Shown here: in pieces, positions 1 to 64,000 of the stretch
How the letters are laid out: every line of letters begins with the position of its first letter
Numbering within the stretch: position 1 is the stretch's first letter
Assembly (NCBI GenBank): GCA_027622555.1
Contig: JAQBYJ010000008.1
Location: 1 to 64,000, forward strand
Reading direction: 5' to 3'
Length of the DNA stretch: 64,000 nt
Source: Verrucomicrobiota bacterium
GTDB taxonomy: Bacteria; Verrucomicrobiota; Verrucomicrobiia; Opitutales; UBA2995
Position numbers and translations under genes: made by a program
Notes under the pieces: generated by a model
Databases searched by the model: none
What the model was told of the DNA's origin: nothing
Seen by the model: only the letters and a program-made list of their open reading frames with translations

Positions 1-63
1 TGCACTCGGGGGGTAGACTACTTTACAGTCAATGGTAGCGCCACGGTGGAGCTACCTGAGTAG
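1..63 (+). CDS. 3' end of an unidentified gene (partial)
   Basis: Frame 1 is open from the window edge to a TAG at 61-63 and encodes about 20 residues ending in ATVELPE. The tail, with a GVDYFTVNG stretch, looks like the last strands of a beta-rich protein. No family can be assigned from so little sequence. It lies 75 bases upstream of the mannonate dehydratase-like gene on the same strand, so the two could share a transcript. A chance open frame of this length is possible. Confidence 0.35.
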   Translation, partial: CTRGVDYFTVNGSATVELPE

Positions 64-138
64 TTACGATTCATTTAGAGAGGGATTGCACTTCCGAATA
101 ACTCTGATTACATCGAATCAAAACCCTTAATACCCCAT

Positions 139-1260
139 ATGAAACGAAGAACATTCGCTAAACTATTATCAGCAGGCGCAGCAGCGGCCATCTCGGGTTC
201 ATCCGTAGCCTGTTCGAAGAAATCCGAAACCAAGGCCATAAAACCGGCTCTTATGCATGTCGGTTGCCAGAGAGGATCGGTGACAAAAAAGGAGCTGGAG
301 TTTAAAGCCCGGCATGGAGTGTTTCACATTGACGGAAATTCACCTGCGCTGATCGAAGGCGTAGGCTGGGATCTACAAGACGCCCTGAGACAAAAACAGA
401 TGGCCGCCGACTACGGTATTTCGATCGAAGCCTACCACCTGCCACTCAGCTCAGCAGGAATCGACAGGGTCACTGTCCCTAATATCATGTTGGGGAACAG
501 TCCCGAACGGGATCGGGAGATTGAAATGATTCAACAAATGATTTCGGTAACAGGTCAGGCGGGTGTTCGAGCGGTCCTTTATAACACAACTATTCTACCT
601 GTGGTTCGTACCGAACGCACACCCGGTCGCGGAGGCGTCACCTACTCGAGCTGGGACGCTTCAGTGGGAATGAAGGAAAGCAAAATCCTGACGCGGGCAG
701 GGCTGGTCGATTCCGACACGATTTTCGAACGCATTGAATACTTCCTGAGTAAAGTGCTTCCCGTGGCAGAGGAGTATCACGTGCAGCTGGGCAATCACAT
801 TGCCGATCCACCACTCCCGGTCGGGTTCAAGGGCATCACACGCTGGAACAGCCCCAACATCCTGGAAGGCATCAAGCGGTTTGCCAACTTGTCGAAAAGC
901 CCCTCGCATGGATTTAACTTATGCCTGGGATCCTGCGCGGAAGGGATGGAGAATCCTGACAAGGAAATCCATGAACTCATTCGCTACGCAGGAGATCGCA
1001 ACCAGATCTTTAACATCCACATGCGAAACATCAAGGGAGGATGGGGCAACTTCCAGGAAGTGTACCCAGATAATGGCGACATGGATTTCTTAAAAGTCAT
1101 GCGCTCATTAAGAGACGTTCAATACAAATACATGATTATGCCCGATCACGTCCCGAATCACCCGGATGATCCGGACGGCAGCCAAGGCTTTGCATTTTGC
1201 TATGGTTACCTCGGGGCGCTTATCAAGGCAGTAAACGCAGAAGCCGAAGCGAGCAGCTAG
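139..1260 (+). CDS. Tat-exported mannonate dehydratase-like protein (UxuA family)
   Basis: A 373-residue protein of the UxuA fold. UxuA converts D-mannonate to 2-keto-3-deoxygluconate in hexuronate catabolism. The C-terminal half holds family hallmarks: NHIADPPLP, the HMRNI stretch followed by FQEVYPDNGDMD, and PDHVP, which supply the metal and substrate side chains of this TIM barrel. The N-terminus is a twin-arginine signal (KRRTFAKLL), an Ala-rich hydrophobic run and SVAC, a possible lipobox, so the protein should be exported and perhaps lipid-anchored. Classical UxuA is cytosolic, so the true substrate of this periplasmic form is uncertain; a related sugar-acid dehydratase or an isomerase role is possible. 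Confidence 0.75.
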   Translation: MKRRTFAKLLSAGAAAAISGSSVACSKKSETKAIKPALMHVGCQRGSVTKKELEFKARHGVFHIDGNSPALIEGVGWDLQDALRQKQMAADYGISIEAYHLPLSSAGIDRVTVPNIMLGNSPERDREIEMIQQMISVTGQAGVRAVLYNTTILPVVRTERTPGRGGVTYSSWDASVGMKESKILTRAGLVDSDTIFERIEYFLSKVLPVAEEYHVQLGNHIADPPLPVGFKGITRWNSPNILEGIKRFANLSKSPSHGFNLCLGSCAEGMENPDKEIHELIRYAGDRNQIFNIHMRNIKGGWGNFQEVYPDNGDMDFLKVMRSLRDVQYKYMIMPDHVPNHPDDPDGSQGFAFCYGYLGALIKAVNAEAEASS

Positions 1261-1295
1261 TGTAGCCCGCCATAAAAAGCAAAACATTCGACGTC

Positions 1296-1384
1296 GGGGT
1301 CATTCCTTGGAATCTTGACGTAGCTTGCGGAGTCAACTGATGGCTTCGCGTGTCGACTTCGTCTCGAAACAAGGTTTGACCCCC
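1296..1384. repeat. dispersed repeat bounded by GGGGTCA / TGACCCC, copy A
   Basis: This 89-base element begins GGGGTCATTCCTTG and ends AAGGTTTGACCCC, so its ends are inverted copies of each other. A second copy lies at 10811-10871 with the same outer blocks and the inner block AATCTTGACG followed by AGCTTGC. Copy A carries about 28 extra bases in the middle. No coding capacity is seen. It fills most of the gap between the mannonate dehydratase-like gene and the convergent decarboxylase genes. Confidence 0.7.
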
Positions 1385-1433
1385 TCCTTGATGGTCGGCG
1401 AAATATAAGTTACAAGACGTTTGGCGACCCACA

Positions 1434-1997
1434 CTAGGAATTAAGCGCTTTTCGCAGACGGTCCGTCCGCTCAGCCAAGGTTTTGTCAAACTTGGGAACA
1501 CCTTCTTCCGCAGGTTCTACCTTAAGGACGCAAACCAATGGACCGGGCTCTTCAAACAGCTTCGGTAAGATTTCTTCGAAAGCTTCCTCGTTATCGATCG
1601 TGTATACCTTTTCCAATCCGGCTCCACGAGCCATCGCTTCAAAATCCATGATACCAACACCGGGCACTTTCTGATTCCCCGTCACCTCATAAGTGCCATT
1701 TTCAACAATGATCATGGCATAATTTTCACAAGGCCGCTGCGCCAAAGTGATAAAGGTTCCAAGACACATTACCATACTCCCATCACCATTCAGAGTGATT
1801 ACCCGTAGCTCTGGTTTTGCAATGGCGATACCAAGGGCAAAGTCCGCGGCATGACTCATGGCACTATCGACAGAAGCAAAGTCGAGATCGGTATCGGACA
1901 ATTTTTCCCACGGCTTTGCTGTTCCCATGCAGGTGATAAAAAGCTCTTTCTTCCGACGAGCCGCCAACTTTTCCAGACAAGTATATTTGTTCAGCAT
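1434..1997 (-). CDS. TPP-dependent decarboxylase, beta subunit (sulfopyruvate/phosphonopyruvate decarboxylase type)
   Basis: A 187-residue TPP-binding half-enzyme. It contains the diphosphate/Mg motif GDGS about residue 70, closed by the VEN-G-Y element, followed by a Rossmann-like tail. Length and order match ComE, the beta subunit of sulfopyruvate decarboxylase (about 188 residues), which works with ComD to decarboxylate 3-sulfopyruvate to sulfoacetaldehyde. Phosphonopyruvate decarboxylase is closely related but normally a single chain. The start codon lies two bases after the stop of the alpha gene, so translation is probably coupled. Substrate cannot be settled from sequence; a C3-sulfonate is an inference. 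Confidence 0.72.
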   Translation of the reverse strand: MLNKYTCLEKLAARRKKELFITCMGTAKPWEKLSDTDLDFASVDSAMSHAADFALGIAIAKPELRVITLNGDGSMVMCLGTFITLAQRPCENYAMIIVENGTYEVTGNQKVPGVGIMDFEAMARGAGLEKVYTIDNEEAFEEILPKLFEEPGPLVCVLKVEPAEEGVPKFDKTLAERTDRLRKALNS

Positions 1998-1999
1998 AT

Positions 2000-2494
2000 T
2001 CAGACGGTGGTTTCAGCAATTAAAATGGCGGTGGGCATCGAGGTTGATTCGGCGATCTTGAACGCACGACCAATCATCGTCACGTCTTCATCATCCAACA
2101 TAATCTTATACGGAATTCGCCAGGCATTCAAAGTAGGTTCGGTGAACTCCGCCACCGAATCCCTATTCTCAACACCTGGAGCCAAGGTCTTAAATCCACG
2201 ATATCCTATTAGCATCACCTGAGGAATCCGCATGTTCCAGGAGCACCCACGAAATGCATCCCCTGCTTCCAATAGACCGGTGTTTTGAATAAGCACCAAC
2301 GGCTTCTTTCCTCCAAGCTGAAGACCTGCGGCAATCGCAAAAGCCTCCCCTTCCCGACTTACATGGACTATCTCAATCTCATCGTCGGCTTGTATCTTTT
2401 GAAAAAGCACGCGACAAAGGTTGTCGGACAATCCAACCACGTGAGTGACACCCTGATCCTTCAATGCTCGATGAATTTTGGAAGAACTTATCAT
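2000..2494 (-). CDS. TPP-dependent decarboxylase, alpha subunit (ComD type)
   Basis: A 164-residue pyrimidine-binding half of a split TPP enzyme. The SREGEA segment supplies the conserved glutamate that activates the TPP aminopyrimidine, and LIQNTGL is typical of the ComD/phosphonopyruvate decarboxylase group. The alpha-beta order and subunit sizes match archaeal and bacterial sulfopyruvate decarboxylase. It is the first gene of a two-gene unit. No sulfolactate dehydrogenase, xsc or sulfonate transporter gene is visible next to it, so the pathway is not shown by context. Confidence 0.72.
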   Translation of the reverse strand: MISSSKIHRALKDQGVTHVVGLSDNLCRVLFQKIQADDEIEIVHVSREGEAFAIAAGLQLGGKKPLVLIQNTGLLEAGDAFRGCSWNMRIPQVMLIGYRGFKTLAPGVENRDSVAEFTEPTLNAWRIPYKIMLDDEDVTMIGRAFKIAESTSMPTAILIAETTV

Positions 2495-2629
2495 TAAATC
2501 TTAGCTATGCATAAAACAAGATACAGGTCCAGATAAGTGATCACATAAGAATCACTGAGATGAGTTGACGGTATTATTTTGCGCAATCATACATTCAACA
2601 ACAACCTGTTATAACCCTAAAGAATTACC

Positions 2630-3565
2630 ATGGCCCTTAAGAACCGTCCCCGAACTTTCGTATTTTTCATCTCGATTCTGGCTACCATCCTTCTGGGAGG
2701 TTTGACCGGCTGCGATCAAAGCCAACCACAGATAAAGGAAACTCCAACCGGCGCTCCGGATCTGACCTTTGCCGTAATGGGTGATGTGCCCTACGGACTC
2801 ACACCGGATGAAATTCGCGCAGAAGAAATCATCCTGAAACAACAAATTGCTGATTTGAACCAGAACGATTCGTTGTCCTTTGTGATGCACGTGGGAGACA
2901 TTAAAAAAGGAATTCCACCTTGTGAACCAGGCGTCTACAAAACGGTAGCCGGCATTCTACGCACGAACAAACATCCTACTTTCATCATTCCAGGAGACAA
3001 CGAATGGAACGATTGCCAGAATCCAGAGGAGGCCTGGAAACTTTGGGAGGCTAACTTCACTCGCTTCGACGAACATTGGCCAAACGAACTGGGCGTGGTT
3101 CGACAATCGAATCGGCAAGAAAATTTTTCGTTCGTTATCCAAGGAACACTATTTATCGGCATCAATATGGTAGGCGGAAAAGTGCACGATTGGAAGGAAT
3201 GGGAAAGCAGAATAGAAGACGACCGACAATGGATTGAGACCCAGTTTAAACGTCATTCACGAGATTGCAATGCTGCCGTCATATTTACCCACGCTAATCC
3301 GGGGGCAAAAGTCGGAGGAACGTTTGAACTAAAGATTCACGCCTTCGGACCTGTGATTGAGTATCTCGACAAAGAGACAGACTTTGCCAAGCCGATACTT
3401 TTGATTCACGGTGACGGTCACAAGTGGATCGAGGATCACCCGTTCCCGACGGCGGGTGATAGAATCACACGAGTTCAAGTAACCGCCGGTGGATTGGAAG
3501 CACCACTTCAAGTAGAAGTCAGAAAGGACGCTTCAAACCCTTTTCACCTCATAAGGAGTTTCTAG
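2630..3565 (+). CDS. exported calcineurin-like metallophosphoesterase, lipoprotein
   Basis: A 311-residue protein with a lipoprotein signal: a hydrophobic segment at residues 10-25 ends in the lipobox LTGC. The mature part carries the dinuclear-metal phosphoesterase blocks in order: GD in VMGDVPYG, GD in HVGDIKKG, GDN in IPGDNEWND, the His of FTHANPG and the closing HGDGH. It should hydrolyse phosphate esters in the periplasm; the substrate is unknown. It stands alone, between the divergent decarboxylase genes and a convergent broken sulfatase gene. Confidence 0.8.
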   Translation: MALKNRPRTFVFFISILATILLGGLTGCDQSQPQIKETPTGAPDLTFAVMGDVPYGLTPDEIRAEEIILKQQIADLNQNDSLSFVMHVGDIKKGIPPCEPGVYKTVAGILRTNKHPTFIIPGDNEWNDCQNPEEAWKLWEANFTRFDEHWPNELGVVRQSNRQENFSFVIQGTLFIGINMVGGKVHDWKEWESRIEDDRQWIETQFKRHSRDCNAAVIFTHANPGAKVGGTFELKIHAFGPVIEYLDKETDFAKPILLIHGDGHKWIEDHPFPTAGDRITRVQVTAGGLEAPLQVEVRKDASNPFHLIRSF

Positions 3566-3652
3566 TGAACAGAAAATAGCCGCGGAAATATCCTCTATTC
3601 AGAGTTATCCAACTATTTCAGCTTTCTACCCTTAGCTTTCAGCCTTCCCTCT

Positions 3653-4916
3653 TCAGGTTCCCTGAACCTCTATTGGATCTTCGATACTTTCCTGCCAGGA
3701 TTCCAACTCGCGGGTCATGCTTGAAACCCGGGAAGCATAATCGCGCTGCGAATACACATTCTGAGTTTCACCGGGATCTTTATTTAGATCATAAAGCTGG
3801 GATTTATCCTTGTCGCTTAAGCACAACTTGTAGCCTTCCGGGCTAACGACGGCCCGGGTATTTACGTTGACAGCTTTTTCCGCTTCCTCAGCCGTTATGA
3901 TTCCTTCTTTCATCAAAGTGTTATAGCGTCCCGAAGGATGAGCATGCCATTGGAGAAATACGGGTTCGGGTTTCGAGCTACCTTCCAAGTAACGTGTGTA
4001 GCTTTTTCCCGGCAACGGTTCAGCATGATCCGCCTTGCCAGCCAAATCCAAAACAGTCGGAGTCAGGTCGATGTGGCTTACCGGATTCGAAATCCTTCGC
4101 TTGGAGAAACCTCGATTTGGGTACCGGATGAGACAGGGCACCCTGGCAGCTTCCTCATACATGACACTTTTATAGTATAATCCATGACTGCCCATCATCT
4201 CACCATGATCGCTCGTGTAAACGACGATGGTATTTTCATCCAATCCGTTTCTTTCCAGCTCCGACAAGATTCCACCCACCGCGACATCAACCATGGTTAC
4301 CAATCCCCAATAACGGGACGTTTCCCGACGAATGTCGGCTTGGGTGATACCACGATCCAAGGAGGCGAACAATCGAAGAAAGTGATAACGGAGCGGTTCA
4401 CTGGCGTCTGGATAGTCATTCCAGTTTTTTGGTAGATTTACTTCATCTTCCGGATAATATCCGTTCAAAGGCCCGAAGTTCGGATCGTGCGGCTCCAGAA
4501 AATTTACATGGAGCATGAAGGGCTCATCTTTAATCTGAATCATCCAACAGCTTCGGCTGGGTAGCGATCGATTCGGATAACGGGATATTATTATCAATAC
4601 AGCCGGTTTGGGTGGGCCACAATCCCGTCAAAACTGAGCTGCGCGACGGCGTGCATATTGGTTGAGTTACATAGGATCTTTCAAACACCGTACTCTCACT
4701 CGCCAGGCGATTCAGATGGGGTGCATGGATCCGATGATTTCCATAGGCCGCCAAGGTATCGAAACGCTGTTGGTCCGTCCAAATAAAGAGGATGTTGGGC
4801 TTATCGGTTCGTCCACCACGCTTTGCGATTTGAGGAAAAGCCTTTTGCGTCAAAGCCAAAGCACCGAGCGAAGCGGTTGAAGTAATAAAATGTCGACGCG
4901 ATACGGACATGAACAA
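3653..4916 (-). pseudogene. sulfatase broken by an internal deletion with frame change
   Basis: The first 125 codons (from 4916) encode a Tat signal (SRRHFIT), the metal-binding TDQQRF block and the formylglycine site CTPSRSSVLTG at residue 88. This frame stops at 4530 just after a PKLLDD block. From about position 4560 another frame continues with FMLHVNFLEPHDPNFGP, the TSDHGEMMGSHG block and a normal C-terminus to 3653. The stretch that should lie between, including the usual GYxTGYIGKWHLG block, is absent. The deletion is probably near 80-100 codons and not a multiple of three. An active enzyme cannot be made without frameshifting, and even then the substrate pocket would lack a core segment. 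Confidence 0.85.
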
Positions 4917-4981
4917 CGCATACCTTTACAAACCGGTACGGAGTCTGTCAATTCACCTGGAAAGTGAACCTGATAAAGTTC

Positions 4982-5018
4982 TCACAAAAAGCTGACCCGG
5001 AGAGCCAGCTTTTTGTGA
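4982..5018 (-). terminator. hairpin terminator after araD
   Basis: A perfect 13-base stem (TCACAAAAAGCTG paired with its complement) closes an 11-base loop 27 bases beyond the araD stop. The T-run lies within the 3' arm on the minus strand. It probably ends the arabinose operon transcript; being symmetric, it could also act on the other strand. Confidence 0.6.
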
Positions 5019-5044
5019 ATGATCAGAGCGTATCTACTCCAAAA

Positions 5045-5779
5045 TTACTTCTGCCCATAGTAAGCACCTTTGCCGTGCTTGCGGAGGTAGTGCTTGTCGA
5101 GCTGGTGTTCGGACAGGGAATTGGACTCCGGATTAAGCAAGAGATTTTTGAAGGTCATCTCTGCAATAACTTCCAGGGCAAAGGCGGTTTCCACTGCTTT
5201 GGCACCTGAGGTTCCCCAGACAAACGGTGCATGGCCGTTGAGGAGCACCGCGTTGATCTGCTCGGGATTGAGGTCCTCGAAAGTTTCGACAATTAGGTTT
5301 CCCGTTTCCCACTCATAGTGACGACTGACTTCATCTGGAGTCATGCGACGCGTTACCGGAACATCACCGTAAAAATAGTCAGCATGAGTGGTACCCATAC
5401 ATGGGATACTTCTGCCCGCCTGGGCAAAGGCCGTTGCGTTTCGCGAATGCGTGTGCACGACCGCGCGAACATGAGGAAAGGCCTGGAACAGCCTGAGGTG
5501 AGTCGGCGTGTCCGAGCTGGGCCTAAGTGAACCGTAAAGCTTTGCCACTTCCAGATCTAATACAAAATGGTCATCGGGCTTGGCGTTGAAATCCATCACA
5601 CAGATATCATCGGGCGTCAGCGATTCATAAGGAACACCACTCGGCTTAATTGCCACAGCACCCTGCTCAGGATCCCCGACGCTTACATTGCCGAAGGTAA
5701 GATCTACAATGCCCAGTTTGGGAAGTTGTTTATTGGCTTCGCAGCATTCTTCACGAAGCGCTAAAAAATTATCGTTCAT
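5045..5779 (-). CDS. araD: L-ribulose-5-phosphate 4-epimerase
   Basis: A class II aldolase-fold enzyme of about 244 residues that interconverts L-ribulose 5-phosphate and D-xylulose 5-phosphate. Visible family blocks are LTFGNVS with the phosphate-binding KPSG, the Zn-binding HTH of VHTHSRNATAF and the later GTTHADYF and LLNGHAPFVWG. A longer reading frame begins 63 bases upstream, but the ATG at 5779 (MNDNFLALRE) aligns with the normal family N-terminus. It is the last gene of the minus-strand order araB-araA(remnant)-araD. With araA destroyed, its arabinose role is probably lost unless L-ribulose or L-ribulose phosphate arrives another way. Confidence 0.88.
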   Translation of the reverse strand: MNDNFLALREECCEANKQLPKLGIVDLTFGNVSVGDPEQGAVAIKPSGVPYESLTPDDICVMDFNAKPDDHFVLDLEVAKLYGSLRPSSDTPTHLRLFQAFPHVRAVVHTHSRNATAFAQAGRSIPCMGTTHADYFYGDVPVTRRMTPDEVSRHYEWETGNLIVETFEDLNPEQINAVLLNGHAPFVWGTSGAKAVETAFALEVIAEMTFKNLLLNPESNSLSEHQLDKHYLRKHGKGAYYGQK

Positions 5780-5810
5780 AAATAAAGATAGTAAAAATGA
5801 GTTTGTTGGA

Positions 5811-5917
5811 ACCACAGAAAGCGCAAAAGGCGCAAAACCCACCGAGATTTTGCCTCAGTACCCTTCCGATATTAGATCTATCCTCTTCCTTTTGTGTATC
5901 CTGTGCTTTTTGTGGTT
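5811..5917. repeat. imperfect inverted repeat between araD and araA remnant
   Basis: The block ACCACAGAAAGCGCAAAAGG near 5811 recurs in imperfect inverted form near 5889-5917 (ending GCTTTTTGTGGT). Together they flank about 50 bases without coding signs. It may be a short non-autonomous insertion or a degenerate hairpin; it lies next to the araA deletion. Confidence 0.45.
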
Positions 5918-5920
5918 ACT

Positions 5921-6180
5921 TTAATTAGTATAAAATCTGAGTAATCTATCATCAACCTGTGCGAATCCGTGAGAAGCATGGTGATAAACCTCATTGAAGC
6001 GAATCTCTTTTTTAAAGGCTCGAATCGAGGTTGAGTCATCAATAAGGAAAAACTCGATACCAGCAATCTCGGCAAGATCTTCGAGTTTGAACCCACCTTA
6101 GCCAGAGCATCCGGGCCGTAGAGGTGCTGACTTCCAGTTACGAAGCAGATATTCTGATGACTAAAGTCGAGTAAACTCAT
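5921..6180 (-). pseudogene. araA: L-arabinose isomerase remnant: N-terminus joined to C-terminus
   Basis: From 6180 the first 29 codons give an AraA N-terminus (VTGSQHLYGPDALAKV; E. coli has VIGSQHLYGPETL). Directly afterwards, two bases out of frame, the sequence reads LEDLAEIAGIEFFLIDDST and then FKKEIRFNEVYHH, which is the AraA C-terminus (E. coli ends AFKDALRWNEVYYG). This frame reaches TAA at 5921. About 400 of the roughly 500 residues expected are missing and the two ends are fused out of frame. All catalytic residues are gone. Its place between araB and araD is the normal one for araA. Confidence 0.88.
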
Positions 6181-6231
6181 GGATGCCCTAAAGTTTAAAT
6201 ATTCGCTGTTTAATAGTCTAGGTGTAATATT

Positions 6232-6285
6232 TTCGAAAATATGATTCTGTAATCATGATTTTGTTAACAATGATTTTCGAAAAGG
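6232..6285. promoter_or_regulatory. candidate operator: spaced ATGATT repeats with GTTAAC core
   Basis: Upstream of the araA remnant, ATGATT occurs three times at 14-15-base spacing. It is accompanied by ATTTTCGAAAAT and a central GTTAAC palindrome. The stretch ATGATTTTGTTAA-C/T-AATGATT recurs at 24329, ahead of the amidohydrolase gene. This is consistent with a shared regulator site in sugar-catabolic genes; the regulator is not in this window. Confidence 0.35.
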
Positions 6286-6337
6286 TCATAAAATAAAGAA
6301 ATCAATTGCTTTTTAGAAATCGATCCACACATCAAAA

Positions 6338-8017
6338 TTATCCCTTTCGGGCTGTTTCCTTTATCTCGAGCAAACGCTTCATCACACCACCAAGATCAAC
6401 GCCACTCACACCACCAAAGGCGTCATGCAATTTTTTATACTCCGCATACAACTCATTGTACACAACTTGCGACGCGGAATTCGGTTTGTAAGATACGTCC
6501 TTGAGACGGGTCATGGCCGCCTGGGCAGATTGAAAATCGTCGTATCCGCCCTTGGCAGAACCGGCGACGACCGCTGCACTCACGGCTGATCCCAAGGCAC
6601 AGGTCTGAGAAGAACCGGAGATCAACATCTCACGCCCGGTAATGTCCGCATAGATTTGCATGAGCATCGGATTCTTTTCCGCAATTCCCCCAGCGCAAAC
6701 TACGCGGTTCACGGGCACGCCATATTCATCCAGACGCTCAAGAATCGAACGGGCTCCAAAGGCAGTCGCCTCAATCAAAGCGCGATAAATCTCCGCCTGC
6801 GACGTGTGCAAGGTTTGACCGAGTAACAATCCGGAAAGTAGAGGATCGACGAGAATAGTGCGATTGCCATTATTCCAATCAAGTGCAAGCAGACCACTCT
6901 CACCTGGCTTTAAATGAGAAGCTTCTTCGGTTAGCCGTGTGTGGGTTTCGACTCCTCCCTTCAAAACGCGCTCCACGTACCAGGCAAAAATATCACCTAC
7001 CGCGGACTGCCCTGCTTCTACTCCAAAATACCCAGGAAGGATCGCTCCCTTCACAATACCGCAGATGCCAGGGACGTCCGCAATTTCCTTGTCGGCTTTT
7101 ACAACCCCACAATCACAGGTGGAAGTGCCGATGACTTTAACCAAAGTTCCTTCGTCCACACCTGCGCCGATCGCTCCGTAATGAACGTCAAATTCTCCAA
7201 TGGCGATGGGTATACCGACAGTCAAACCCAGTTTGTCAGACCACTCTTCGCAAAGGTGACCAGCTACCTCGGAAGCATCGTATGCCTTTTCATAGAGTCG
7301 GTCTTTCAAGTCGGCCAACTTCGGATCGAGCATGTTCAAGAATTCTTTGTCCGGCAGTCCTCCCCAATCATCTGCATAAAAGGCTTTATGGCCAGCCGCG
7401 CAGACACCTCGCTTTACGGCGATTGGATCAGTCACTCCGGCCAAAATCGCAGGAATCCAATCGCACAATTCCACCCAACTGTAGGCGGCATCGAACAATT
7501 CCGGATCCACGTTCAGGCAATGCCAGATCTTCGACCAAAACCACTCGGACGAGTAAGTATTACCACACTTGGCGACATATTGAGGACGATGCTCGCGAGC
7601 CAGCCCTGTAATCGTCGCCGCCTCTTTTACACTCGTGTGATCTTTCCACAACCAGCACTGAGCATTCAGGTTTCCTTTCCAGGTGTCCTGCATCGCCAGG
7701 GCTCCGTTATATTCATCCACCGGAATCGGACTCGAACCCGTGGAATCAACGCCGAGGCCAATAACCTTGTCGGAAGAAAAATCCGGATCGGCCTGTTTAG
7801 CTAATGCAATGGCTTCAACAATACTGGACTCAATGCCGACCACATAATCTCCCGGATGTTGCCGTGCGAGGTTGTGGTCAGAGGGATCCAAAAGGATACC
7901 CAGCTCACCGCTTGGATAGTTAAATACTGAAGTACCAATTTCGGCACCATCAGCACAGCGAACAACGATACTACGAACCGAGTTGGTTCCATAATCAATT
8001 CCGATAGTATAGGCCAT
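6338..8017 (-). CDS. araB: ribulokinase
   Basis: A 559-residue FGGY-family kinase that phosphorylates L-ribulose with ATP. The N-terminus has the GIDYGTNSVRS phosphate loop and LDPSDHNLARQHP, typical of AraB. The C-terminal actin-like domain carries TSTCDCGV, ALDWNNGNR and the nucleotide-binding VCAGGIAEKNPMLMQI. Length matches E. coli AraB (566). It is intact and first in the arabinose gene order. It shares a 200-base divergent intergenic region with a sulfatase gene, so the two may be co-regulated. A large open frame on the opposite strand (6941-7804) is an antisense shadow. Confidence 0.92.
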   Translation of the reverse strand: MAYTIGIDYGTNSVRSIVVRCADGAEIGTSVFNYPSGELGILLDPSDHNLARQHPGDYVVGIESSIVEAIALAKQADPDFSSDKVIGLGVDSTGSSPIPVDEYNGALAMQDTWKGNLNAQCWLWKDHTSVKEAATITGLAREHRPQYVAKCGNTYSSEWFWSKIWHCLNVDPELFDAAYSWVELCDWIPAILAGVTDPIAVKRGVCAAGHKAFYADDWGGLPDKEFLNMLDPKLADLKDRLYEKAYDASEVAGHLCEEWSDKLGLTVGIPIAIGEFDVHYGAIGAGVDEGTLVKVIGTSTCDCGVVKADKEIADVPGICGIVKGAILPGYFGVEAGQSAVGDIFAWYVERVLKGGVETHTRLTEEASHLKPGESGLLALDWNNGNRTILVDPLLSGLLLGQTLHTSQAEIYRALIEATAFGARSILERLDEYGVPVNRVVCAGGIAEKNPMLMQIYADITGREMLISGSSQTCALGSAVSAAVVAGSAKGGYDDFQSAQAAMTRLKDVSYKPNSASQVVYNELYAEYKKLHDAFGGVSGVDLGGVMKRLLEIKETARKG

Positions 8018-8217
8018 GGAGAATTTCTTGTGTTTTAAATAGGGTCAGGAAAATAAAAACCGGAGATTACTTAAGGGCAGTTGCCGATGGCAGCAAAAAA
8101 AGACGATTCCATGAAACGCGTAAAAAAATATGGTTTTAATCTTTGTAGGAAGTATTTTGAGTGATTGAATCTCTCCAGTCCGATAAACTTACATTCTGAC
8201 TCTTTCTCTATAAATTT

Positions 8218-9570
8218 ATGTCCAAACAACCGAACGTTATTGTATTTTTCACCGACCAGCAGCGCTGGGATACTACCGGTGCGCACGGGAATCCACTTAA
8301 CCTGACTCCCAACTTTGACCGCATGGCAGACAACGGCACCCATATTGATGCCAGTATTACCTGCCAACCTGTGTGCGGCCCGGCCAGGTCTTGTTTACAA
8401 ACCGGTCTCTACGCGACGCAAACCGGAAGCTGGCGAAATGGCATTCCTCTAAATCCTGAGTTAAAGACCCTCGCCGAATATTATAAGGAAGCCGGATACA
8501 CCACTGGCTACATCGGAAAGTGGCACCTGGGGACCACTGAAGGCGCCGTGCCGAAGCACGAGCGCGGCGGTTATGAATACTGGCTGGCCGCGAACGTTCT
8601 TGAATTTGTTTCCGATGCCTACGACTGCGTTCTGTTTGACGAGGAGGATCAAAAGGTAAAATTACCCGGATACAGGGTGGATGCTCAAACCGATGCAGTT
8701 ATACGCTACATCGACAAGAATAAGGACAACAAAAAACCCTTCTTTCTTTTTGTATCCTACCTGGAACCACACCACCAGAATCATGTGGATGACTACCCAC
8801 CCCCGGATGGATACCGCGAACCCTACACAGGAAAATGGACGCCACCCGACCTTCAACAGCTGGGAGGAAGCACGGGGCAACACCTGGGTGGTTACCTTGG
8901 GATGATCAAGCGTCTGGATGAAGCGCTAGGACGCATGAACGATGCTCTAAAGAGCCTGGATCTCACCGATGACACTATCATCCTCTATACCTCGGATCAC
9001 GGATGTCATTTTAAAACCCGGAATTCTGAATACAAACGTTCCGGTCATGAATCCTCGGTTCGCGTGCCCACCGCATTTTCCGGACCGGGTTTTGAGATGG
9101 GCGGACGTCGCCAGGAAGTAGTGAGTTTGATCGATCTGGTCCCCACCCTATTGGACGCCTCCGGAATAGAGCCTCCGGACCTAATGCCGGGTCGTTCCTT
9201 GATGCCGCGCTTAAGAGGATCTTCGGAAGATTGGGAGAATTGTGCTTTTATTCAAATCAGTGAATCGCAAATCGGTCGTGCCATCCGGACCAAACGATGG
9301 AAATACGGAATTGTCGCTTTGGATAAAAATGGCGAAACCGAATCCTGTGCCGATACTTACACGGAAAATTATTTATACGATTTAAAATCCGACCCATACG
9401 AACTACAGAACCTGATAGCCTTTCAATCTCACGGCCCCCTCTGCGATCACCTCAGAAAAAAGCTACTCGCTGAAATGCAGAAAGCCGGAGAAGAGGAACC
9501 AACCATTATCGAAAATGATCGAACCCTCACCGGCCAACGAAAACTGTTCGAAAAAGAGATAGAAGAGTAA
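8218..9570 (+). CDS. sulfatase, formylglycine-dependent, no signal peptide
   Basis: A 450-residue type I sulfatase. The activation site is CGPARS, with Cys53 expected to become formylglycine. Metal residues sit in FTDQQRW near the start and TSDHG near residue 260, and GYIGKWHLG is intact. There is no signal peptide, unlike the other sulfatases here, so it should act in the cytoplasm on an imported sulfated sugar. That fits the sugar-transporter-like gene 60 bases downstream and the divergent araB. The sequence SYLEPHHQNHVDDYP is the substrate-side region. Exact substrate is unknown. Confidence 0.88.
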   Translation: MSKQPNVIVFFTDQQRWDTTGAHGNPLNLTPNFDRMADNGTHIDASITCQPVCGPARSCLQTGLYATQTGSWRNGIPLNPELKTLAEYYKEAGYTTGYIGKWHLGTTEGAVPKHERGGYEYWLAANVLEFVSDAYDCVLFDEEDQKVKLPGYRVDAQTDAVIRYIDKNKDNKKPFFLFVSYLEPHHQNHVDDYPPPDGYREPYTGKWTPPDLQQLGGSTGQHLGGYLGMIKRLDEALGRMNDALKSLDLTDDTIILYTSDHGCHFKTRNSEYKRSGHESSVRVPTAFSGPGFEMGGRRQEVVSLIDLVPTLLDASGIEPPDLMPGRSLMPRLRGSSEDWENCAFIQISESQIGRAIRTKRWKYGIVALDKNGETESCADTYTENYLYDLKSDPYELQNLIAFQSHGPLCDHLRKKLLAEMQKAGEEEPTIIENDRTLTGQRKLFEKEIEE

Positions 9571-9630
9571 CTCAGGCACTGGTATCAGATTGATTTGTAA
9601 CCTTCCACCCTCCTATCAACATTCCCCCAA

Positions 9631-10551
9631 ATGACCTCCTTGGGCCTTCTCTATGCAATCATCACCGTTATAACCTGGGGACTTTGGATAACGCCTTCTG
9701 AAAAGGTAGAACTTCCAAACCCTCAGACCCGGTCTTTTTATGTGGCGGTTGGAAATTTGTTTCTCGCAACTATTGCATTGCTATTGGTCGGACCGAACAA
9801 ACTCACTTTCGACTTATTTATTTTACCTTTCTTAGGCGGAGTTATCTGGGCGGTGGCTGGCATGTGCGCGTTCGTTGCCTTGGCCAATATCGGAATGGCC
9901 AAGGCGATTGGCACCTGGGCTCCTCTAAACATACTGGTCGGAATCGCCTGGGGAATGATCCTGTTCGGTGAATTTTTAAAATCCGGACCTCTGGAGATTC
10001 TACTTTCTGTCACATCCATCCTAATGATTATTGCCGGGATCTTGCTCATCGTTTTTTCCGGCAAATCCAATGAGAACTCAAAACCCTCCAGGAAGATAAA
10101 GTCGGGATTTGCAGGAGCTGTCGCAGCAGGTGTACTTTGGGGCACCTATTTCATACCAACGACTTACCTTGCCCGGCAAAACGCAGAAGCAAATGACTGG
10201 GTAACCGCATTTCCCATGGCAGTTGGCATGTTTGTCGGTAGTACGGTTTTAGTTCTCTGGGGGCGCAAACGTCCACGTTGCAAAAGCCGTACAGACTATG
10301 GACTCGTTCTACTTACAGGTATCCTCTGGTCCATCGGAAATTTCTCCATGCTGCTCATGGTACAGGAAATTGGTTTGGGTAAAGGATTCACCATTGCTCA
10401 GCTCTGCGTAGCCGTCGCCGTCCTCATCGGCATTTTCTATTTTCGAGAGCCCGCTCCCGGAACCAAAGCGGCGAAATGGACACTCATAGGAGTTGCCGTG
10501 GCCACAACCGGCGGGGTGATTCTTGGGAATCTCAAGAAAGGGATAGGTTAA
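9631..10551 (+). CDS. GRP/EamA-type sugar or drug/metabolite transporter
   Basis: A 306-residue integral membrane protein with about ten hydrophobic segments in two repeats, the pattern of the drug/metabolite superfamily. The N-terminal ITWGLWITPSEK and APLNILVGIAWGMILFGE resemble the glucose/ribose porter branch (GlcU/RhaT-like). The second half begins with AAGVLWGTYFIPTTYLAR, echoing the first repeat. It follows the cytoplasmic sulfatase on the same strand with a 60-base gap and probably imports that enzyme's substrate. The start is preceded by CCCCC rather than a Shine-Dalgarno sequence. Confidence 0.78.
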   Translation: MTSLGLLYAIITVITWGLWITPSEKVELPNPQTRSFYVAVGNLFLATIALLLVGPNKLTFDLFILPFLGGVIWAVAGMCAFVALANIGMAKAIGTWAPLNILVGIAWGMILFGEFLKSGPLEILLSVTSILMIIAGILLIVFSGKSNENSKPSRKIKSGFAGAVAAGVLWGTYFIPTTYLARQNAEANDWVTAFPMAVGMFVGSTVLVLWGRKRPRCKSRTDYGLVLLTGILWSIGNFSMLLMVQEIGLGKGFTIAQLCVAVAVLIGIFYFREPAPGTKAAKWTLIGVAVATTGGVILGNLKKGIG

Positions 10552-10584
10552 ACACAGTGCTTTTTTTTGAATAGCTTTTATTTT

Positions 10585-10610
10585 GTAGGAGCAATTTTAA
10601 TCGCGACTCG
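10585..10610 (+). repeat. REP-like element, GTAGGAGC family
   Basis: GTAGGAGC followed by an AT-rich centre and TCGCGACTCG. It matches in outline the element at 32303-32327, which in reverse reads GTAGGAGCGACCTTGGTCGC. The GTAG tetranucleotide before a hairpin is the usual head of RAYT-associated REP sequences. This copy has lost its perfect stem. Confidence 0.5.
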
Positions 10611-10713
10611 AAGATACTATCGGTATTTGCTTCCAGTAATGCCGTCAAAAAGTAATACAATCATCGGTGCAGCGAGTCTTTCTCCGTCGCGCCGTTGTTG
10701 ACAATCCGATTTC

Positions 10714-10742
10714 GGCATCGCGAGGACGCGATAGCCCTACCT
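10714..10742 (-). repeat. REP-like hairpin, GTAGGGC family
   Basis: On the minus strand GGTAGGGCT precedes the perfect hairpin ATCGCG-TCCT-CGCGAT. The element at 32049 has the same layout, but its stem is CACTGCG/CGCAGTG. The stem bases differ in compensating pairs, which argues that the hairpin itself is the conserved feature. Confidence 0.6.
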
Positions 10743-10810
10743 CACTCACCTCGGCCCCTGCCAGGGCACACTTCCCCGTTGTTGGAAATTTAGAGCCAAT
10801 ATCGTCCGTC

Positions 10811-10871
10811 GGGGTCATACCTTGCAATCTTGACGCAGCTTGCCGAGTCAATCGATTCAAGGTTTGACCCC
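10811..10871. repeat. dispersed repeat bounded by GGGGTCA / TGACCCC, copy B
   Basis: A 61-base shorter relative of the element at 1296-1384, with the same inverted ends and the same inner CAATCTTGACG and AGCTTGC blocks. Its right end reaches into the last codons and stop of the sulfatase gene ending at 10857. That gene's C-terminus, ending GVKP, may therefore be partly repeat-derived. Confidence 0.7.
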
Positions 10872-12230
10872 TTCCCGAGGTCCCTGCCACGGCACACGTC
10901 CGCGCTGCTGGAAATGTAAGGCCAATCTGGATCGCAATTCAGTGAAGTGCGGAACTTTCGAATACTCATTCTGAGACTTTCCTTCGAGAAGGTTGTTCTT
11001 TTCGTAAGGATCTTTGGCGATATTGTACATCTCGTAGGGTTCGTAGGGAGAATTGTGGACAAGTTTGAAGTCACCAATGCGAATCGCCTCGATGGTTTTC
11101 CCGTTGTAAGCTAGTCCACCTTCTCTTCGCGAAAAAATCATGGCACGTTCAGAAACGTCGACCGCACCGCCAGTCAGAACAGGGGCAAAGCTGACTCCAT
11201 CGAGGGGGCCATCCCATTCAATTCCGCACACGTCCATGATGGTTGGAAAAATATCCATCGTCATCGCGGTGTGATTACTTACCGATCCTGACTGTATCGT
11301 TTTATTCCAAACCACGGCCGCCGGGACTCGCAGACCCCCTTCGTAAACCGTTCCCTTCTGATCGCGTAACGGACCGTTATCCGATCCGAAGCGAAGAGAT
11401 CCTCCATTGTCACTGGTGAAGAAAATGATCGTATCGTCATAGACGCCATTGTCTTTAAGCGACTGAACAACCAGCCCAATTCCATAATCCATGTGCTCCG
11501 TCAGTGCGACAAACCTGGCACGCAGGTCCGCAATACCTGGTTCACGTTTTTTGACTTTCTCAACCCACTCTTCCGGAGGCTGAATCGGACTGTGTGGCGC
11601 GTTGTAAGCAAGGTAGAGAAAAAACGGATCCTCGTTTTTGGAGGCTTCGTCGATGTAATCCACCGCCCACTGAGAAAACAGATCTGTAGCATGACCCTCC
11701 GGATCGATCTCAACAAAGTTTCTCCGCATGAAATTATGGTCGTTACGACGGTGGTGATAATAATCATCCATCATGTCTCCAATAAAACCTTTGAAGAATT
11801 TGAATCCTCGATCGTTCGGAAGATTCGGCGATTCCAATCCCAGGTGCCATTTTCCAACCAAAGCTGTGTCGTATCCATTTTTTGAAAGAACGGTAGCGAT
11901 CGAAGTCGAATTCGGATCCCAATACCCCCAAGAGTTTTCAACTCTATCCCGAATCACGCCTGGCACCCCCACCAAATCCTGCTGACGTCCCGTCAACAAC
12001 GCCGCCCGTGAAGGCGAACACACCGGGCAGTTCGCATAGAAATTATCAAACCGCATACCCGCCTCCGCCAACGCATCGATCGCCGGAGTCTCGATATCCT
12101 TCTTTTCGTTGTAATAGGACACATCGTAAAACCCCTGATCGTCGGTGAAGATGATCAGGATGTTAGGCCTCTCAGCCCGTAAAAACGAACCAAAGAGGCA
12201 GGCAACAATCAGGACAGTTAGAATCCGCAT
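10857..12230 (-). CDS. exported sulfatase
   Basis: A type I sulfatase of about 457 residues. A reading-frame start exists at 12272, but it overlaps the upstream gene. The ATG at 12230 gives a clean signal peptide (RILTVLIVACLFGSFLRA) and lies 7 bases after the upstream stop, so it is preferred. Key blocks are IIFTDDQGF, the formylglycine site CSPSRAALLTGR (Cys71 from this start), VGKWHLG and FTSDNGG. The TSDNGG form and KGTVYEGGLRVP segment are common in sulfatases of arylsulfatase A type acting on sulfated glycans. It is the last of three adjacent sulfatase genes on one strand. Confidence 0.88.
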   Translation of the reverse strand: MRILTVLIVACLFGSFLRAERPNILIIFTDDQGFYDVSYYNEKKDIETPAIDALAEAGMRFDNFYANCPVCSPSRAALLTGRQQDLVGVPGVIRDRVENSWGYWDPNSTSIATVLSKNGYDTALVGKWHLGLESPNLPNDRGFKFFKGFIGDMMDDYYHHRRNDHNFMRRNFVEIDPEGHATDLFSQWAVDYIDEASKNEDPFFLYLAYNAPHSPIQPPEEWVEKVKKREPGIADLRARFVALTEHMDYGIGLVVQSLKDNGVYDDTIIFFTSDNGGSLRFGSDNGPLRDQKGTVYEGGLRVPAAVVWNKTIQSGSVSNHTAMTMDIFPTIMDVCGIEWDGPLDGVSFAPVLTGGAVDVSERAMIFSRREGGLAYNGKTIEAIRIGDFKLVHNSPYEPYEMYNIAKDPYEKNNLLEGKSQNEYSKVPHFTELRSRLALHFQQRGRVPWQGPREGVKP

Positions 12231-12237
12231 CCTGGGA

Positions 12238-13803
12238 TTAATTTCTACGACGTTCAACAACCGGGTCCTCATCCGTGACTTGATATTGCTTCCGCAGTTG
12301 GTTCAGCTGGGTTAATTTCTGCCCTTGAATCTGGGCGTACTCAGGAGTTCCATACACGGAGTTCATTTCCTCGGGATCTTTTTCCAGGTCGAAGAGTTCC
12401 CAGTCGTCGATATCCTCTCCTTCAAGCTGATAATAGTGAATGAGTTTGTAACGGCCATCGGTCACGCCATAGTGACGAGCCACGTTGTGACCGCCGGGAT
12501 TTTCATAGTAGTGGTAGTAAAATGCATCTCGCCAGTCTTTGACTTTATCTCCGCGGAAGAGCGGCTCAAGGCTGCTGCCCTGCATATCTTTCGGAATCTT
12601 TACGCCTGCAATGGAGAGGAATGTTTCAGCATAGTCCAAATTGGAAACGATCTCATCGCGAACCGTGCCCGCTTTAACCACACCTGGCCAGCGAACCAGA
12701 AGTGGCGTTTTAAGAGATTCTTCGTACATCCATCGTTTGTCGAACCATCCGTGCTCACCCAGGAACCAGCCTTGATCGGATGAATAAATAACCACGGTGT
12801 TTTCGGTTAGGCCGTTTTCATCGAGGTAGTCTAAAACACGACCAATTCCATCATCCACGGATTTTACGCAGCGCAGGTAATCTTTCACATAGCGCTGATA
12901 CTTCCACTGAATGATTTCCTTTTCCGTCATATTGGGAAGCGCTGCCAGGTAGGCGTCGTTCTTTTTCTTGTACGCGGCATTCCAAACCTTCCATTGCTCA
13001 TCATTCAGATTACCCCGGGCTTCCAGTTTGAGGTCGCGCTCATTCATATGCGTTTTGATTTCCATCGCCTGACGGGCAGCCGATTGGGTGCGACCGGAAT
13101 AATCGTCAAAGAGCGTTTCCGGCTCAGGGATCGTGACATCATCCAACCAGTTCAGATATTTGGGTCCTGGCTTCCAATCGCGGTGTGGTGCTTTGTGCTG
13201 ATACATCAGCATGAAAGGCTTGTCACGCTTGCGATCCTTCTCCAGCCAGTCCAATGTTTTGTCAGTGATGACGTCCGTCGTGTAACCGGTATTTTCCCTG
13301 GTTACGGGTTCGCCATTTACATCCTTGGTGATCATGGGCGGATTGTAGTAAGGCCCCTGCCCGACCAACACGTCGTAGTGATCGTAACCCTGAGGTGTGG
13401 AACCCAAGTGCCACTTGCCCACCACCGCAGTCTGATAGCCTGCCTTCTGCAGGAGCTTGGGGAAGGTCTGCTGGTCTCCGTTAAAGGTAATACCATTGCG
13501 GAAAAATCCGTTTAGGTGATTATACTTTCCGGTTTGAATAACTGCCCGGCTGGGGCCGCAAATAGCATTGGTCACATAGCAACGTGTAAAGCGCATGCCT
13601 TCGTTGGCCAAACGGTCCATGTGGGGAGTTGAAATGCGGGTAGGATCGTAGGCGCTGAGAGCCTGCTCACAGTGATCGTCGGTAAAAATAAATACGATGT
13701 TTGGGTTCGACGGGCTCACCACAGGTGGTTGATCCTGGGCTTGAAGGCCGAGGTGGAGGCTCACCAAGGCAACCATTCCAAGTAATAATTTCTGTAGTCT
13801 CAT
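12238..13803 (-). CDS. exported sulfatase
   Basis: A 521-residue type I sulfatase with a signal peptide ending near residue 22 (HLGLQAQ). The [13 protein letters not shown] opening, the formylglycine site [12 protein letters not shown] (Cys82), [16 protein letters not shown] and [23 protein letters not shown] are the family blocks. The last is typical of enzymes related to N-acetylglucosamine-6-sulfatase, iduronate-2-sulfatase and similar glycan sulfatases. A long helical insert (about residues 230-300) is present. It lies between two other sulfatases, with gaps of 7 and 32 bases, so the three are likely one transcript releasing different sulfate positions from one polysaccharide. Confidence 0.88.
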
Positions 13804-13835
13804 AGTTTTTAGGGTATAATTTTAGGGTGTAGTGC

Positions 13836-15290
13836 TTATTCTAAATTAAAATAGGGTTCGTCGATCAATCGCTGTTTAATGCCGTCCCATTTCTTACCGG
13901 GATCTTTTACCGGATCAAACTGTGTATTTATGGTAGGGATGCCTGCTTTAATGGAAGCAAGATATTGATCAAGCAATTGGCTCATCTTCACCGTGCGGTT
14001 GGATTGGACCTTGGCAAGGTTTTCGCTTTCATCGAGATCCTTGCTCAAATCGTACAGATGGTAATCTCCCGTCTCCCAGAATTTAATGAGCTTATAATTT
14101 CCTTGGTGCAGCGACGTCGATGGCTGCCCTCCTTTTTGCAACTGGTAATGTGGGAAGTGAAATACAAGGAAATCGTTGGGACGAACCACGTCCGCATGGG
14201 GATCACTTGATACCAGCTTTGCTAGACTCCCACCTTCTATGCCTTCTGGCAATGACTTGATACGCAACCAATCGCAAATCGTTGGAAACAAGTCGTAGCC
14301 GACGGCCATATCCTTTTTTCGATCATGCTTAATTCCTGGACCGGCGATGATAAGAGGAACCCGAATTGCCCCTTCCCAGGTAGTCGCTTTCCAGCCATGC
14401 AAAGGTCCATTCACATTTCCGGGGCTAATAACCGGATACGTTCCGTTGTCCGCGATGTAGATCACATAAGTATTATCTTCGATCCCAAGCTCCTTGATCT
14501 TTGCCAAGGTCATTCCTACGCCGGTATCCAGGTCCTCGGCCATGGCCGCATGCAGGGCGTTATTGTGACGTTCTCCAGGTTTTCTGGCTTTGGCTTTATC
14601 CAACGTCGATTCGCGGGACTGGTAGGACAAATGAGTTGCATAGTGCGAGAGTTGCATGAAAAAGGGCTTCTTCGCAGCCACTTGTTTCTCCATCCATTCG
14701 TTACCCGTTTTGGTGATTGAAAAAATACGTTTCGGATTGGGATCCTTCGTTTCCCCTTCACGGTTTGATGTTTCGCCTGTGCTAGCATCATACCCGTGTT
14801 TCTCAGGACCCCCGCCATTGATGTGCCACTTGCCAAAGTGGGCTGTGGCATAATTCGGGCGATGCTTTTTGATCCATTCGGCGATCGTGATTTCTTCATC
14901 GGCGATATCATTCACGTGAGGAGGAGGTATCATTCGGTTTCCTTCAAAAAAGGGTCCACTATGACGACCAACAATGTCGCTCATTTGCAACAATGCCGGG
15001 CTCTTTCCCGTTTGGATGGAATAACGGGTGGGCGAACAATTGGGGTGCGGCGCATAGGCCTGCGAAAAAATCACACCTCGATCCGCGAGCTTCTCCAAAT
15101 GGGGTGTCTTTATAAAATCGCTCTTCGATGCAGGAACATCCTTGTCCATCAAAACCGAAGTTGCCCCCCAACCCTGATCATCCGTCAGAATCAGAACAAT
15201 GTTCGGCGATCTTGATTTTTGAGCTTCAAGTCCCGCTACACCAAGGAGACAGAAAATGGACATTACCCATAGTGGAATAAATTTACGCAT
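13836..15290 (-). CDS. exported sulfatase
   Basis: A type I sulfatase of about 484 residues with a signal peptide (KFIPLWVMSIFCLLGVAGLEAQ). The start at 15290 puts the Arg-Lys n-region first; an in-frame ATG at 15299 is an alternative. The formylglycine site is CSPTRYSIQTGK (Cys88 counted from the longer start), and the metal blocks are LTDDQGWGA and IADNGTYP. The HFGKWHINGGGPEKHGYD block differs from those of its two neighbours, so the three probably have different specificities. It is the first gene of the sulfatase trio. Confidence 0.87.
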   Translation of the reverse strand: MRKFIPLWVMSIFCLLGVAGLEAQKSRSPNIVLILTDDQGWGATSVLMDKDVPASKSDFIKTPHLEKLADRGVIFSQAYAPHPNCSPTRYSIQTGKSPALLQMSDIVGRHSGPFFEGNRMIPPPHVNDIADEEITIAEWIKKHRPNYATAHFGKWHINGGGPEKHGYDASTGETSNREGETKDPNPKRIFSITKTGNEWMEKQVAAKKPFFMQLSHYATHLSYQSRESTLDKAKARKPGERHNNALHAAMAEDLDTGVGMTLAKIKELGIEDNTYVIYIADNGTYPVISPGNVNGPLHGWKATTWEGAIRVPLIIAGPGIKHDRKKDMAVGYDLFPTICDWLRIKSLPEGIEGGSLAKLVSSDPHADVVRPNDFLVFHFPHYQLQKGGQPSTSLHQGNYKLIKFWETGDYHLYDLSKDLDESENLAKVQSNRTVKMSQLLDQYLASIKAGIPTINTQFDPVKDPGKKWDGIKQRLIDEPYFNLE

Positions 15291-15389
15291 AGTAATCATT
15301 TGAGTTGTTTTAGAGGAGAATTAGTTAACCACCAGTCTTCGCCAAGGCTACGCCGCGGCACGGCGGAGGACACTGAGACACGGAGTCTC

Positions 15390-15542
15390 TTACAATACGA
15401 TTCTTTTGATTCCATCTTTCAATACTCTTACATTATAATTTATCAACAATCCAACTCTGCATTTCGTCAATTTCAGATAGGTCAGTAGTTGTGCTTCGTG
15501 AACTGGCAGCAATTCTTTCACATGTTTATTTTCTTCCAACAT
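15390..15542 (-). pseudogene. GxxExxY-family protein, C-terminal remnant
   Basis: A 50-codon frame on the minus strand reads [20 protein letters not shown] then GLLINYNV and [10 protein letters not shown] before TAA. This matches the C-terminal third of GxxExxY proteins (about 125 residues, PD-(D/E)XK-like fold, function poorly known). The N-terminal two thirds, including the GxxExxY motif, are absent upstream. The remnant fills the 335-base gap upstream of the sulfatase trio. The rest of the gap shows only CG-rich direct and inverted bits near 15355 and nothing else coding. Confidence 0.75.
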
Positions 15543-15634
15543 TTTTTTCTTCTCCCCATCTCCGCGCTCTCCAGCGTAGCGGGTGGTTCAATACCTTTTT
15601 TCCCGACTAAAATTAAATCAATGATTTCCGAGAC

Positions 15635-16837
15635 TCATCCCCCTTCTGGAATGTAGTGACGTGTAAGTGTATCTAAAATCTCGGCACGGACTATGTCGGG
15701 ATCGATCTTCCCGAGTTTTCGGTAAAGCACATTCCCCGCCTGATCAACAAGCACGGAATAAGGAATCGGACCAGGCCAATCAGGATCGAGGGCCTCTGCC
15801 AACGCATCGATGCCGGATCCGGTATAAATATAATTGTTGGTGGAACGTCCCTCGGCTTCGACCGATTTGCGCAACTTGTCGCTCATAATCGCGCGATGCT
15901 TTCCAAGAAATTCTTCTGCTTTCTCTTTTTGGTTTGGTTGATCCAGGCTTATGGTTACCAACTCAAATTCCCGGCGACTAAATTTGCGGGCAATAGCAGT
16001 GAGGTCGGGAAACTCTTCTACGCAAGGAGCACACCAGGTAGCCCAGACATTGATCAATCGCACTTTTTCGGAACCATTCTTTCGTAAGGCCGCCACAGCA
16101 GCGGCATCAATCTCCTCAATAATTGCCGGAATCGATTGCCACTGTTGTTCTTCTTCGACGACGTGGGCGTTGCGCTCTTTCCACTTGGTTGAGCAGCCAT
16201 GAGGGCGCGTCGTTTCAACAGGCACGGGTTTACCCATCAGGAGGGCTTCAACCGCATTCCTCGCATCCGGATGTTTGACGGTTTCCGGTTCGGGGTACCG
16301 TGAGTCGTCGAAGCGGCCATTGTAGCGGAGCTTTCGGTCCTTATCAAAAATCAAAACATGGGGAGTCGCCAGGCAACCGTAGGCCCGAGCGGTAAGTTGC
16401 TTATCGCCATCAAATAAAAACGGAAACGTCCAGCCATAGTCCTCCGCGTAACGCCTGGAGTCTTCAAAGGTTTCGTCATAGTCGGTGTGACCAAATTCAT
16501 CGGGCCGCAAACCGGACGAATGATTGGGGTTAATCGCGACAAAGGAAAAACTCTCATCCTTGTAGTCATCCACAAATTGCAACATCCGTCCCATCACTCC
16601 ATGAGATGTCGGACAATGCGTTCCAGTAAAGTAGACGACTAAAATATCCGTGCCGCCGAAGTCGGCCAAACTATACTGTTTTCCATCCGTACCAGGCAAT
16701 GAAAACCCAGGTGCCTGGTCGCCAATATTCAAGGTGGTAAACCCATCCGGCAAATCATTGGAGCTAACAGCAAAGAGCATACTGGCGCTGGCAATTAAAA
16801 CCAGAAAACCAAAGAAGTGTGTTTTTGGGGTATTCAT
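15635..16837 (-). CDS. exported tandem thioredoxin-fold protein (peroxiredoxin-like plus TlpA-like)
   Basis: A 400-residue protein with an N-terminal signal (about residues 8-24) and two thioredoxin folds. The first (about 35-200) is AhpC/TSA-like, with FTGTHCPTSHG holding a single active Cys75 and a later GCLATP. The second (about 235-395) is TlpA/ResA-like, with the redox pair WCAPC at Cys269 and Cys272. Such proteins handle disulfides or peroxides in the periplasm. Fusing a one-Cys domain to a CxxC domain suggests the second reduces the first. There is no obvious operon partner; cytochrome maturation or sulfatase-related oxidative folding are possibilities only. Confidence 0.75.
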   Translation of the reverse strand: MNTPKTHFFGFLVLIASASMLFAVSSNDLPDGFTTLNIGDQAPGFSLPGTDGKQYSLADFGGTDILVVYFTGTHCPTSHGVMGRMLQFVDDYKDESFSFVAINPNHSSGLRPDEFGHTDYDETFEDSRRYAEDYGWTFPFLFDGDKQLTARAYGCLATPHVLIFDKDRKLRYNGRFDDSRYPEPETVKHPDARNAVEALLMGKPVPVETTRPHGCSTKWKERNAHVVEEEQQWQSIPAIIEEIDAAAVAALRKNGSEKVRLINVWATWCAPCVEEFPDLTAIARKFSRREFELVTISLDQPNQKEKAEEFLGKHRAIMSDKLRKSVEAEGRSTNNYIYTGSGIDALAEALDPDWPGPIPYSVLVDQAGNVLYRKLGKIDPDIVRAEILDTLTRHYIPEGG

Positions 16838-17160
16838 TATTATTAAGAAGATTTTGAATGGTAGGTGGCTTCATTCAGGATTCAACCCCATAAAGAGACC
16901 CATACAAGCATCGTAAGATCCCGGGTTTATACAGCTCCTATCCAGCTTGCCTGTCTATTTTCATTCAGAGGGTCGGGTTAGAGCAGCGGTATTAAGCAAT
17001 TATGGGAACCAACTACCTCTTTTTAGGAAATCCGAGACCTTTTGTGACGATTAGGAAACATTTCCGCAACATTGCTGGTATAACTCACGGATGGCCCAGT
17101 ATCTGCTAATTCATGCCCCGGTTACCCCATGGTCAATTTGAACTTATTGAACGTGGAACT
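16838..17160. other. 323-base divergent gap, no gene seen
   Basis: This region separates the minus-strand thioredoxin-fold gene from the plus-strand TonB-like gene and must hold both promoters. No repeat, RNA or coding signal stands out. A longer reading frame from 17113 runs into the TonB-like gene but adds no recognisable sequence. Confidence 0.4.
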
Positions 17161-17814
17161 ATGAATATAAATAAAGAAAACCCCACCATCATCCAAAGTG
17201 CGATTCCCTACCTGGGGTCGTTCGGTGTCACTGCAGCCCTCTTTTTAACCCTGCCGTTAATGCAATGGGCGAGTGAACGGGATGTGGTCCTTGAACAGCC
17301 GGATCTGATCAGATATTCTATTTCAGCTCCCCCTACTCCACCACCGCCAGAGGAAATTGAGAAAGAAAAGGAGGAAGATGAGGAGATCGAATTGGAAAAG
17401 GAGATGGTCAAATTGTCTCTATACCAAATCAATATGGCACTAAACGCAGGTTCCGGTGGCATGGGTGGCACTACTTTAAACGTCGGTTCCTTTTTGCCTG
17501 ACGACGGTTTCGGGGACGATTTAATTTTTGATGTCGCCGACCTGGATGATAAGCCTGTTCCAATTTACCGAATTGTGCCCAAATATCCTGCTCATTTAAA
17601 AAGGGCAGCGATCCAGGGACGCGTGTTTCTCATCTTTATAGTCGATGAAAAAGGCAATGTCGGCAGTGCACGCGTTGCGGAATCCCCGCATCCTGATTTT
17701 TCGGAATCCGCATTGGAGGCCATTCGAACCTGGAAATTTCAACCCGGCAAAAAAGATGGCAAACCAGTCAGGACCCGGGTGCGCATTCCACTGACATTCG
17801 CCATACGAAGATAA
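17161..17814 (+). CDS. TonB-family energy transducer
   Basis: A protein of about 217 residues from the ATG at 17161 (MNINKENPT). An upstream start would put 16 unrelated residues before the membrane anchor. It has a single transmembrane segment at about residues 14-34, a short Pro-rich stretch (SAPPTPPPPEE), a highly charged Glu/Lys segment and the TonB C-terminal domain (about 140-217) with YPAHLKRAAIQGRV and ALEAIRTWKFQPGKKDG. It should pass proton-motive energy to outer-membrane receptors. No exbB/exbD pair or TonB-dependent receptor lies beside it; an ExbB homologue occurs at 44926 without ExbD. Confidence 0.85.
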   Translation: MNINKENPTIIQSAIPYLGSFGVTAALFLTLPLMQWASERDVVLEQPDLIRYSISAPPTPPPPEEIEKEKEEDEEIELEKEMVKLSLYQINMALNAGSGGMGGTTLNVGSFLPDDGFGDDLIFDVADLDDKPVPIYRIVPKYPAHLKRAAIQGRVFLIFIVDEKGNVGSARVAESPHPDFSESALEAIRTWKFQPGKKDGKPVRTRVRIPLTFAIRR

Positions 17815-18011
17815 TCGTTTCGTAAAGTTAAAAAGGAAGAACCATCAGCTCTGCCTTGACCGCGGAAGTCGAAGGAAGGACGGGAGAATCAAACACTCAA
17901 AAATTGAGTGACGAATGGATAGTCTCCATTCACTAAAAGAAGACTCGGCAAGGAAACTCAAAATAGGTAATTCTTTTCCAGAATCAAATACTCACCCTAG
18001 ATACTTCTTCA

Positions 18012-18935
18012 ATGAGACTTCCCCACCTAAACACTCTCCTGGTCATCCTAAGCTTTCAGCTACTTTCTGTTGCTTCAAACGCACAGGACAAAACTTCGTT
18101 TTCCTGGATTAATCCGCTGACTCAAATGGAGTTGAATGCAGCACCTGGCCTCAGCCATCATACTTATAAAAGTAAGGTCATTGGCAAGGAAGTCGGCTAC
18201 TGCGTGTTCGTACCTCCAGGCTACGACCAACCTGAAAACCGGAATCACCGCTATCCGGTTATTTACATGCTCCACGGCGGAAGACCGGGAGATGAATCCA
18301 GGTTTGCGAACAGGATGCCATATATTCTTGAAGCCATTAACGATGGGAATCTCATTCCTACAATTGTGGTTTTGAATAATGGGGGTCCAGTAAGCCATTA
18401 CAACGTACCAGGACGGGCTGAGGCCGTGGGCAAAGATTTGTTCGTTAATGAATTGATCCCCTTAATTGATCAAACATTCCGAACCATCGCAGACAGGAAG
18501 GGCCGTGCCCTGCAGGGGTATTCCCAGGGAGGTCGTGCAACCGCGCGAATCGGATTTGGACATCCGGAGCTATTTTCACAGCTTGTTATGGGAAGTTCAG
18601 GTGCGGCCGCCGAGAAACGCATACAAGACACTGGAGGAACGGAGAGTGAAAATCTGGTGTTCTCTCGCGGTGATGACATGTGGACCTATGCAGAAACCTA
18701 TGCGAAGCATTTTAAGGAAACGTATCCGGTCGAACTCTATCTCCATGTCGGTGATGCTTTGGACTCAAACTACGAAGGGAATGTGGCTTACGACGCATTC
18801 CTAACCCGCATCGGACTCGCCCACGACTTTGTTGTCTTATCCAATCAAAAGCACGGTGGGACAGCCTACGTGCGACTACATTCCGGTATTATTGCTTTTC
18901 AGAACTACTCTTTCGAAAAAAGTTTAAAACAATAG
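18012..18935 (+). CDS. exported alpha/beta-hydrolase esterase (esterase D / feruloyl esterase type)
   Basis: A 307-residue secreted hydrolase with a signal peptide ending near residue 24 (SVASNAQ). The oxyanion-side block is YMLHGGRPG and the nucleophile elbow is GYSQGG (Ser171). A late His in QKHGG and an Asp near residue 250 (VGDALD) are the likely triad partners. It belongs to the putative-esterase family that removes acyl groups from sugars or hydroxycinnamates. Among sulfatases and sugar transport genes, a role in de-esterifying plant or algal polysaccharide is plausible but not proven. Confidence 0.78.
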   Translation: MRLPHLNTLLVILSFQLLSVASNAQDKTSFSWINPLTQMELNAAPGLSHHTYKSKVIGKEVGYCVFVPPGYDQPENRNHRYPVIYMLHGGRPGDESRFANRMPYILEAINDGNLIPTIVVLNNGGPVSHYNVPGRAEAVGKDLFVNELIPLIDQTFRTIADRKGRALQGYSQGGRATARIGFGHPELFSQLVMGSSGAAAEKRIQDTGGTESENLVFSRGDDMWTYAETYAKHFKETYPVELYLHVGDALDSNYEGNVAYDAFLTRIGLAHDFVVLSNQKHGGTAYVRLHSGIIAFQNYSFEKSLKQ

Positions 18936-19203
18936 CAAAACCCAAACAGGATAAGCGGTTGCGTAAAAAAATTCCATTCGCACTAACCCAAAACGCTAGT
19001 CGGATTCGGCTGATTGTAGGCGAGAGTTTTTATCGGAAAGCAAAATAAGTTGCCGAAATGGGAGTAGGTGATTTTTTGTTAATCACCTGTTTCTAGCGTT
19101 TGACAAACATTAAGTATGTGTAGACCAAGGATTGATACCAGAACCAGCAAAGAATATTTTTTTTGGAATTTGCCGGAAAACTCCTAGTCGAAAACGATCA
19201 ACC

Positions 19204-20112
19204 ATGAATACAATCAACAATTCTCTTCGCTACGATGCCGGGAATTTTGCCTACGGAACCTGGCGAATCCTGGACCAAAAAATACCGGCCACCATTGAGG
19301 ATCTGGCTCAGCGTCTTCATGCCTGTCTCGAACAAGGTGTTACAACGCTCGATACAGCTGAGATTTATGGTGGATATCTGGTTGAGAAAGCAGTGGGTAA
19401 GGTTCTCAAAAGTCATCAAAAGCTGCGGGAAGGACTTAAAGTGGTGACCAAAGCGGGGATCGACGTTCCCTCTGCGGAAAAGCCACACGCCAACCTGCCC
19501 CAATATAACGCCACAGGTAAAAACCTTATCCATTGTGCGGAAAAATCGCTACGATTACTCGGCATTGATGCCATTGATCTATTCCTCGTTCATCGACCCG
19601 ACTGGCTGACTGATCCTGAGGATACTGCGACCGGGCTCCAACAACTGCTCGACGACGGAAAAGTAAAAAATGTTGGTGTATCCAATTATACAATTCATCA
19701 GTTCGAAACGCTCGACCTTCTCCTTGGAGGCCAGCTCGCGACAAACCAGGTAGAATTTAGTCCGCTTAAAATGGCACCGCTCTACGACGGAATTTTTTCC
19801 CAGTGTCAGCAGAAGAAAATAAGACCCATGGTCTGGTCACCCCTGGGAGGTGGAACCTTGTTTCGTGATCAGGAAGGCCCGGCGAAACGACTTCGGGATA
19901 AGGTCGTGGAGTTGTCTCCCAAATACAACAATGCCACCATCGACGCACTGATTTATGCCTGGATCCTGGCGGTTCCATCTCGTCCCACAGTCATTTTGGG
20001 AACGAACAAGCTTGATCGAATTCTCAACGGAGCCAAAGGTGCAACTATTGATCTGGAGCGGGAGGATTGGTACGCCATGTGGGAAGCCGCGAAGGGCCAA
20101 TCTGTTCCCTAA
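19204..20112 (+). CDS. aldo/keto reductase
   Basis: An NAD(P)H-dependent (beta/alpha)8 oxidoreductase of about 302 residues. The ATG at 19204 (MNTINNSLRY) is chosen because the upstream extension has no homology-like content. Family blocks are LDTAEIYGGY with the catalytic Tyr, the Lys in VVTKAG, FLVHRPDWLTDP, NVGVSNYTIHQ and the NADP-binding RPTVILGTNKLDRI. It most resembles the YdhF subgroup. It precedes a solute symporter by 47 bases and a Gfo/Idh oxidoreductase after that, likely one sugar-catabolic transcript. A hairpin (AGGTGATT/AATCACCT) at 19066-19088 lies upstream and may be regulatory. Confidence 0.85.
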   Translation: MNTINNSLRYDAGNFAYGTWRILDQKIPATIEDLAQRLHACLEQGVTTLDTAEIYGGYLVEKAVGKVLKSHQKLREGLKVVTKAGIDVPSAEKPHANLPQYNATGKNLIHCAEKSLRLLGIDAIDLFLVHRPDWLTDPEDTATGLQQLLDDGKVKNVGVSNYTIHQFETLDLLLGGQLATNQVEFSPLKMAPLYDGIFSQCQQKKIRPMVWSPLGGGTLFRDQEGPAKRLRDKVVELSPKYNNATIDALIYAWILAVPSRPTVILGTNKLDRILNGAKGATIDLEREDWYAMWEAAKGQSVP

Positions 20113-20159
20113 GCTCAAACACATATTTTTCTAAATCAGTATACTTAGTCTAATACTCC

Positions 20160-21704
20160 ATGATCGACTTCTTAATTGTTTGCCTCTACTTTGTCATCGT
20201 TTTTGCGGTCGCGATCCGGGGCAAAACCTCCAAAGATGTCACAGTCGAAGAATACTATTTAAATTCCAGAAAATTGGGCTGGTTTTCGATCGCTTTCTCG
20301 ACGATTGCCACGAATGTCCAGGGACTTCAGTGGATAGGGTACATTGGATCAGCCTACCTCTACGGACTCGCTCAAGCCAATTTCGAGATCAATGCGATAC
20401 AGGGCCTGTTCCTGGCGGCCTTTATTTTTGTCCCGATGTACTTCCGGGAGCGGGTCATTACGATTACCCAGTTTATAAAAACCCGGCTTGGCAACACAGT
20501 TGCGCTGATCTATTCCCTCACCAATATATCTCTTTTTTCAACCTTAAGCCTGGGGGTTAGTCTGTTCTGGGGAGGTTATGCTGCCGACCTGGTATTTGCC
20601 GACTACCTGTCATTTATCCACGAAGACCGTTTCACGCGCATTTCTATTTTAATCTTTGGGTTGGGATTGTTGTCAGCGATTTATACTTATCTGGGTGGTT
20701 TGGGTGCCGTGGTAAGGACTGATATTGTTCAATTTTCCATCTTACTTTCGGGTGGAATAATTTTAATGCTTATTACCATTCATGAATTGGGAGGCTGGTC
20801 GCAACTCTACGTGAAGACTGGAGATAAAATGCACCTGCATTTACCTGCGGATCATAAGACGCTTCCCTGGATACATGTTTTTGGAGCCTTTCTTTTAAAT
20901 ATTAACTATTGGTGTGCGAACCAACGGATCGTGCAACGCTCCCTTGCTGCCAGAAGCCTAAAGGACATTCAAATAGGTTTGATGGTGGGCGGGGTCATGA
21001 AGTATTTCATGGCCGCAGTTGTCATCATTCCAGGAATCGCGTTGATCGGAATTTTGGGAGAAAACGCCCTGGAAGATCCTGATTCAGGCTTTCCCTATTT
21101 GGTAAACACCTACCTTCCGATTGGATTAAAAGGTCTTATATTGTGTGCCCTCTTCGCTTCCATGATGAGTACCGTGGATTCAACCTTCAACTCCCTGGCT
21201 ACGCTTTGGTCCATCGACATTTATAAACCCTATATCAACAAGTCAGCTACCGATTACCAAGTCGTTCAGGCCGGAAAAAATGCCATTTTGATTTCTTTCA
21301 TCACCGGATCTTTTATGGGGATAATCCTCCTCTACATCAAACTCAACGACACGGGTGCCGCATTCACACATACCCTTAACGAGCTTCGTTATTATATAAA
21401 TACAGGGATTGTAGTTCTGATTTGTGCGGCCGTATTCCTGGTTGCACCTAAACCTCGCCTAACCCTGTTTGCTTTTTTTGCAACCGTTCCTCTTAATTTG
21501 ATCTTCAAAGCCGTTTGGCCGGACATGAATTATTTTGTCCGACCCATGTGGCTCATCCTGATTGGATTTACTGTCATTTACCTGGGCTCCAAGGGAGGTT
21601 TTACCAGGGACAAACTCACCTACGAACCTGCGACACCGTTGATAGGAAAATTCGGAATAGGCATGTTGTTTTCGCTCGCTGCGGTTCACATCATTTTTCA
21701 TTAA
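20160..21704 (+). CDS. sodium:solute symporter (SSS family)
   Basis: A 514-residue membrane protein with about 13 transmembrane segments. It shows SSS-family features: the N-terminal YFVIVFAVAIRGK then VEEYYLNSRKLGW, the central LGGLGAVVRTDIVQF and the Na-site region LFASMMSTVDSTFNSLATL. It should import a sugar, sugar acid or similar solute with sodium. Placed between an aldo/keto reductase and a Gfo/Idh oxidoreductase with short gaps, it probably brings in the substrate they oxidise or reduce. Confidence 0.87.
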   Translation: MIDFLIVCLYFVIVFAVAIRGKTSKDVTVEEYYLNSRKLGWFSIAFSTIATNVQGLQWIGYIGSAYLYGLAQANFEINAIQGLFLAAFIFVPMYFRERVITITQFIKTRLGNTVALIYSLTNISLFSTLSLGVSLFWGGYAADLVFADYLSFIHEDRFTRISILIFGLGLLSAIYTYLGGLGAVVRTDIVQFSILLSGGIILMLITIHELGGWSQLYVKTGDKMHLHLPADHKTLPWIHVFGAFLLNINYWCANQRIVQRSLAARSLKDIQIGLMVGGVMKYFMAAVVIIPGIALIGILGENALEDPDSGFPYLVNTYLPIGLKGLILCALFASMMSTVDSTFNSLATLWSIDIYKPYINKSATDYQVVQAGKNAILISFITGSFMGIILLYIKLNDTGAAFTHTLNELRYYINTGIVVLICAAVFLVAPKPRLTLFAFFATVPLNLIFKAVWPDMNYFVRPMWLILIGFTVIYLGSKGGFTRDKLTYEPATPLIGKFGIGMLFSLAAVHIIFH

Positions 21705-21728
21705 TCAGACAACATCTAAATCAATATT

Positions 21729-22946
21729 ATGAGCGAAAGTTACAAACCCAGACTGCGTCACTTTGAAACAAATGGAACCCAACAACACGTGGGAGAGGCT
21801 GATCAATATTTGTATAACCAGCAGACCCCGACCCACCGATTCGCTATCATCGGCGTCGGCACCATAGGCAAGGAACACATGCGAGTAACCACGTTGTTGG
21901 GTCGGGCCAGAATTCACGGAATCTATGATCCACAGAAAAGAAGCCTGGATGTGGCGGAAACGGAATTTGCTAAAATCTCTTCCGACAAACTCATCCGCTA
22001 CGCCGACCTGGATTCCGCCTGTAGTGACCCGGATGTAGACGCGTATTTCATCTGTACCCCCAACTACACTCATTACGAGGTGCTTTGTACGGTGATTAAA
22101 ACCGGCAAGCCCATTTTTGTTGAAAAACCAATGGCGACCACCGTGGACCACGCTGCCAAAATGGTGAAGATGGTAAACGAATACAGCAGCTTCATTCAAA
22201 TCGGCTTACAATATCGTTATAAGCGCCAATACGTGGAAGCGTATCATGAAGCATTGGAGCGAAAATCGTTGGGCGAAATCAAAACGATCAGTATGAGCGA
22301 GTATCGCCCACCCTTCCTCGACAAGGTCGGACAATGGAACAAATTCAGCGAGTTCTCGGGTGGAACATTGGTCGAGAAGTGCTGCCACTATTTTGACCTG
22401 ATCAACCTGATGGCTCAATCGGAAGCCAAACGTGTCTTCGCCAGCGGTGGACAGGCGGTGACCTTTAAGGATTTTAAAAAAGACGGCCGAGCTTCGGATA
22501 TCGATGATCACGCCTACGCCATTATTGAATATGAAAATGGCATCCGGGCTAATTTCACACTGAACATGTTCTGCCCCGAATTCGAAGAAGAGATGATTGT
22601 CGTCGGAGACAGAGGCCGCCTGATTGCGCGCGAAAAGTTCTACTACCATCGACAACAGCCATCCAAGGGTACCATCGAACTAGAATTGGGAGAAGAAGGT
22701 CCTTCTAAAATATCAGAAGTCACCTATCCAAATCTAATCGAAGAAAGCGGGCACCACGGTGCGACCTTTTATGAGCACCAAGCCTTCGTGGATCAGTTGG
22801 AAGGAAAGGACGTCGACTGTGCCACCGCCGAGCAAGGCCTGTGGGCCGTAATTGTAGCCAGTGCCGCTCAGGAATCCATCGCAACCGGCCAGCCCGTTCT
22901 TATCGACGAATTCTTAAAGAAAAATAACATCACCGATATTCTTTAG
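21729..22946 (+). CDS. Gfo/Idh/MocA-family oxidoreductase
   Basis: A 405-residue NAD(P)-dependent sugar dehydrogenase. The Rossmann loop is GVGTIGKEH at about residue 40. The family signature EKPMATTVDHA carries the catalytic-region Lys-Pro, and the C-terminal domain includes GGTLVEKCCHYFDLI with the active-site His. The first 35 residues (ESYKPRLRHFETNGT) form an unusual N-terminal extension before the nucleotide fold. It sits 24 bases after the symporter gene. An inositol, sugar or sugar-acid substrate is likely; inositol 2-dehydrogenase is one candidate. Confidence 0.85.
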   Translation: MSESYKPRLRHFETNGTQQHVGEADQYLYNQQTPTHRFAIIGVGTIGKEHMRVTTLLGRARIHGIYDPQKRSLDVAETEFAKISSDKLIRYADLDSACSDPDVDAYFICTPNYTHYEVLCTVIKTGKPIFVEKPMATTVDHAAKMVKMVNEYSSFIQIGLQYRYKRQYVEAYHEALERKSLGEIKTISMSEYRPPFLDKVGQWNKFSEFSGGTLVEKCCHYFDLINLMAQSEAKRVFASGGQAVTFKDFKKDGRASDIDDHAYAIIEYENGIRANFTLNMFCPEFEEEMIVVGDRGRLIAREKFYYHRQQPSKGTIELELGEEGPSKISEVTYPNLIEESGHHGATFYEHQAFVDQLEGKDVDCATAEQGLWAVIVASAAQESIATGQPVLIDEFLKKNNITDIL

Positions 22947-22996
22947 GGTAAAAACGTCAAGATACCGGTTGTCACGTTAGCTTTATCGGTTCAATG

Positions 22997-23058
22997 GGTA
23001 GGGCTCGATCGCAAAGCGAACCGTTGTCGAAACGGCGGTTTTGGCAAAACCGCCCTAG
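22997..23058 (+). repeat. long REP-like element with GTAG ends
   Basis: It starts GGTAGGGCTCGATCGC and ends AAAACCGCCCTA, with the perfect hairpin GGCGGTTTT-GGC-AAAACCGCC near the right end. The element at 32163-32226, read in reverse, has the same head, the same AGCGA-CCG block and the same ACCGCCCTA tail. It lies just beyond the stop of the amidohydrolase gene and could also act as its terminator. Confidence 0.65.
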
Positions 23059-23097
23059 CAGAATCAGTGATTGTTGTTCAATAAAACCGCCCTTTGC

Positions 23098-24183
23098 TTA
23101 TTCCGGAAAAAGAGACGAATCCAAACCCGGAATAATCCGTAACGCATTTTTGTAATAGACTTTTTTTAGAATTTCATCCGGAAGATTCAATCCATACATC
23201 CGCCAAAATGCGTGGTAGCGTTTGTAGTAAGGGAAGTATTCGTCATTCGATTCCAAAACACGAAAGTAGGTAGGGAATTCATCTACATTGTAGGAATCTT
23301 TTCCGAAAAGGATTCGGTCCTGATATTTCTCAAAAAAACGATTCGCCATGCGCGGTTGTCGACCAAGCTCGGCGATGACAGCAGCAATACCCACGTTCAT
23401 GTTCGGAGTCTCGTCGAGTACTTCCCCAAGCCTTCCCAGGTCATTTCCCAGCCAACCCAGGTGGGCCGCAATGAATTGCGTCTTCGGGTGTTTTTTGAAC
23501 ATATGATGTTGCTCGGCGATAATTTGCTCCCAGGGAGCGGGATTATTCGGGCCGCGCTTCCTTCCGGGATGTGTTTTAAGCTCCAACCAACGTTCGTTTT
23601 GATTGTCCTGTGATTCCCAAAATGGTTTTGGATCGGCGGAGTGAATGAGGACAGGGATACCAAGCTCACCGCATTTCGCCCATACGACATCCAACCTCGG
23701 ATCATCGACAGCCACACGGTTTCCCATTGAGTCCTTATTGGATAAACCCAGGCTCTTGTAAACTTTGAGTCCCTTTGCACCGTTTTGAACATCGGTCACA
23801 AGTTGTTTAACCGATCTGGTACCCCAGTCAGGTTGGTCAACATTGTTGAAGTCGAGGTTGGTAAAGACAACAAAGCGTGACGGATGATACTGCTGAATAC
23901 TACTGGTCATCTCCTTGAGCCTTTCACCCCCACGCCCACTGAGATTAACCATGATTCCCATATTCATTGCGTCCATTTCCTCTGCCAGACGATTAAGCTC
24001 CTGTTCACCCATGCGGTTTTGATGACTGTGCACATCGATAAAAGGAAACTTCGCTCGCGCGACAGGATTCTCAGGAACAACCAGGGTCGATGGAGGATCG
24101 TAAGCCTCCCAGTCCAACTGCTGCCCGGAACAAACGCTGGTTCCTATTCCAAGAAGCGTGAATACAAATAGTTTCTTTTTCAT
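23098..24183 (-). CDS. exported amidohydrolase-family protein
   Basis: A 361-residue protein with a signal peptide ending near CSGQQ. The metal-binding HxH is in FIDVHSHQNR, followed by LIHSADPKPFW and FIAAHLGWLGNDL and a late Asp in LFGKDSYN. This is the amidohydrolase-2 TIM-barrel pattern (decarboxylases, lactonases and related hydrolases). It acts outside the cytoplasm. Activity and substrate are unknown. A candidate operator shared with the arabinose region lies upstream. Confidence 0.75.
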   Translation of the reverse strand: MKKKLFVFTLLGIGTSVCSGQQLDWEAYDPPSTLVVPENPVARAKFPFIDVHSHQNRMGEQELNRLAEEMDAMNMGIMVNLSGRGGERLKEMTSSIQQYHPSRFVVFTNLDFNNVDQPDWGTRSVKQLVTDVQNGAKGLKVYKSLGLSNKDSMGNRVAVDDPRLDVVWAKCGELGIPVLIHSADPKPFWESQDNQNERWLELKTHPGRKRGPNNPAPWEQIIAEQHHMFKKHPKTQFIAAHLGWLGNDLGRLGEVLDETPNMNVGIAAVIAELGRQPRMANRFFEKYQDRILFGKDSYNVDEFPTYFRVLESNDEYFPYYKRYHAFWRMYGLNLPDEILKKVYYKNALRIIPGLDSSLFPE

Positions 24184-24328
24184 AATAGGGTAAAAGTACG
24201 ACTTGGAAGTTCAACAAACCATCCCAAGAATTGCGAGCTGAGAAAGCGAGTTATTACTGCAAAGTCCGATTCTTTCCAGGCGGTGGTATTCATCGAGAAC
24301 TTTTCCGCGGATCAAAAATCCTACCCCA

Positions 24329-24395
24329 TGATTTTGTTAATAATGATTCTGTCTCTTTTTTTAACAGAATAATGGGTACAGAATCATAGGTGTTT
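24329..24395. promoter_or_regulatory. candidate operator shared with the araA region
   Basis: ATGATTTTGTTAATAATGATT starts near 24329. It differs by one base from the stretch upstream of the araA remnant. Further along, ACAGAATAATGGGTACAGAATCAT adds an inverted ATGATTCTGT. It lies about 145-210 bases before the amidohydrolase start on the minus strand. The remainder of the 312-base gap (24184-24495) holds a terminator at 24438 and nothing else evident. Confidence 0.35.
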
Positions 24396-24437
24396 TGATT
24401 AATTTGAAAGAGTAACAGCCATTTGATAGATATTAAA

Positions 24438-24467
24438 AAGCCCCGGAGCGCATGCACTCCGGGGCTT
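24438..24467 (-). terminator. strong rho-independent terminator
   Basis: AAGCCCCGGAG and its complement form an 11-base stem with an 8-base loop. On the minus strand it is followed by TTTTT, 28 bases beyond the stop of the Dabb-domain gene, whose transcript it should end. Confidence 0.88.
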
Positions 24468-24495
24468 AATAGTAATTATTGAGAAAGCAGGATAC

Positions 24496-24882
24496 TTAGT
24501 TCGTAATATCGAAGGTGGTGCTGGCTTCGCGAACGGCGAGGTAGGATTTATACCATTTCTTTTGAGCATCGCTGTCGGCGTAATCCTTCAAAGCCTTTTC
24601 GCTTTTGAATTCCATAACAAACGCGTGAGTGCGATCACCTTGAGCCTTGATGGAGCGCGTCCATACACGAGTGATTCCGTCGTACTCATGGGCAAGGGTG
24701 ACCACCGCATCGAGCGCCGCCTGAATTTGCTTTTCCGTGGCATCAGCCTTCCAGGAAACGGTGACCACATGAATCACCGAACTAGGTACTGCCGGATCAC
24801 TTTCATGATGATTGGCTGAAGCGGTTGAAATTGCGAGCACCAGAAGGGCTGCACTAATTAGGGTAATGATTACTTTTTTCAT
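24496..24882 (-). CDS. exported Dabb (stress-responsive alpha/beta barrel) domain protein
   Basis: A 128-residue protein with a signal peptide (ALLVLAISTASANHHE) and one ferredoxin-like Dabb domain at about residues 38-125. Typical elements are VIHVVTVSWKADATE and HAFVMEFKSEKALKDYADS. The fold usually dimerises into a barrel; functions range from polyketide cyclisation to unknown stress roles. It is monocistronic, with its own strong terminator. Confidence 0.8.
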   Translation of the reverse strand: MKKVIITLISAALLVLAISTASANHHESDPAVPSSVIHVVTVSWKADATEKQIQAALDAVVTLAHEYDGITRVWTRSIKAQGDRTHAFVMEFKSEKALKDYADSDAQKKWYKSYLAVREASTTFDITN

Positions 24883-25054
24883 AATGTTTAGATTTGAAAC
24901 GATGTGTTGAGGAATATTCTCAACGAATATTACAGATTTCTCTGCTATAAGAACAGGTAAGGCCAGCCTAATCAGAAACTCTAAGGAGGCCCAAGACCAT
25001 GCTTTGACATTCGAATGCTACCCATTCATACCGAAACCTATAATTAGCAAAGAA

Positions 25055-25360
25055 ATGCGCTCAAAAAGAAAATCTTCGAACAAGGCCACCTCCAGAAAAC
25101 CTGCTAAAAGGACGGTTGCCAAAAAATTTGCCAAGTGGCCTCCCGAAAGAAAACTCAAGAAGTCGCCAACCAATAAACTTACATCAAAAAATCCGGCCAA
25201 AAAGTTGACCAAACGAGCTTCCAAGCACAGCGGCGGCATTTCGATAGGTGCGCCAAAAAAGGCCGAGCAAGTAAATCTGGTAAGTTCTTGCAAAAAGATT
25301 AGATTTATTTCGCAGAATTCACCGGAACCAACTTGCGAACCCAACCATCTCCTTTGGTAA
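25055..25360 (+). CDS. possible small Lys/Ala/Ser-rich basic protein (histone H1-like)
   Basis: From the ATG at 25055 the frame reads RSKRKSSNKATSRKPAKRTV and continues with KKLTKRASKHSGG. This Lys-Ala-Pro-rich composition resembles bacterial H1/Hc1-like nucleoid proteins. A TTG at 25004 in frame follows an AAGGAGG sequence (24983-24989), which could be its ribosome site. That sequence also serves an ATG at 24999 opening a two-codon frame. The last 30 residues overlap the 3' end of the convergent dehydrogenase gene. It may be a real nucleoid protein or a chance A-rich frame. Confidence 0.4.
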   Translation: MRSKRKSSNKATSRKPAKRTVAKKFAKWPPERKLKKSPTNKLTSKNPAKKLTKRASKHSGGISIGAPKKAEQVNLVSSCKKIRFISQNSPEPTCEPNHLLW

Positions 25361-26789
25361 GAACATACAACTCACCGCCCTCGTCGACGCCGAGACGAAG
25401 GTCGGCACGTGGGCCTGACGCGTAGGTATTTGGATATCCAACCACATTAATCAAGTCCTGCTCTTTTCCATTAACAATTAATCTCAACTCCTTTATCTCG
25501 GATAGCTTTCCGGGTATGAGGTTCGTGGTTTCGATGTAAAACACGCGTCCTCTCACAATATCAGCGAAGACGAATTTACCAATCAATTCCTTGAGCAGCG
25601 TTCCTTCGTAAACAAAACCACTAGCGTTAGCTTTTCCCTCATCGTGATCGTATTGAGCAACCGGATCGGTAAATATTTGAGGGTCCTCGGGCGATAAATC
25701 GTAAACCGGACCGACACCTAATCCAGCAATACCTGAACCTGTGGAAAAGGTACCTTCTCTGCGACGCCAACCATAATTCGCACCAGCGCGGCCGATATTC
25801 ACTTCCTCAACCTGATTCTGTCCGATATCCATAATAAACATACGCCCGGTCTTGTCCCAGGAAAAGTGTTGAGGATGCCTTAGACCCCAAGCCCAAATTT
25901 CAGGTGCGGCATTTGGAGTCGCGACAAAAGGATTATCCTCAGGTATCGAATAGGGGGCACCACTGGTTGTTTCCAAAGGGTTAATTCTGAGAATGGCTCC
26001 CTGCGGACTCTCCAATGACTGACCATAGTCCTTGGGGTCGAAAGCCGCACCTCCGTCACCCAGGCAGAAATATAAATTCCCATAATCGGAAGTTCCTGGT
26101 TTTGCGGCAGGGTTGAACGCGAGAGTGCCGACATTATGGTTCGGCGCAAATTGGCCGATGCGAAAGACCTCCCGGTGAGTGCCTTGAAATGGTACTGCTT
26201 CAGGATTCGCTGTCGTCCATTCCACAATCACGCTTTCGTGACTGGAGGCATCGTCCTTCAAATAGGTCGCTTCGCCAGATCCGGACGTTGCACTGAATGC
26301 AGTATACAGCTTCCCATATCCAGGCTGTCCTTGTTTCGAAAATTCCGGATGAAATGCAAAGCCGGCCAATCCCGTTTCGTTCGGCATCATCGAGTCATCA
26401 AACGATAGGTCGTAGCCACGATGATCAAGATACGATTGCAAGGGTCCACTCGTCTGATCTGCAACATAGAGCACACCACGAAGATCACATATGGCGATGC
26501 GACCCGAACCATCGCCAATGGGATTGAGGTATTGCACCCGCGCATAGGCATTCGTGGTGGAACCACCGGTACTGGAATCCTTCAGCTGCGGCAGACGAAA
26601 GCGGTCGATAGTTGCAACGACGATGTCACCCTTTTTTATCTTTTCCGGAATCGGATCCGTAAGAGGAACGGGTGCCTTCTTAACTTCGCTAGATTCGTGG
26701 CGGGCCGCAAATGAAACGCAGGCGCAAATTAAAAATGCTGATATGCAGAGCCAGAGCGAATGGTAAAAACCGAATTTTTGTAATTTCAT
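25305..26789 (-). CDS. exported glucose/sorbosone dehydrogenase-type beta-propeller
   Basis: A 494-residue protein with a signal peptide (residues about 8-28). The body matches the GSDH/PQQ sugar dehydrogenase fold: NHNVGTLAFNP with the catalytic-type His, CLGDGGAAFDPKDYGQS, GAILRINPL, IWAWGLRHPQHFSWD, DIGQNQVEEVN and GANYGWRRREG. Members oxidise aldoses in the periplasm using PQQ. Many homologues lack shown cofactor use, so the activity is inferred. It stands alone; no PQQ synthesis genes are in the window. Confidence 0.82.
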   Translation of the reverse strand: MKLQKFGFYHSLWLCISAFLICACVSFAARHESSEVKKAPVPLTDPIPEKIKKGDIVVATIDRFRLPQLKDSSTGGSTTNAYARVQYLNPIGDGSGRIAICDLRGVLYVADQTSGPLQSYLDHRGYDLSFDDSMMPNETGLAGFAFHPEFSKQGQPGYGKLYTAFSATSGSGEATYLKDDASSHESVIVEWTTANPEAVPFQGTHREVFRIGQFAPNHNVGTLAFNPAAKPGTSDYGNLYFCLGDGGAAFDPKDYGQSLESPQGAILRINPLETTSGAPYSIPEDNPFVATPNAAPEIWAWGLRHPQHFSWDKTGRMFIMDIGQNQVEEVNIGRAGANYGWRRREGTFSTGSGIAGLGVGPVYDLSPEDPQIFTDPVAQYDHDEGKANASGFVYEGTLLKELIGKFVFADIVRGRVFYIETTNLIPGKLSEIKELRLIVNGKEQDLINVVGYPNTYASGPRADLRLGVDEGGELYVLTKGDGWVRKLVPVNSAK

Positions 26790-27051
26790 ATTTAGATCGA
26801 TAACAAGATTTCTGTGCCAAGTTTGGGTCCCTTACAATACCTTCAATCGGCAAATTGCTTAACCAATAATTTTCTATTTAGAGAAACGTTTATCAAGTCT
26901 GCCCAAAAGAACAACCATCATGTCTTGTAGGCGATTCAAAATTTTCTTTTAGTTTGTAACGTAACCACAACGATTGAATAATTGAAGGTATATCAATCCA
27001 ACCTCCAAGAATTTTTCTCACGCTTCTGAAATCATACTGAGGATCCGTATT

Positions 27052-28119
27052 ATGCAAAACCGAAACTTTAATCTGTTCCTTTTGAGCTCAATTTTCGGCG
27101 TTCTAATTTTAATCCCGGAGTTGATCATGGCTCAAGGGAATGTCTTTGAATCCGATACCCATCGATTCGAAGAGGTGACCGAAGGTGTTTGGTTTGTATA
27201 CGGAACTGGCTCCATTCGAACCGCGAGTAATTCGATGGTCTTAGTCGGAGACAACGACACCTTGGTAGTCGATTCGCATATCACACCGGCCGCAGCCAAG
27301 GCTTTGCTCAAGTCACTTTCAGTTATCAGCGATAAACCGGTCCGTTATTTGATAAATACGCATTATCACTTTGACCACGCTCACGGAAATCAATCGTTCC
27401 CGGATGGGGTCGAGATCATTGGTCATGAATTCACACGGACGAAATTGAACGGTGAAACTGGGGACGTTCTAAAGGAGTCTACCTTTGTCAGTTTTACTGA
27501 AAGTTTGCCGACCAAAGTTGCCGATTTGGAGCGCCAGGCATTTGAAGAAACTGACCCAAATCGAAAAGCGGAATTGACTGAAAGCCATCGGGTGGAACGC
27601 GATTATATGGACGCGACCAAGCAAGTCGTACCCACTCCTCCAAACATCACCTTGGAACGTAAGATGACTTTATTTCAGAAGACGGATGATGGCAGTCGCG
27701 AAATTCAGTTACTGCATTTTGGCAGAGCCCACACAGGAGGGGATGTGGTTGTATTTCTTCCAGAAGAGAAAGTTGTTTTTACCGGAGACATGATGCTGCC
27801 GGGTCTCGCCTACATGGGCGATGGACATGTCAATGAGTGGCCTAAGGCATTGGACGGACTCAAAGCTTTGGATTTTGATATCTGGTTACCTGGCCATGGC
27901 TCGATTATGAGAAGCAGAGAATTCATGGATTATTTTCAGGCTTATCTAAAAGACCTGTGGAGGAAAACTTCTCAGATGCATGGAAAGGGAGTAAGTGCAG
28001 ACCAAGCAGCCCAGGAGATTGATATGACCAATCACAGCGCAAACATTCCACAAATCAAAGAACCGGGTGTGGACCCAAGGGCAATTCGCAGGATTTACGA
28101 ATTACTCGATAACCAATAA
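27052..28119 (+). CDS. exported metallo-beta-lactamase-fold hydrolase
   Basis: A 355-residue secreted MBL-fold protein. The signal peptide ends near LIMAQ. The Zn site is HYHFDHAHG, with later ligands in FGRAHTGGDV, FTGDMML and LPGHGSIM. A helical insert (about residues 140-190) separates the two halves. The layout resembles periplasmic MBL hydrolases similar to quinoprotein-relay or lactonase-type enzymes. The substrate is unknown and there is no sign of a true beta-lactamase role. Confidence 0.8.
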   Translation: MQNRNFNLFLLSSIFGVLILIPELIMAQGNVFESDTHRFEEVTEGVWFVYGTGSIRTASNSMVLVGDNDTLVVDSHITPAAAKALLKSLSVISDKPVRYLINTHYHFDHAHGNQSFPDGVEIIGHEFTRTKLNGETGDVLKESTFVSFTESLPTKVADLERQAFEETDPNRKAELTESHRVERDYMDATKQVVPTPPNITLERKMTLFQKTDDGSREIQLLHFGRAHTGGDVVVFLPEEKVVFTGDMMLPGLAYMGDGHVNEWPKALDGLKALDFDIWLPGHGSIMRSREFMDYFQAYLKDLWRKTSQMHGKGVSADQAAQEIDMTNHSANIPQIKEPGVDPRAIRRIYELLDNQ

Positions 28120-28191
28120 TGCCCGAATAAATCCGCTTGATCCATCGATCGAGAATACAGAAAAATCTTCTTTGTATTTCCTGGTTATTCA

Positions 28192-28216
28192 GCTGAATCG
28201 GCGATCAGCCCTACCC
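28192..28216 (-). repeat. REP-like hairpin, GTAGGGC family
   Basis: On the minus strand GTAGGGCTGATCGCCGATTC forms a short imperfect hairpin (GCTGA...TCAGC) after the GTAG head. It lies just beyond the stop of the YceI gene. Confidence 0.45.
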
Positions 28217-28220
28217 CTAC

Positions 28221-28850
28221 TCAAGCTCCTGCGGTCGCTTTTATGTCCAGCTTGATGACGACTTCATCGCGAACCAGATCGTCAGCTTTTCCCTTGTAAA
28301 CAATCCCGAAATCGAAACGCATGATGTCGAATTCGGCTTTCAAAGAAACTTCTGAATCTGAGACGGTTACTTGTGAATTGAAGGTGATACTTTTCGTGAC
28401 TCCATGAAGCGTGAGGTTACCGGTAATTTCGGAACCATTCGACGTTTCTTTTATCGAAGTGAAAGCAAACTCAGCGGTAGGGATAGCAGCCGTATCGAAA
28501 AAGTCGGGGCTCTTGAGGTGGCCAGTGAGGCGCCCGTTATCTGCCCAAAGTGAATCCGTCTGAATGGTCACTTTACTTGGCGGGACAATCTTGCCACCCG
28601 CTACTGCGATGGTTCCGTTAAATGCCTTGAATCCCCCCTCATGGCTACCGGTTACCTTTGAGCCAATAAATGAAATAGTCGATTCTGGGCTGATAGTATA
28701 ATTGGTAGCACTAGCCACTGCCTCAACAGCCTGGACCGCTTCGGATACTTTTGCGGATTCTGTGTCGTCAGCAGGATTGGAACAACCCGCGACAAAAAGT
28801 CCAACGGCTGCAAGGGAAGTCAAAAAAAAGTATCTATGGTTCGTCATCAT
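28221..28850 (-). CDS. YceI-family lipoprotein
   Basis: A protein of about 209 residues with a lipoprotein signal ending in the lipobox VAGC. Starts at 28850 or 28847 are preferred to one at 28886, since they place the signal at the N-terminus. The YceI lipocalin-like barrel follows: YTISPESTISFIGSK, LTGHLKSPDFFDTAAIPTAE, LTLHGVTKSITF and the closing FGIVYKGKADDLVRDEVVIK. YceI proteins bind polyisoprenoid-like lipids. Anchored in the envelope, it may serve quinone or isoprenoid handling. The precise role is unknown. Confidence 0.87.
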   Translation of the reverse strand: MMTNHRYFFLTSLAAVGLFVAGCSNPADDTESAKVSEAVQAVEAVASATNYTISPESTISFIGSKVTGSHEGGFKAFNGTIAVAGGKIVPPSKVTIQTDSLWADNGRLTGHLKSPDFFDTAAIPTAEFAFTSIKETSNGSEITGNLTLHGVTKSITFNSQVTVSDSEVSLKAEFDIMRFDFGIVYKGKADDLVRDEVVIKLDIKATAGA

Positions 28851-28972
28851 ACGAATAGGTTGATTTGGACTTGGCTCTAGAGTCAATGATGGACTGATAG
28901 GAGTTTTCCCAATCAGAGCTTTATCCGCACACCATTTTTTGAAGCCCCAGAATCATGGATAACGCTATAAAT

Positions 28973-29206
28973 CTAACTACGCAACTCGACATCCGATTCC
29001 CTGCGAAACCCATTTACCATCAAATCTCCATTAGCCCGAATTTCCAGAATGGCATAGCTGTTGTTTTCGGGACCGCTGTGGTCTACGACTGATTTTAAGG
29101 TGTAGTAGTGGATGCCGTTGATTGGGTGGTAACCACCTTCGTGTTGGTGACCTTGAAAGACTGCCAGTACTTTATTTGATTCTTCCACGGAGAGATATAG
29201 GGTCAA
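28973..29206 (-). pseudogene. 3' fragment of a metallophosphoesterase gene
   Basis: The frame encodes about 70 residues ending a calcineurin-like phosphoesterase. VFQGHQHEGGYHPINGIHYY carries the late GHxH metal motif, followed by SGPENNSYAILEI. The earlier metal-binding blocks are missing. The fragment begins exactly at the repeat border of the adjacent transposase unit, and no upstream half is found on the other side of that unit. Insertion followed by loss of the 5' part explains this. No start codon with a ribosome site is evident. Confidence 0.8.
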
Positions 29207-29224
29207 CGGAGAGATATAGGGTCA
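29187..29224. repeat. tandem 19-base repeat at left border of the transposase unit
   Basis: ACGGAGAGATATAGGGTCA occurs twice head to tail (29187-29205 and 29206-29224). The second copy runs into the left terminal repeat of the transposase unit. Each unit contains GGAG, the alternative REP head tetranucleotide. Confidence 0.85.
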
Positions 29225-30261
29225 ATAGTCAATTATCAAGTTCCCAAGTGCTTTGGCCTGCGGACAGGATGATTCTTTTTCACGCTGGTAGACGCCACAA
29301 ATCGCACTCACAGACCGGGTGGCGCCCATTTCTAGATGTTTGGTCAACCAGGCATTGGTAACTGCTGTTTCCCTTTTCAACTTCGAGGCTATCGCCAATT
29401 TCCAATCAACAGACCGTTTTTCCTTCTGCGCGTCCTTCGTTGTTTTTCTTAGATGAGATAAACATTGTGTCAAGCTCGCCTCCCACAATGTTTCGTTAAG
29501 CAGGGCAAGGTCTATCCGATCAAGACGCAGCACCGCAGGCGTTATTTTTAGTTCCGCGGCCACCGCCTTTCCAAACTTTTTTGAACCCAGGCTCCAACCA
29601 CGGCACATTTGACGGTCCAGTTCTTCTACCTCTTTCGGATCTTCACTTACTTCGAGTCTAAGGTGATTGATGTAACGCACCCAACCACCCTTGCTGTCGT
29701 CAAAATCGCTAAAATAATCCATCCACTCGCAATCAAGAAATCCTGGACGACTGGATCGCTTGGGGAAATAGAACAGGCTGGTCCAAGGATACCTTCCTAT
29801 ACTTTCCAGATCGACTAAGCCGACTTGCACAGGATTTAGATGGATGTAGTCCACCAGCTTCAACCAATGCTCGCCTGGTTCTACCGCTATCGATTTGAAT
29901 CGACCTTGAAACAAGTGGCCACGTTCCTTTCGGTACTTATTGAATCGGGCGGCAAAGGTGGACTGCAACCACCGCATACCGTTAGACAAGTTACCACGTG
30001 GAGTGCCGATGCAAAGGTGATAGTGGTTAGTCATTAAACAAAACCCTGAAAGCTTCCAGGAGAATCTCTCACAAGCTTCGAAAAGGGTTTTGACGAATGA
30101 AACTTTGGCTCCTTCTGATTCGAAAATATCACTCCGGTAGTTTCCACGATTAAGAACATGGTAGAGCCCTGTATTACTTTCAACCCGAAATTTGCGCACC
30201 ATACTACAAATACAAAACGAGTCAGCTGGTTAAGTCAACTTGACAATTGACTATTGACCCT
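29218..30261 (-). mobile_element. RAYT unit with 23-base terminal inverted repeats
   Basis: The left end AGGGTCAATAGTCAATTATC (29218 onward) and the right end read in reverse (30261 to 30239) match over 23 bases with one mismatch. They enclose a single Y1-type transposase gene. The gene's stop codon and last codons (LIIDY) are encoded by the left repeat. Tandem GGAG-containing repeats flank both sides. Single-strand Y1 transposases usually recognise hairpins, not classic inverted ends, so this arrangement fits an unusual RAYT/REP unit. The left border is also the break point of a metallophosphoesterase gene. Confidence 0.75.
29222..30202 (-). CDS. REP-associated tyrosine transposase (Y1 HUH family)
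   Basis: A 326-residue protein. The HUH motif is in MTNHYHLCIGTP and the catalytic Tyr in YIHLNPVQVGLV, preceded by the RGHLFQGRFKSI block. These are hallmarks of the TnpA-REP/RAYT branch of IS200-like nucleases. A C-terminal extension of about 150 residues (from VRYINHLRLEV) with ITPAVLRLDRID and ETAVTNAWLTKHLEMGA looks like an added helical DNA-binding region, as in longer RAYTs. The frame is intact, so it may still act on the repeats seen elsewhere in the window. Confidence 0.9.
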   Translation of the reverse strand: MVRKFRVESNTGLYHVLNRGNYRSDIFESEGAKVSFVKTLFEACERFSWKLSGFCLMTNHYHLCIGTPRGNLSNGMRWLQSTFAARFNKYRKERGHLFQGRFKSIAVEPGEHWLKLVDYIHLNPVQVGLVDLESIGRYPWTSLFYFPKRSSRPGFLDCEWMDYFSDFDDSKGGWVRYINHLRLEVSEDPKEVEELDRQMCRGWSLGSKKFGKAVAAELKITPAVLRLDRIDLALLNETLWEASLTQCLSHLRKTTKDAQKEKRSVDWKLAIASKLKRETAVTNAWLTKHLEMGATRSVSAICGVYQREKESSCPQAKALGNLIIDY

Positions 30262-30325
30262 TTCGGCTCCTCCCCACCCTTTCGGCTCCTCCCCTTTCGG
30301 CTCCTCCTACCCTTTCGGCTCCTCC
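30258..30325. repeat. four tandem GGAG-type repeats at right border of the transposase unit
   Basis: CCCTTTCGGCTCCTCC occurs at 30258, 30277, 30292 and 30310, nearly head to tail. In reverse each reads GGAGGAGCCGAAAGGG and holds a mini-hairpin CC-GAAA-GG. The first copy overlaps the right terminal repeat of the unit. The other strand side (29187-29224) has a different repeat sequence with the same GGAG...AGGG outline. Confidence 0.85.
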
Positions 30326-30420
30326 ATTTCTTGAACCACTTGGGTAAACTGAAACAGGTTCGTTACATTTATTATGAATCTTTAGTTGAGTGGTGCGGTT
30401 GAACCTTACAGGTTGGTTGA

Positions 30421-31992
30421 ATGGAACAGCGATTGAGTCCTCCGGTACTGCGGATGCATTTGACTAAATGGTTAGCCGTATTCGCGGTTAGCCAATGTAG
30501 CTTGGGAGCGCTTTTCGGGAACGACACTTATGAGAAACTGAAGTCCGGTCCTATGATTGGCCATGCGACTATGGCGGAAGTTTTGATATGGGTTCAAACC
30601 ACGGGTCCCTCCGAAGTAGAGATAAAGTACTGGGACAAAAAGGATCCTGGAACCAAGCGAACAACAACCGCCATTCAAACCGAAAAAGAATCCGGGTTCG
30701 TTGCAAAGTGTATCGCCGATGAAGTTCAGGCAAACACCTCCTACGATTACGAAGTCTGGATCGATGGGGAAAAAGTAACTCCGCGATTTCGAGAGGAATA
30801 TGGAAATGGTGACGCCATTCCGCTGGAATTTTCCTCCGCCAAGAACTGGCGATTCCGCGAAGAAGGTCACCAGATCTTCGACTTCACAATCGGGTTTGGA
30901 AGCTGCGCCTATATAAATCAAGAAGGTGGATACGATCGGCTTGGAGGGAAGCCCTATGGCGGAGATTATGAAATATTTGAAAGCATATACGAAAAAGACC
31001 CGGACCTCTTCATTTGGCTAGGCGACAGTATCTATTTAAACGAGACGGACTGGACTTCCTGGACGGGCATTTTACAGCGATGGACACATTCCCGGTCACT
31101 GCCTCACATGCGCGGTATGCTCGCCAGCACTCCGAACTATTTCATTTGGGATGATCATGACTACGGCCCCAATAATTCCGGTTGGGACTTTTGGAATAAA
31201 GAACAAACCACCAATGCCTTTAAGTTGTTTACGGGAAACCCGTCGGCAGGACTTCCTACCCTTCCAGGGACCTTCACTTTTTTTAATTATGGGGACGCCA
31301 ATTTATACCTGATGGACAACCGGTATTACCGAGATGGTCCAGAGCATCTCAAGCCTTTCGACCGCAATCGGTCGGCGCTCGGTAAAAAACAGGTGGACTG
31401 GTTGATCAGCTCGATGAAATACAGACAAGGCCAATCAACTGATGGGTATATGCCCAGCTATCCTTCGAATTTTAACATCATATGCATAGGTAATCCCGTT
31501 CTGGCCGAGGTTGCCAACGAAGACAGCTACCGGATGTTCGATGAGGAGTGGCAGTATTTGATGGACCGTATTGTGGAAGAAGGAATCGACGGAGTCGTTT
31601 TTCTAAGTGGAGATGTGCATTTTGGAGAAGCGAACATGCTGGAAATTACCGGCGGTGGGAATCCTGGAAAAGCTGGAAAAGCCGGTCTCAAGGGAAAAAC
31701 CTATCGACTCATCGAATTTGTAAGCAGCCCACTGACCTCGGGATCCTGGGCAGGAGATGCAAAAAATAAGTACCGCTACGATATTTTTCCAGGTGAGACG
31801 GACCGAGTCGGAGAACGACACTTCTCCACTCTCAGGTTCGAAGGACCTTTGGACGATCGATACATGACCATACGCTACTTTAACACTCAGGGTGAGCTGT
31901 TGAATCAGAAAGAAGGCACTGAGAAAGGAACCGTAACCGATGCCTCTGTGATATCAGCGAACTGGTTGAGGGCTCCGCAGAGGAGGAAGTAA
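30421..31992 (+). CDS. exported PhoD-type alkaline phosphatase
   Basis: A 523-residue PhoD-like metallophosphatase. The N-terminus has a signal region (ATG at 30421, or at 30454 just before the hydrophobic segment). An Ig-like PhoD N domain (about 35-140) is followed by the catalytic domain: FGSCAYIN, the metal site WLGDSIY, WDDHDYGPN, MDNRYYRDG and LSGDVHFGEANML. It should release phosphate from phosphodi- or monoesters in the periplasm. It follows the transposase unit by about 100 bases, without other partners. Confidence 0.85.
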   Translation: MEQRLSPPVLRMHLTKWLAVFAVSQCSLGALFGNDTYEKLKSGPMIGHATMAEVLIWVQTTGPSEVEIKYWDKKDPGTKRTTTAIQTEKESGFVAKCIADEVQANTSYDYEVWIDGEKVTPRFREEYGNGDAIPLEFSSAKNWRFREEGHQIFDFTIGFGSCAYINQEGGYDRLGGKPYGGDYEIFESIYEKDPDLFIWLGDSIYLNETDWTSWTGILQRWTHSRSLPHMRGMLASTPNYFIWDDHDYGPNNSGWDFWNKEQTTNAFKLFTGNPSAGLPTLPGTFTFFNYGDANLYLMDNRYYRDGPEHLKPFDRNRSALGKKQVDWLISSMKYRQGQSTDGYMPSYPSNFNIICIGNPVLAEVANEDSYRMFDEEWQYLMDRIVEEGIDGVVFLSGDVHFGEANMLEITGGGNPGKAGKAGLKGKTYRLIEFVSSPLTSGSWAGDAKNKYRYDIFPGETDRVGERHFSTLRFEGPLDDRYMTIRYFNTQGELLNQKEGTEKGTVTDASVISANWLRAPQRRK

Positions 31993-32048
31993 GGGTAAGA
32001 AAAAGGTGTCTGGTGTCCGGAGGCAGGCGTCAGTGTTCAGATTCTTAA

Positions 32049-32077
32049 CGGCACTGCGGGGACGCAGTGGCCCTGCC
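32049..32077 (-). repeat. REP-like hairpin, compensated stem variant
   Basis: Read on the minus strand, GGCAGGGCC leads into a perfect stem CACTGCG/CGCAGTG with a CCCC-type loop. It is laid out like the element at 10714 but with a different, still complementary stem sequence. Its head is GCAG instead of GTAG. Confidence 0.6.
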
Positions 32078-32162
32078 TGAGAGAAGGAAGTGAAGGGGTT
32101 GTGAATAGCAGGTTTCGGGTGTCATGGTTAGAGAGTTTTTTCTATAATTAATCGCTGATCCA

Positions 32163-32226
32163 GGTAGGGCGGTTTCGCTGTAAACCGCAGATTCCAAGTC
32201 GGCTCGCTCGGCGATCGAGCCCTACC
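32163..32226 (-). repeat. long REP-like element with GTAG at both ends
   Basis: Both ends are GGTAGGGC in inverted orientation. Read on the minus strand it starts GGTAGGGCTCGATCGCCGAG and ends CGAAACCGCCCTACC. It is clearly a sister of the element at 22997-23058. Internal hairpins include CGGTTTAC...GCGAAACCG. Confidence 0.7.
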
Positions 32227-32302
32227 TATTTCAGGGAAATTGCGACCGCCAATAGTTAACATGGTTAAAAATGTGATTCGCGTCGTGAACCTACGCTAAC
32301 AA

Positions 32303-32327
32303 AAATCGCGACCAAGGTCGCTCCTAC
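32303..32327 (-). repeat. REP-like hairpin GTAGGAGCGACC-family
   Basis: On the minus strand GTAGGAGCGACCTTGGTCGC carries the palindrome GCGACC-TT-GGTCGC straight after the GTAG head. A decayed relative is at 10585. It lies just beyond the stop of the SMP-30 gene and is followed by TTTT on that strand, so it may also terminate transcription. Confidence 0.65.
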
Positions 32328-32364
32328 ATTCTTAAGAATTCCTGACACCCAACACCTTTATAAA

Positions 32365-33237
32365 CTAACCCTCGAAGGGAGCGGCTGGAAGACCTTTAAC
32401 GCCGGGACGACAGCGGAACAAAGCACCGGCATTGGGCTGTTCTTTCAATTGTTCTTCTGTTTCGTCGACAGAGGCGCAAGTGATATAGAGGTCGCCGAGA
32501 TCATCGCCGCCAAACCAGCAGGCGGTGACTTTGCGGACCGGGACATCAATCTTCTCAAGGATCTCACCAGAAATCGGGTCGATACATTGGACACAGCTTC
32601 CTGCCCAGCGGGCCACCCAAAGACGGCCTTCGGTATCGATGGTCATGCCGTCGAAGACAGGCAATCCTTCATCCCTTGGTTCTTCGCGAATGATGCGGAG
32701 GTTTTCGATTTCCCCCTTATCGGCGTCAAAGTCGTAGGCTTCGATTCGGTTCTTGAAACTATCTATATAATAAAACGTGGATTGATCCTTGCTCCAAGCG
32801 AGACCGTTTGAACAACCGATGTTGTCTTGAATGATCTCACATTGGAAATCGGCATCCAGGCGGTAAAGGCTGCCGATCGCAACACCGTCCCTACTGGCCA
32901 TCGTGCCGGCCCAAAGGCGTCCTTGAGGATCGCACTTCCCGTCATTGAACCTGCCGGCCAAGGTTTCCGCTGGCGGATTCGGAAGCGGGGTCAATCGCTC
33001 AGTAGTTGGATTGAACAAGGCAAACCCGTTCTCCATGGCCAAAACCACTCCACCGGATTTACGAGGCACCACCGTGCCGACTTTCCCGGGAAGCTGGAAG
33101 GTCTCTTTTTTGTCGTCCTTCGGGTGATAGATATGGAGACGTTTTTCCTCAATATCTACCCAGTATAACCGCTTGTCGTACCAGATGGGTCCTTCACCCA
33201 GGGTGGCTCCTGCTTTCCAAACAACTTCTAATTCCAT
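32365..33237 (-). CDS. SMP-30/gluconolactonase-type sugar lactonase
   Basis: A 290-residue six-bladed propeller that hydrolyses sugar-acid lactones. Family blocks are LGEGPIWYD with the metal Glu, RFNDGKCDPQGRLWAGTM, CSNGLAWSKDQSTFYYIDS with the metal Asn and VFDGMTIDTEGRLWVA with the catalytic Asp. There is no signal peptide, so it is cytoplasmic. It starts 6 bases after a sensor-kinase gene, so the two are probably cotranscribed. It could follow the periplasmic or cytosolic aldose oxidations suggested by other genes here. Confidence 0.87.
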   Translation of the reverse strand: MELEVVWKAGATLGEGPIWYDKRLYWVDIEEKRLHIYHPKDDKKETFQLPGKVGTVVPRKSGGVVLAMENGFALFNPTTERLTPLPNPPAETLAGRFNDGKCDPQGRLWAGTMASRDGVAIGSLYRLDADFQCEIIQDNIGCSNGLAWSKDQSTFYYIDSFKNRIEAYDFDADKGEIENLRIIREEPRDEGLPVFDGMTIDTEGRLWVARWAGSCVQCIDPISGEILEKIDVPVRKVTACWFGGDDLGDLYITCASVDETEEQLKEQPNAGALFRCRPGVKGLPAAPFEG

Positions 33238-33243
33238 AAGGAA

Positions 33244-34398
33244 CTAGCAAACCGCAGTTTTTTGCAGTTGGACAGAAAATTGAGCACCTTTTTCAGGAAG
33301 ATTCTCGGCATAGATGTCTCCACCATGAGCAGCCATTACTTTTTTGCAGATATTCAGACCAAGGCCAGTACTGCTTTCGCCACCCGTTGGCTGAACGGAA
33401 GTCTTTGAAAAACTTCCGAAGAGCTTGTCAAACTCATCCTCTGGAACACCTGGGCCTTCATCAGCCACCCGGAAAAATACCCAATTATTGTCGCTTTCCA
33501 GGATAACCCGGATAGTCGTCCCAGGCTGAGAAAATTTAATAGCGTTGCTCAACAGGTTATCCATAACCCTACGCACTTGACGCTTATCACAGTTAACCAG
33601 TTTTGGAATTTCTTTTTCGATAAACTCAATTGAGATGTCTTTTTTCTCGGCTGTCACACGGTAGAGATTGATCGAGGTCTTTACGACCTGGTAGAGGTCC
33701 ACCTCGGCGATTTCGACATTGAGTTGCCCGGTTTCTATCAGAGCCACATCGAAGAGATCATTGACCAGGGCGAGCATCGATTCGGAAGCTTCGAAAATGC
33801 TTGAAGCCATTTCAGCTTGGGTAGCGCTAAGCGCGCCAAATTTCCCGGAAGCAAGAAAGTGTGAAAGCCCATTGATGGATACCAAGGGATTTCTCAAATC
33901 GTGCGAAGCAATACCAAGGAACTTCGACTTCTCGGAGTTGGCCTGGGTGAGGGCTTGAATAAAGGTGGTATGCTGCTGGAGGAGACTCCGCACTTTTAAA
34001 TGGGTTTCAATCCGCGCCATCGCTTCCTTGATCCGGTAGGGCTTGGCGATGTAATCAGAAGCGCCTTCGGAGAAAGCTTGCAGAATCGAGTCAGGATCGG
34101 TTTTGCCTGTCATGAAGATGATAGCCACGTTCTGACAGTCGGGCATTTCCTTTAGGATCTGACAGGTTTCCAGCCCATCCATGCCTTCCATCATGATATC
34201 GAGCAGGATGAGATCCGGCTTAACCGACTCGATCATTGAAATACCTTCTTCTCCGCTGGCGGCGCTGAACACTTTGAAGCCATTGCGTTCAAGAACCTTT
34301 GATATGAGTTTTCGATCAAGGGGACTGTCGTCGATGACAAGGATCACCTTGTTGGAAATATCAATGGAATCGTCAGTAATCATAGAAAGAGCTGCCAT
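33244..34398 (-). CDS. hybrid response regulator / histidine kinase
   Basis: A 384-residue soluble signalling protein. It has an N-terminal receiver (about 15-135) with VIDDSP, phospho-acceptor Asp67 (LLDIMM) and Lys119. A short coiled linker leads to the dimerisation His166 (SHDLRNPL) and an ATPase domain with NLLSNAIKF, DEGPGVPEDEF and STGLGLNICKK. There is no membrane or ligand domain. The receiver-first order means it is likely itself controlled by another kinase. It sits directly upstream of the SMP-30 gene. A DNA-binding partner is not visible. Confidence 0.87.
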   Translation of the reverse strand: MAALSMITDDSIDISNKVILVIDDSPLDRKLISKVLERNGFKVFSAASGEEGISMIESVKPDLILLDIMMEGMDGLETCQILKEMPDCQNVAIIFMTGKTDPDSILQAFSEGASDYIAKPYRIKEAMARIETHLKVRSLLQQHTTFIQALTQANSEKSKFLGIASHDLRNPLVSINGLSHFLASGKFGALSATQAEMASSIFEASESMLALVNDLFDVALIETGQLNVEIAEVDLYQVVKTSINLYRVTAEKKDISIEFIEKEIPKLVNCDKRQVRRVMDNLLSNAIKFSQPGTTIRVILESDNNWVFFRVADEGPGVPEDEFDKLFGSFSKTSVQPTGGESSTGLGLNICKKVMAAHGGDIYAENLPEKGAQFSVQLQKTAVC

Positions 34399-34559
34399 CC
34401 AGAGTGAATAGCAGATAAGTTAGAGATCCGCTAATTTCCAAAAAATACTCCCCATATTCGCTCCAAAAGGTAGCGGACAGGCGAATTTTACACTCATTAT
34501 ACGCAGATCAGGGCCAACTCAGGCTTCATGGCCTTTCATCTGCCTCAAAATTCAGGCGA

Positions 34560-35321
34560 TTAACCTACGGTTCCAAATATCTTTTTAACGGACGCAACCG
34601 CGTAGTCACGGTTCATTTGGGCAATAAAATCGAGGGTGATGCCTTTTGGACAAACCGCCTGACACTCGCCGTAATTGGTGCAACTTCCGAAGCCTGCCTC
34701 ATCCATGGCAGTTACCATCCCAAGTACTCGACTATCTTTCTCCGCCTTACCCTGAGGTAGACTATTTAGCTGAGAGGACTTGGCCGCCGTGAAAAGCATG
34801 GCCGAGGCGTTTTTACAAGCGGCTACGCAAGCACCACAGCCAATACAAGCTGCAGCATCCATGGCGTATTCTGCCACCTCTTTTTGAATGGGGATCGCAT
34901 TCCCATCAGGGGCGCTTCCGGTACGAACGGTTATAAAACCACCGGCTTGCTGGATCCTATCCATGAGCGAACGATCAACCACCAGATCGTGCAAAACTGG
35001 AAACGGTTTAGCCCGCCACGGTTCGACGGTGATGGTTTCTCCATCGTTGAAATGACGCATATGCAACTGGCATACCGTTGTCATTCGCTCGGGACCATGC
35101 GGAATGCCGTTAATGGTCAGGGAACACATTCCACAGATGCCTTCGCGACAGTCGTGGTCGAAAGCAACCGGCTCGTCACCCTTCTCTATAATATCCTCAT
35201 TGAGCAGGTCGAGCATCTCCAAAAACGAAGAATCGGATGATACGTCGTCCATCTTGTAATCCACTAACTTGCCGGTGGCGTTTGCGCCGTCCTGTCTCCA
35301 AATGCGTAAAGTCAATTTCAT
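34560..35321 (-). CDS. sdhB: succinate dehydrogenase iron-sulfur subunit
   Basis: A 253-residue subunit passing electrons from SdhA to the membrane quinone site. The [2Fe-2S] ligands are in [10 protein letters not shown] plus a later Cys, the [4Fe-4S] ligands in [11 protein letters not shown], and the [3Fe-4S]/4Fe ligands in C-TNYGEC-AVCPKGI. The form with longer linkers matches the Wolinella/Bacteroidetes non-classical branch. It is last in sdhC-sdhA-sdhB, 15 bases after sdhA. Confidence 0.95.
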
Positions 35322-35336
35322 GAAAATGATCTCCGA

Positions 35337-37271
35337 TTACTTATAACTCCTTGTGGCCATTTTTACTGATTGATAAACCAGTTCTTCCTTGTGCTTAACC
35401 GGGGCGGTTTCGATACCCTTGTGCTCCCAGACAGAGGCGTGCGAAAAATTCCCGTCGTCACGTTTCGCTTCACCTTCCTCAGTCTGGTGTTCAACGCGGA
35501 AATGACCGCCACAGGATTCGTTGCGATCGAGGGCATCGTGACACATGAGCTCAGCGAACTCCAAGTGGTCAGCGACGCGGCCGGCACGTTCGAGTTCGAT
35601 GTTCAATTTCTCACCGCTGCCAGGAATACGAACATTACTCCAAAATTCCTGCCGGAGTTCCGGAATTAATTGCAGTGCCTTTTTGAGGCCTTCTTCACAG
35701 CGAGCCATGCCACAATATTCCCACATGATACGTCCCAGCTCCATATGGATGGAACGAGCTGACCGCTTCCCTTGAATACCGAGCATTGTTTGAACTCGAT
35801 CTTGAACGGCTGCTTTAGCTTCCCTGAAGGCGGGACCATCGGGGTCGGGAGCACCTGCGCCGACCTGGGCGAGGTAATTGCCAATCGTATAAGGCGCAAC
35901 AAAGTATCCGTCGGCCAAACCTTGCATGAGGGCACTGGCGCCCAATCGGTTTGCGCCATGATCAGAGAAGTTTGCCTCACCGAGGACAAAGAGACCTTCG
36001 AGGTTACTCATCAAATTGTAGTCCACCCAGAGGCCGCCCATGGTATAGTGCGGGGCGGGATAAATCATCATGGGTGTTTCATAGCCACTGTCACCTGAGA
36101 TACGCTGATACATATCAAACAGGTTCCCGTAACGCTCCGCGATGGCGGATTGGCCAAGGCGTTCAATCGCGTCTTCAAAATCCAAATACACTCCAAATCC
36201 CGTGTGGGAGATCCCCCTGCCCTCGTCGCAGGCTTCCTTAGCCGAGCGACTGGAAATATCGCGCGGAGCAAGGTTTCCAAAACTCGGGTATTTGCGTTCA
36301 AGGTAATAATCTCGATCCGCCTTAGCCACATCCCGTGGATGGATTTCTTTTTTGCGAAGCCGTTCAGCAACCTTGGGGTCTTTCGGTACCCATACCCGAC
36401 CGTCGTTACGAAGAGACTCGGACATCAAAGTCAGTTTCGACTGATGATCTCCTTCCTGCGGAATACAGGTCGGGTGAATTTGAGTGTAGCAAGGATTGGC
36501 GAACCCGGCCCCTTTTTTGTATGAACGGTATGCACCCGTGACGTTTACTCCGGCGGCGCAGGTCGAAAGAAAGAAAACGGTGCTGTATCCACCAGTGGCG
36601 AGCACAACGGCATCCGCGCTCCAGGACTCGATCTCACCGTTAACAAGATTGCGCGTAATAATGCCCTTTGCATGACCGTCCACAAGAACAGGCTCCAACA
36701 TTTCGTGGCGGTTATACATTTGTACCTGACCGCGAGCGATCTGAGCATTCAAGGCGGAATAGGCACCGAGCAATAGCTGCTGACCTGTTTGACCCCGAGC
36801 ATAGAAAGTACGTGAAACCTGAGCTCCGCCAAACGAGCGGTTGGCTAATAAGCCACCGTATTCGCGGGCAAACGGCACTCCCTGGGCAACACATTGGTCT
36901 ATGATATTTCCACTGACTTCGGCCAAGCGGTATACATTAGCTTCCCGGGACCGGAAATCGCCCCCCTTGATTGTGTCATAAAACAGACGATACACGCTGT
37001 CACCGTCGTTCTGGTAATTCTTGGAGGCGTTAATACCTCCCTGGGCGGCAATCGAGTGCGCCCTGCGTGGACTGTCCTGATAACAGAAACATTTTACGTT
37101 GTAACCAAGCTCACCGAGAGTCGCCGACAGTGAACCACCGGCCAATCCGGAACCCACAACGATAATATTGTATTTTCTTTTGTTTGCTGGATTTACCAGC
37201 TTGCTGCTGAACTTGTGGTTCCGCCACTTATCTTCGAGAGGACCTTCTGGGATTTTCGCGTTTAAATTCAT
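35337..37271 (-). CDS. sdhA: succinate dehydrogenase flavoprotein subunit
   Basis: A 644-residue FAD enzyme oxidising succinate to fumarate. Visible are the dinucleotide fold [19 protein letters not shown], the [10 protein letters not shown] block with the His that links FAD covalently, the catalytic-region HPTCIPQ, the [10 protein letters not shown] stretch and [11 protein letters not shown]. The long form resembles the FrdA/SdhA of Wolinella and Bacteroidetes. It is the middle gene of sdhCAB, 25 bases after sdhC. Confidence 0.95.
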
Positions 37272-37296
37272 GACCTAAATAGTTCTCGGTTACAGG

Positions 37297-38055
37297 TTAT
37301 ACGGATGCTTGGACGAACCCGAACCAAATGCACAAGGGGATGGAAGCGTATCCCAGAAAGGTTACCAAGCCATACGCTTTGGCGAACTTGTCCAAGCGGT
37401 ACCGCCAGACCTCGTTGCGCAAACCAAGGGATTGGAACATACTACTGACACCGTGTGAAAGGTGCATGCAAAGAAGGAAGGTGCCAATAAGGTAGAATAT
37501 CGAAATCAACGGGTATGAGAACCCGGCAACCATCATATCGTGCAGATTGTGAACCATTAGTGGTTTACCAAACGCATCAATGACCGTTTGCCCGTTTTTA
37601 ATCAATAGTACCTCGGCCGGATATTCGGTGCCATCACTGGTAAGAATCGAATGATAGTATTCATGACCTGGCACCGCCCTGACGGTGTAGTGCAGTAAAT
37701 GAAAAATCAGAAAGACCAGTATGATCAATCCCGACAGGATCATCGTACGCGATGCGAGGGAGGCTTGGACCGTTGCGTTTACTTCATAATCCTGAGGACG
37801 CGCTTTTTTGTTCTGAATTTTTAGCGTAATGGCGGCCCAAATATGTGCGGCAACGCAAAACAGAAGAAAAAGCCTGACAACCCAAAGCAACCCATAGGGT
37901 AAATGCTGGAGTTTATACCCATAGGCGTTGATGAGGTAAGGGTCTCCAAAAACCTGGAGGTTTCCAAGCATGTGTCCCAAAACAAACAGGGAAAGCACCA
38001 GCCCGGATAATGCCATGATATATTTCTTACCTAATGAAGAAGCAAGTAAGCCCAT
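37297..38055 (-). CDS. sdhC: succinate dehydrogenase cytochrome b subunit (five-helix, type B)
   Basis: A 252-residue membrane anchor with about five transmembrane segments and haem-ligand histidines, including those in LFVLGHMLGN, FCVAAHIWAA and LIFHLLHYTVR. This single-chain, two-haem anchor replaces separate SdhC and SdhD. A polar loop of about 35 residues between helices (around 130-165, EYYHSILTSDGTEYP) is longer than usual. It is the first gene of the operon. Confidence 0.92.
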   Translation of the reverse strand: MGLLASSLGKKYIMALSGLVLSLFVLGHMLGNLQVFGDPYLINAYGYKLQHLPYGLLWVVRLFLLFCVAAHIWAAITLKIQNKKARPQDYEVNATVQASLASRTMILSGLIILVFLIFHLLHYTVRAVPGHEYYHSILTSDGTEYPAEVLLIKNGQTVIDAFGKPLMVHNLHDMMVAGFSYPLISIFYLIGTFLLCMHLSHGVSSMFQSLGLRNEVWRYRLDKFAKAYGLVTFLGYASIPLCIWFGFVQASV

Positions 38056-38194
38056 AAAAAAAGAAACTTTAGAATTTGTTGGCCAGAAGCTGTCAGAGCC
38101 TTTCGGAAAGTAAAGTCCCGCGCGGTAAGTCGGGATTTAAGAGCGGTATTATTAGCAACGCTTTAGGTCACTATAAAATTACGAGCCTTACTTC

Positions 38195-39232
38195 TTATCC
38201 TTGTTCGGGCGAAGTAATGACTGGTTCCCAGATATCGGGCGATGGATCCCTGCCCGTTTCCTGCTTGAGGAAATTCCAAAAGAATTCCTCTTCAGACTGC
38301 CCCCGTTGATGCAAAGTTGTAAGAATCTTTTCTTCCTGTCTTGGAAGAAGCTGAAGTAAATTCATTTTCCAGACACCCTGATCGCGCGAAAACTCGAGTC
38401 GCTCGTCCGGGATGATACTGTTCACGATGATATCTGCAATGGCTTCATTCCCCCCCGGGAGTAAATCTATGTAATCGATTCGCACTTCTGGCTTATCACC
38501 CACAAAAAACCATCCCTGAAGAACCGCCTGCTTAAATAAACTCATTTCGGTCATTTCAGTGAGCTGTTCACGATCTTTGATATGCCGTAAAGCCAGGACC
38601 TGAAAACGGTCGATAGGCTTGAGCTTTTCGATAACTTCACGATCAGCCGTCAATGCGAGGTTTTTTAGATCAGTAAAATAGTTCCAGGTATTTTCATCGG
38701 CCAGTGCCAGGACGGTTTCAAAGTCGTATTTTTTGAGGGCATTCAATACGCCGTAGAATGTTTTCTCTACGAGTATTTCGGGGCCGAGAACTTCTGGATC
38801 TTCCTTTACTTTCTCTCTGGTTGGCAGTGGAACGGGCCTGGTGGGGTTGGTTTCCTTTCGATCCACAATCTCGGTCGGTACCCTAGGCAATGCTCTGAGT
38901 GGAGCGGCATCAATATATTCATAGAGAAAGGCAACGTTTTGGCGGAATCCTCTGGGCGCATTTTTGAAAGCGGATAGCCAAAAAACCGTGACAAGTAGGG
39001 TCGAAAAACAGAACGCCAAAGTAGCGATCCAGGCCCGCCTCTCCAATTGCAACCACACAACGAGTGAAACGACCCAGGCAAAAATTAAATCAATGAGGAC
39101 CCTGACAAAAAAGGGCTTCGCATAAGCCCACCCAGCTTCTTCAAAATAGGATAGACCCAACCATACCTTTGGAATGGCGAGAACTCCAAAGAGAACTGAA
39201 CCAATGAAGAAAGGTATTATTAAGCATTTCAT
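38195..39232 (-). CDS. uncharacterised membrane protein with C-terminal soluble domain
   Basis: I do not recognise this protein. From the ATG at 39232 (MKCLIIPFFIG) it has three hydrophobic segments in the first 95 residues. A Pro-rich linker and an alpha/beta soluble domain of about 200 residues follow (for example VLNALKKYDFETVLALADE and GWFFVGDKPEVRIDYID), resembling a structural or stress-like fold. The start at 39271 adds 13 residues without function. It is upstream of sdhCAB on the same strand by about 140 bases, so partial cotranscription is possible. Confidence 0.65.
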   Translation of the reverse strand: MKCLIIPFFIGSVLFGVLAIPKVWLGLSYFEEAGWAYAKPFFVRVLIDLIFAWVVSLVVWLQLERRAWIATLAFCFSTLLVTVFWLSAFKNAPRGFRQNVAFLYEYIDAAPLRALPRVPTEIVDRKETNPTRPVPLPTREKVKEDPEVLGPEILVEKTFYGVLNALKKYDFETVLALADENTWNYFTDLKNLALTADREVIEKLKPIDRFQVLALRHIKDREQLTEMTEMSLFKQAVLQGWFFVGDKPEVRIDYIDLLPGGNEAIADIIVNSIIPDERLEFSRDQGVWKMNLLQLLPRQEEKILTTLHQRGQSEEEFFWNFLKQETGRDPSPDIWEPVITSPEQG

Positions 39233-39511
39233 CAATCGACTATTAAATACTAAGACTGAGAAGTTGTGCAAACATTCAATATTAGAAGCGGATAAATAGA
39301 AAAGCCTTCCTCTAGTTGAGAGTTGCTATATTTTTTCAGAACGCAGCGGGTTAAAGCCTGGATGCTTAACCCATCAAAAGGACTTGCTATCTTGGATCGC
39401 CAAAGAGGCATTCTGCGAGGTCTGGTCCACTACCCGGACATACGTTTACTCCAAGGAATTAATATTCAACCACAGGGTTTGTGATTCAGCCCGGTGTTCT
39501 AAATTAGAAAA

Positions 39512-40087
39512 CTACTCAGGGATTACGATTTTTTGCCCGACCTTTAGGTAGCGTGGCTGCACGCTTGGATTGGCAGATTGCAGCTTGCTTAAGCTAATCC
39601 CAAATTGAGCTGCTACCTTCCCAAGAGTATCGCCAGACTGAATGACATATTCAGTTCCTCCTGGTGGGACTGAAGAGGGGGTTTGAGGAGTTGAGCTTGA
39701 AACAGAGGATGAATTCGAAACGGGAGCTGACTTGATTGGGACCCCACTTTTTAGCCTATCTTCAAGCTCAGCGATCTTTATGGTATCTGCACGGCTTTGG
39801 GTACGAACTTTCGTGAGCTGTTCCGCAATTTGGGTGAAAGCGCCTTGAGTGGAAGTCGCAAAATCGTCAACGTACGCTTTTGCGACATATTTCTTGGAAA
39901 GTCCTGACATTTCTTCCTGCAATCCAGCGACGCTTTCGCTGATTACTGAATTCGCATCCTTCATTATGGCAATTTCATCTATCTGAGATGTCTTTTGAAA
40001 AGCCACAAATCCAAGAATCAAACCTGCGATTCCAAATACCAAGGCCGCGATCGCAATGAACGGGGTTGCTTTAGCCATATTTTCCAT
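39512..40087 (-). CDS. membrane-anchored LysM-domain protein
   Basis: A 191-residue protein. It has an N-terminal transmembrane helix (about 8-30), a coiled-coil-like segment (about 35-110, rich in Glu/Lys/Gln), a Ser/Pro-rich linker and a C-terminal LysM domain (about 145-191). The LysM domain carries YVIQSGDTLGKVAAQFGI, the N-P motif ANPSVQPRYL and VGQKIVIP. LysM binds peptidoglycan, so the protein likely bridges the inner membrane and the wall. It is alone, downstream of tRNA-Pro on the same strand. Confidence 0.8.
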   Translation of the reverse strand: MENMAKATPFIAIAALVFGIAGLILGFVAFQKTSQIDEIAIMKDANSVISESVAGLQEEMSGLSKKYVAKAYVDDFATSTQGAFTQIAEQLTKVRTQSRADTIKIAELEDRLKSGVPIKSAPVSNSSSVSSSTPQTPSSVPPGGTEYVIQSGDTLGKVAAQFGISLSKLQSANPSVQPRYLKVGQKIVIPE

Positions 40088-40210
40088 TTCGCAACTAAAG
40101 AGGGATTTGTTGCGAAATTCAAGCAGCGAGTGTGGGCATTCTTCATCAAAATCAAGTGGCCAGTGTGAATCGGGGAAAACGTGCCAAAAAGACCTTTAAG
40201 TCCGCCCAAG

Positions 40211-40236
40211 AAAAAGCCTCCGCCCATAGTGGAGGC
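40211..40236 (-). terminator. rho-independent terminator of tRNA-Pro
   Basis: On the minus strand GCCTCC-ACTATGGGC-GGAGGC is followed by TTTTT. It lies 27 bases beyond the tRNA 3' end. Confidence 0.75.
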
Positions 40237-40262
40237 ACTTTCAAATCCTGGATTTCTTAAAA

Positions 40263-40340
40263 TGGTCGGGGTGGACGGATTCGAACCGCCGACTTCCTGC
40301 TCCCAAAGCAGGCGCTCTAGCCAGACTGAACTACACCCCG
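40263..40340 (-). tRNA. tRNA-Pro(TGG)
   Basis: Read in reverse, CGGGGTG pairs with CACCCCG to form the acceptor stem. The T-arm has GGTTCGAATCC, and the anticodon stem CCTGC/GCAGG holds loop TTTGGGA with anticodon TGG. CCA is encoded. It reads CCN proline codons. Confidence 0.96.
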
Positions 40341-40427
40341 ATACAAAAGAGGGCGTAATCACACGGCTTTTGTCGTTATTGTCAAACGGTTATTTATACC
40401 AAATCAGAAGCCCATTTTCGCCACCGC

Positions 40428-40979
40428 TTAGGTCAATTGGCCGTAGCCTGGAAGTCCATCAATGCTCGTATGATTCTTCTCTTCTCGGTAGGCAGCGACT
40501 CCTTCGGGACCCTTATTCGTTGCCCATTTATCAAGCAGGTCGCGATGTCCGACAAATTCAAAGAAGGGGACAGAATATCCACAAGACACAGAAGCTCTTT
40601 GAATGTTTACATGAATGATAGAGCGAAGGCCCGGATTTGCCGGTAGTTGGTTTGAATACTTTTCGAAATCCGCATGACCAGGAAGTATGACCGTGCCACG
40701 ACCATGAAGCCGCATAATACGAGGAGGACCTTCGAAGGAGCAAAGCATGATGAGGATCCGTCCATTTTCATGGAGATGGGCAATTGTTTCATTCCCACTA
40801 CCGGTATAATCAGCGTATACAAATGTGTCCTGATCGAGGAAAGTAAAACAATCACCACCTTTGGGTGAACAATTGATGTGGCCACTTATACCTGATGGAG
40901 CAGTGGACACAAAAAACAGTTTTTGAGCCAATGCCCATTCAATGTGCTTGTCGGTCAATGTTTCAAGTAGATCTCCCAT
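40428..40979 (-). CDS. pyridoxamine 5'-phosphate oxidase-like FMN-binding protein
   Basis: A 183-residue split-barrel flavin protein. FFVSTAPSGISGHINCSPKG is the family N-terminal block. The FVYADYTGSGNETIAHL segment supplies the FMN phosphate site, and a Cys-Ser-Phe strand follows. It is related to general-stress or flavin-reductase PNPOx-like proteins and is not the vitamin B6 synthesis enzyme PdxH. It is divergent from the TPR operon, with the promoters in a region of about 95 bases. Confidence 0.78.
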   Translation of the reverse strand: MGDLLETLTDKHIEWALAQKLFFVSTAPSGISGHINCSPKGGDCFTFLDQDTFVYADYTGSGNETIAHLHENGRILIMLCSFEGPPRIMRLHGRGTVILPGHADFEKYSNQLPANPGLRSIIHVNIQRASVSCGYSVPFFEFVGHRDLLDKWATNKGPEGVAAYREEKNHTSIDGLPGYGQLT

Positions 40980-41073
40980 AAAGAAATGGCATAGCCCAAG
41001 TTATATTCAAAGAAAAGCACAACATTGGATTGCCTTGGTTGGAGTTAAATTTTATGGATTTTCTTTCTCTCAG

Positions 41074-43947
41074 ATGTCTTCCGTTCATCTTAATCAATTG
41101 GTCCATCGCAGCCTCAGCTTATTAATAGGCCTGTGGATAGCTCAAGTTGAAGCCAGGGCACAACAGTCATTGGAGGGCCTGACATTTCAGAATGCATTGA
41201 ATGTTTGTATTGAGGCGGTGAGCTCAGGGGATCTTGAGATAGCAGCGGCGGCATTTCAAAGTTTGGAGGAAACCTTCGGGAACGAGGACGAGTACCTGCA
41301 AGATGCGGCTCAAAAAAAGATACTTCCGCTCAAAGGGTTAGCAGAACTTGGCGCCGGTCAATTCGTAGAGGCGTCACAAACCCTGGAAAGACTCCGAACT
41401 TCACACTCTCAAGTTCTCCAAAGTAACGCTTCCCTACTCTATGGATTGGCTCAAGCACATCGTGGGGCTGGAGACCTTGGAAAAGCCAGAGAAGTACTCC
41501 TGCTTTATGTATCCCAATTCTCAGGAACCTTTGAAGCATCTCTCGCCTTTCTGGAACGCGCGGATCTGTTCTTTTTAGAAAACAGCGTAGAAGAGGGCCT
41601 AGAAGCTATCGACCTATTCGTCGCTTCAAATGCGCCGGAATCCCTAAAAATGCAGGGTACCCTTAAAGCTGTTCAGGCCTGCCTGACAGACAACCGGATA
41701 GCCGAAGCTACTGAGAGAATGCTAAAGGCAAACTGGTCGATAACTACAATGCCCGAACTGGCGCACTTGGCATTCTTAGCTCTTCGCTGTGGGGAACATG
41801 CTATGGCGACCGGGAATTATCCCGCCGCTCTTAAGCTCTTCCAACTGGTTCCACCGAAATCACAACTCCTTCGCATGCAAACGGAAAAGTTAGCCGACCT
41901 TTCCAAACGCCTGGCAAGCCGGTCAGGCAGATCGCTTACAGCAAGAAATCGGCATCAGCAAACTTATCTACTGGGATTACATAGACAACTGTCCCAACAA
42001 CTGGAAGCCTTGGAAAGCTCGGAAGATTACACTCCATCTTTCTACCTTCATTACGGACAATCTCTATTATTCGATGCTCAGTTTTACAAAGCGTGGTTGG
42101 TGTTTGAGTACATCGCGCTAAAAGAAGCGTATCCACCACAAGTAAGAGAGGAGGCACATTACCGCTGGGTGGTTTGCGCCCATCAACTGGAAGAGTGGGA
42201 AGAAGCGTTAACTATCGCCCGAAACTTCGTGGACCGATACCCAGAATCCTCATTAGCTCCGCAGGCGCTTTACCTCATTGCCAAGGCTCACCTGGAGCAG
42301 CGAAGATATCCGGAAAGCATAGAAGTACTGAGCGATTTAATTGAGCGATTTCCCGACAACCCGCTTCATGGTCGCTGGTTGTTTACCCGAGGATTTAATC
42401 AAGTCGTTCTGGAAGATTACGTAGCAGCCCGAGAAGATTTCAGATCTTATTCAACAAAGCATCCCCAAGGTCCCCTTCTCATAAACGCGAACCTGTGGAC
42501 CGCGCTCACTCATTTCTTTGAGAAGAATTATTCTGTATGTATTGAGCAGCTGACCATCCTGTTGGAAATGGATAAACGGCAGCCTTTGTATCCGGAAGTT
42601 TTGTACAGACTGGCTTCGGCGCAGTATTCCGCGAGGGAATATGATTCGGCACTGCTTGCTATTGACGACTACCTTTCGAATTTCGAAAGACATCAGCGTG
42701 TAAATGAAGCCAGAGTTTTGAAGGGAGATATTTCCATGGGTAATGGAGTGCTCGATGCCGCAATTGGGTCGTTCAACCTGGTAACTCCAGATTCACCGGA
42801 CCTTTTTCTATATAGCGTTTTTCAAATTGGAAAAATTCTGCGTGCTCAGGAGGAATACGAACAACTGGTCAGTCACTTCGATGTCTTTCTCAATAATACG
42901 AATGCCCCCCGCATACGCGTAAGTGAAGCCCTTTACTGGCTCGGTTGGGCCTACCAGCAACAAGGCAAGGTTGACAAAGCCTTCCCCGTTTTTGAAGAGG
43001 CATTAAATACCTACGGGGATGATCCTAATGCAGGAGAAACCCAATCGATACTCAAGGCTTTGGAGCAGTTGAAAAACAGACAAGGCGCACCGATTAATCA
43101 GACCCATAGCCAACTGGCGAAATCTACTGATTTTAAAACGTGGTTAGCAAATGAGATCGCCTCAGCAAAATCAAAGAATGCCCCGACCTATCTTTCCCGA
43201 CTTGTTTTATACTATAACAATCGTTACTCGAACGATACTCCGCAGCCTTATCCTCTGCTAGAGCTGGCGGACCTGGCACCTAAAGAGAAACTTGACCCGG
43301 AAGTCCTCGGAAAAATCGGATTAGAATTCATAAACCATAACGATACAAGAGGCGGAATTTATTGTAATTATTTGATTGAAGCCTTCCCGACATCGAACGC
43401 TCGGGCCATGGGATATCTGGGCTTGGCACGCATCGCATCAACAGAAGGCGAGTATGACCAAGCCAGGATTTGGCTTAACAAGTCAGAGGCTCAAGTTCCA
43501 GTTCACCCGCATATGAATGAGTCCAAACTCCTGCTGGGGAGTATTCTTACCTCGCTTCGAGAATACGATTTGTCCATCGATACCTACGAAACCCTTCTCC
43601 GATTAAAATCGGCTCGAGGTCGACCCCATGCGGTGGCTCTCAACGGAATCGCCCGGGTTCACCAAAACTTGGGTGAATCCGACAAAGCAGTGGCTTACTA
43701 CCAACGGATTTATAACATGTATCGGGCCTATCCGGACCTGGTTGCTTCGGCTTACTGGGCGAGTGCCACTTTATTTGAATCGATGGATCGCATTCCTGAA
43801 GCCGTGAAAACACTTCAGGAAATGCTGAATCAGGATCAACTGTCGCCATTCCCTGAATGGGAGAACGCGCAACAAAAATTGCCCGAGCTCATCCCATTAT
43901 TACCGGTTGGGGTGAAAGCATCGGAAGAAGGGAGTCCTAATGAATAG
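41074..43947 (+). CDS. large exported TPR-repeat protein
   Basis: A protein of about 957 residues from the ATG at 41074, which gives a signal peptide (LVHRSLSLLIGLWIAQVEARAQ). A longer frame from 40942 would overlap the divergent gene and bury the signal. The rest is almost wholly helical TPR-like repeats, for example GDLGKAREVLLLYVSQFSG, QRRYPESIEVLSDLIERFPD and QGKVDKAFPVFEEALNTYG. It resembles the BamD/YbgF type of envelope scaffold. It overlaps the next gene by 8 bases and heads a three-gene operon with an ExbB/TolQ-type gene, suggesting a large envelope complex. Confidence 0.8.
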   Translation: MSSVHLNQLVHRSLSLLIGLWIAQVEARAQQSLEGLTFQNALNVCIEAVSSGDLEIAAAAFQSLEETFGNEDEYLQDAAQKKILPLKGLAELGAGQFVEASQTLERLRTSHSQVLQSNASLLYGLAQAHRGAGDLGKAREVLLLYVSQFSGTFEASLAFLERADLFFLENSVEEGLEAIDLFVASNAPESLKMQGTLKAVQACLTDNRIAEATERMLKANWSITTMPELAHLAFLALRCGEHAMATGNYPAALKLFQLVPPKSQLLRMQTEKLADLSKRLASRSGRSLTARNRHQQTYLLGLHRQLSQQLEALESSEDYTPSFYLHYGQSLLFDAQFYKAWLVFEYIALKEAYPPQVREEAHYRWVVCAHQLEEWEEALTIARNFVDRYPESSLAPQALYLIAKAHLEQRRYPESIEVLSDLIERFPDNPLHGRWLFTRGFNQVVLEDYVAAREDFRSYSTKHPQGPLLINANLWTALTHFFEKNYSVCIEQLTILLEMDKRQPLYPEVLYRLASAQYSAREYDSALLAIDDYLSNFERHQRVNEARVLKGDISMGNGVLDAAIGSFNLVTPDSPDLFLYSVFQIGKILRAQEEYEQLVSHFDVFLNNTNAPRIRVSEALYWLGWAYQQQGKVDKAFPVFEEALNTYGDDPNAGETQSILKALEQLKNRQGAPINQTHSQLAKSTDFKTWLANEIASAKSKNAPTYLSRLVLYYNNRYSNDTPQPYPLLELADLAPKEKLDPEVLGKIGLEFINHNDTRGGIYCNYLIEAFPTSNARAMGYLGLARIASTEGEYDQARIWLNKSEAQVPVHPHMNESKLLLGSILTSLREYDLSIDTYETLLRLKSARGRPHAVALNGIARVHQNLGESDKAVAYYQRIYNMYRAYPDLVASAYWASATLFESMDRIPEAVKTLQEMLNQDQLSPFPEWENAQQKLPELIPLLPVGVKASEEGSPNE

Positions 43948-44929
43948 GCATAAAAGCGTATTGTCTCTTATCCTTATAAGCATGGGCATCCTGGGTTCTA
44001 TGCAACTGGGATACGGAGTTGAGGGCATTATTACAAATACGGATGGTCGCACCTTTGAGGGAGAAATTAAAGCGATGCCAAATGGAAGCATTGAACTGCA
44101 GTTATCTGCGGACTCGGGATCTGTATCTTACAATTTTCTCAAGGAAAATTTGGCGGGCATTGAATTCCTCGATGCTGAAAATCTGGAAGACGGATTAGAG
44201 GCATATGGAAATGGGCAATACCAAGTGGCGATAACATTTCTTGAATCGATTCACCGGAGCCGTAGCCCTTTCCTAAAGATTTATCCCAAGGAGGAATTCG
44301 CTGACCCCAGTTTAGTGCTAGGAAGTGCTTATTTAAAAATTGAACGGTTTGCTGAGGCAGCTGGTCTTGCGGGTACTTTATTAAACTTAAAATTCGAAGA
44401 CCCTGGTATTCATGACCAGGCAAACGAACTCTTACTCATGGCCTACTTTGGATTAAGGCGCTGGGACGAAACAGAAATTCTAGCCAAGCGGTGGTGCGAG
44501 AATCACGATCCTGCTGATGAAACTGCCTTGGGTTGGTGGATACTGAGCGAAGTTCATTTAGCTCGTGAGGAATTGGAGAAAGCCCGCTGGATTAGCCTGC
44601 AACCCATTACTTTCAGCAGCCAGTATCCTAAGGCTTATTTGCAAGAATGTTTCCATGTTGCAATTGCCGCTTGGATTGAAACATCACCCGAACAAGCCCT
44701 TCAATTGTATCGGCAATACCAGGATCGTGGGTACGTTTGGCCCGAGGGAAAACAACGTGAGATCCAATTAAAATTAACAGGTCTGGGCTTGCGCGTGGAA
44801 GATGAACCGACCCAGGAAGAATCGAAGTCTTTGGAAATTGAGGAAGGCCAGCCGGAAAAAGATTTAAATTTGCCTCTTGAGACAGTAAGAAAACTAACAA
44901 CAAAGACAGAATCAGGTAACGCTCCATGA
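43940..44929 (+). CDS. exported TPR-type protein of the ExbB operon
   Basis: A 329-residue protein with a signal peptide (LSLILISMGILGSMQLGYG). A small beta domain follows (about 28-75, with DGRTFEGEIKAMPNGSIEL and FLKENLAGIEF), typical of such verrucomicrobial/planctomycete proteins. TPR-like helices fill about 85-285 and a charged tail ends the protein. Its start overlaps the previous gene by 8 bases and its stop overlaps the next start (ATGA), so the three are translationally coupled. The exact role is unknown; an accessory for the ExbB-type motor is inferred. Confidence 0.75.
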   Translation: MNRHKSVLSLILISMGILGSMQLGYGVEGIITNTDGRTFEGEIKAMPNGSIELQLSADSGSVSYNFLKENLAGIEFLDAENLEDGLEAYGNGQYQVAITFLESIHRSRSPFLKIYPKEEFADPSLVLGSAYLKIERFAEAAGLAGTLLNLKFEDPGIHDQANELLLMAYFGLRRWDETEILAKRWCENHDPADETALGWWILSEVHLAREELEKARWISLQPITFSSQYPKAYLQECFHVAIAAWIETSPEQALQLYRQYQDRGYVWPEGKQREIQLKLTGLGLRVEDEPTQEESKSLEIEEGQPEKDLNLPLETVRKLTTKTESGNAP

Positions 44930-45669
44930 ACCGACTCATTTTTATATTCCTTTCGATGTCTCTACTTCTGCCCCAAATACTCTTTGGTCAACCCGAAGCG
45001 CCGGTGGGAGATTCGTTAAGCCTTTGGGGAATGATAAAACAAGGCGGCTGGGCCATGTATCCGCTTGGTCTTTGTTCCCTAACCATGTTTTTTCTCATAC
45101 TTCATTGTTGGCGCGAAACTCAGAGATCGAAATTCATTCCATCTAGCGGGATCGAGCAAGTGGCAGAATCTCTATCTAATGGAATTATCGAAGAAGCCAT
45201 TGGAAAACTAAGGCAAATTCCGACCGTTCTTTCACGGGCAATGAGCGAAAGCTTGAGTCGAGCAAAAACACCCATGTCGGACAGAAACAAAGAAAAGGTC
45301 GAGGCAAGCTTGGTTGAATCCTTAGAGGGTGAAGAAAATAACATCAGCCAATGGATCAATTACCTGAATGTTATTGCGGCCATCGCGCCGATGATCGGAT
45401 TGCTGGGAACAGTGAGTGGCATGATCGGCGCGTTCCAGACTATTTCCAGTCAAGGCATGGGCAATCCCGATAAATTCGCAGGAAATATAGGCGAGGCTTT
45501 AATTACCACCGCCACTGGCTTGGTGATCGGTATTCCTTCGATGGTATTTTATTTTGTTATGCGAAACCGCTTGAACAACGCAATGTTGGCTACCATTCAG
45601 TCAGCGAATTCCTTGCTGGATTTCCTGGGAGGCGATCTTGAACCTAAGAGTGGCGACGAAAAGCCTTAA
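44926..45669 (+). CDS. MotA/TolQ/ExbB-family proton channel protein with signal peptide
   Basis: A 247-residue protein with an N-terminal signal-like segment (FIFLSMSLLLPQILFGQ) and then three membrane helices. The family core is YLNVIAAIAPMIGLLGTVSG with MIGAFQTISSQG and GEALITTATGLVIGIPSM. ExbB/TolQ form the stator that turns proton flow into motion with ExbD/TolR. No ExbD/TolR gene follows; the next gene is convergent. It is coupled to two TPR genes, an arrangement differing from tol-pal and ton systems. Confidence 0.88.
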   Translation: MNRLIFIFLSMSLLLPQILFGQPEAPVGDSLSLWGMIKQGGWAMYPLGLCSLTMFFLILHCWRETQRSKFIPSSGIEQVAESLSNGIIEEAIGKLRQIPTVLSRAMSESLSRAKTPMSDRNKEKVEASLVESLEGEENNISQWINYLNVIAAIAPMIGLLGTVSGMIGAFQTISSQGMGNPDKFAGNIGEALITTATGLVIGIPSMVFYFVMRNRLNNAMLATIQSANSLLDFLGGDLEPKSGDEKP

Positions 45670-45676
45670 GAAAATT

Positions 45677-46399
45677 TCAATTCTCTATGGCGAGTCCCTC
45701 GGAAGCCTTTGCTTCTGCGAGCTTCTTCAACTCAGGTACGCTTGCTTGTAACTGTAAGGCTTTTCCTAGCCAATTTCCAGCACTTGATAGCTTTTCTATT
45801 TCCCCATGACGGGCCAACATGGCTTCAAATGCGCCGCCTTGCCAGTCGAGGATCGAAAGGTGGTAAAGCGCTTCAGCTCGTGCGGCATCCGGATAATCAA
45901 CATTGCGGGAAATACCTTCAAGGTCTGCTTTCGCATTAGATTCATCTCCAGAAAGAACACGTGACAGCGCCAGCCCGATGTGTGCCCGTTGCTTAAACTC
46001 TACTCGTTCAAACGCTTTAAAAGCCCTCTCATAATTGGGAATCGCCGCAGCATAATCCTTATCAGAATAAGACTTGTCTGCTAGTTCCATGAAGGCCACG
46101 CCTCCTAATTCTGAACTAGAAAACTTTTCAGCAAAGGCGGCTTTTTTAGAATCGTCGTTAGCTTCAGCATAGGCCTTTGCCCGACCAGATACGGCTTTTT
46201 CGCTCCACAACTTGGCAATCTGAATTCCAAGAATCAACACCACAGCAACCGCCAGGCCAAGGAGAACCTGGGTTTTGTGACGGTTCCAGTAGACGAGGAG
46301 CTGATCCTCTAAGCTGGATTCAGCATAGGCCTCGTCCAATTTTTGGAAGGTATCTTGCTTATCTTTAGGTGGAGATTGCTCTTTGCGATTCGAAGCCAT
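45677..46399 (-). CDS. YfgM-like TPR protein with one membrane anchor
   Basis: A 240-residue protein: a charged cytoplasmic N-terminus, a conserved WNRHKTQVLLGLAVAVVLIL anchor (about 38-60) and a TPR_21 domain (about 70-235). YfgM works with the SecYEG-PpiD periplasmic chaperone network. The usual partner bamB is not next to it. It is convergent with the ExbB gene, 7 bases apart. Confidence 0.78.
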   Translation of the reverse strand: MASNRKEQSPPKDKQDTFQKLDEAYAESSLEDQLLVYWNRHKTQVLLGLAVAVVLILGIQIAKLWSEKAVSGRAKAYAEANDDSKKAAFAEKFSSSELGGVAFMELADKSYSDKDYAAAIPNYERAFKAFERVEFKQRAHIGLALSRVLSGDESNAKADLEGISRNVDYPDAARAEALYHLSILDWQGGAFEAMLARHGEIEKLSSAGNWLGKALQLQASVPELKKLAEAKASEGLAIEN

Positions 46400-46479
46400 G
46401 GAAAATTTGAAATCGTCTGTAATTTAGAGAAACGAGACTTTAGTCAACCTCATAACAGGAGCTGGAAGCTGGAAGAATT

Positions 46480-47343
46480 CTAATCAAAGACAACCGTCTT
46501 CCGTCCATAAACCAAGACTCGGTTTTCCAAGTGCCAACGCACCGCCTGCGCAAGAACGTGTCTTTCGAGCATGCGTCCGCGAACAACGAGATCCTGAACA
46601 GTATGCCTGTGAGATACACGATCGACGTCCTGTTGAATGATCGGACCGTCATCAAGGATGGCAGTCGCGTAGTGGGCGGTAGCTCCGATGAGTTTTACAC
46701 CACGCTGATGCGCTTGCTGGTAAGGTTTCCCGCCCGCGAACGCTGGCAAGAAAGAATGATGAATGTTAATCACCGGTTTGGCAAAAGCGCTAAGAAACTC
46801 CGGACTGAGAATTTGCATGTATCGAGCCATGACAACCAGATCTACCTTATGGTCGCGAAGAATCTGCAATTGCGTTTCTTCTGATTCTGCTTTCGAAGCC
46901 TTTGTTACAGGGACATGGAAAAACGGCACACCATAACCAGCGGTCACATTGCTCATATCCGGGTGATTTGAAATCACACAGGCAATTTCACAATTCAACT
47001 CGTTTGAACGCTGCCCCAACAGAAGCTCATGATAGCAGTGATCGTACTTTGAGACAAAAATCGCAACGCGACTCCGATCCGAAGATAATTTGCACTCAAC
47101 TTCCATATTGAGACTAGAAGCGAACGCCTTAAATGTGGCCTTCTCCGCTTGGTAATCGCTTGTGTCTTCCGAAGGGGTCCATTCGATCCGTTGGAAAAAG
47201 ATCTCAGCCTCCATATCGCGGTGCTGATCTGCGTGAATGATGTTACCACCTCTCTCAAAAATCCAACCGGACATCTTTGCTACAAGACCTGATTGATCTG
47301 GACCGGATAGAAGTGCGGTTAGGGTTTCTCGAGAATCATTCAC
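46480..47343 (-). CDS. purU: formyltetrahydrofolate deformylase
   Basis: A 287-residue enzyme hydrolysing 10-formyl-THF to THF and formate. It has an N-terminal ACT-like domain (about 5-85, LLSGPDQSGLVAKMSGWIFE) and a C-terminal formyltransferase fold. The catalytic Asn-His-Asp set lies in NIHHSFLPAFAGG and GATAHYATAILDDGPIIQQD. It balances one-carbon pools for purine and glycine metabolism. It starts 9 bases after carB. Confidence 0.93.
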   Translation of the reverse strand: MNDSRETLTALLSGPDQSGLVAKMSGWIFERGGNIIHADQHRDMEAEIFFQRIEWTPSEDTSDYQAEKATFKAFASSLNMEVECKLSSDRSRVAIFVSKYDHCYHELLLGQRSNELNCEIACVISNHPDMSNVTAGYGVPFFHVPVTKASKAESEETQLQILRDHKVDLVVMARYMQILSPEFLSAFAKPVINIHHSFLPAFAGGKPYQQAHQRGVKLIGATAHYATAILDDGPIIQQDVDRVSHRHTVQDLVVRGRMLERHVLAQAVRWHLENRVLVYGRKTVVFD

Positions 47344-47352
47344 TATCTTAAG

Positions 47353-50300
47353 TTATATTCTTTCTGCGTAATACTCCTGCAGAGACTTTACTTCGACAGG
47401 CTTCGTCCTAAGTGCTTCGATTGCCAGAACCGAAGACTCAGCAGCCATAATCGTGGTGGTAATGCACACACTCATTTTGATTGCTTCAGTCCGAATAATA
47501 TTTTCGTCGCGACGAGGAATCATCCCCGAAGAAGGCGTATTAACAATAAGCTGAATTCCGCCATTCTTAATCATATCGACCACATGCGGACGTCCTTCGT
47601 CGATCTTGAAAAGTTTTTCAACAGCCACACCATTTTCTATTAAAAACCGGGCGGTGCCTGACGTTGAGTAGATTTTGAAGCCTAGTTTTACCAGGCGACT
47701 TGCGATGTCGATCACCTTGTTTTTGTCGCCATCCTTTACGCTGATGAATACATTCCCGGAAGTCGGAAGAGCCGGTTGAACAGCCATTTGCGTTTTAGCA
47801 AAGGCAATCCCGTAATCCATATCCATACCCATGACCTCGCCGGTACTCCGCATTTCCGGAGTTAACGCTATCTTCGATCCAGGGAAGCGTTTGAATGGAA
47901 ACACTGATTCTTTGATACACCAATGCTTTGGAGTTACTTCTTCGGTAAATCCTAATTCTTTAAGAGTCGCACCCGCCATGACTCGAGCGGCAAGCTTTGC
48001 TAATTGAACTCCAATCGCCTTGGAAACAAAAGGAACAGTCCTGGATGCGCGTGGATTTACTTCAATAATGAATAGCTCATTGTCTTTAATAACAAACTGC
48101 ACGTTCATCAATCCAATCACATTGAGCTCCTTGGCTAAGCTATAGGTGGCTTCCTTGATCTGGTTGATCATATCCTCAGACAAGGTGTGTGGCGGCATAA
48201 CCATGCCAGCATCACCACTATGTACGCCGGCGAATTCAATATGTTCCAAAATACCGCCCACAAGAATAGTTTCGCCGTCAGATATACAATCGACATCCAC
48301 CTCAATGGCATCTTCCAGGAATCGGTCGATGAGTACTGGTTTGTCGGGAACCACTTCAAAAGTCTCTTTGACGACCTTCTCCATTTCTTTAATAGAAGAA
48401 ACAACGAACATTCCACGACCGCCGAGGACAAATGAGGGTCGAAGCAATATGGGAAACCCAACCTCCTCAGCCATGAGGTAAGCCTCTGCTGCATTCATGG
48501 CAATTCGGTTGGCGGGTTGCCTGAGTCCGACTCGATTCAGAATATCGGCGAACAACTTCCTGTCTTCTGCTGCATCAATGTTCTCAGGACTCGTTCCAAT
48601 AATATTTACACCATTGGCCTTTAACTCCGTGGCAAGATTAAGGGGTGTTTGCCCACCAAATTGAACAATGGCTCCTTGGCATTTCTCCTGCTCATAAACA
48701 GCGAGAACATCTTCCAGAGTAAGTGGCTCAAAATAAAGCCGGTCCGATGTATCGTAGTCCGTGGAAACAGTTTCCGGATTGGAATTAACCATGACTGTTT
48801 CGAAACCAGCTTCCTGGAGAGCATAGGACGCATGCACACAACAATAATCAAATTCGATGCCTTGCCCAATTCGATTGGGGCCACCGCCGAGAATCATTAT
48901 CTTGGGTTTGTCCGACGGTACTACCTCATTTTCATCTCCATAGGATGAGTAGTAATACGGCGTGAATGCTTCAAATTCGGCGGCACAGGTATCAACAAGG
49001 CGAAAAATTGTTTTTAACCCGATAGATTCACGCTTGGATTTTACAGCCTCCCTTGGCGCATCGAGCAAGTAGCTCAATTGAGCATCTGAAAACCCGGCTT
49101 CTTTAGCCTCCCTGAGTAATTCGTTATCGATTGACTGCAGGGTCTGTTTGGCAAGTTCTTTCTCAATGGCTACGATCCCGGCGATTTGATTAACAAACCA
49201 GGGATCAATGGAGGTAAGCTCAAACACTTCTTCCTCAGACATGCCGTTTAGCAACGCATAACGAATATAGAAAATACGCTCGGCGTTTGGAATCGAAAGA
49301 CGACTCCGAATCACAGAGTCCTCGCAATCCGGATCAGCCCCATACTTTCCACCTCCACCCAAGCCACGAGATCCAACTTCGAGCGAACGTAGCGCTTTTT
49401 GAAAAGACTCTTTAAAAGTGCGGCCTATGGCCATTGCTTCACCAACACTCTTCATGGATGAGGTAAGTGTCGTGTCCGCGCCTTCAAATTTCTCAAAAGT
49501 GAAGCGAGGAATTTTTGTTACGACGTAATCGATCGAAGGCTCGAAACTTGCCGGTGTCTCGCGGGTAATGTCATTTTGGATTTCATCCAGGCTGTACCCG
49601 ACTGCCAGTTTCGCAGCAAACTTCGCGATAGGAAACCCAGTCGCTTTTGAAGCGAGGGCAGAGCTTCGGGAAACCCGAGGATTCATTTCAATGACCACCA
49701 AACGGCCATCTACAGGATTAACCGAGAACTGTATGTTACTTCCTCCTGTCTCAACCCCAATTTCACGAATACAGGCAAAGGACGCATCACGCATGAGCTG
49801 ATACTCTTTGTCGGTCAAAGTCATTGCTGGAGCAATCGTGATCGAATCCCCCGTATGCACTCCCATCGGGTCAAAATTTTCGATAGAACAAACGATGACA
49901 CATTGATCCTTATAATCGCGCATCACCTCCATTTCGTACTCTTTCCAACCTAACAAGCACTCCTCGACCAACACTTCTGTGACAGGTGAAATCTCGAGAC
50001 CATTGGCAACGATAGTATCAAATTCTTCCTTATTATAGGCAATTCCTCCACCGGCTCCACCCATGGTGAACCCTGGACGAATTATTAATGGGAAAGGTCC
50101 AATTTTTTCTGCGGCGTTACGCGCTTCTTCTAAAGAATAAACAACCCTGGACTTGGCCACATCAAGGCCGATTTTAATCATAGCCTTTTTGAACAAGAGC
50201 CGGTCTTCACCTTTTTTGATGGCATCAGGTTTTGCTCCAATCATTTCCACATTGAATTTTTTCAATATCCCGGCGGCGTCTAAATCGAGCGCTAAGTTCA

Positions 50301-50586
50301 AGGCCGTCTGACCTCCCAAGGTTGGAAGCAGAGCGTCGGGTCGTTCCTTTTCAATGATCTTTGTGACAATCTCCACGGTCAGTGGCTCGATGTAAGTTAC
50401 ATCGGCAAACTCGGGGTCGGTCATTATCGTGGCTGGATTACTGTTAACTAGGATCACTCGGTAGCCTTCTTCCCGAAGAGCTTTACAAGCCTGAGTCCCA
50501 CTGTAATCGAACTCACAAGCTTGGCCGATAATAATAGGGCCGGATCCGATGATCAGGATTGATTCTAGGTCGGTACGTTTAGGCAT
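47353..50586 (-). CDS. carB: carbamoyl-phosphate synthase large subunit
   Basis: A 1077-residue enzyme making carbamoyl phosphate for arginine and pyrimidine synthesis. The two ATP-grasp halves are visible: [15 protein letters not shown] and [11 protein letters not shown], each with [19 protein letters not shown]- and [17 protein letters not shown]-type blocks. A C-terminal MGS-like allosteric domain has [17 protein letters not shown]. Length is normal. carA is not adjacent in this window. With pyrG nearby and purU downstream, the region has a nucleotide-metabolism theme. Confidence 0.96.
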
Positions 50587-50704
50587 AAAAGGCGAATTCG
50601 GACTTCATGCGACCGGAAGCGATCGCAAAATTCGCACTAACTTGGAGAATACCTTCTGGCTTGAAAAGTAAAAAGCGGAGTATTTCGTAATCCAATGAAA
50701 CTGC

Positions 50705-51829
50705 CTAATTTTGAAGCATTTCTGGAGTTATTATTCTATCTTCCGTGTTTGTCACGGCATTGGTCACCTTCTGAACAAGATAGTCCAAATTCTTGCTCCA
50801 CTTTTGCTCAATCAGGTAATCAAAGGCTTCCTCCGATAATTCAATTTTTCGACTATCAAACTTAAAGTTCGAAGAGTTATCCATAATGGAGCGAACAATG
50901 TCTTCCATATCATTCTTGCGTTCACCAATTCCCGGTAAGTGGATGATGGACAAAGCGATTCGGTAAAACAAATCGTGGGAGAACTTCCCGTCATCCATGG
51001 CATCTTCAAGGTCAACTTCAGTTGAGCAAATTAGTCGAAATTCATGTCCTACTGCTTTCAACAATTTGGCGAAGGAATTTTGAACCTTCAAATCCATGGC
51101 TTGAATCGACTGCAAGTAAAGGGATCCCCCAGTCGCCCGTTCCAACAACGGACCACCCAATCCATCCTGACCCAACAATTGATTCTTCAATTCATCTTGA
51201 TCAGCTACTGAACAATCCAGCCCAACCAATTCGCCTTCGTTGAAGCCACTTGAGTGGTGAATTGTAAGAGCTACCATTTTCTTGCCCGTGCCAGCAGGAC
51301 CTTGAATTAAAACCGGCGTGCTCACTTTTACTAAACGATCTACTTGTTTCTGAGCCTTTACGATCCGCTTGTCCTTGCCCATAAGAGCATAACAATTTTC
51401 CGAGGCTTGAAAAGGTGGAATCGTCCGTTGTGAAGATTGAGAAATGGGCCTGGAAACCAATCCCCGGGATTTTGCGTCCAGTCCCTTTTTCAAGGCAGCG
51501 ACAAACTCCTTAATCTTTAAAGGTTTCTGGATATAATCAAATGCTCCACTCTTTAAAGCGCGAACAGCAGTTTCCATGCTGCCATAACCTGTCATCAGAA
51601 TAACTATAGCATTGGGATCAATATCTCTAATCTCATTTAGAAGCGTTATCCCGTCCATGGGCTCCATGGATATATCGGACAATACTACATCGTAAGAATT
51701 GTTTTTGAATAAATCCAAAGCTTCCTGGCCATCAAAAGCAAATTCTGCGGAGCAGCCTAAGGGTTGGACAACAACCCTCAGGATATCGTGAAGTTCCTTC
51801 TGGTCATCAACTATTAGGACCGATGACAT
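50705..51829 (-). CDS. NtrC-like response regulator with degenerate AAA+ domain and no HTH
   Basis: A 374-residue protein. The receiver (1-120) has the acidic pair VDDQ, Asp52 (SDISME) and Lys102. The AAA+ domain keeps Walker A GPAGTGKK (177-184) and the LFYRIALSIIHLPGIGER segment. The sigma-54 loop GAFTGA is missing (LLGQDGLGG instead), and Walker B is GGSLYLQSI where GGTLFLDEI is usual, losing the Asp-Glu pair. The chain ends at ITPEMLQN, without the Fis-type DNA-binding domain. It can hardly activate sigma-54 promoters and may bind ATP without hydrolysis. It follows a GspF/PilC gene by 71 bases. Confidence 0.85.
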   Translation of the reverse strand: MSSVLIVDDQKELHDILRVVVQPLGCSAEFAFDGQEALDLFKNNSYDVVLSDISMEPMDGITLLNEIRDIDPNAIVILMTGYGSMETAVRALKSGAFDYIQKPLKIKEFVAALKKGLDAKSRGLVSRPISQSSQRTIPPFQASENCYALMGKDKRIVKAQKQVDRLVKVSTPVLIQGPAGTGKKMVALTIHHSSGFNEGELVGLDCSVADQDELKNQLLGQDGLGGPLLERATGGSLYLQSIQAMDLKVQNSFAKLLKAVGHEFRLICSTEVDLEDAMDDGKFSHDLFYRIALSIIHLPGIGERKNDMEDIVRSIMDNSSNFKFDSRKIELSEEAFDYLIEQKWSKNLDYLVQKVTNAVTNTEDRIITPEMLQN

Positions 51830-51900
51830 GATTTAAAGTAGAAATAAGTTTTTTGGAGGTTCAAGAATCAGGATAACGGTAAAGATTCACCTTCTTGAGA

Positions 51901-53070
51901 TTAGCCACCGACAACATTGGCCATATTGAAGATTGGCAAGAACATAGCCATAACAATTCCACCAATGACGATACCAAGAAAGCAGATAAGAATCGGTTCC
52001 ATAAGGGAGGTAAGACCCGCGACCGTGGTTTCAATTTCCGAATCATAAAAATCTGAAATCTTGTCGAACATGTCGTCCATTTTACCGGTTTGTTCACCCG
52101 CTTTCGCCATGTGTTTCACCATCGGAGGAAAATAGGGTTTTTCTGCGAGAACCTCAGAAACCTGGCCGCCTTGATTGATAACACGGCTTACCTCTTTACA
52201 GGCAACCTCGATGTAGGTGTTGCCACTTGCGCGGGAAACAATGTCCAAAGCTTTTAGAATGGGAACACCACTTCGGAGGAGAATCGCAAAGGTTCGGCAA
52301 AAACGCGAAACAGCAATTTTTTGACTTAGTCCTCCTACAATAGGCAAACGGAACAACACCTTGTCTTTGAAAACCCGACCACGGGGTGTTGCCAGGAATT
52401 TTGCCAAAACCTTCCAAAATATAATACCTCCGATTATAACAAAAAGAATGTTACCCTTCAACCAGTCAGATACATCGATTAGCATCTGAGTTGGCATCGG
52501 TAGCTTAGCGCCCATGTCAGTGAACATTTCTTTAAATGTCGGAATAACAAATATCAACAGAACGTTCACCAACCCGACCGCAAGTAGGATAACGGCGATC
52601 GGATACATCAATGCGCTCTTTACCTTCTTGGTTAACTTCACCGAGTCTTCAAAATAAATAGCTACCTTCGCAAGGATCTCTGAAAGCTGTCCACTCGCTT
52701 CACCTGCTTCGACCATTGAGGTGAAGAGGTTATTAAATGCGCGTGGAAATTTCTTAACAGAATCGGAAAACGAGGTTCCGCTAGCGATGTCATTCTTAAC
52801 ATCACGAATGATAACCATAAATGTTTGGTCGTCTGTTTGTTCCTGAAGGGCATCCAAGCAGGAAACAAGCGGCAAACCAGCATCCAGCATTGAACCGAGC
52901 TGTTGGGTAAAAATCGTGAGGTCGGCAAGCTTGACCTTGTGCTTGGGCGCACGCTTTTCGTAAGACCTTTGTTTAGCCAAACGTTGAGACTCTGCGAAAC
53001 TGATCTTCTTCTTTGTATTATGTGAAGTCCTTTTCGAACCGATATTAGCAGACGATGACGTGATAGGCAT
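51901..53070 (-). CDS. type II secretion / type IV pilus inner-membrane platform protein (GspF/PilC)
   Basis: A protein of about 389 residues, with the ATG at 53070 preferred to 53085. It has two T2SSF domains, each with a helical bundle: FTQQLGSMLDAGLPLVSCLDAL then later FCRTFAILLRSGVPILKALD. Three membrane helices lie near 185-210, 225-245 and the C-terminus. It is the platform protein of a pilus or type II secretion machine. The remaining pilus genes are not in the window. It is paired with the NtrC-like regulator. Confidence 0.9.
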   Translation of the reverse strand: MPITSSSANIGSKRTSHNTKKKISFAESQRLAKQRSYEKRAPKHKVKLADLTIFTQQLGSMLDAGLPLVSCLDALQEQTDDQTFMVIIRDVKNDIASGTSFSDSVKKFPRAFNNLFTSMVEAGEASGQLSEILAKVAIYFEDSVKLTKKVKSALMYPIAVILLAVGLVNVLLIFVIPTFKEMFTDMGAKLPMPTQMLIDVSDWLKGNILFVIIGGIIFWKVLAKFLATPRGRVFKDKVLFRLPIVGGLSQKIAVSRFCRTFAILLRSGVPILKALDIVSRASGNTYIEVACKEVSRVINQGGQVSEVLAEKPYFPPMVKHMAKAGEQTGKMDDMFDKISDFYDSEIETTVAGLTSLMEPILICFLGIVIGGIVMAMFLPIFNMANVVGG

Positions 53071-53217
53071 GATGTTTATAACCATGTGAACTGGAATGCC
53101 TTAGGCAATACAGAACATGGTTAAGAAAGTGTAAAATTTCACCTCAAAATTCCTCCAAAAAACTCAAAAAAGTGCTTGATCAATAAGACATTATTCCACG
53201 GAATAGCCGACTTTTCC

Positions 53218-53291
53218 GCGGGTGTAGTTCAGTGGTAGAACTCCAGCCTTCCAAGCTGGCTACGTCGGTTCGATTCCGTCCACCCGCACCA
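53218..53291 (+). tRNA. tRNA-Gly(TCC)
   Basis: GCGGGTG pairs with CACCCGC as the acceptor stem. The D-arm is AGTTCAGTGGTAGAACT. The anticodon stem CCAGC/GCTGG holds loop CTTCCAA with anticodon TCC, the T-arm has GGTTCGATTCC, and CCA is encoded. Confidence 0.97.
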
Positions 53292-53296
53292 CTTTT

Positions 53297-53331
53297 AAAC
53301 GCCTCTATCCCGCGGGATGGAAGGCGTTTTT
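53297..53331 (+). terminator. terminator of tRNA-Gly
   Basis: AAACGCCT and AGGCGTTT form the outer stem around an inner palindrome ATCCCGCGGGAT. TTTTT closes the structure. It starts six bases beyond the tRNA. Confidence 0.8.
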
Positions 53332-53414
53332 AGTGTACACTTAAAGTGTAGGCCATTTCAACCAAGCCGTTTCATCATAAAAACCTTCTGGCATTGTTAA
53401 CTTTGACCTACCAC

Positions 53415-53448
53415 TTGACACTATACCCCCCGGGGGTACCTTGATCAC
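53415..53448 (+). promoter_or_regulatory. csoR promoter with embedded CsoR operator
   Basis: TTGACA (53415-53420) and TACCTT (53437-53442) are spaced 16 bases apart as -35 and -10. The near-perfect palindrome TACCCCC-C-GGGGGTA (53424-53438) fills the spacer. It is the G/C-tract operator typical of CsoR-type copper repressors. The -10 is only 6 bases before the ATG at 53449 and no Shine-Dalgarno sequence is present, so a leaderless mRNA is likely. Confidence 0.75.
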
Positions 53449-53718
53449 ATGATTCTTCCAGAATATAAAAACACGGCACTACGACGACTGAAGATTATTC
53501 AAGGGCAGGTAGGCGGTGTAAGCAAACTCGTTGATGAAGAGCGTTACTGTTTGGACATCCTTACCCAGATTGCGGCGATACAGGAAGCGCTAAGAGGTGT
53601 ATCCAGGCAAGTTGTACGAAATCATCTTGAAACCTGTGTAACCGATTCTATTAAAAAAGGAAACGGAGAAGAGCACTACAAGGAACTGACAGATATCATG
53701 TTTAAACTTAGCAAGTGA
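53449..53718 (+). CDS. csoR: CsoR-type metal-sensing repressor
   Basis: An 89-residue all-helical repressor of the CsoR/RcnR/FrmR family. The Cu(I) ligand set is present in the expected order: Cys in RYCLDIL, His and Cys in RNHLETC. The N-terminal RLKIIQGQVGGV helix is typical. Together with the operator in its own promoter this indicates copper-responsive autorepression. It ends 7 bases before the remnant of an SO_0444-type efflux permease, its expected target. Confidence 0.9.
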   Translation: MILPEYKNTALRRLKIIQGQVGGVSKLVDEERYCLDILTQIAAIQEALRGVSRQVVRNHLETCVTDSIKKGNGEEHYKELTDIMFKLSK

Positions 53719-53725
53719 GGCCCGA

Positions 53726-54453
53726 ATGAACCATTGGCTGAAAACGTTTTGGACCGAAACCTGGAGCATCCTTTTAGAAATGTCTCCCTACCTGAAGATC
53801 TGGGAGCAGCATACCTTAGCAATCCGTGGCTAACTTATGTGGCAGTTACCATGGTCGCAATTCCGCTCTATGTTTGCTCTACGGGTTCCATTCCAATCGC
53901 TTTTGCGTTTATGGCAGCCGGAGTAAGTCCGGGAGCAGCTCTCGTTTTTTTAATAGCCGGACCCGCTACAAATGTCGCTACGATCACAACGCTGGTAAAA
54001 ATACTGGGGCGACGGACCATTGCGATTTACCTCACATCCATTGTGCTCATTTCATGGTTTAGTGGTTTCTTGTTGGACGCATACGGAAGTAGCTTCGTTG
54101 GAAATTCAATAATGCTCCACACAGATCACAGCAATCAATCCATCCTTCACTTCCTATCCGGCGTTGGATTAATTGCCATGCTGGGTTGGACATTCCTGTA
54201 TCCAAAAATTAAAAAGCCTGCCCGAAATTCGTCGCTTGAGGGTTTAAGAACTTCAATTTTGAGAGTTGAAGGGATGACCTGTAGTCACTGCGCGAGTAGT
54301 GTCTCTCAAGCCGTATTAAGCATTCAAGGTGTTCAATCAGCTGAAGCAGACCACACACAGAACCTGATTTGGGCACACGGATACAACTACGATTTAACCG
54401 CCATTGGCAAAGCCGTCGTTGATGCCGGTTTTGAGTATAAAGGCCTGGCTTAA
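53726..54453 (+). pseudogene. SO_0444-type Cu/Zn efflux permease broken by an internal deletion
   Basis: The gene's natural start is the ATG at 53726, preceded by GAGG overlapping the csoR stop. It encodes NHWLKTFWTETWSILLEMSP, the family N-terminus, and then reads out to TAA. From about 53790 another frame gives the C-terminal half: the conserved IPLYVCSTGSIPIAFAFMAA and FLIAGPATNVATIT helices, then a C-terminal HMA metal-binding domain with MTCSHCASS. Around 170 residues of the first membrane half are missing and the frame shifts. A TTG at 53734 can open the second frame, but the product would lack half of the channel. Confidence 0.85.
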
Positions 54454-54465
54454 CCCTGTGGGACA

Positions 54466-55179
54466 TTGAACCTGATTCTTTTTAGTCCAACCGAGCTCGC
54501 GAGCCCTCTTTTATTAACCGATCCAAGGGCAAAACATATTCTCAATGTCCTCAACACGCAACAGGATGAATCCTTTGACGTTGGACAAATCAACGGCCCC
54601 CGAGGAAAAGCCAGGTTGATTAAGATAGAAAAGAATTCACTGCTACTGTCGTTCCAATGGGAAAAGGACACTCCGGAACTATACCCCATCGATCTTTGGG
54701 TGAGCTATTGTAGACCTCAAACTTGCAGAAAGATCCTTCAAGAATGTACTTCATTGGGTGTACGAAGTTTTACGTTTTTCGAAAGTGAAAAATCTGAACC
54801 GGGCTATAAAATGAGTCGCCTGTGGACTTCGGGAGAATCTGAGCGACTGATGCTCCAGGGAGCAGGACAAGCGTTTTGTACCAGGATTCCAAAGCTCACG
54901 CTTGTCTCTTCGTTGGAGGATGCGCTTCCCCACGCCTCAGTCGAGGGCAGCCGATTAGCAATGGACAACTATGAATCGACAAAAGAGTTGACCTCCATGG
55001 TTAAGAAAACCCTGCCTCTTACCGTGGCTCTGGGAGGGGAAAGAGGATGGAGTCAAAGTGAAAGAAACCTGCTTAGGGCCAATAACTTCATATTGACCGG
55101 TATGGGAACTCGAGTGTTGAGAACGGAAACAGCCTGTATCGCGGCAATTTCAATCCTTAGAAGTAATATGAAGCTGTGA
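54466..55179 (+). CDS. RsmE-like SPOUT rRNA methyltransferase, second paralogue
   Basis: A 237-residue SPOUT-fold protein with the RsmE layout. The N-terminal PUA-like part starts NLILFSPTELASPLLLTDPR. The knotted C-terminus has VALGGERGWSQSE and TGMGTRVLRTETACIAA, equivalent to the SAM-binding GPEGG and LG-R-LR-ETA motifs. The start is a TTG, 12 bases after the permease remnant stop. It is more divergent than the RsmE at 56086 (GGERG replaces GPEGG) and belongs to the NLILF-type subfamily, so its target base may differ. Its 3' end overlaps rsmD by 30 bases. Confidence 0.8.
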   Translation: MNLILFSPTELASPLLLTDPRAKHILNVLNTQQDESFDVGQINGPRGKARLIKIEKNSLLLSFQWEKDTPELYPIDLWVSYCRPQTCRKILQECTSLGVRSFTFFESEKSEPGYKMSRLWTSGESERLMLQGAGQAFCTRIPKLTLVSSLEDALPHASVEGSRLAMDNYESTKELTSMVKKTLPLTVALGGERGWSQSERNLLRANNFILTGMGTRVLRTETACIAAISILRSNMKL

Positions 55180-55737
55180 ATCAGGTTTAAATATCGCCAA
55201 AGACGGTCCATCTCCCCGCGCCTTACCAAGCTGTTTGATTAACATCCAACCTTCCGAAGCCATAGTAACGCTAGCGGGTTTCTCGATCACTAGGGTTCCA
55301 TCGGGACAAAGCAAGTCTCTGCCGATCCGAAACAGTTCAGCGATAATATTTGGGTAAAGCCGATAAGGCGGATCAGCAAAAACGATGTCAAAGCTCTTGG
55401 GATGAAACGAACTCCATTTAAAAACATCGGATCGAATAAACGAAACAGATGATGGGCTAACTCCCGCACTTTTCGCAACACGCGCAATATTTTCGGTCAT
55501 ACATCGAGCACAATGACGGTCGGATTCAACAAAGACTCCTTCTGCAGCTCCTCGACTCCAGGCTTCCAAGCCATAAGCACCTGTTCCGGCAAAAAGATCA
55601 GCAAAGCGTACCCCCTTCACTTCGTTTCCGAGAGATGAAAACAAGGCTTCTCGAAGTACATCTGCGGCCGGTCTCGTTTTTTGGCCGGTAGGTGACACCA
55701 GTTGGATCCCTCGGGCTTTCCCTCCTGTAATTCTCAT
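55150..55737 (-). CDS. rsmD: 16S rRNA (guanine-966-N2) methyltransferase
   Basis: A 195-residue Rossmann methyltransferase. The N-terminus RITGGKARGIQL and TRPAADVLREALFSSL are RsmD hallmarks. The SAM site is FADLFAGTGAYGLEA and the catalytic motif is FADPPYRL. It methylates G966 in the 30S P-site region. It is convergent with the RsmE-like gene upstream, overlapping at 55150-55179. Confidence 0.93.
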   Translation of the reverse strand: MRITGGKARGIQLVSPTGQKTRPAADVLREALFSSLGNEVKGVRFADLFAGTGAYGLEAWSRGAAEGVFVESDRHCARCMTENIARVAKSAGVSPSSVSFIRSDVFKWSSFHPKSFDIVFADPPYRLYPNIIAELFRIGRDLLCPDGTLVIEKPASVTMASEGWMLIKQLGKARGDGPSLAIFKPDSQLHITSKD

Positions 55738-55932
55738 TTAATGTGATTTCCTCTTGGATCTGCAATTTTATGGTAGGAATGTGAAAACTTAAAATGTTTA
55801 CGCTCAGCGACTTAGAAAAATTGAAAATTTTCCAGGAAAAAAAGAGGAAAATTTTGAACGAAATCGAACAATTCTACGTCTTACTCTACATAGCTAATGA
55901 GCATTATTAGAGTATAGTTCATAGTTTCAGTC

Positions 55933-55974
55933 TAGTTTGTAGTTTGTAGTTTGTAGTTTGTAGTTTGTAGTTTG
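55933..55974. repeat. six tandem copies of a TAGTTTG heptamer
   Basis: TAGTTTG is repeated six times without a break. Such perfect short-unit arrays are prone to slippage. There are no spacers, so it is not a CRISPR array. Confidence 0.95.
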
Positions 55975-55981
55975 TTAAGCA

Positions 55982-56011
55982 AAAGAAGCTCCGTGAAGAC
56001 GGAGCTTCTTT
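55982..56011. terminator. strong orphan hairpin
   Basis: AAAGAAGCTCCGT and its exact complement form a 13-base stem with a GAAG loop. T-runs exist on both strands (TTT/TTTT), so it could terminate in either direction. No gene ends nearby: both neighbours start away from it. It might end a small RNA from the gap or protect an RNA 3' end. Confidence 0.55.
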
Positions 56012-56085
56012 ATGTACGCGATAATTAAAGAAAAGTTCATCGCTCGATCTGGACATTAATTGATAATGTGTAGGATCATGCGGCC

Positions 56086-56796
56086 ATGTCAGATTTTCGC
56101 AGCTATGCCAAAAACTTGGACTCTGAGGAGAACCGGATCAAGCTTTCGCCTTTTGAGTCACATCATCTGGTAAACACCAATCGGGCACGCAAAGGAGATT
56201 TAGTGGTAGTGTTTAACGGAATGGGAATTGAATGGAACTGTACTCTTGATGAAGCGGATAAGCGATGCGCAAGTCTTCAAAAATTAACCATTAAGCAATA
56301 TCCCCACAACTTAGTTTGCATAACCCTGGCAATAGGAATCGTCAAAGGAAAGACCTTCGATATTATCTTAAGGCAGGCGACAGAACTCGGAGTCACCAGA
56401 ATCCAGCCTCTACTTACTGAACGTACCATAGTTAACTTGAAAGATGTTTCTTCAAAGTGCGAAAAATGGCAGAGCCATCTCATTGAAGGTTGCAAACAGA
56501 GCGGCAATCCCTGGCTTCCTGAATTGGCAACCCCGGTTGCTTTAAAAACATTCATAGCCCATCATCCCTTAGAGTCGGCGGTTGTGGCCAGTTTGGAGAG
56601 TACTGCGAGGCCCTGGAGCGAAATTAATCCTTTGAAATCTACCACGCTATTTATCGGACCGGAAGGCGATTTTTCAGAGGACGAGTACCGCGAGTTTGAA
56701 TCCAGAGGAGTTGTCCCGGTTTCATTGGGTCCCCATGTTTTGAGATCCGAAACGGCTGCCGTAACGGCGATTGCTCAATTGATGGCTAAATTTTAA
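56086..56796 (+). CDS. rsmE: 16S rRNA (uracil-1498-N3) methyltransferase
   Basis: A 236-residue SPOUT methyltransferase. The N-terminal PUA-like domain contains LSPFESHHLVNTNRARKGD. The catalytic domain has GKTFDIILRQATELGVTRI and the knot motifs FIGPEGDFSEDE and SLGPHVLRSETAAVTAI, all canonical for RsmE. It modifies U1498 of the decoding region. A second, divergent RsmE-like gene lies about 900 bases upstream. Confidence 0.92.
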   Translation: MSDFRSYAKNLDSEENRIKLSPFESHHLVNTNRARKGDLVVVFNGMGIEWNCTLDEADKRCASLQKLTIKQYPHNLVCITLAIGIVKGKTFDIILRQATELGVTRIQPLLTERTIVNLKDVSSKCEKWQSHLIEGCKQSGNPWLPELATPVALKTFIAHHPLESAVVASLESTARPWSEINPLKSTTLFIGPEGDFSEDEYREFESRGVVPVSLGPHVLRSETAAVTAIAQLMAKF

Positions 56797-56811
56797 TGCC
56801 GTTTAAAAAGG

Positions 56812-57870
56812 CTATTCTTCGCTTTCCAACTGCGCCAACAGGAAAGTTGAAGGAGGAAAATTGAAACTATACAAAATGCGATGCAGCATATCTTTGTTAT
56901 TAGACAATTGCATATAGGATCCGTTGAGCTCGATCGTAAAACTTCCCAACATGCTGGAATGGGTCAACATAAGAATCTGATCTCCAGGATCATTGATAAA
57001 TTGGAGCCTTGCCCACTGTTTCCCGTCGAGCAAGACAACTTCCTGTTTCATAATTTGGTAGCCAGAATACTTACCTATCGCACGATTCACCTCTGAGCGT
57101 AAATAGGTTTTGTTATCCGAATACTCTTTGCTCGAATGACAGTTAAAGTAGATGTGGTCCTCAGTTCCTATGGAAACCACTTGGGAATTTTGCCTTACAA
57201 GCCATCCTTCAGGAACAAACACTTCGAAAGGAATTTCCTGCCCCCTGATAATTGAATCAGAAATCAGCGGTTCTGAATTCCAGGTGGATTCGTCTTCATT
57301 AGCGGTGACCAACACAACGGATTCCGTTGACTCAGCGACTTCAATAGTAAGCTCCTCTGTCAAGTCGTTTTCGATCATTTGGTCGGCAGGTGCCTGATTG
57401 GCGATTTCCATTATCTCGGAGATTCCAAGTAATTCCGTACCGTCAACCTCTACCTGTTCCCCATCTTCGCCCAGATAGTAGATGCTACCACTTTCAGAAT
57501 AGTACTGTTTCCCGCCCTCACCTTCGTAAACGGGTACTTGGCTCAAAGATGTTGTTTCTTTGGGATCAGAAAAATCCATCACAACGGCCACTACGAAAAT
57601 CATCATAATTAAACCTGACCCTTTGCCAACAATTAGAATTAAAGCACTGTCTGGAAATATATCCAACCGTGCCATTTTCCACAAAAAGAAGAGTACCACA
57701 AAAATCGAAAGAGAAGTGCCAACAAAAGGTACTTGGCTGGCCAGAGCTCCAGCAAAAGCAGTGATTGCAAGAGGTTTGAAATACAGCTGAGCCTTCATGA
57801 TGGATTTCCCAATCCACAGGAATGCGATTAGAATGATAGTTTCAATTAGGACCTCGAGAAGTACTTGCAT
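56812..57870 (-). CDS. uncharacterised membrane protein
   Basis: I do not recognise this 352-residue protein. Three or four hydrophobic helices fill about residues 5-100. An acidic, Ser/Glu-rich stretch (about 105-215) contains YSESGSIYYLGEDG, and a C-terminal domain (about 220-345) begins FEVFVPEGWLVRQNSQ and includes KQWARLQFIND. The latter resembles the small alpha/beta lipid- or ligand-binding folds of PsbP/DcrB type only in outline. It is on the same strand as, and 114 bases after, the ketoacyl synthase fusion. Confidence 0.65.
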   Translation of the reverse strand: MQVLLEVLIETIILIAFLWIGKSIMKAQLYFKPLAITAFAGALASQVPFVGTSLSIFVVLFFLWKMARLDIFPDSALILIVGKGSGLIMMIFVVAVVMDFSDPKETTSLSQVPVYEGEGGKQYYSESGSIYYLGEDGEQVEVDGTELLGISEIMEIANQAPADQMIENDLTEELTIEVAESTESVVLVTANEDESTWNSEPLISDSIIRGQEIPFEVFVPEGWLVRQNSQVVSIGTEDHIYFNCHSSKEYSDNKTYLRSEVNRAIGKYSGYQIMKQEVVLLDGKQWARLQFINDPGDQILMLTHSSMLGSFTIELNGSYMQLSNNKDMLHRILYSFNFPPSTFLLAQLESEE

Positions 57871-57984
57871 GGCGGGAGTCGACTAACCTACCAGCCTTAA
57901 ACAGCCTTATATACGAAACGAGAGACAGCCTTTGAGGTGCCTGATTTTGATAATATTTTTAAAGACCCAAGCCGAGATGGGAAT

Positions 57985-59562
57985 TTACCATTCAAGCAAT
58001 CCACCAGCATAAGTGAGACCAGCTCCCACCGAGCAGAAAATAATCTTATCGCCTGATTCAAAAATGCCTTCTTCAGCGGCCCATCCAAGCGCCATTGAGA
58101 CCGAGGCGGCAGAGGTATTCGCGTATTTACCAATCGTCACAACAAAGCGATCGTATGGAATTCCAACCCGTTTACTAACCGCCTTAAGAATACGTTCGTT
58201 TGCCTGGTGAGGAACCACCCAATCGACATCATCCACAGTCAGGTTTTCTCTATGGAGAGAATCCTCTATGATATCGGAGAACGCCACCACTGCATATTTA
58301 AACACAGCGGGCCCATTCATGGTTAGGTAAAATTTGGAAAGATCACTTCCGGGTTGGGCGATTGGAATCTTGGCACCCCCACCCGCTCGCTGAATGGCCT
58401 CGTATTGATTAGCATCACCGGTTAGGCGCAATCGATGTAATTGAGGACCCTCAGTAGCATCCGTTAACACGGCCGCTCCGGCACCATCTCCAAAAAGAAA
58501 TGCGGTGCTGTAATCTTCAAAGTTTGTAATCCGGGACAACAATTCCGCCGTCACGACCAATAATTTTGTGGCTGTGCCGGATCTAATAAACGCGCGGCCG
58601 GTTTCAAGAGCATATAACCAACCAGAGCAAGCTGCGTTCAAATCGAAGGCCAACGCGTGAGGAATTCCAAGATGTTTCGCGAGAGCACTGGCAGCACTGG
58701 GAACAGGTTGGTCCGGTATGATGGTCGCCAAAATGATCCCATCGATCTCGGATACATCGACCCCGGCCATGGCTAACGCTCGTTTGCTGGCCTTGGCGGC
58801 GTAGGTAGTAACATCTTCATCTGGCTCAGCAACTCGCCGTTGAGAAATGCCAGTGGTTTTAACAATTTCTTCCTCTGTTTTACCTGGAAATTTTTCGAGC
58901 AGCTCTTTGTTGGTTCGCACTTTATCTGGCACAGCAAACCCAATCCCGGCAACACAGACCGTTTCACGCGCAGGGGAAGCTGATGGGGCGGTTTCCAAAG
59001 AAGTAATGGACTCCGGTTGCGTTGCGATGTAGGCTTGAATATCATCTCCAGATACCCGGCCTCCCGGCCCAGTTGAAGAAATTTCGCTAATAGTGGCTGG
59101 GTCAAATCCGGCCTCTTTGGCAATTCTAATTGCTTTGGGCGTCCACCTCAAATTCCCCGTATCGGACACCGCATGAAGCGATGCTCTAGCAACTTGTTTT
59201 GGTATTGGAACCGGTGACCCTTTTACTGCCTGCGTTGCCCGACTCACTTTTACGGCTGGTTCTTCAATTGTATCGGCTGCTGCATCGTTCACTTCAAGAT
59301 GCTTTAAAGATACATCGTCCGTCTCAATCAGGAGGAATGGTGAATTCGCGTCCACAATGTCTCCAGCTCTGACTAATACCTTTTTGACAGTACCTGTGCA
59401 GGGCGCTTCAAAGTCGAATGCCGATTTATCACTTTCCAACTCAGCACACTTCTGGCCCTTTTCAATCAAGTCGCCTGCCTCTATTTCGAGGTCTATCACA
59501 GTTAATTCGTTAACGGTAGCCCCCATGGAAGGGATCGGGATTTGAGCAACGAAAGTTTTCAT
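57985..59562 (-). CDS. lipoyl / E3-binding-domain / ketoacyl-ACP synthase III fusion
   Basis: A 525-residue fusion. Residues 1-82 are a lipoyl domain with Lys46 in ESDKSAFDFEAP, as in 2-oxoacid dehydrogenase E2 chains. Residues about 138-180 are a peripheral subunit-binding domain (WTPKAIRIAKEAGFDPATIS, then GPGGRVSGDDI), which normally docks E1 or E3. Residues about 200-525 are a complete FabH-type synthase with Cys312 (NAACSGW), His452 (VPHQANERI) and Asn482 (ANTSAAS). The E2 acyltransferase core is absent. Acyl groups could thus pass from a lipoyl arm to the synthase Cys and be condensed with malonyl-ACP. It is last in pyrG-kdsA-fusion, 22 bases after kdsA. The substrate and E1 partner are unknown. 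Confidence 0.9.
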   Translation of the reverse strand: MKTFVAQIPIPSMGATVNELTVIDLEIEAGDLIEKGQKCAELESDKSAFDFEAPCTGTVKKVLVRAGDIVDANSPFLLIETDDVSLKHLEVNDAAADTIEEPAVKVSRATQAVKGSPVPIPKQVARASLHAVSDTGNLRWTPKAIRIAKEAGFDPATISEISSTGPGGRVSGDDIQAYIATQPESITSLETAPSASPARETVCVAGIGFAVPDKVRTNKELLEKFPGKTEEEIVKTTGISQRRVAEPDEDVTTYAAKASKRALAMAGVDVSEIDGIILATIIPDQPVPSAASALAKHLGIPHALAFDLNAACSGWLYALETGRAFIRSGTATKLLVVTAELLSRITNFEDYSTAFLFGDGAGAAVLTDATEGPQLHRLRLTGDANQYEAIQRAGGGAKIPIAQPGSDLSKFYLTMNGPAVFKYAVVAFSDIIEDSLHRENLTVDDVDWVVPHQANERILKAVSKRVGIPYDRFVVTIGKYANTSAASVSMALGWAAEEGIFESGDKIIFCSVGAGLTYAGGLLEW

Positions 59563-59584
59563 CTTGGAAATATAAAATAGGTTT

Positions 59585-60391
59585 TCAACCGGGAGCCAAG
59601 GATTTCATAAGCTTCCAGATTTGCAACAACTCCTCAACCATTTGAGATAATTCAGCCAGCGGAACCATATTCGGCCCGTCTGAAATAGCTTCATCGGGAT
59701 TTGGATGCGTCTCCATAAAAATGCCATTCGCCCCAGCAGCTAAAGCAGCTCGGGCAAGCGGAAGAACAAATTCTCTTTGTCCATCGCTCTTCCCATCCCC
59801 GCCACTTGGCAATTGGACGCTATGCGTAGCGTCAAATATAGTAGGGTGCCCATTTTCCTTCATCAGGTCAAAACTCCGCATATCGACAACAAGGTTACGA
59901 TATCCAAAAGTAGTTCCTCGTTCCGTCAGCCACATCTCAGCGGCACCAGCATTCTCCAGCTTCGCGACCACATGTTTCATGTCTTGCGGAGCAAGAAACT
60001 GGCCTTTCTTAACATTAACCACACGGCCTGTTTCAGCTGCTGCAACCAAAAGGTCGGTCTGGCGACATAAGAAAGCAGGAATTTGAATCACATCCACTAC
60101 ATCGGCCACTACTGATATCTGGGAAATTCCATGCACGTCGGTTACGACTGGAAACTGATAGCGACTCTTGATTTCAGCCAATATTTCGAGCCCAGCTTTT
60201 AGACCAGTGCCACGAGCTCCTTCCATAGAGGTACGGTTAGCTTTGTCGAAAGATCCTTTGAAAACGATGTTTAGAGCCGGATTATTTTCCCTCAATTCGG
60301 CCAAACATTCCGCCACAGGTCTGCAGATTTCCAAGGACTCCAAAGAACAGGGCCCTGCCAGTAGTAAAAGTTTGTTGGGATCAAATAGCAT
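59585..60391 (-). CDS. kdsA: 3-deoxy-8-phosphooctulonate (KDO-8-P) synthase, metal-dependent class
   Basis: A 268-residue TIM-barrel enzyme joining phosphoenolpyruvate and arabinose 5-phosphate to KDO-8-phosphate for lipopolysaccharide. Blocks are [56 protein letters not shown] and [17 protein letters not shown] at the N-terminus has the Cys that binds metal in the Aquifex-type class, where E. coli has Asn. The metal His, Glu (FMETHP) and Asp (ISDGPN) are also present. Its ATG abuts the pyrG stop directly. Its presence indicates KDO-containing lipopolysaccharide. Confidence 0.94.
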
Positions 60392-62342
<1,951 letters not shown>

Positions 62343-63350
62343 ATGAATAAAGATACATTTCAAAATAAGGTCATCGGGATGGGTTCTCCGGTGGTGGATC
62401 TGTTAGCTCATGTGAGTGATGAGTTCGTTCTCTCGGTCGCAGGTGAAAAAGGTGGCATGGTGCTGGTGGATACTCTGACGATGGATGATTTATTGGCCAA
62501 ACTACCAGTCAAACCTGTTCTCGCTCCAGGTGGTTCGACCGGGAATACCGTTTTGGGACTCGCCGAACTTGGAAATCCCGCAGCTATGTTGGGCAAAATT
62601 GGAAACTGTGAAATTGGCACTTTTTACAGAAATGGGCTAATGGGTCGTGGCGGAGACGGAAGCCGTTTCAAGGTAGGAACTATTGCGAATGGCCGTTGCC
62701 TGTCCTTGGTAACTCCGGATTCGGAGCGAACGATGCGCACGGATTTGGGAGCCGCAATGACCTTGGATCCCGAGGAAATTTCAGTGCACGATTTTCAAGG
62801 CTACCATCATGCCCACATCGAAGGCTACATATTGTTCAACCGGGATTTGATGTATAAGGCCCTCGATTCAGCAAAAGCGGCAGGGTGCACAATTAGTTTG
62901 GATTTGGCTTCTTTTGAAGTGGTTCATGCCACAAAGGACATCATGGCGGATATCATAAAAAACTACGTGGATGTCATCTTTTCAAACGAAGAAGAAGCCG
63001 CCGCGTTCACTGGCCTGGGACAGGATTATACAGCCATGGTTAGGTACTTAGCTCAATTAGCTGAGATTGCTGTGGTAAAGCTTGGAAAGAATGGGTCACT
63101 CATCGCACAAGGAAATGAAGTTTTTTCAGTGGCTGCTTGTCCTGTAGCCCGAGCGGTAGACACAACAGGCGCAGGCGACCTATGGGCTTGCGGCTTTCTT
63201 TACGGATGGTTGAACGGCCGGGACTTAAAGCGGTCGGGAGAATATGGATCAATACTTGGAGCAGAGGCGGTTCAAGTCATGGGTGCCTCCATACCAGAAT
63301 CCCGCTGGCAGGTTATCCGTGAGCAATTCTTGCCGAAGAATAAAAGTTGA
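62343..63350 (+). CDS. PfkB-family sugar/nucleoside kinase
   Basis: A 335-residue ribokinase-fold kinase. The N-terminal substrate lid has GMGSPVVDLLAHV, followed by PGGSTGNTVLGLAELG. The catalytic and anion-hole signature DTTGAGDLWACGFLYG lies near residue 265, and FSNEEEAAAFTG is the family's ATP-side block. It is closest in layout to the adenosine-kinase-like branch of PfkB seen in Verrucomicrobiota and Bacteroidetes. The substrate could be adenosine, ribose or fructose type. It is monocistronic and convergent with the next gene. Confidence 0.88.
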   Translation: MNKDTFQNKVIGMGSPVVDLLAHVSDEFVLSVAGEKGGMVLVDTLTMDDLLAKLPVKPVLAPGGSTGNTVLGLAELGNPAAMLGKIGNCEIGTFYRNGLMGRGGDGSRFKVGTIANGRCLSLVTPDSERTMRTDLGAAMTLDPEEISVHDFQGYHHAHIEGYILFNRDLMYKALDSAKAAGCTISLDLASFEVVHATKDIMADIIKNYVDVIFSNEEEAAAFTGLGQDYTAMVRYLAQLAEIAVVKLGKNGSLIAQGNEVFSVAACPVARAVDTTGAGDLWACGFLYGWLNGRDLKRSGEYGSILGAEAVQVMGASIPESRWQVIREQFLPKNKS

Positions 63351-63391
63351 TCGAGATTTCGACCACAACTTCAAAGGAACCATTAACAAGC

Positions 63392-64000
63392 TTAAGCGTT
63401 TCTCATTCCTGCCCAGGAAAGAGCGATCAGTCCCGCGAAAGGTAGCAACCAAAGCAGGGCTATCAGTCGGTTTGGAAAGCTCAGGCTTAGTTTATCTCCA
63501 CCATCAACGATTTTAAACCAGTCCACTGACAAATAGAGAGGGTCTTCGCTTGACAGTCCCTGCAGTTCCGCCCCTTCCCCTTTTTCAATGCCTAAAACAC
63601 CGGGTGCCAACTCCGTATTGCCCGCCATTCCTTTAATGGTCATAACAGCTAATCCCTCAGAAAAACCATCAAAGTTAAATCGTTTTCTCAGGGTTGGGTA
63701 TGGCGCAAGACCTACCGCGACGTGCGCCTGTGAATGGGCTGCCTGAGTTAAAGATATCTCAACGGATCCGATACTGGCTTCTTCCTTACTTCCAAAGAAG
63801 ATAGCGGTCTGAAACCGTTCGCCGGCGAGTCCCTCGGGTATTATCAATTCCTGAGTTAAAACGCTCTCCTCAATTAAAGGTGCGCTGATGATATCTTCTG
63901 CCCAGAGATGTTCTTTGAACGGTTGAATTGAATCCTCCTGCAGAATAAGGATAGTCAAAACGCTGACTATGGCGAGTCCTGCAAACCCTCCCATGCGAAC
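63392..64000 (-). CDS. uncharacterised membrane-anchored protein, probably cut by the window edge
   Basis: I do not recognise this protein. The frame has an ATG at 63994 but stays open to the window end, so the N-terminus may lie outside. It encodes a hydrophobic N-terminal segment (GLAIVSVLTILIL), a beta-rich middle (for example GVLGIEKGEGAELQG) and a C-terminal transmembrane helix (LIALLWLLPFAGLIALSWAG) followed by a short tail. Two anchors around an extracytoplasmic domain are suggested. Confidence 0.55.
   Translation of the reverse strand, partial: VRMGGFAGLAIVSVLTILILQEDSIQPFKEHLWAEDIISAPLIEESVLTQELIIPEGLAGERFQTAIFFGSKEEASIGSVEISLTQAAHSQAHVAVGLAPYPTLRKRFNFDGFSEGLAVMTIKGMAGNTELAPGVLGIEKGEGAELQGLSSEDPLYLSVDWFKIVDGGDKLSLSFPNRLIALLWLLPFAGLIALSWAGMRNA

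Follow-up and report, generated by a model that had tools for sequence, protein, structure and literature searches.

The window, a stretch of 64,000 nucleotides from an Opitutales genome (Verrucomicrobiota), contains a gene for one protein in which a lipoyl domain and a peripheral subunit-binding domain (PSBD) are joined to a FabH-like ketoacyl-ACP synthase III (KAS III). It is likely that this fusion is the E2-like part of a two-part 2-oxoacid dehydrogenase/ketosynthase system. Because it almost always occurs together with an E1 that lacks a complex of its own, the fusion probably uses keto acids directly to start lipids, bypassing coenzyme A. It also seems fairly likely that the system is a 2-oxoacid dehydrogenase complex of a new class in the Opitutaceae and their relatives, one in which a ketosynthase acts as the "E2" and acyl groups pass from 2-oxoacid to lipoyl to KAS III to ACP without CoA, priming fatty acids that are perhaps branched and perhaps intended for the outer membrane.

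The first-pass annotation had the position of the gene right (57985–59562); the strand is minus. The reading frame was uninterrupted and had no internal stop codon, and the protein matched Pfam models above their curated cut-offs: Biotin_lipoyl at residues 7–77 (53.0 bits, cut-off 22.1), E3_binding at 141–176 (26.0 bits, cut-off 23.7), ACP_syn_III at 306–372 (88.7 bits), and ACP_syn_III_C at 436–525 (105.5 bits). These matches bear out the earlier description of a single 525-residue chain containing a lipoyl domain, a PSBD, and a complete FabH core. The NCBIfam fabH model TIGR00747 gave a score of 314 bits against a cut-off of 292.1. The AlphaFold2 model (mean pLDDT 79.9, pTM 0.70) had three confident domains connected by disordered linkers at residues 106–135 and 185–197. 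In Foldseek comparisons the KAS III domain matched FabH structures with target-normalized TM-scores of 0.91–0.95 for the top 20, and Cys312, His452, and Asn482 aligned with C112, H244, and N274 of E. coli FabH. Among the best 60 sequence matches in the PDB, no chain covered both the lipoyl-PSBD and the KAS III halves. The features are listed in Table 1.

Table 1 Features of the fusion gene, its neighbors, and its putative partner (positions in the window unless another contig is named)
Feature	Position	Strand	Remarks
Lipoyl-PSBD-KAS III fusion gene	57985..59562	minus	525 aa + stop; Pfam, TIGR00747, AlphaFold2
Lipoyl domain, residues 1–82	59317..59562	minus	PF00364 at residues 7–77; high pLDDT
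Lys46, predicted lipoylation site in ESDKS	59425..59427	minus	K in 79/79 relatives
PSBD (E3_binding), residues 138–178, between two flexible linkers	59029..59151	minus	PF02817
KAS III (FabH-like) domain, residues 200–525	57988..58965	minus	PF08545/PF08541, TIGR00747, Foldseek
Cys312, catalytic nucleophile	58627..58629	minus	81/81 relatives
His452, catalytic	58207..58209	minus	81/81 relatives
Asn482, catalytic	58117..58119	minus	81/81 relatives
Residues 228–236 (K228, E232, T236), replacing FabH T28/W32/R36	58855..58881	minus	Alignment with E. coli FabH
Tyr351, position of FabH Arg151	58510..58512	minus	No Arg in 81 relatives
Val287, position of FabH Phe87, acyl pocket	58702..58704	minus	V in 79/81
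kdsA	59585..60391	minus	22 bp upstream of fusion, same strand
pyrG	60392..61993	minus	Abuts kdsA, same gene run
Orphan E1, α/β-fused, 687 aa	G000:C24, about 18477–20537		Own genome, other contig than fusion

Relatives were collected by scanning GTDB contigs with exact 8-residue patterns, a search that may miss distant relatives. Among the best 80 of 123 loci, those with informative labels were from Verrucomicrobiota, mostly Opitutales. All 44 full-length fused relatives matched all four Pfam models. Residues E43-S44-D45-K46-S47 were invariant in 79 relatives, which confirmed the lysine in the ESDKSA motif to which the first-pass annotation had drawn attention, and the Cys-His-Asn triad was present in 81 of 81; the linkers varied freely. 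In the 44-row alignment the invariant PSBD residues were W140-T141-P142, G152, T164, P166, and D174, and the core of this domain (WTP, G152, T-GPGGR-S-DD) was strongly conserved among relatives. By eye, the PSBD arginine known to contact E3 in Bacillus is seemingly not kept and is I145 here.

At 22 loci the lipoyl-PSBD and KAS III parts were encoded by separate neighboring genes. Because these 22 loci formed one clade (SH-aLRT 100) nested within the fused proteins, we concluded that the fused form is ancestral and underwent a single fission. The halves remained neighbors afterward, which suggests that both are needed and work together. Three more apparently split cases (L088–L090) were contig ends or a frameshift and are not among the 22. 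Lineages with two neighboring ORFs are what might be expected if a frame or assembly error had joined two genes, the outcome named in the first-pass annotation as fatal to its reading; but the fused form occurred in more than 50 separate assemblies, closed genomes among them, the 44 relatives had all the domains, and the split loci were a single nested clade. We therefore ruled out such an error, the chance of which is negligible. One genome (G312:C66) contained a second, diverged copy of the fusion that was 51% identical (L227:6327-7979).

The acyl-CoA donor site was compared in 81 relatives and in 20 canonical FabHs from the same genomes, using the numbering of E. coli FabH. In the E. coli enzyme, Thr28 and Trp32 contact the adenine of CoA, Arg151 stacks on the adenine, and Arg36 contacts the phosphopantetheine (PMC4606726). 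The canonical FabHs retained all four residues in 20 of 20 cases. Among the 81 relatives, W32 was replaced by Glu in 79, R36 by Leu, Val, Thr, or Ile, and T28 by Arg, Lys, or Met, and the R151 position was never Arg and was mostly His; the acyl-CoA donor site formed by T28, W32, R36, and R151 was not found in the fusion family. The clade had changed at 39 of 97 positions that are conserved in canonical FabH, and because it is so divergent, loss of all four CoA contacts stood out from this background only at P = 0.024. A further caveat is that W32 and R36 are missing from other divergent KAS IIIs in sister families as well, although those proteins retain R151 and have lost the ACP residues. A literature search for CoA-site mutants of mycobacterial FabH found no studies. 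The ACP-docking residues K214, R249, and 256/257 of E. coli FabH were retained (K214 in 79/81, R249 in 81/81, and a basic K or R at 256/257 in 81/81). In the acyl pocket, F87 was changed to Val in 79 of 81 relatives (the canonical FabHs had F, M, or I) and F304, the equivalent of which has been linked to primer choice, was Val in all 81. With Val at both positions, the pocket should be wider.

The number of stand-alone fabH genes had been raised in the first-pass annotation as relevant to its proposal. Genomes with the fusion also encoded a separate canonical FabH (22 of the 22 checked); in the genome containing the window this was a plsX-fabH gene pair apart from the fusion, and in the tree the KAS III of the fusion formed a clade separate from canonical FabH. 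The possibility that the fusion is the only FabH of its genome was rejected because a canonical FabH was always present in these 22 genomes. The KAS III of the fusion is an additional paralogue and is distinct from the housekeeping initiator linked to plsX.

The putative partner, an orphan E1, consisted of E1_dh, Transket_pyr, and Transketolase_C (Pfam). Its thiamine diphosphate (ThDP) motif GDG...ENN (G173-D174-G175, E201-N202-N203) and H272 were invariant in 12 sequences. An E1_dh search of 20 genomes showed that the 18 with the system carry a third, α/β-fused E1 beside SucA and usually PdhA (in G013 it was fragmented at contig ends); the two without the system, G040 and G297, were also without the orphan α/β-fused E1 in this search. 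No E2 was beside the orphan E1 in the loci inspected; of 37 orphan-E1 loci, one had an E2 match, possibly that of G144, whose sucB is ~7 kb from the E1. Closed genomes with the system had exactly three PSBD proteins (the E2s of PDH and OGDH, and the fusion, either whole or as its split half), and G040 and G297 had two each. Because there are only three, the orphan E1 is left without a PSBD-bearing E2 except the fusion protein. The earlier reading had pointed to E1 genes without a cognate E2, and this 687-residue protein, found in the same genomes as the fusion, is such an E1. The PDH and OGDH operons of the window's own genome each had their own adjacent E2, so the fusion is unlikely to be the E2 of either. 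Compared with solved structures, the α half of the orphan E1 was nearest BCKDH-α and the β half nearest Bacillus PDH-β. No NCBIfam model scored above its cut-off, and in the β-subunit tree the orphan E1 lay apart from the PDH and E1-E2-chain types.

Several side observations were made on E1 genes. The Opitutaceae genomes G040 and G144 encoded a PSBD-free single chain that combines E1 α/β, a lipoyl domain, and an E2 acyltransferase (L167:5758-9033 and L169:6772-9924), and G297 had a 1048-residue E1 ORF similar in size to this chain. A second, cut-off copy of the orphan E1 was present in G315 (L235:5707-6894). In several Opitutaceae genomes (G144, G162, G192, and G121) the orphan E1 was ~7–12 kb from sucAB.

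Profiles for the lipoyl-PSBD part (positives at least 140 bits, ordinary E2s at most 83 bits) and for the orphan E1 (positives at least 1145 bits, next best at most 535 bits) picked out one identical set of 35 genomes among 388 from Verrucomicrobiota and had no match in the remaining 353. In the main family, for which the two match lists were compared by hand, 207 of 252 genomes had both, 13 had only the lipoyl part, 12 only the E1, and 20 neither. The corresponding numbers for the 165 good main-family genomes were 146, 5, 3, and 11 (Fisher P = 3e-11). One E1-only genome (G583) had a contig cut inside the PSBD. Seven of the genomes with neither, from four genera, were also missing the fusion-type KAS III and kept canonical FabH; the E1, lipoyl-PSBD, and KAS III were lost together in several genera. 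The co-occurrence is in part a product of shared descent, reflecting few gains and several losses and not hundreds of independent events, and the repeated joint loss is its informative part. In several genera the fusion and E1 loci were ~12–20 kb apart.

The gene kdsA was immediately upstream of the fusion in 38 of the 72 relatives with room on the contig, and pyrG was at most 1.6 kb upstream in 54 of the 72. In the window's own genome the orphan E1 was immediately upstream of kdsC-lptC-lptA-lptB (names read from the translations), and kdsC lay within 300 bp after the orphan E1 in 32 of the 37 loci with room. The first-pass annotation had taken the pyrG-kdsA context as pointing to the building of membrane and lipopolysaccharide (LPS). 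That context holds for both partners, with kdsA at one and kdsC at the other, and the link it provides is one of gene neighborhood. These Kdo/LPS neighbors of both genes (kdsA; kdsC-lptCAB) suggest a role in the outer membrane or LPS. A predicted membrane protein of 352 residues with no Pfam match was encoded directly downstream of the fusion (56812–57870, minus strand) and accompanied the fusion only in L013 and L089. Elsewhere in the window, two genes for RsmE-like rRNA methyltransferases (54466–55179 and 56086–56796, both plus strand) flanked an RsmD-like gene (55150–55737, minus strand); all three were named by eye.

The reaction sequence that we propose would begin with the orphan E1, which with thiamine diphosphate would decarboxylate a 2-oxoacid and reductively acylate the lipoyl group on Lys46. 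Thanks to the flexible linkers, the lipoyl domain would be able to reach the tunnel of the KAS III, where the acyl group would pass to Cys312 by thioester exchange. Lipoyl-lysine is about 14 Å long, shorter than phosphopantetheine (about 18–20 Å), and for this reason the lipoyl domain may itself have to dip into the tunnel if the arm is to reach Cys312. Acyl-Cys312 would then condense with malonyl-ACP to give 3-oxoacyl-ACP for fatty-acid synthesis, as expected from the intact triad and the ACP residues, and E3 bound to the PSBD would reoxidize the dihydrolipoyl group. The net reaction would be 2-oxoacid + malonyl-ACP + NAD+ → 3-oxoacyl-ACP + 2 CO2 + NADH, with no involvement of free acyl-CoA. 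The first-pass annotation had proposed both that a condensing enzyme replaces the E2 acyltransferase and that an E1 supplies its acyl groups by way of the lipoyl arm. Judged from sequence, the orphan E1, its co-occurrence with the fusion, the invariant Lys46, and the extra FabH support this proposal, and the lost CoA contacts, kept ACP residues, and joint loss agree with it as well.

Because the acyl pocket looks wider than that of FabH, a primer larger than acetyl is plausible, for example a branched-chain acyl group for iso or anteiso fatty acids. Several cultured Opitutaceae are rich in iso- or anteiso-C15:0 (PMC12193912), which makes a branched primer attractive. Iso and anteiso acids are also made by families without the system (PMC12193912). 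We rejected branched-chain fatty acids as a marker of the system because other Opitutae families have them.

A KAS III that still uses acyl-CoA might employ its lipoyl domain and PSBD, both docking modules, only as an anchor to a 2-oxoacid dehydrogenase complex that makes acyl-CoA nearby, and the genome does contain PDH and OGDH operons. We consider this arrangement unlikely, since the CoA-contact positions were lost across the 81 relatives, the ESDKS lipoylation motif is strictly conserved though unnecessary for a mere anchor, and the associated E1 has no E2 with which to produce acyl-CoA. In addition, neither PDH E1-α nor PDH E2 was seen in the draft genome G014, yet both the orphan E1 and the fusion were present. 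A role for the lipoyl domain in regulation is more improbable still, and we give it little credence. The domain would sense lipoylation or, through E3, the NADH/NAD+ ratio and tune chain initiation without carrying an acyl group. Fatty-acid synthesis provides the octanoyl-ACP for lipoate, and a feedback link through that supply is conceivable, but this explanation would account neither for the orphan E1 that co-occurs with the fusion nor for the loss of the CoA-contact positions.

The acyl-lipoyl donor could also be as proposed and the product different, in the form of a specialized acyl chain or one resembling a polyketide, such as a chain destined for lipid A. The position of kdsA by the fusion and of kdsC-lptCAB by the E1 would fit such a product, as would the separate canonical FabH that covers housekeeping. 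However, the fusion has kept its His/Asn pair and its ACP residues in full, and no specialized ACP or tailoring genes were found by either gene in the loci inspected; we regard a specialized product as improbable. We favor the CoA-free priming of fatty acids by the fusion and the orphan E1.

Like the E2 proteins of PDH, OGDH, and BCKDH, the fusion has an N-terminal lipoyl domain with a DK lysine, a long flexible linker, and a PSBD, and is accompanied by an α/β-type E1. It differs in having KAS III in place of the PF00198 acyltransferase domain, which gave no match in 44 fusion members at E 0.01, in having its E1 encoded elsewhere (on another contig in the window's own genome), and in being split into two genes in one clade. 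Because the acyltransferase domain is absent the fusion is not an E2, although its proposed work is E2-like. With FabH (TIGR00747, PRK09352) it shares the fold, the Cys-His-Asn triad, and the ACP-binding residues, and its KAS III is ~36–38% identical to the closest solved FabHs; unlike FabH, it has lost the adenine and phosphopantetheine contacts to CoA, has Val for F87 and F304, and is an extra paralogue that carries a swinging arm of its own. In E3BP (protein X), too, a lipoyl domain and PSBD are attached to a part that is not a working acyltransferase; in E3BP that part is a degenerate E2 core, whereas the C-terminal part of the fusion is a condensing enzyme with an intact triad. The nearest functional analogue is the pairing of the Bkd complex with FabH. 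In Staphylococcus aureus, for example, Bkd and FabH lead to branched-chain fatty acids (PMC10026030). There, too, 2-oxoacid decarboxylation feeds the start of fatty-acid synthesis, but Bkd frees acyl-CoA for FabH, and the fusion would join the two steps on one lipoyl arm.

No described example of a KAS III with lipoyl and E3-binding domains was found in the open-access literature, in agreement with the earlier statement that no enzyme of this architecture was known. As textbooks describe it, the acyl group moves from the lipoyl arm to CoA, and FabH then takes it from CoA; the fusion system appears to join these steps physically. If true, 2-oxoacid dehydrogenase complexes would have a new type of reaction, and fatty-acid synthesis an entry that needs no CoA. 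With the split form that occurs in nature, the lipoyl-PSBD and KAS III parts are easy to assay apart, and the system could be used as a module that turns keto acids into unusual primers.

Different divergent KAS IIIs were present in other Opitutales families (L264 and L267–L270). These were ORFs of 376–424 residues without W32, R36, and the ACP-docking residues and with R151 kept. Contig C10 of the window's own genome (L096:8319-10230) carried an OleA-like KAS III by α/β hydrolase, FabI-like, and FabZ-like genes, a set that, named by eye, resembles an Ole-type hydrocarbon or similar cluster.
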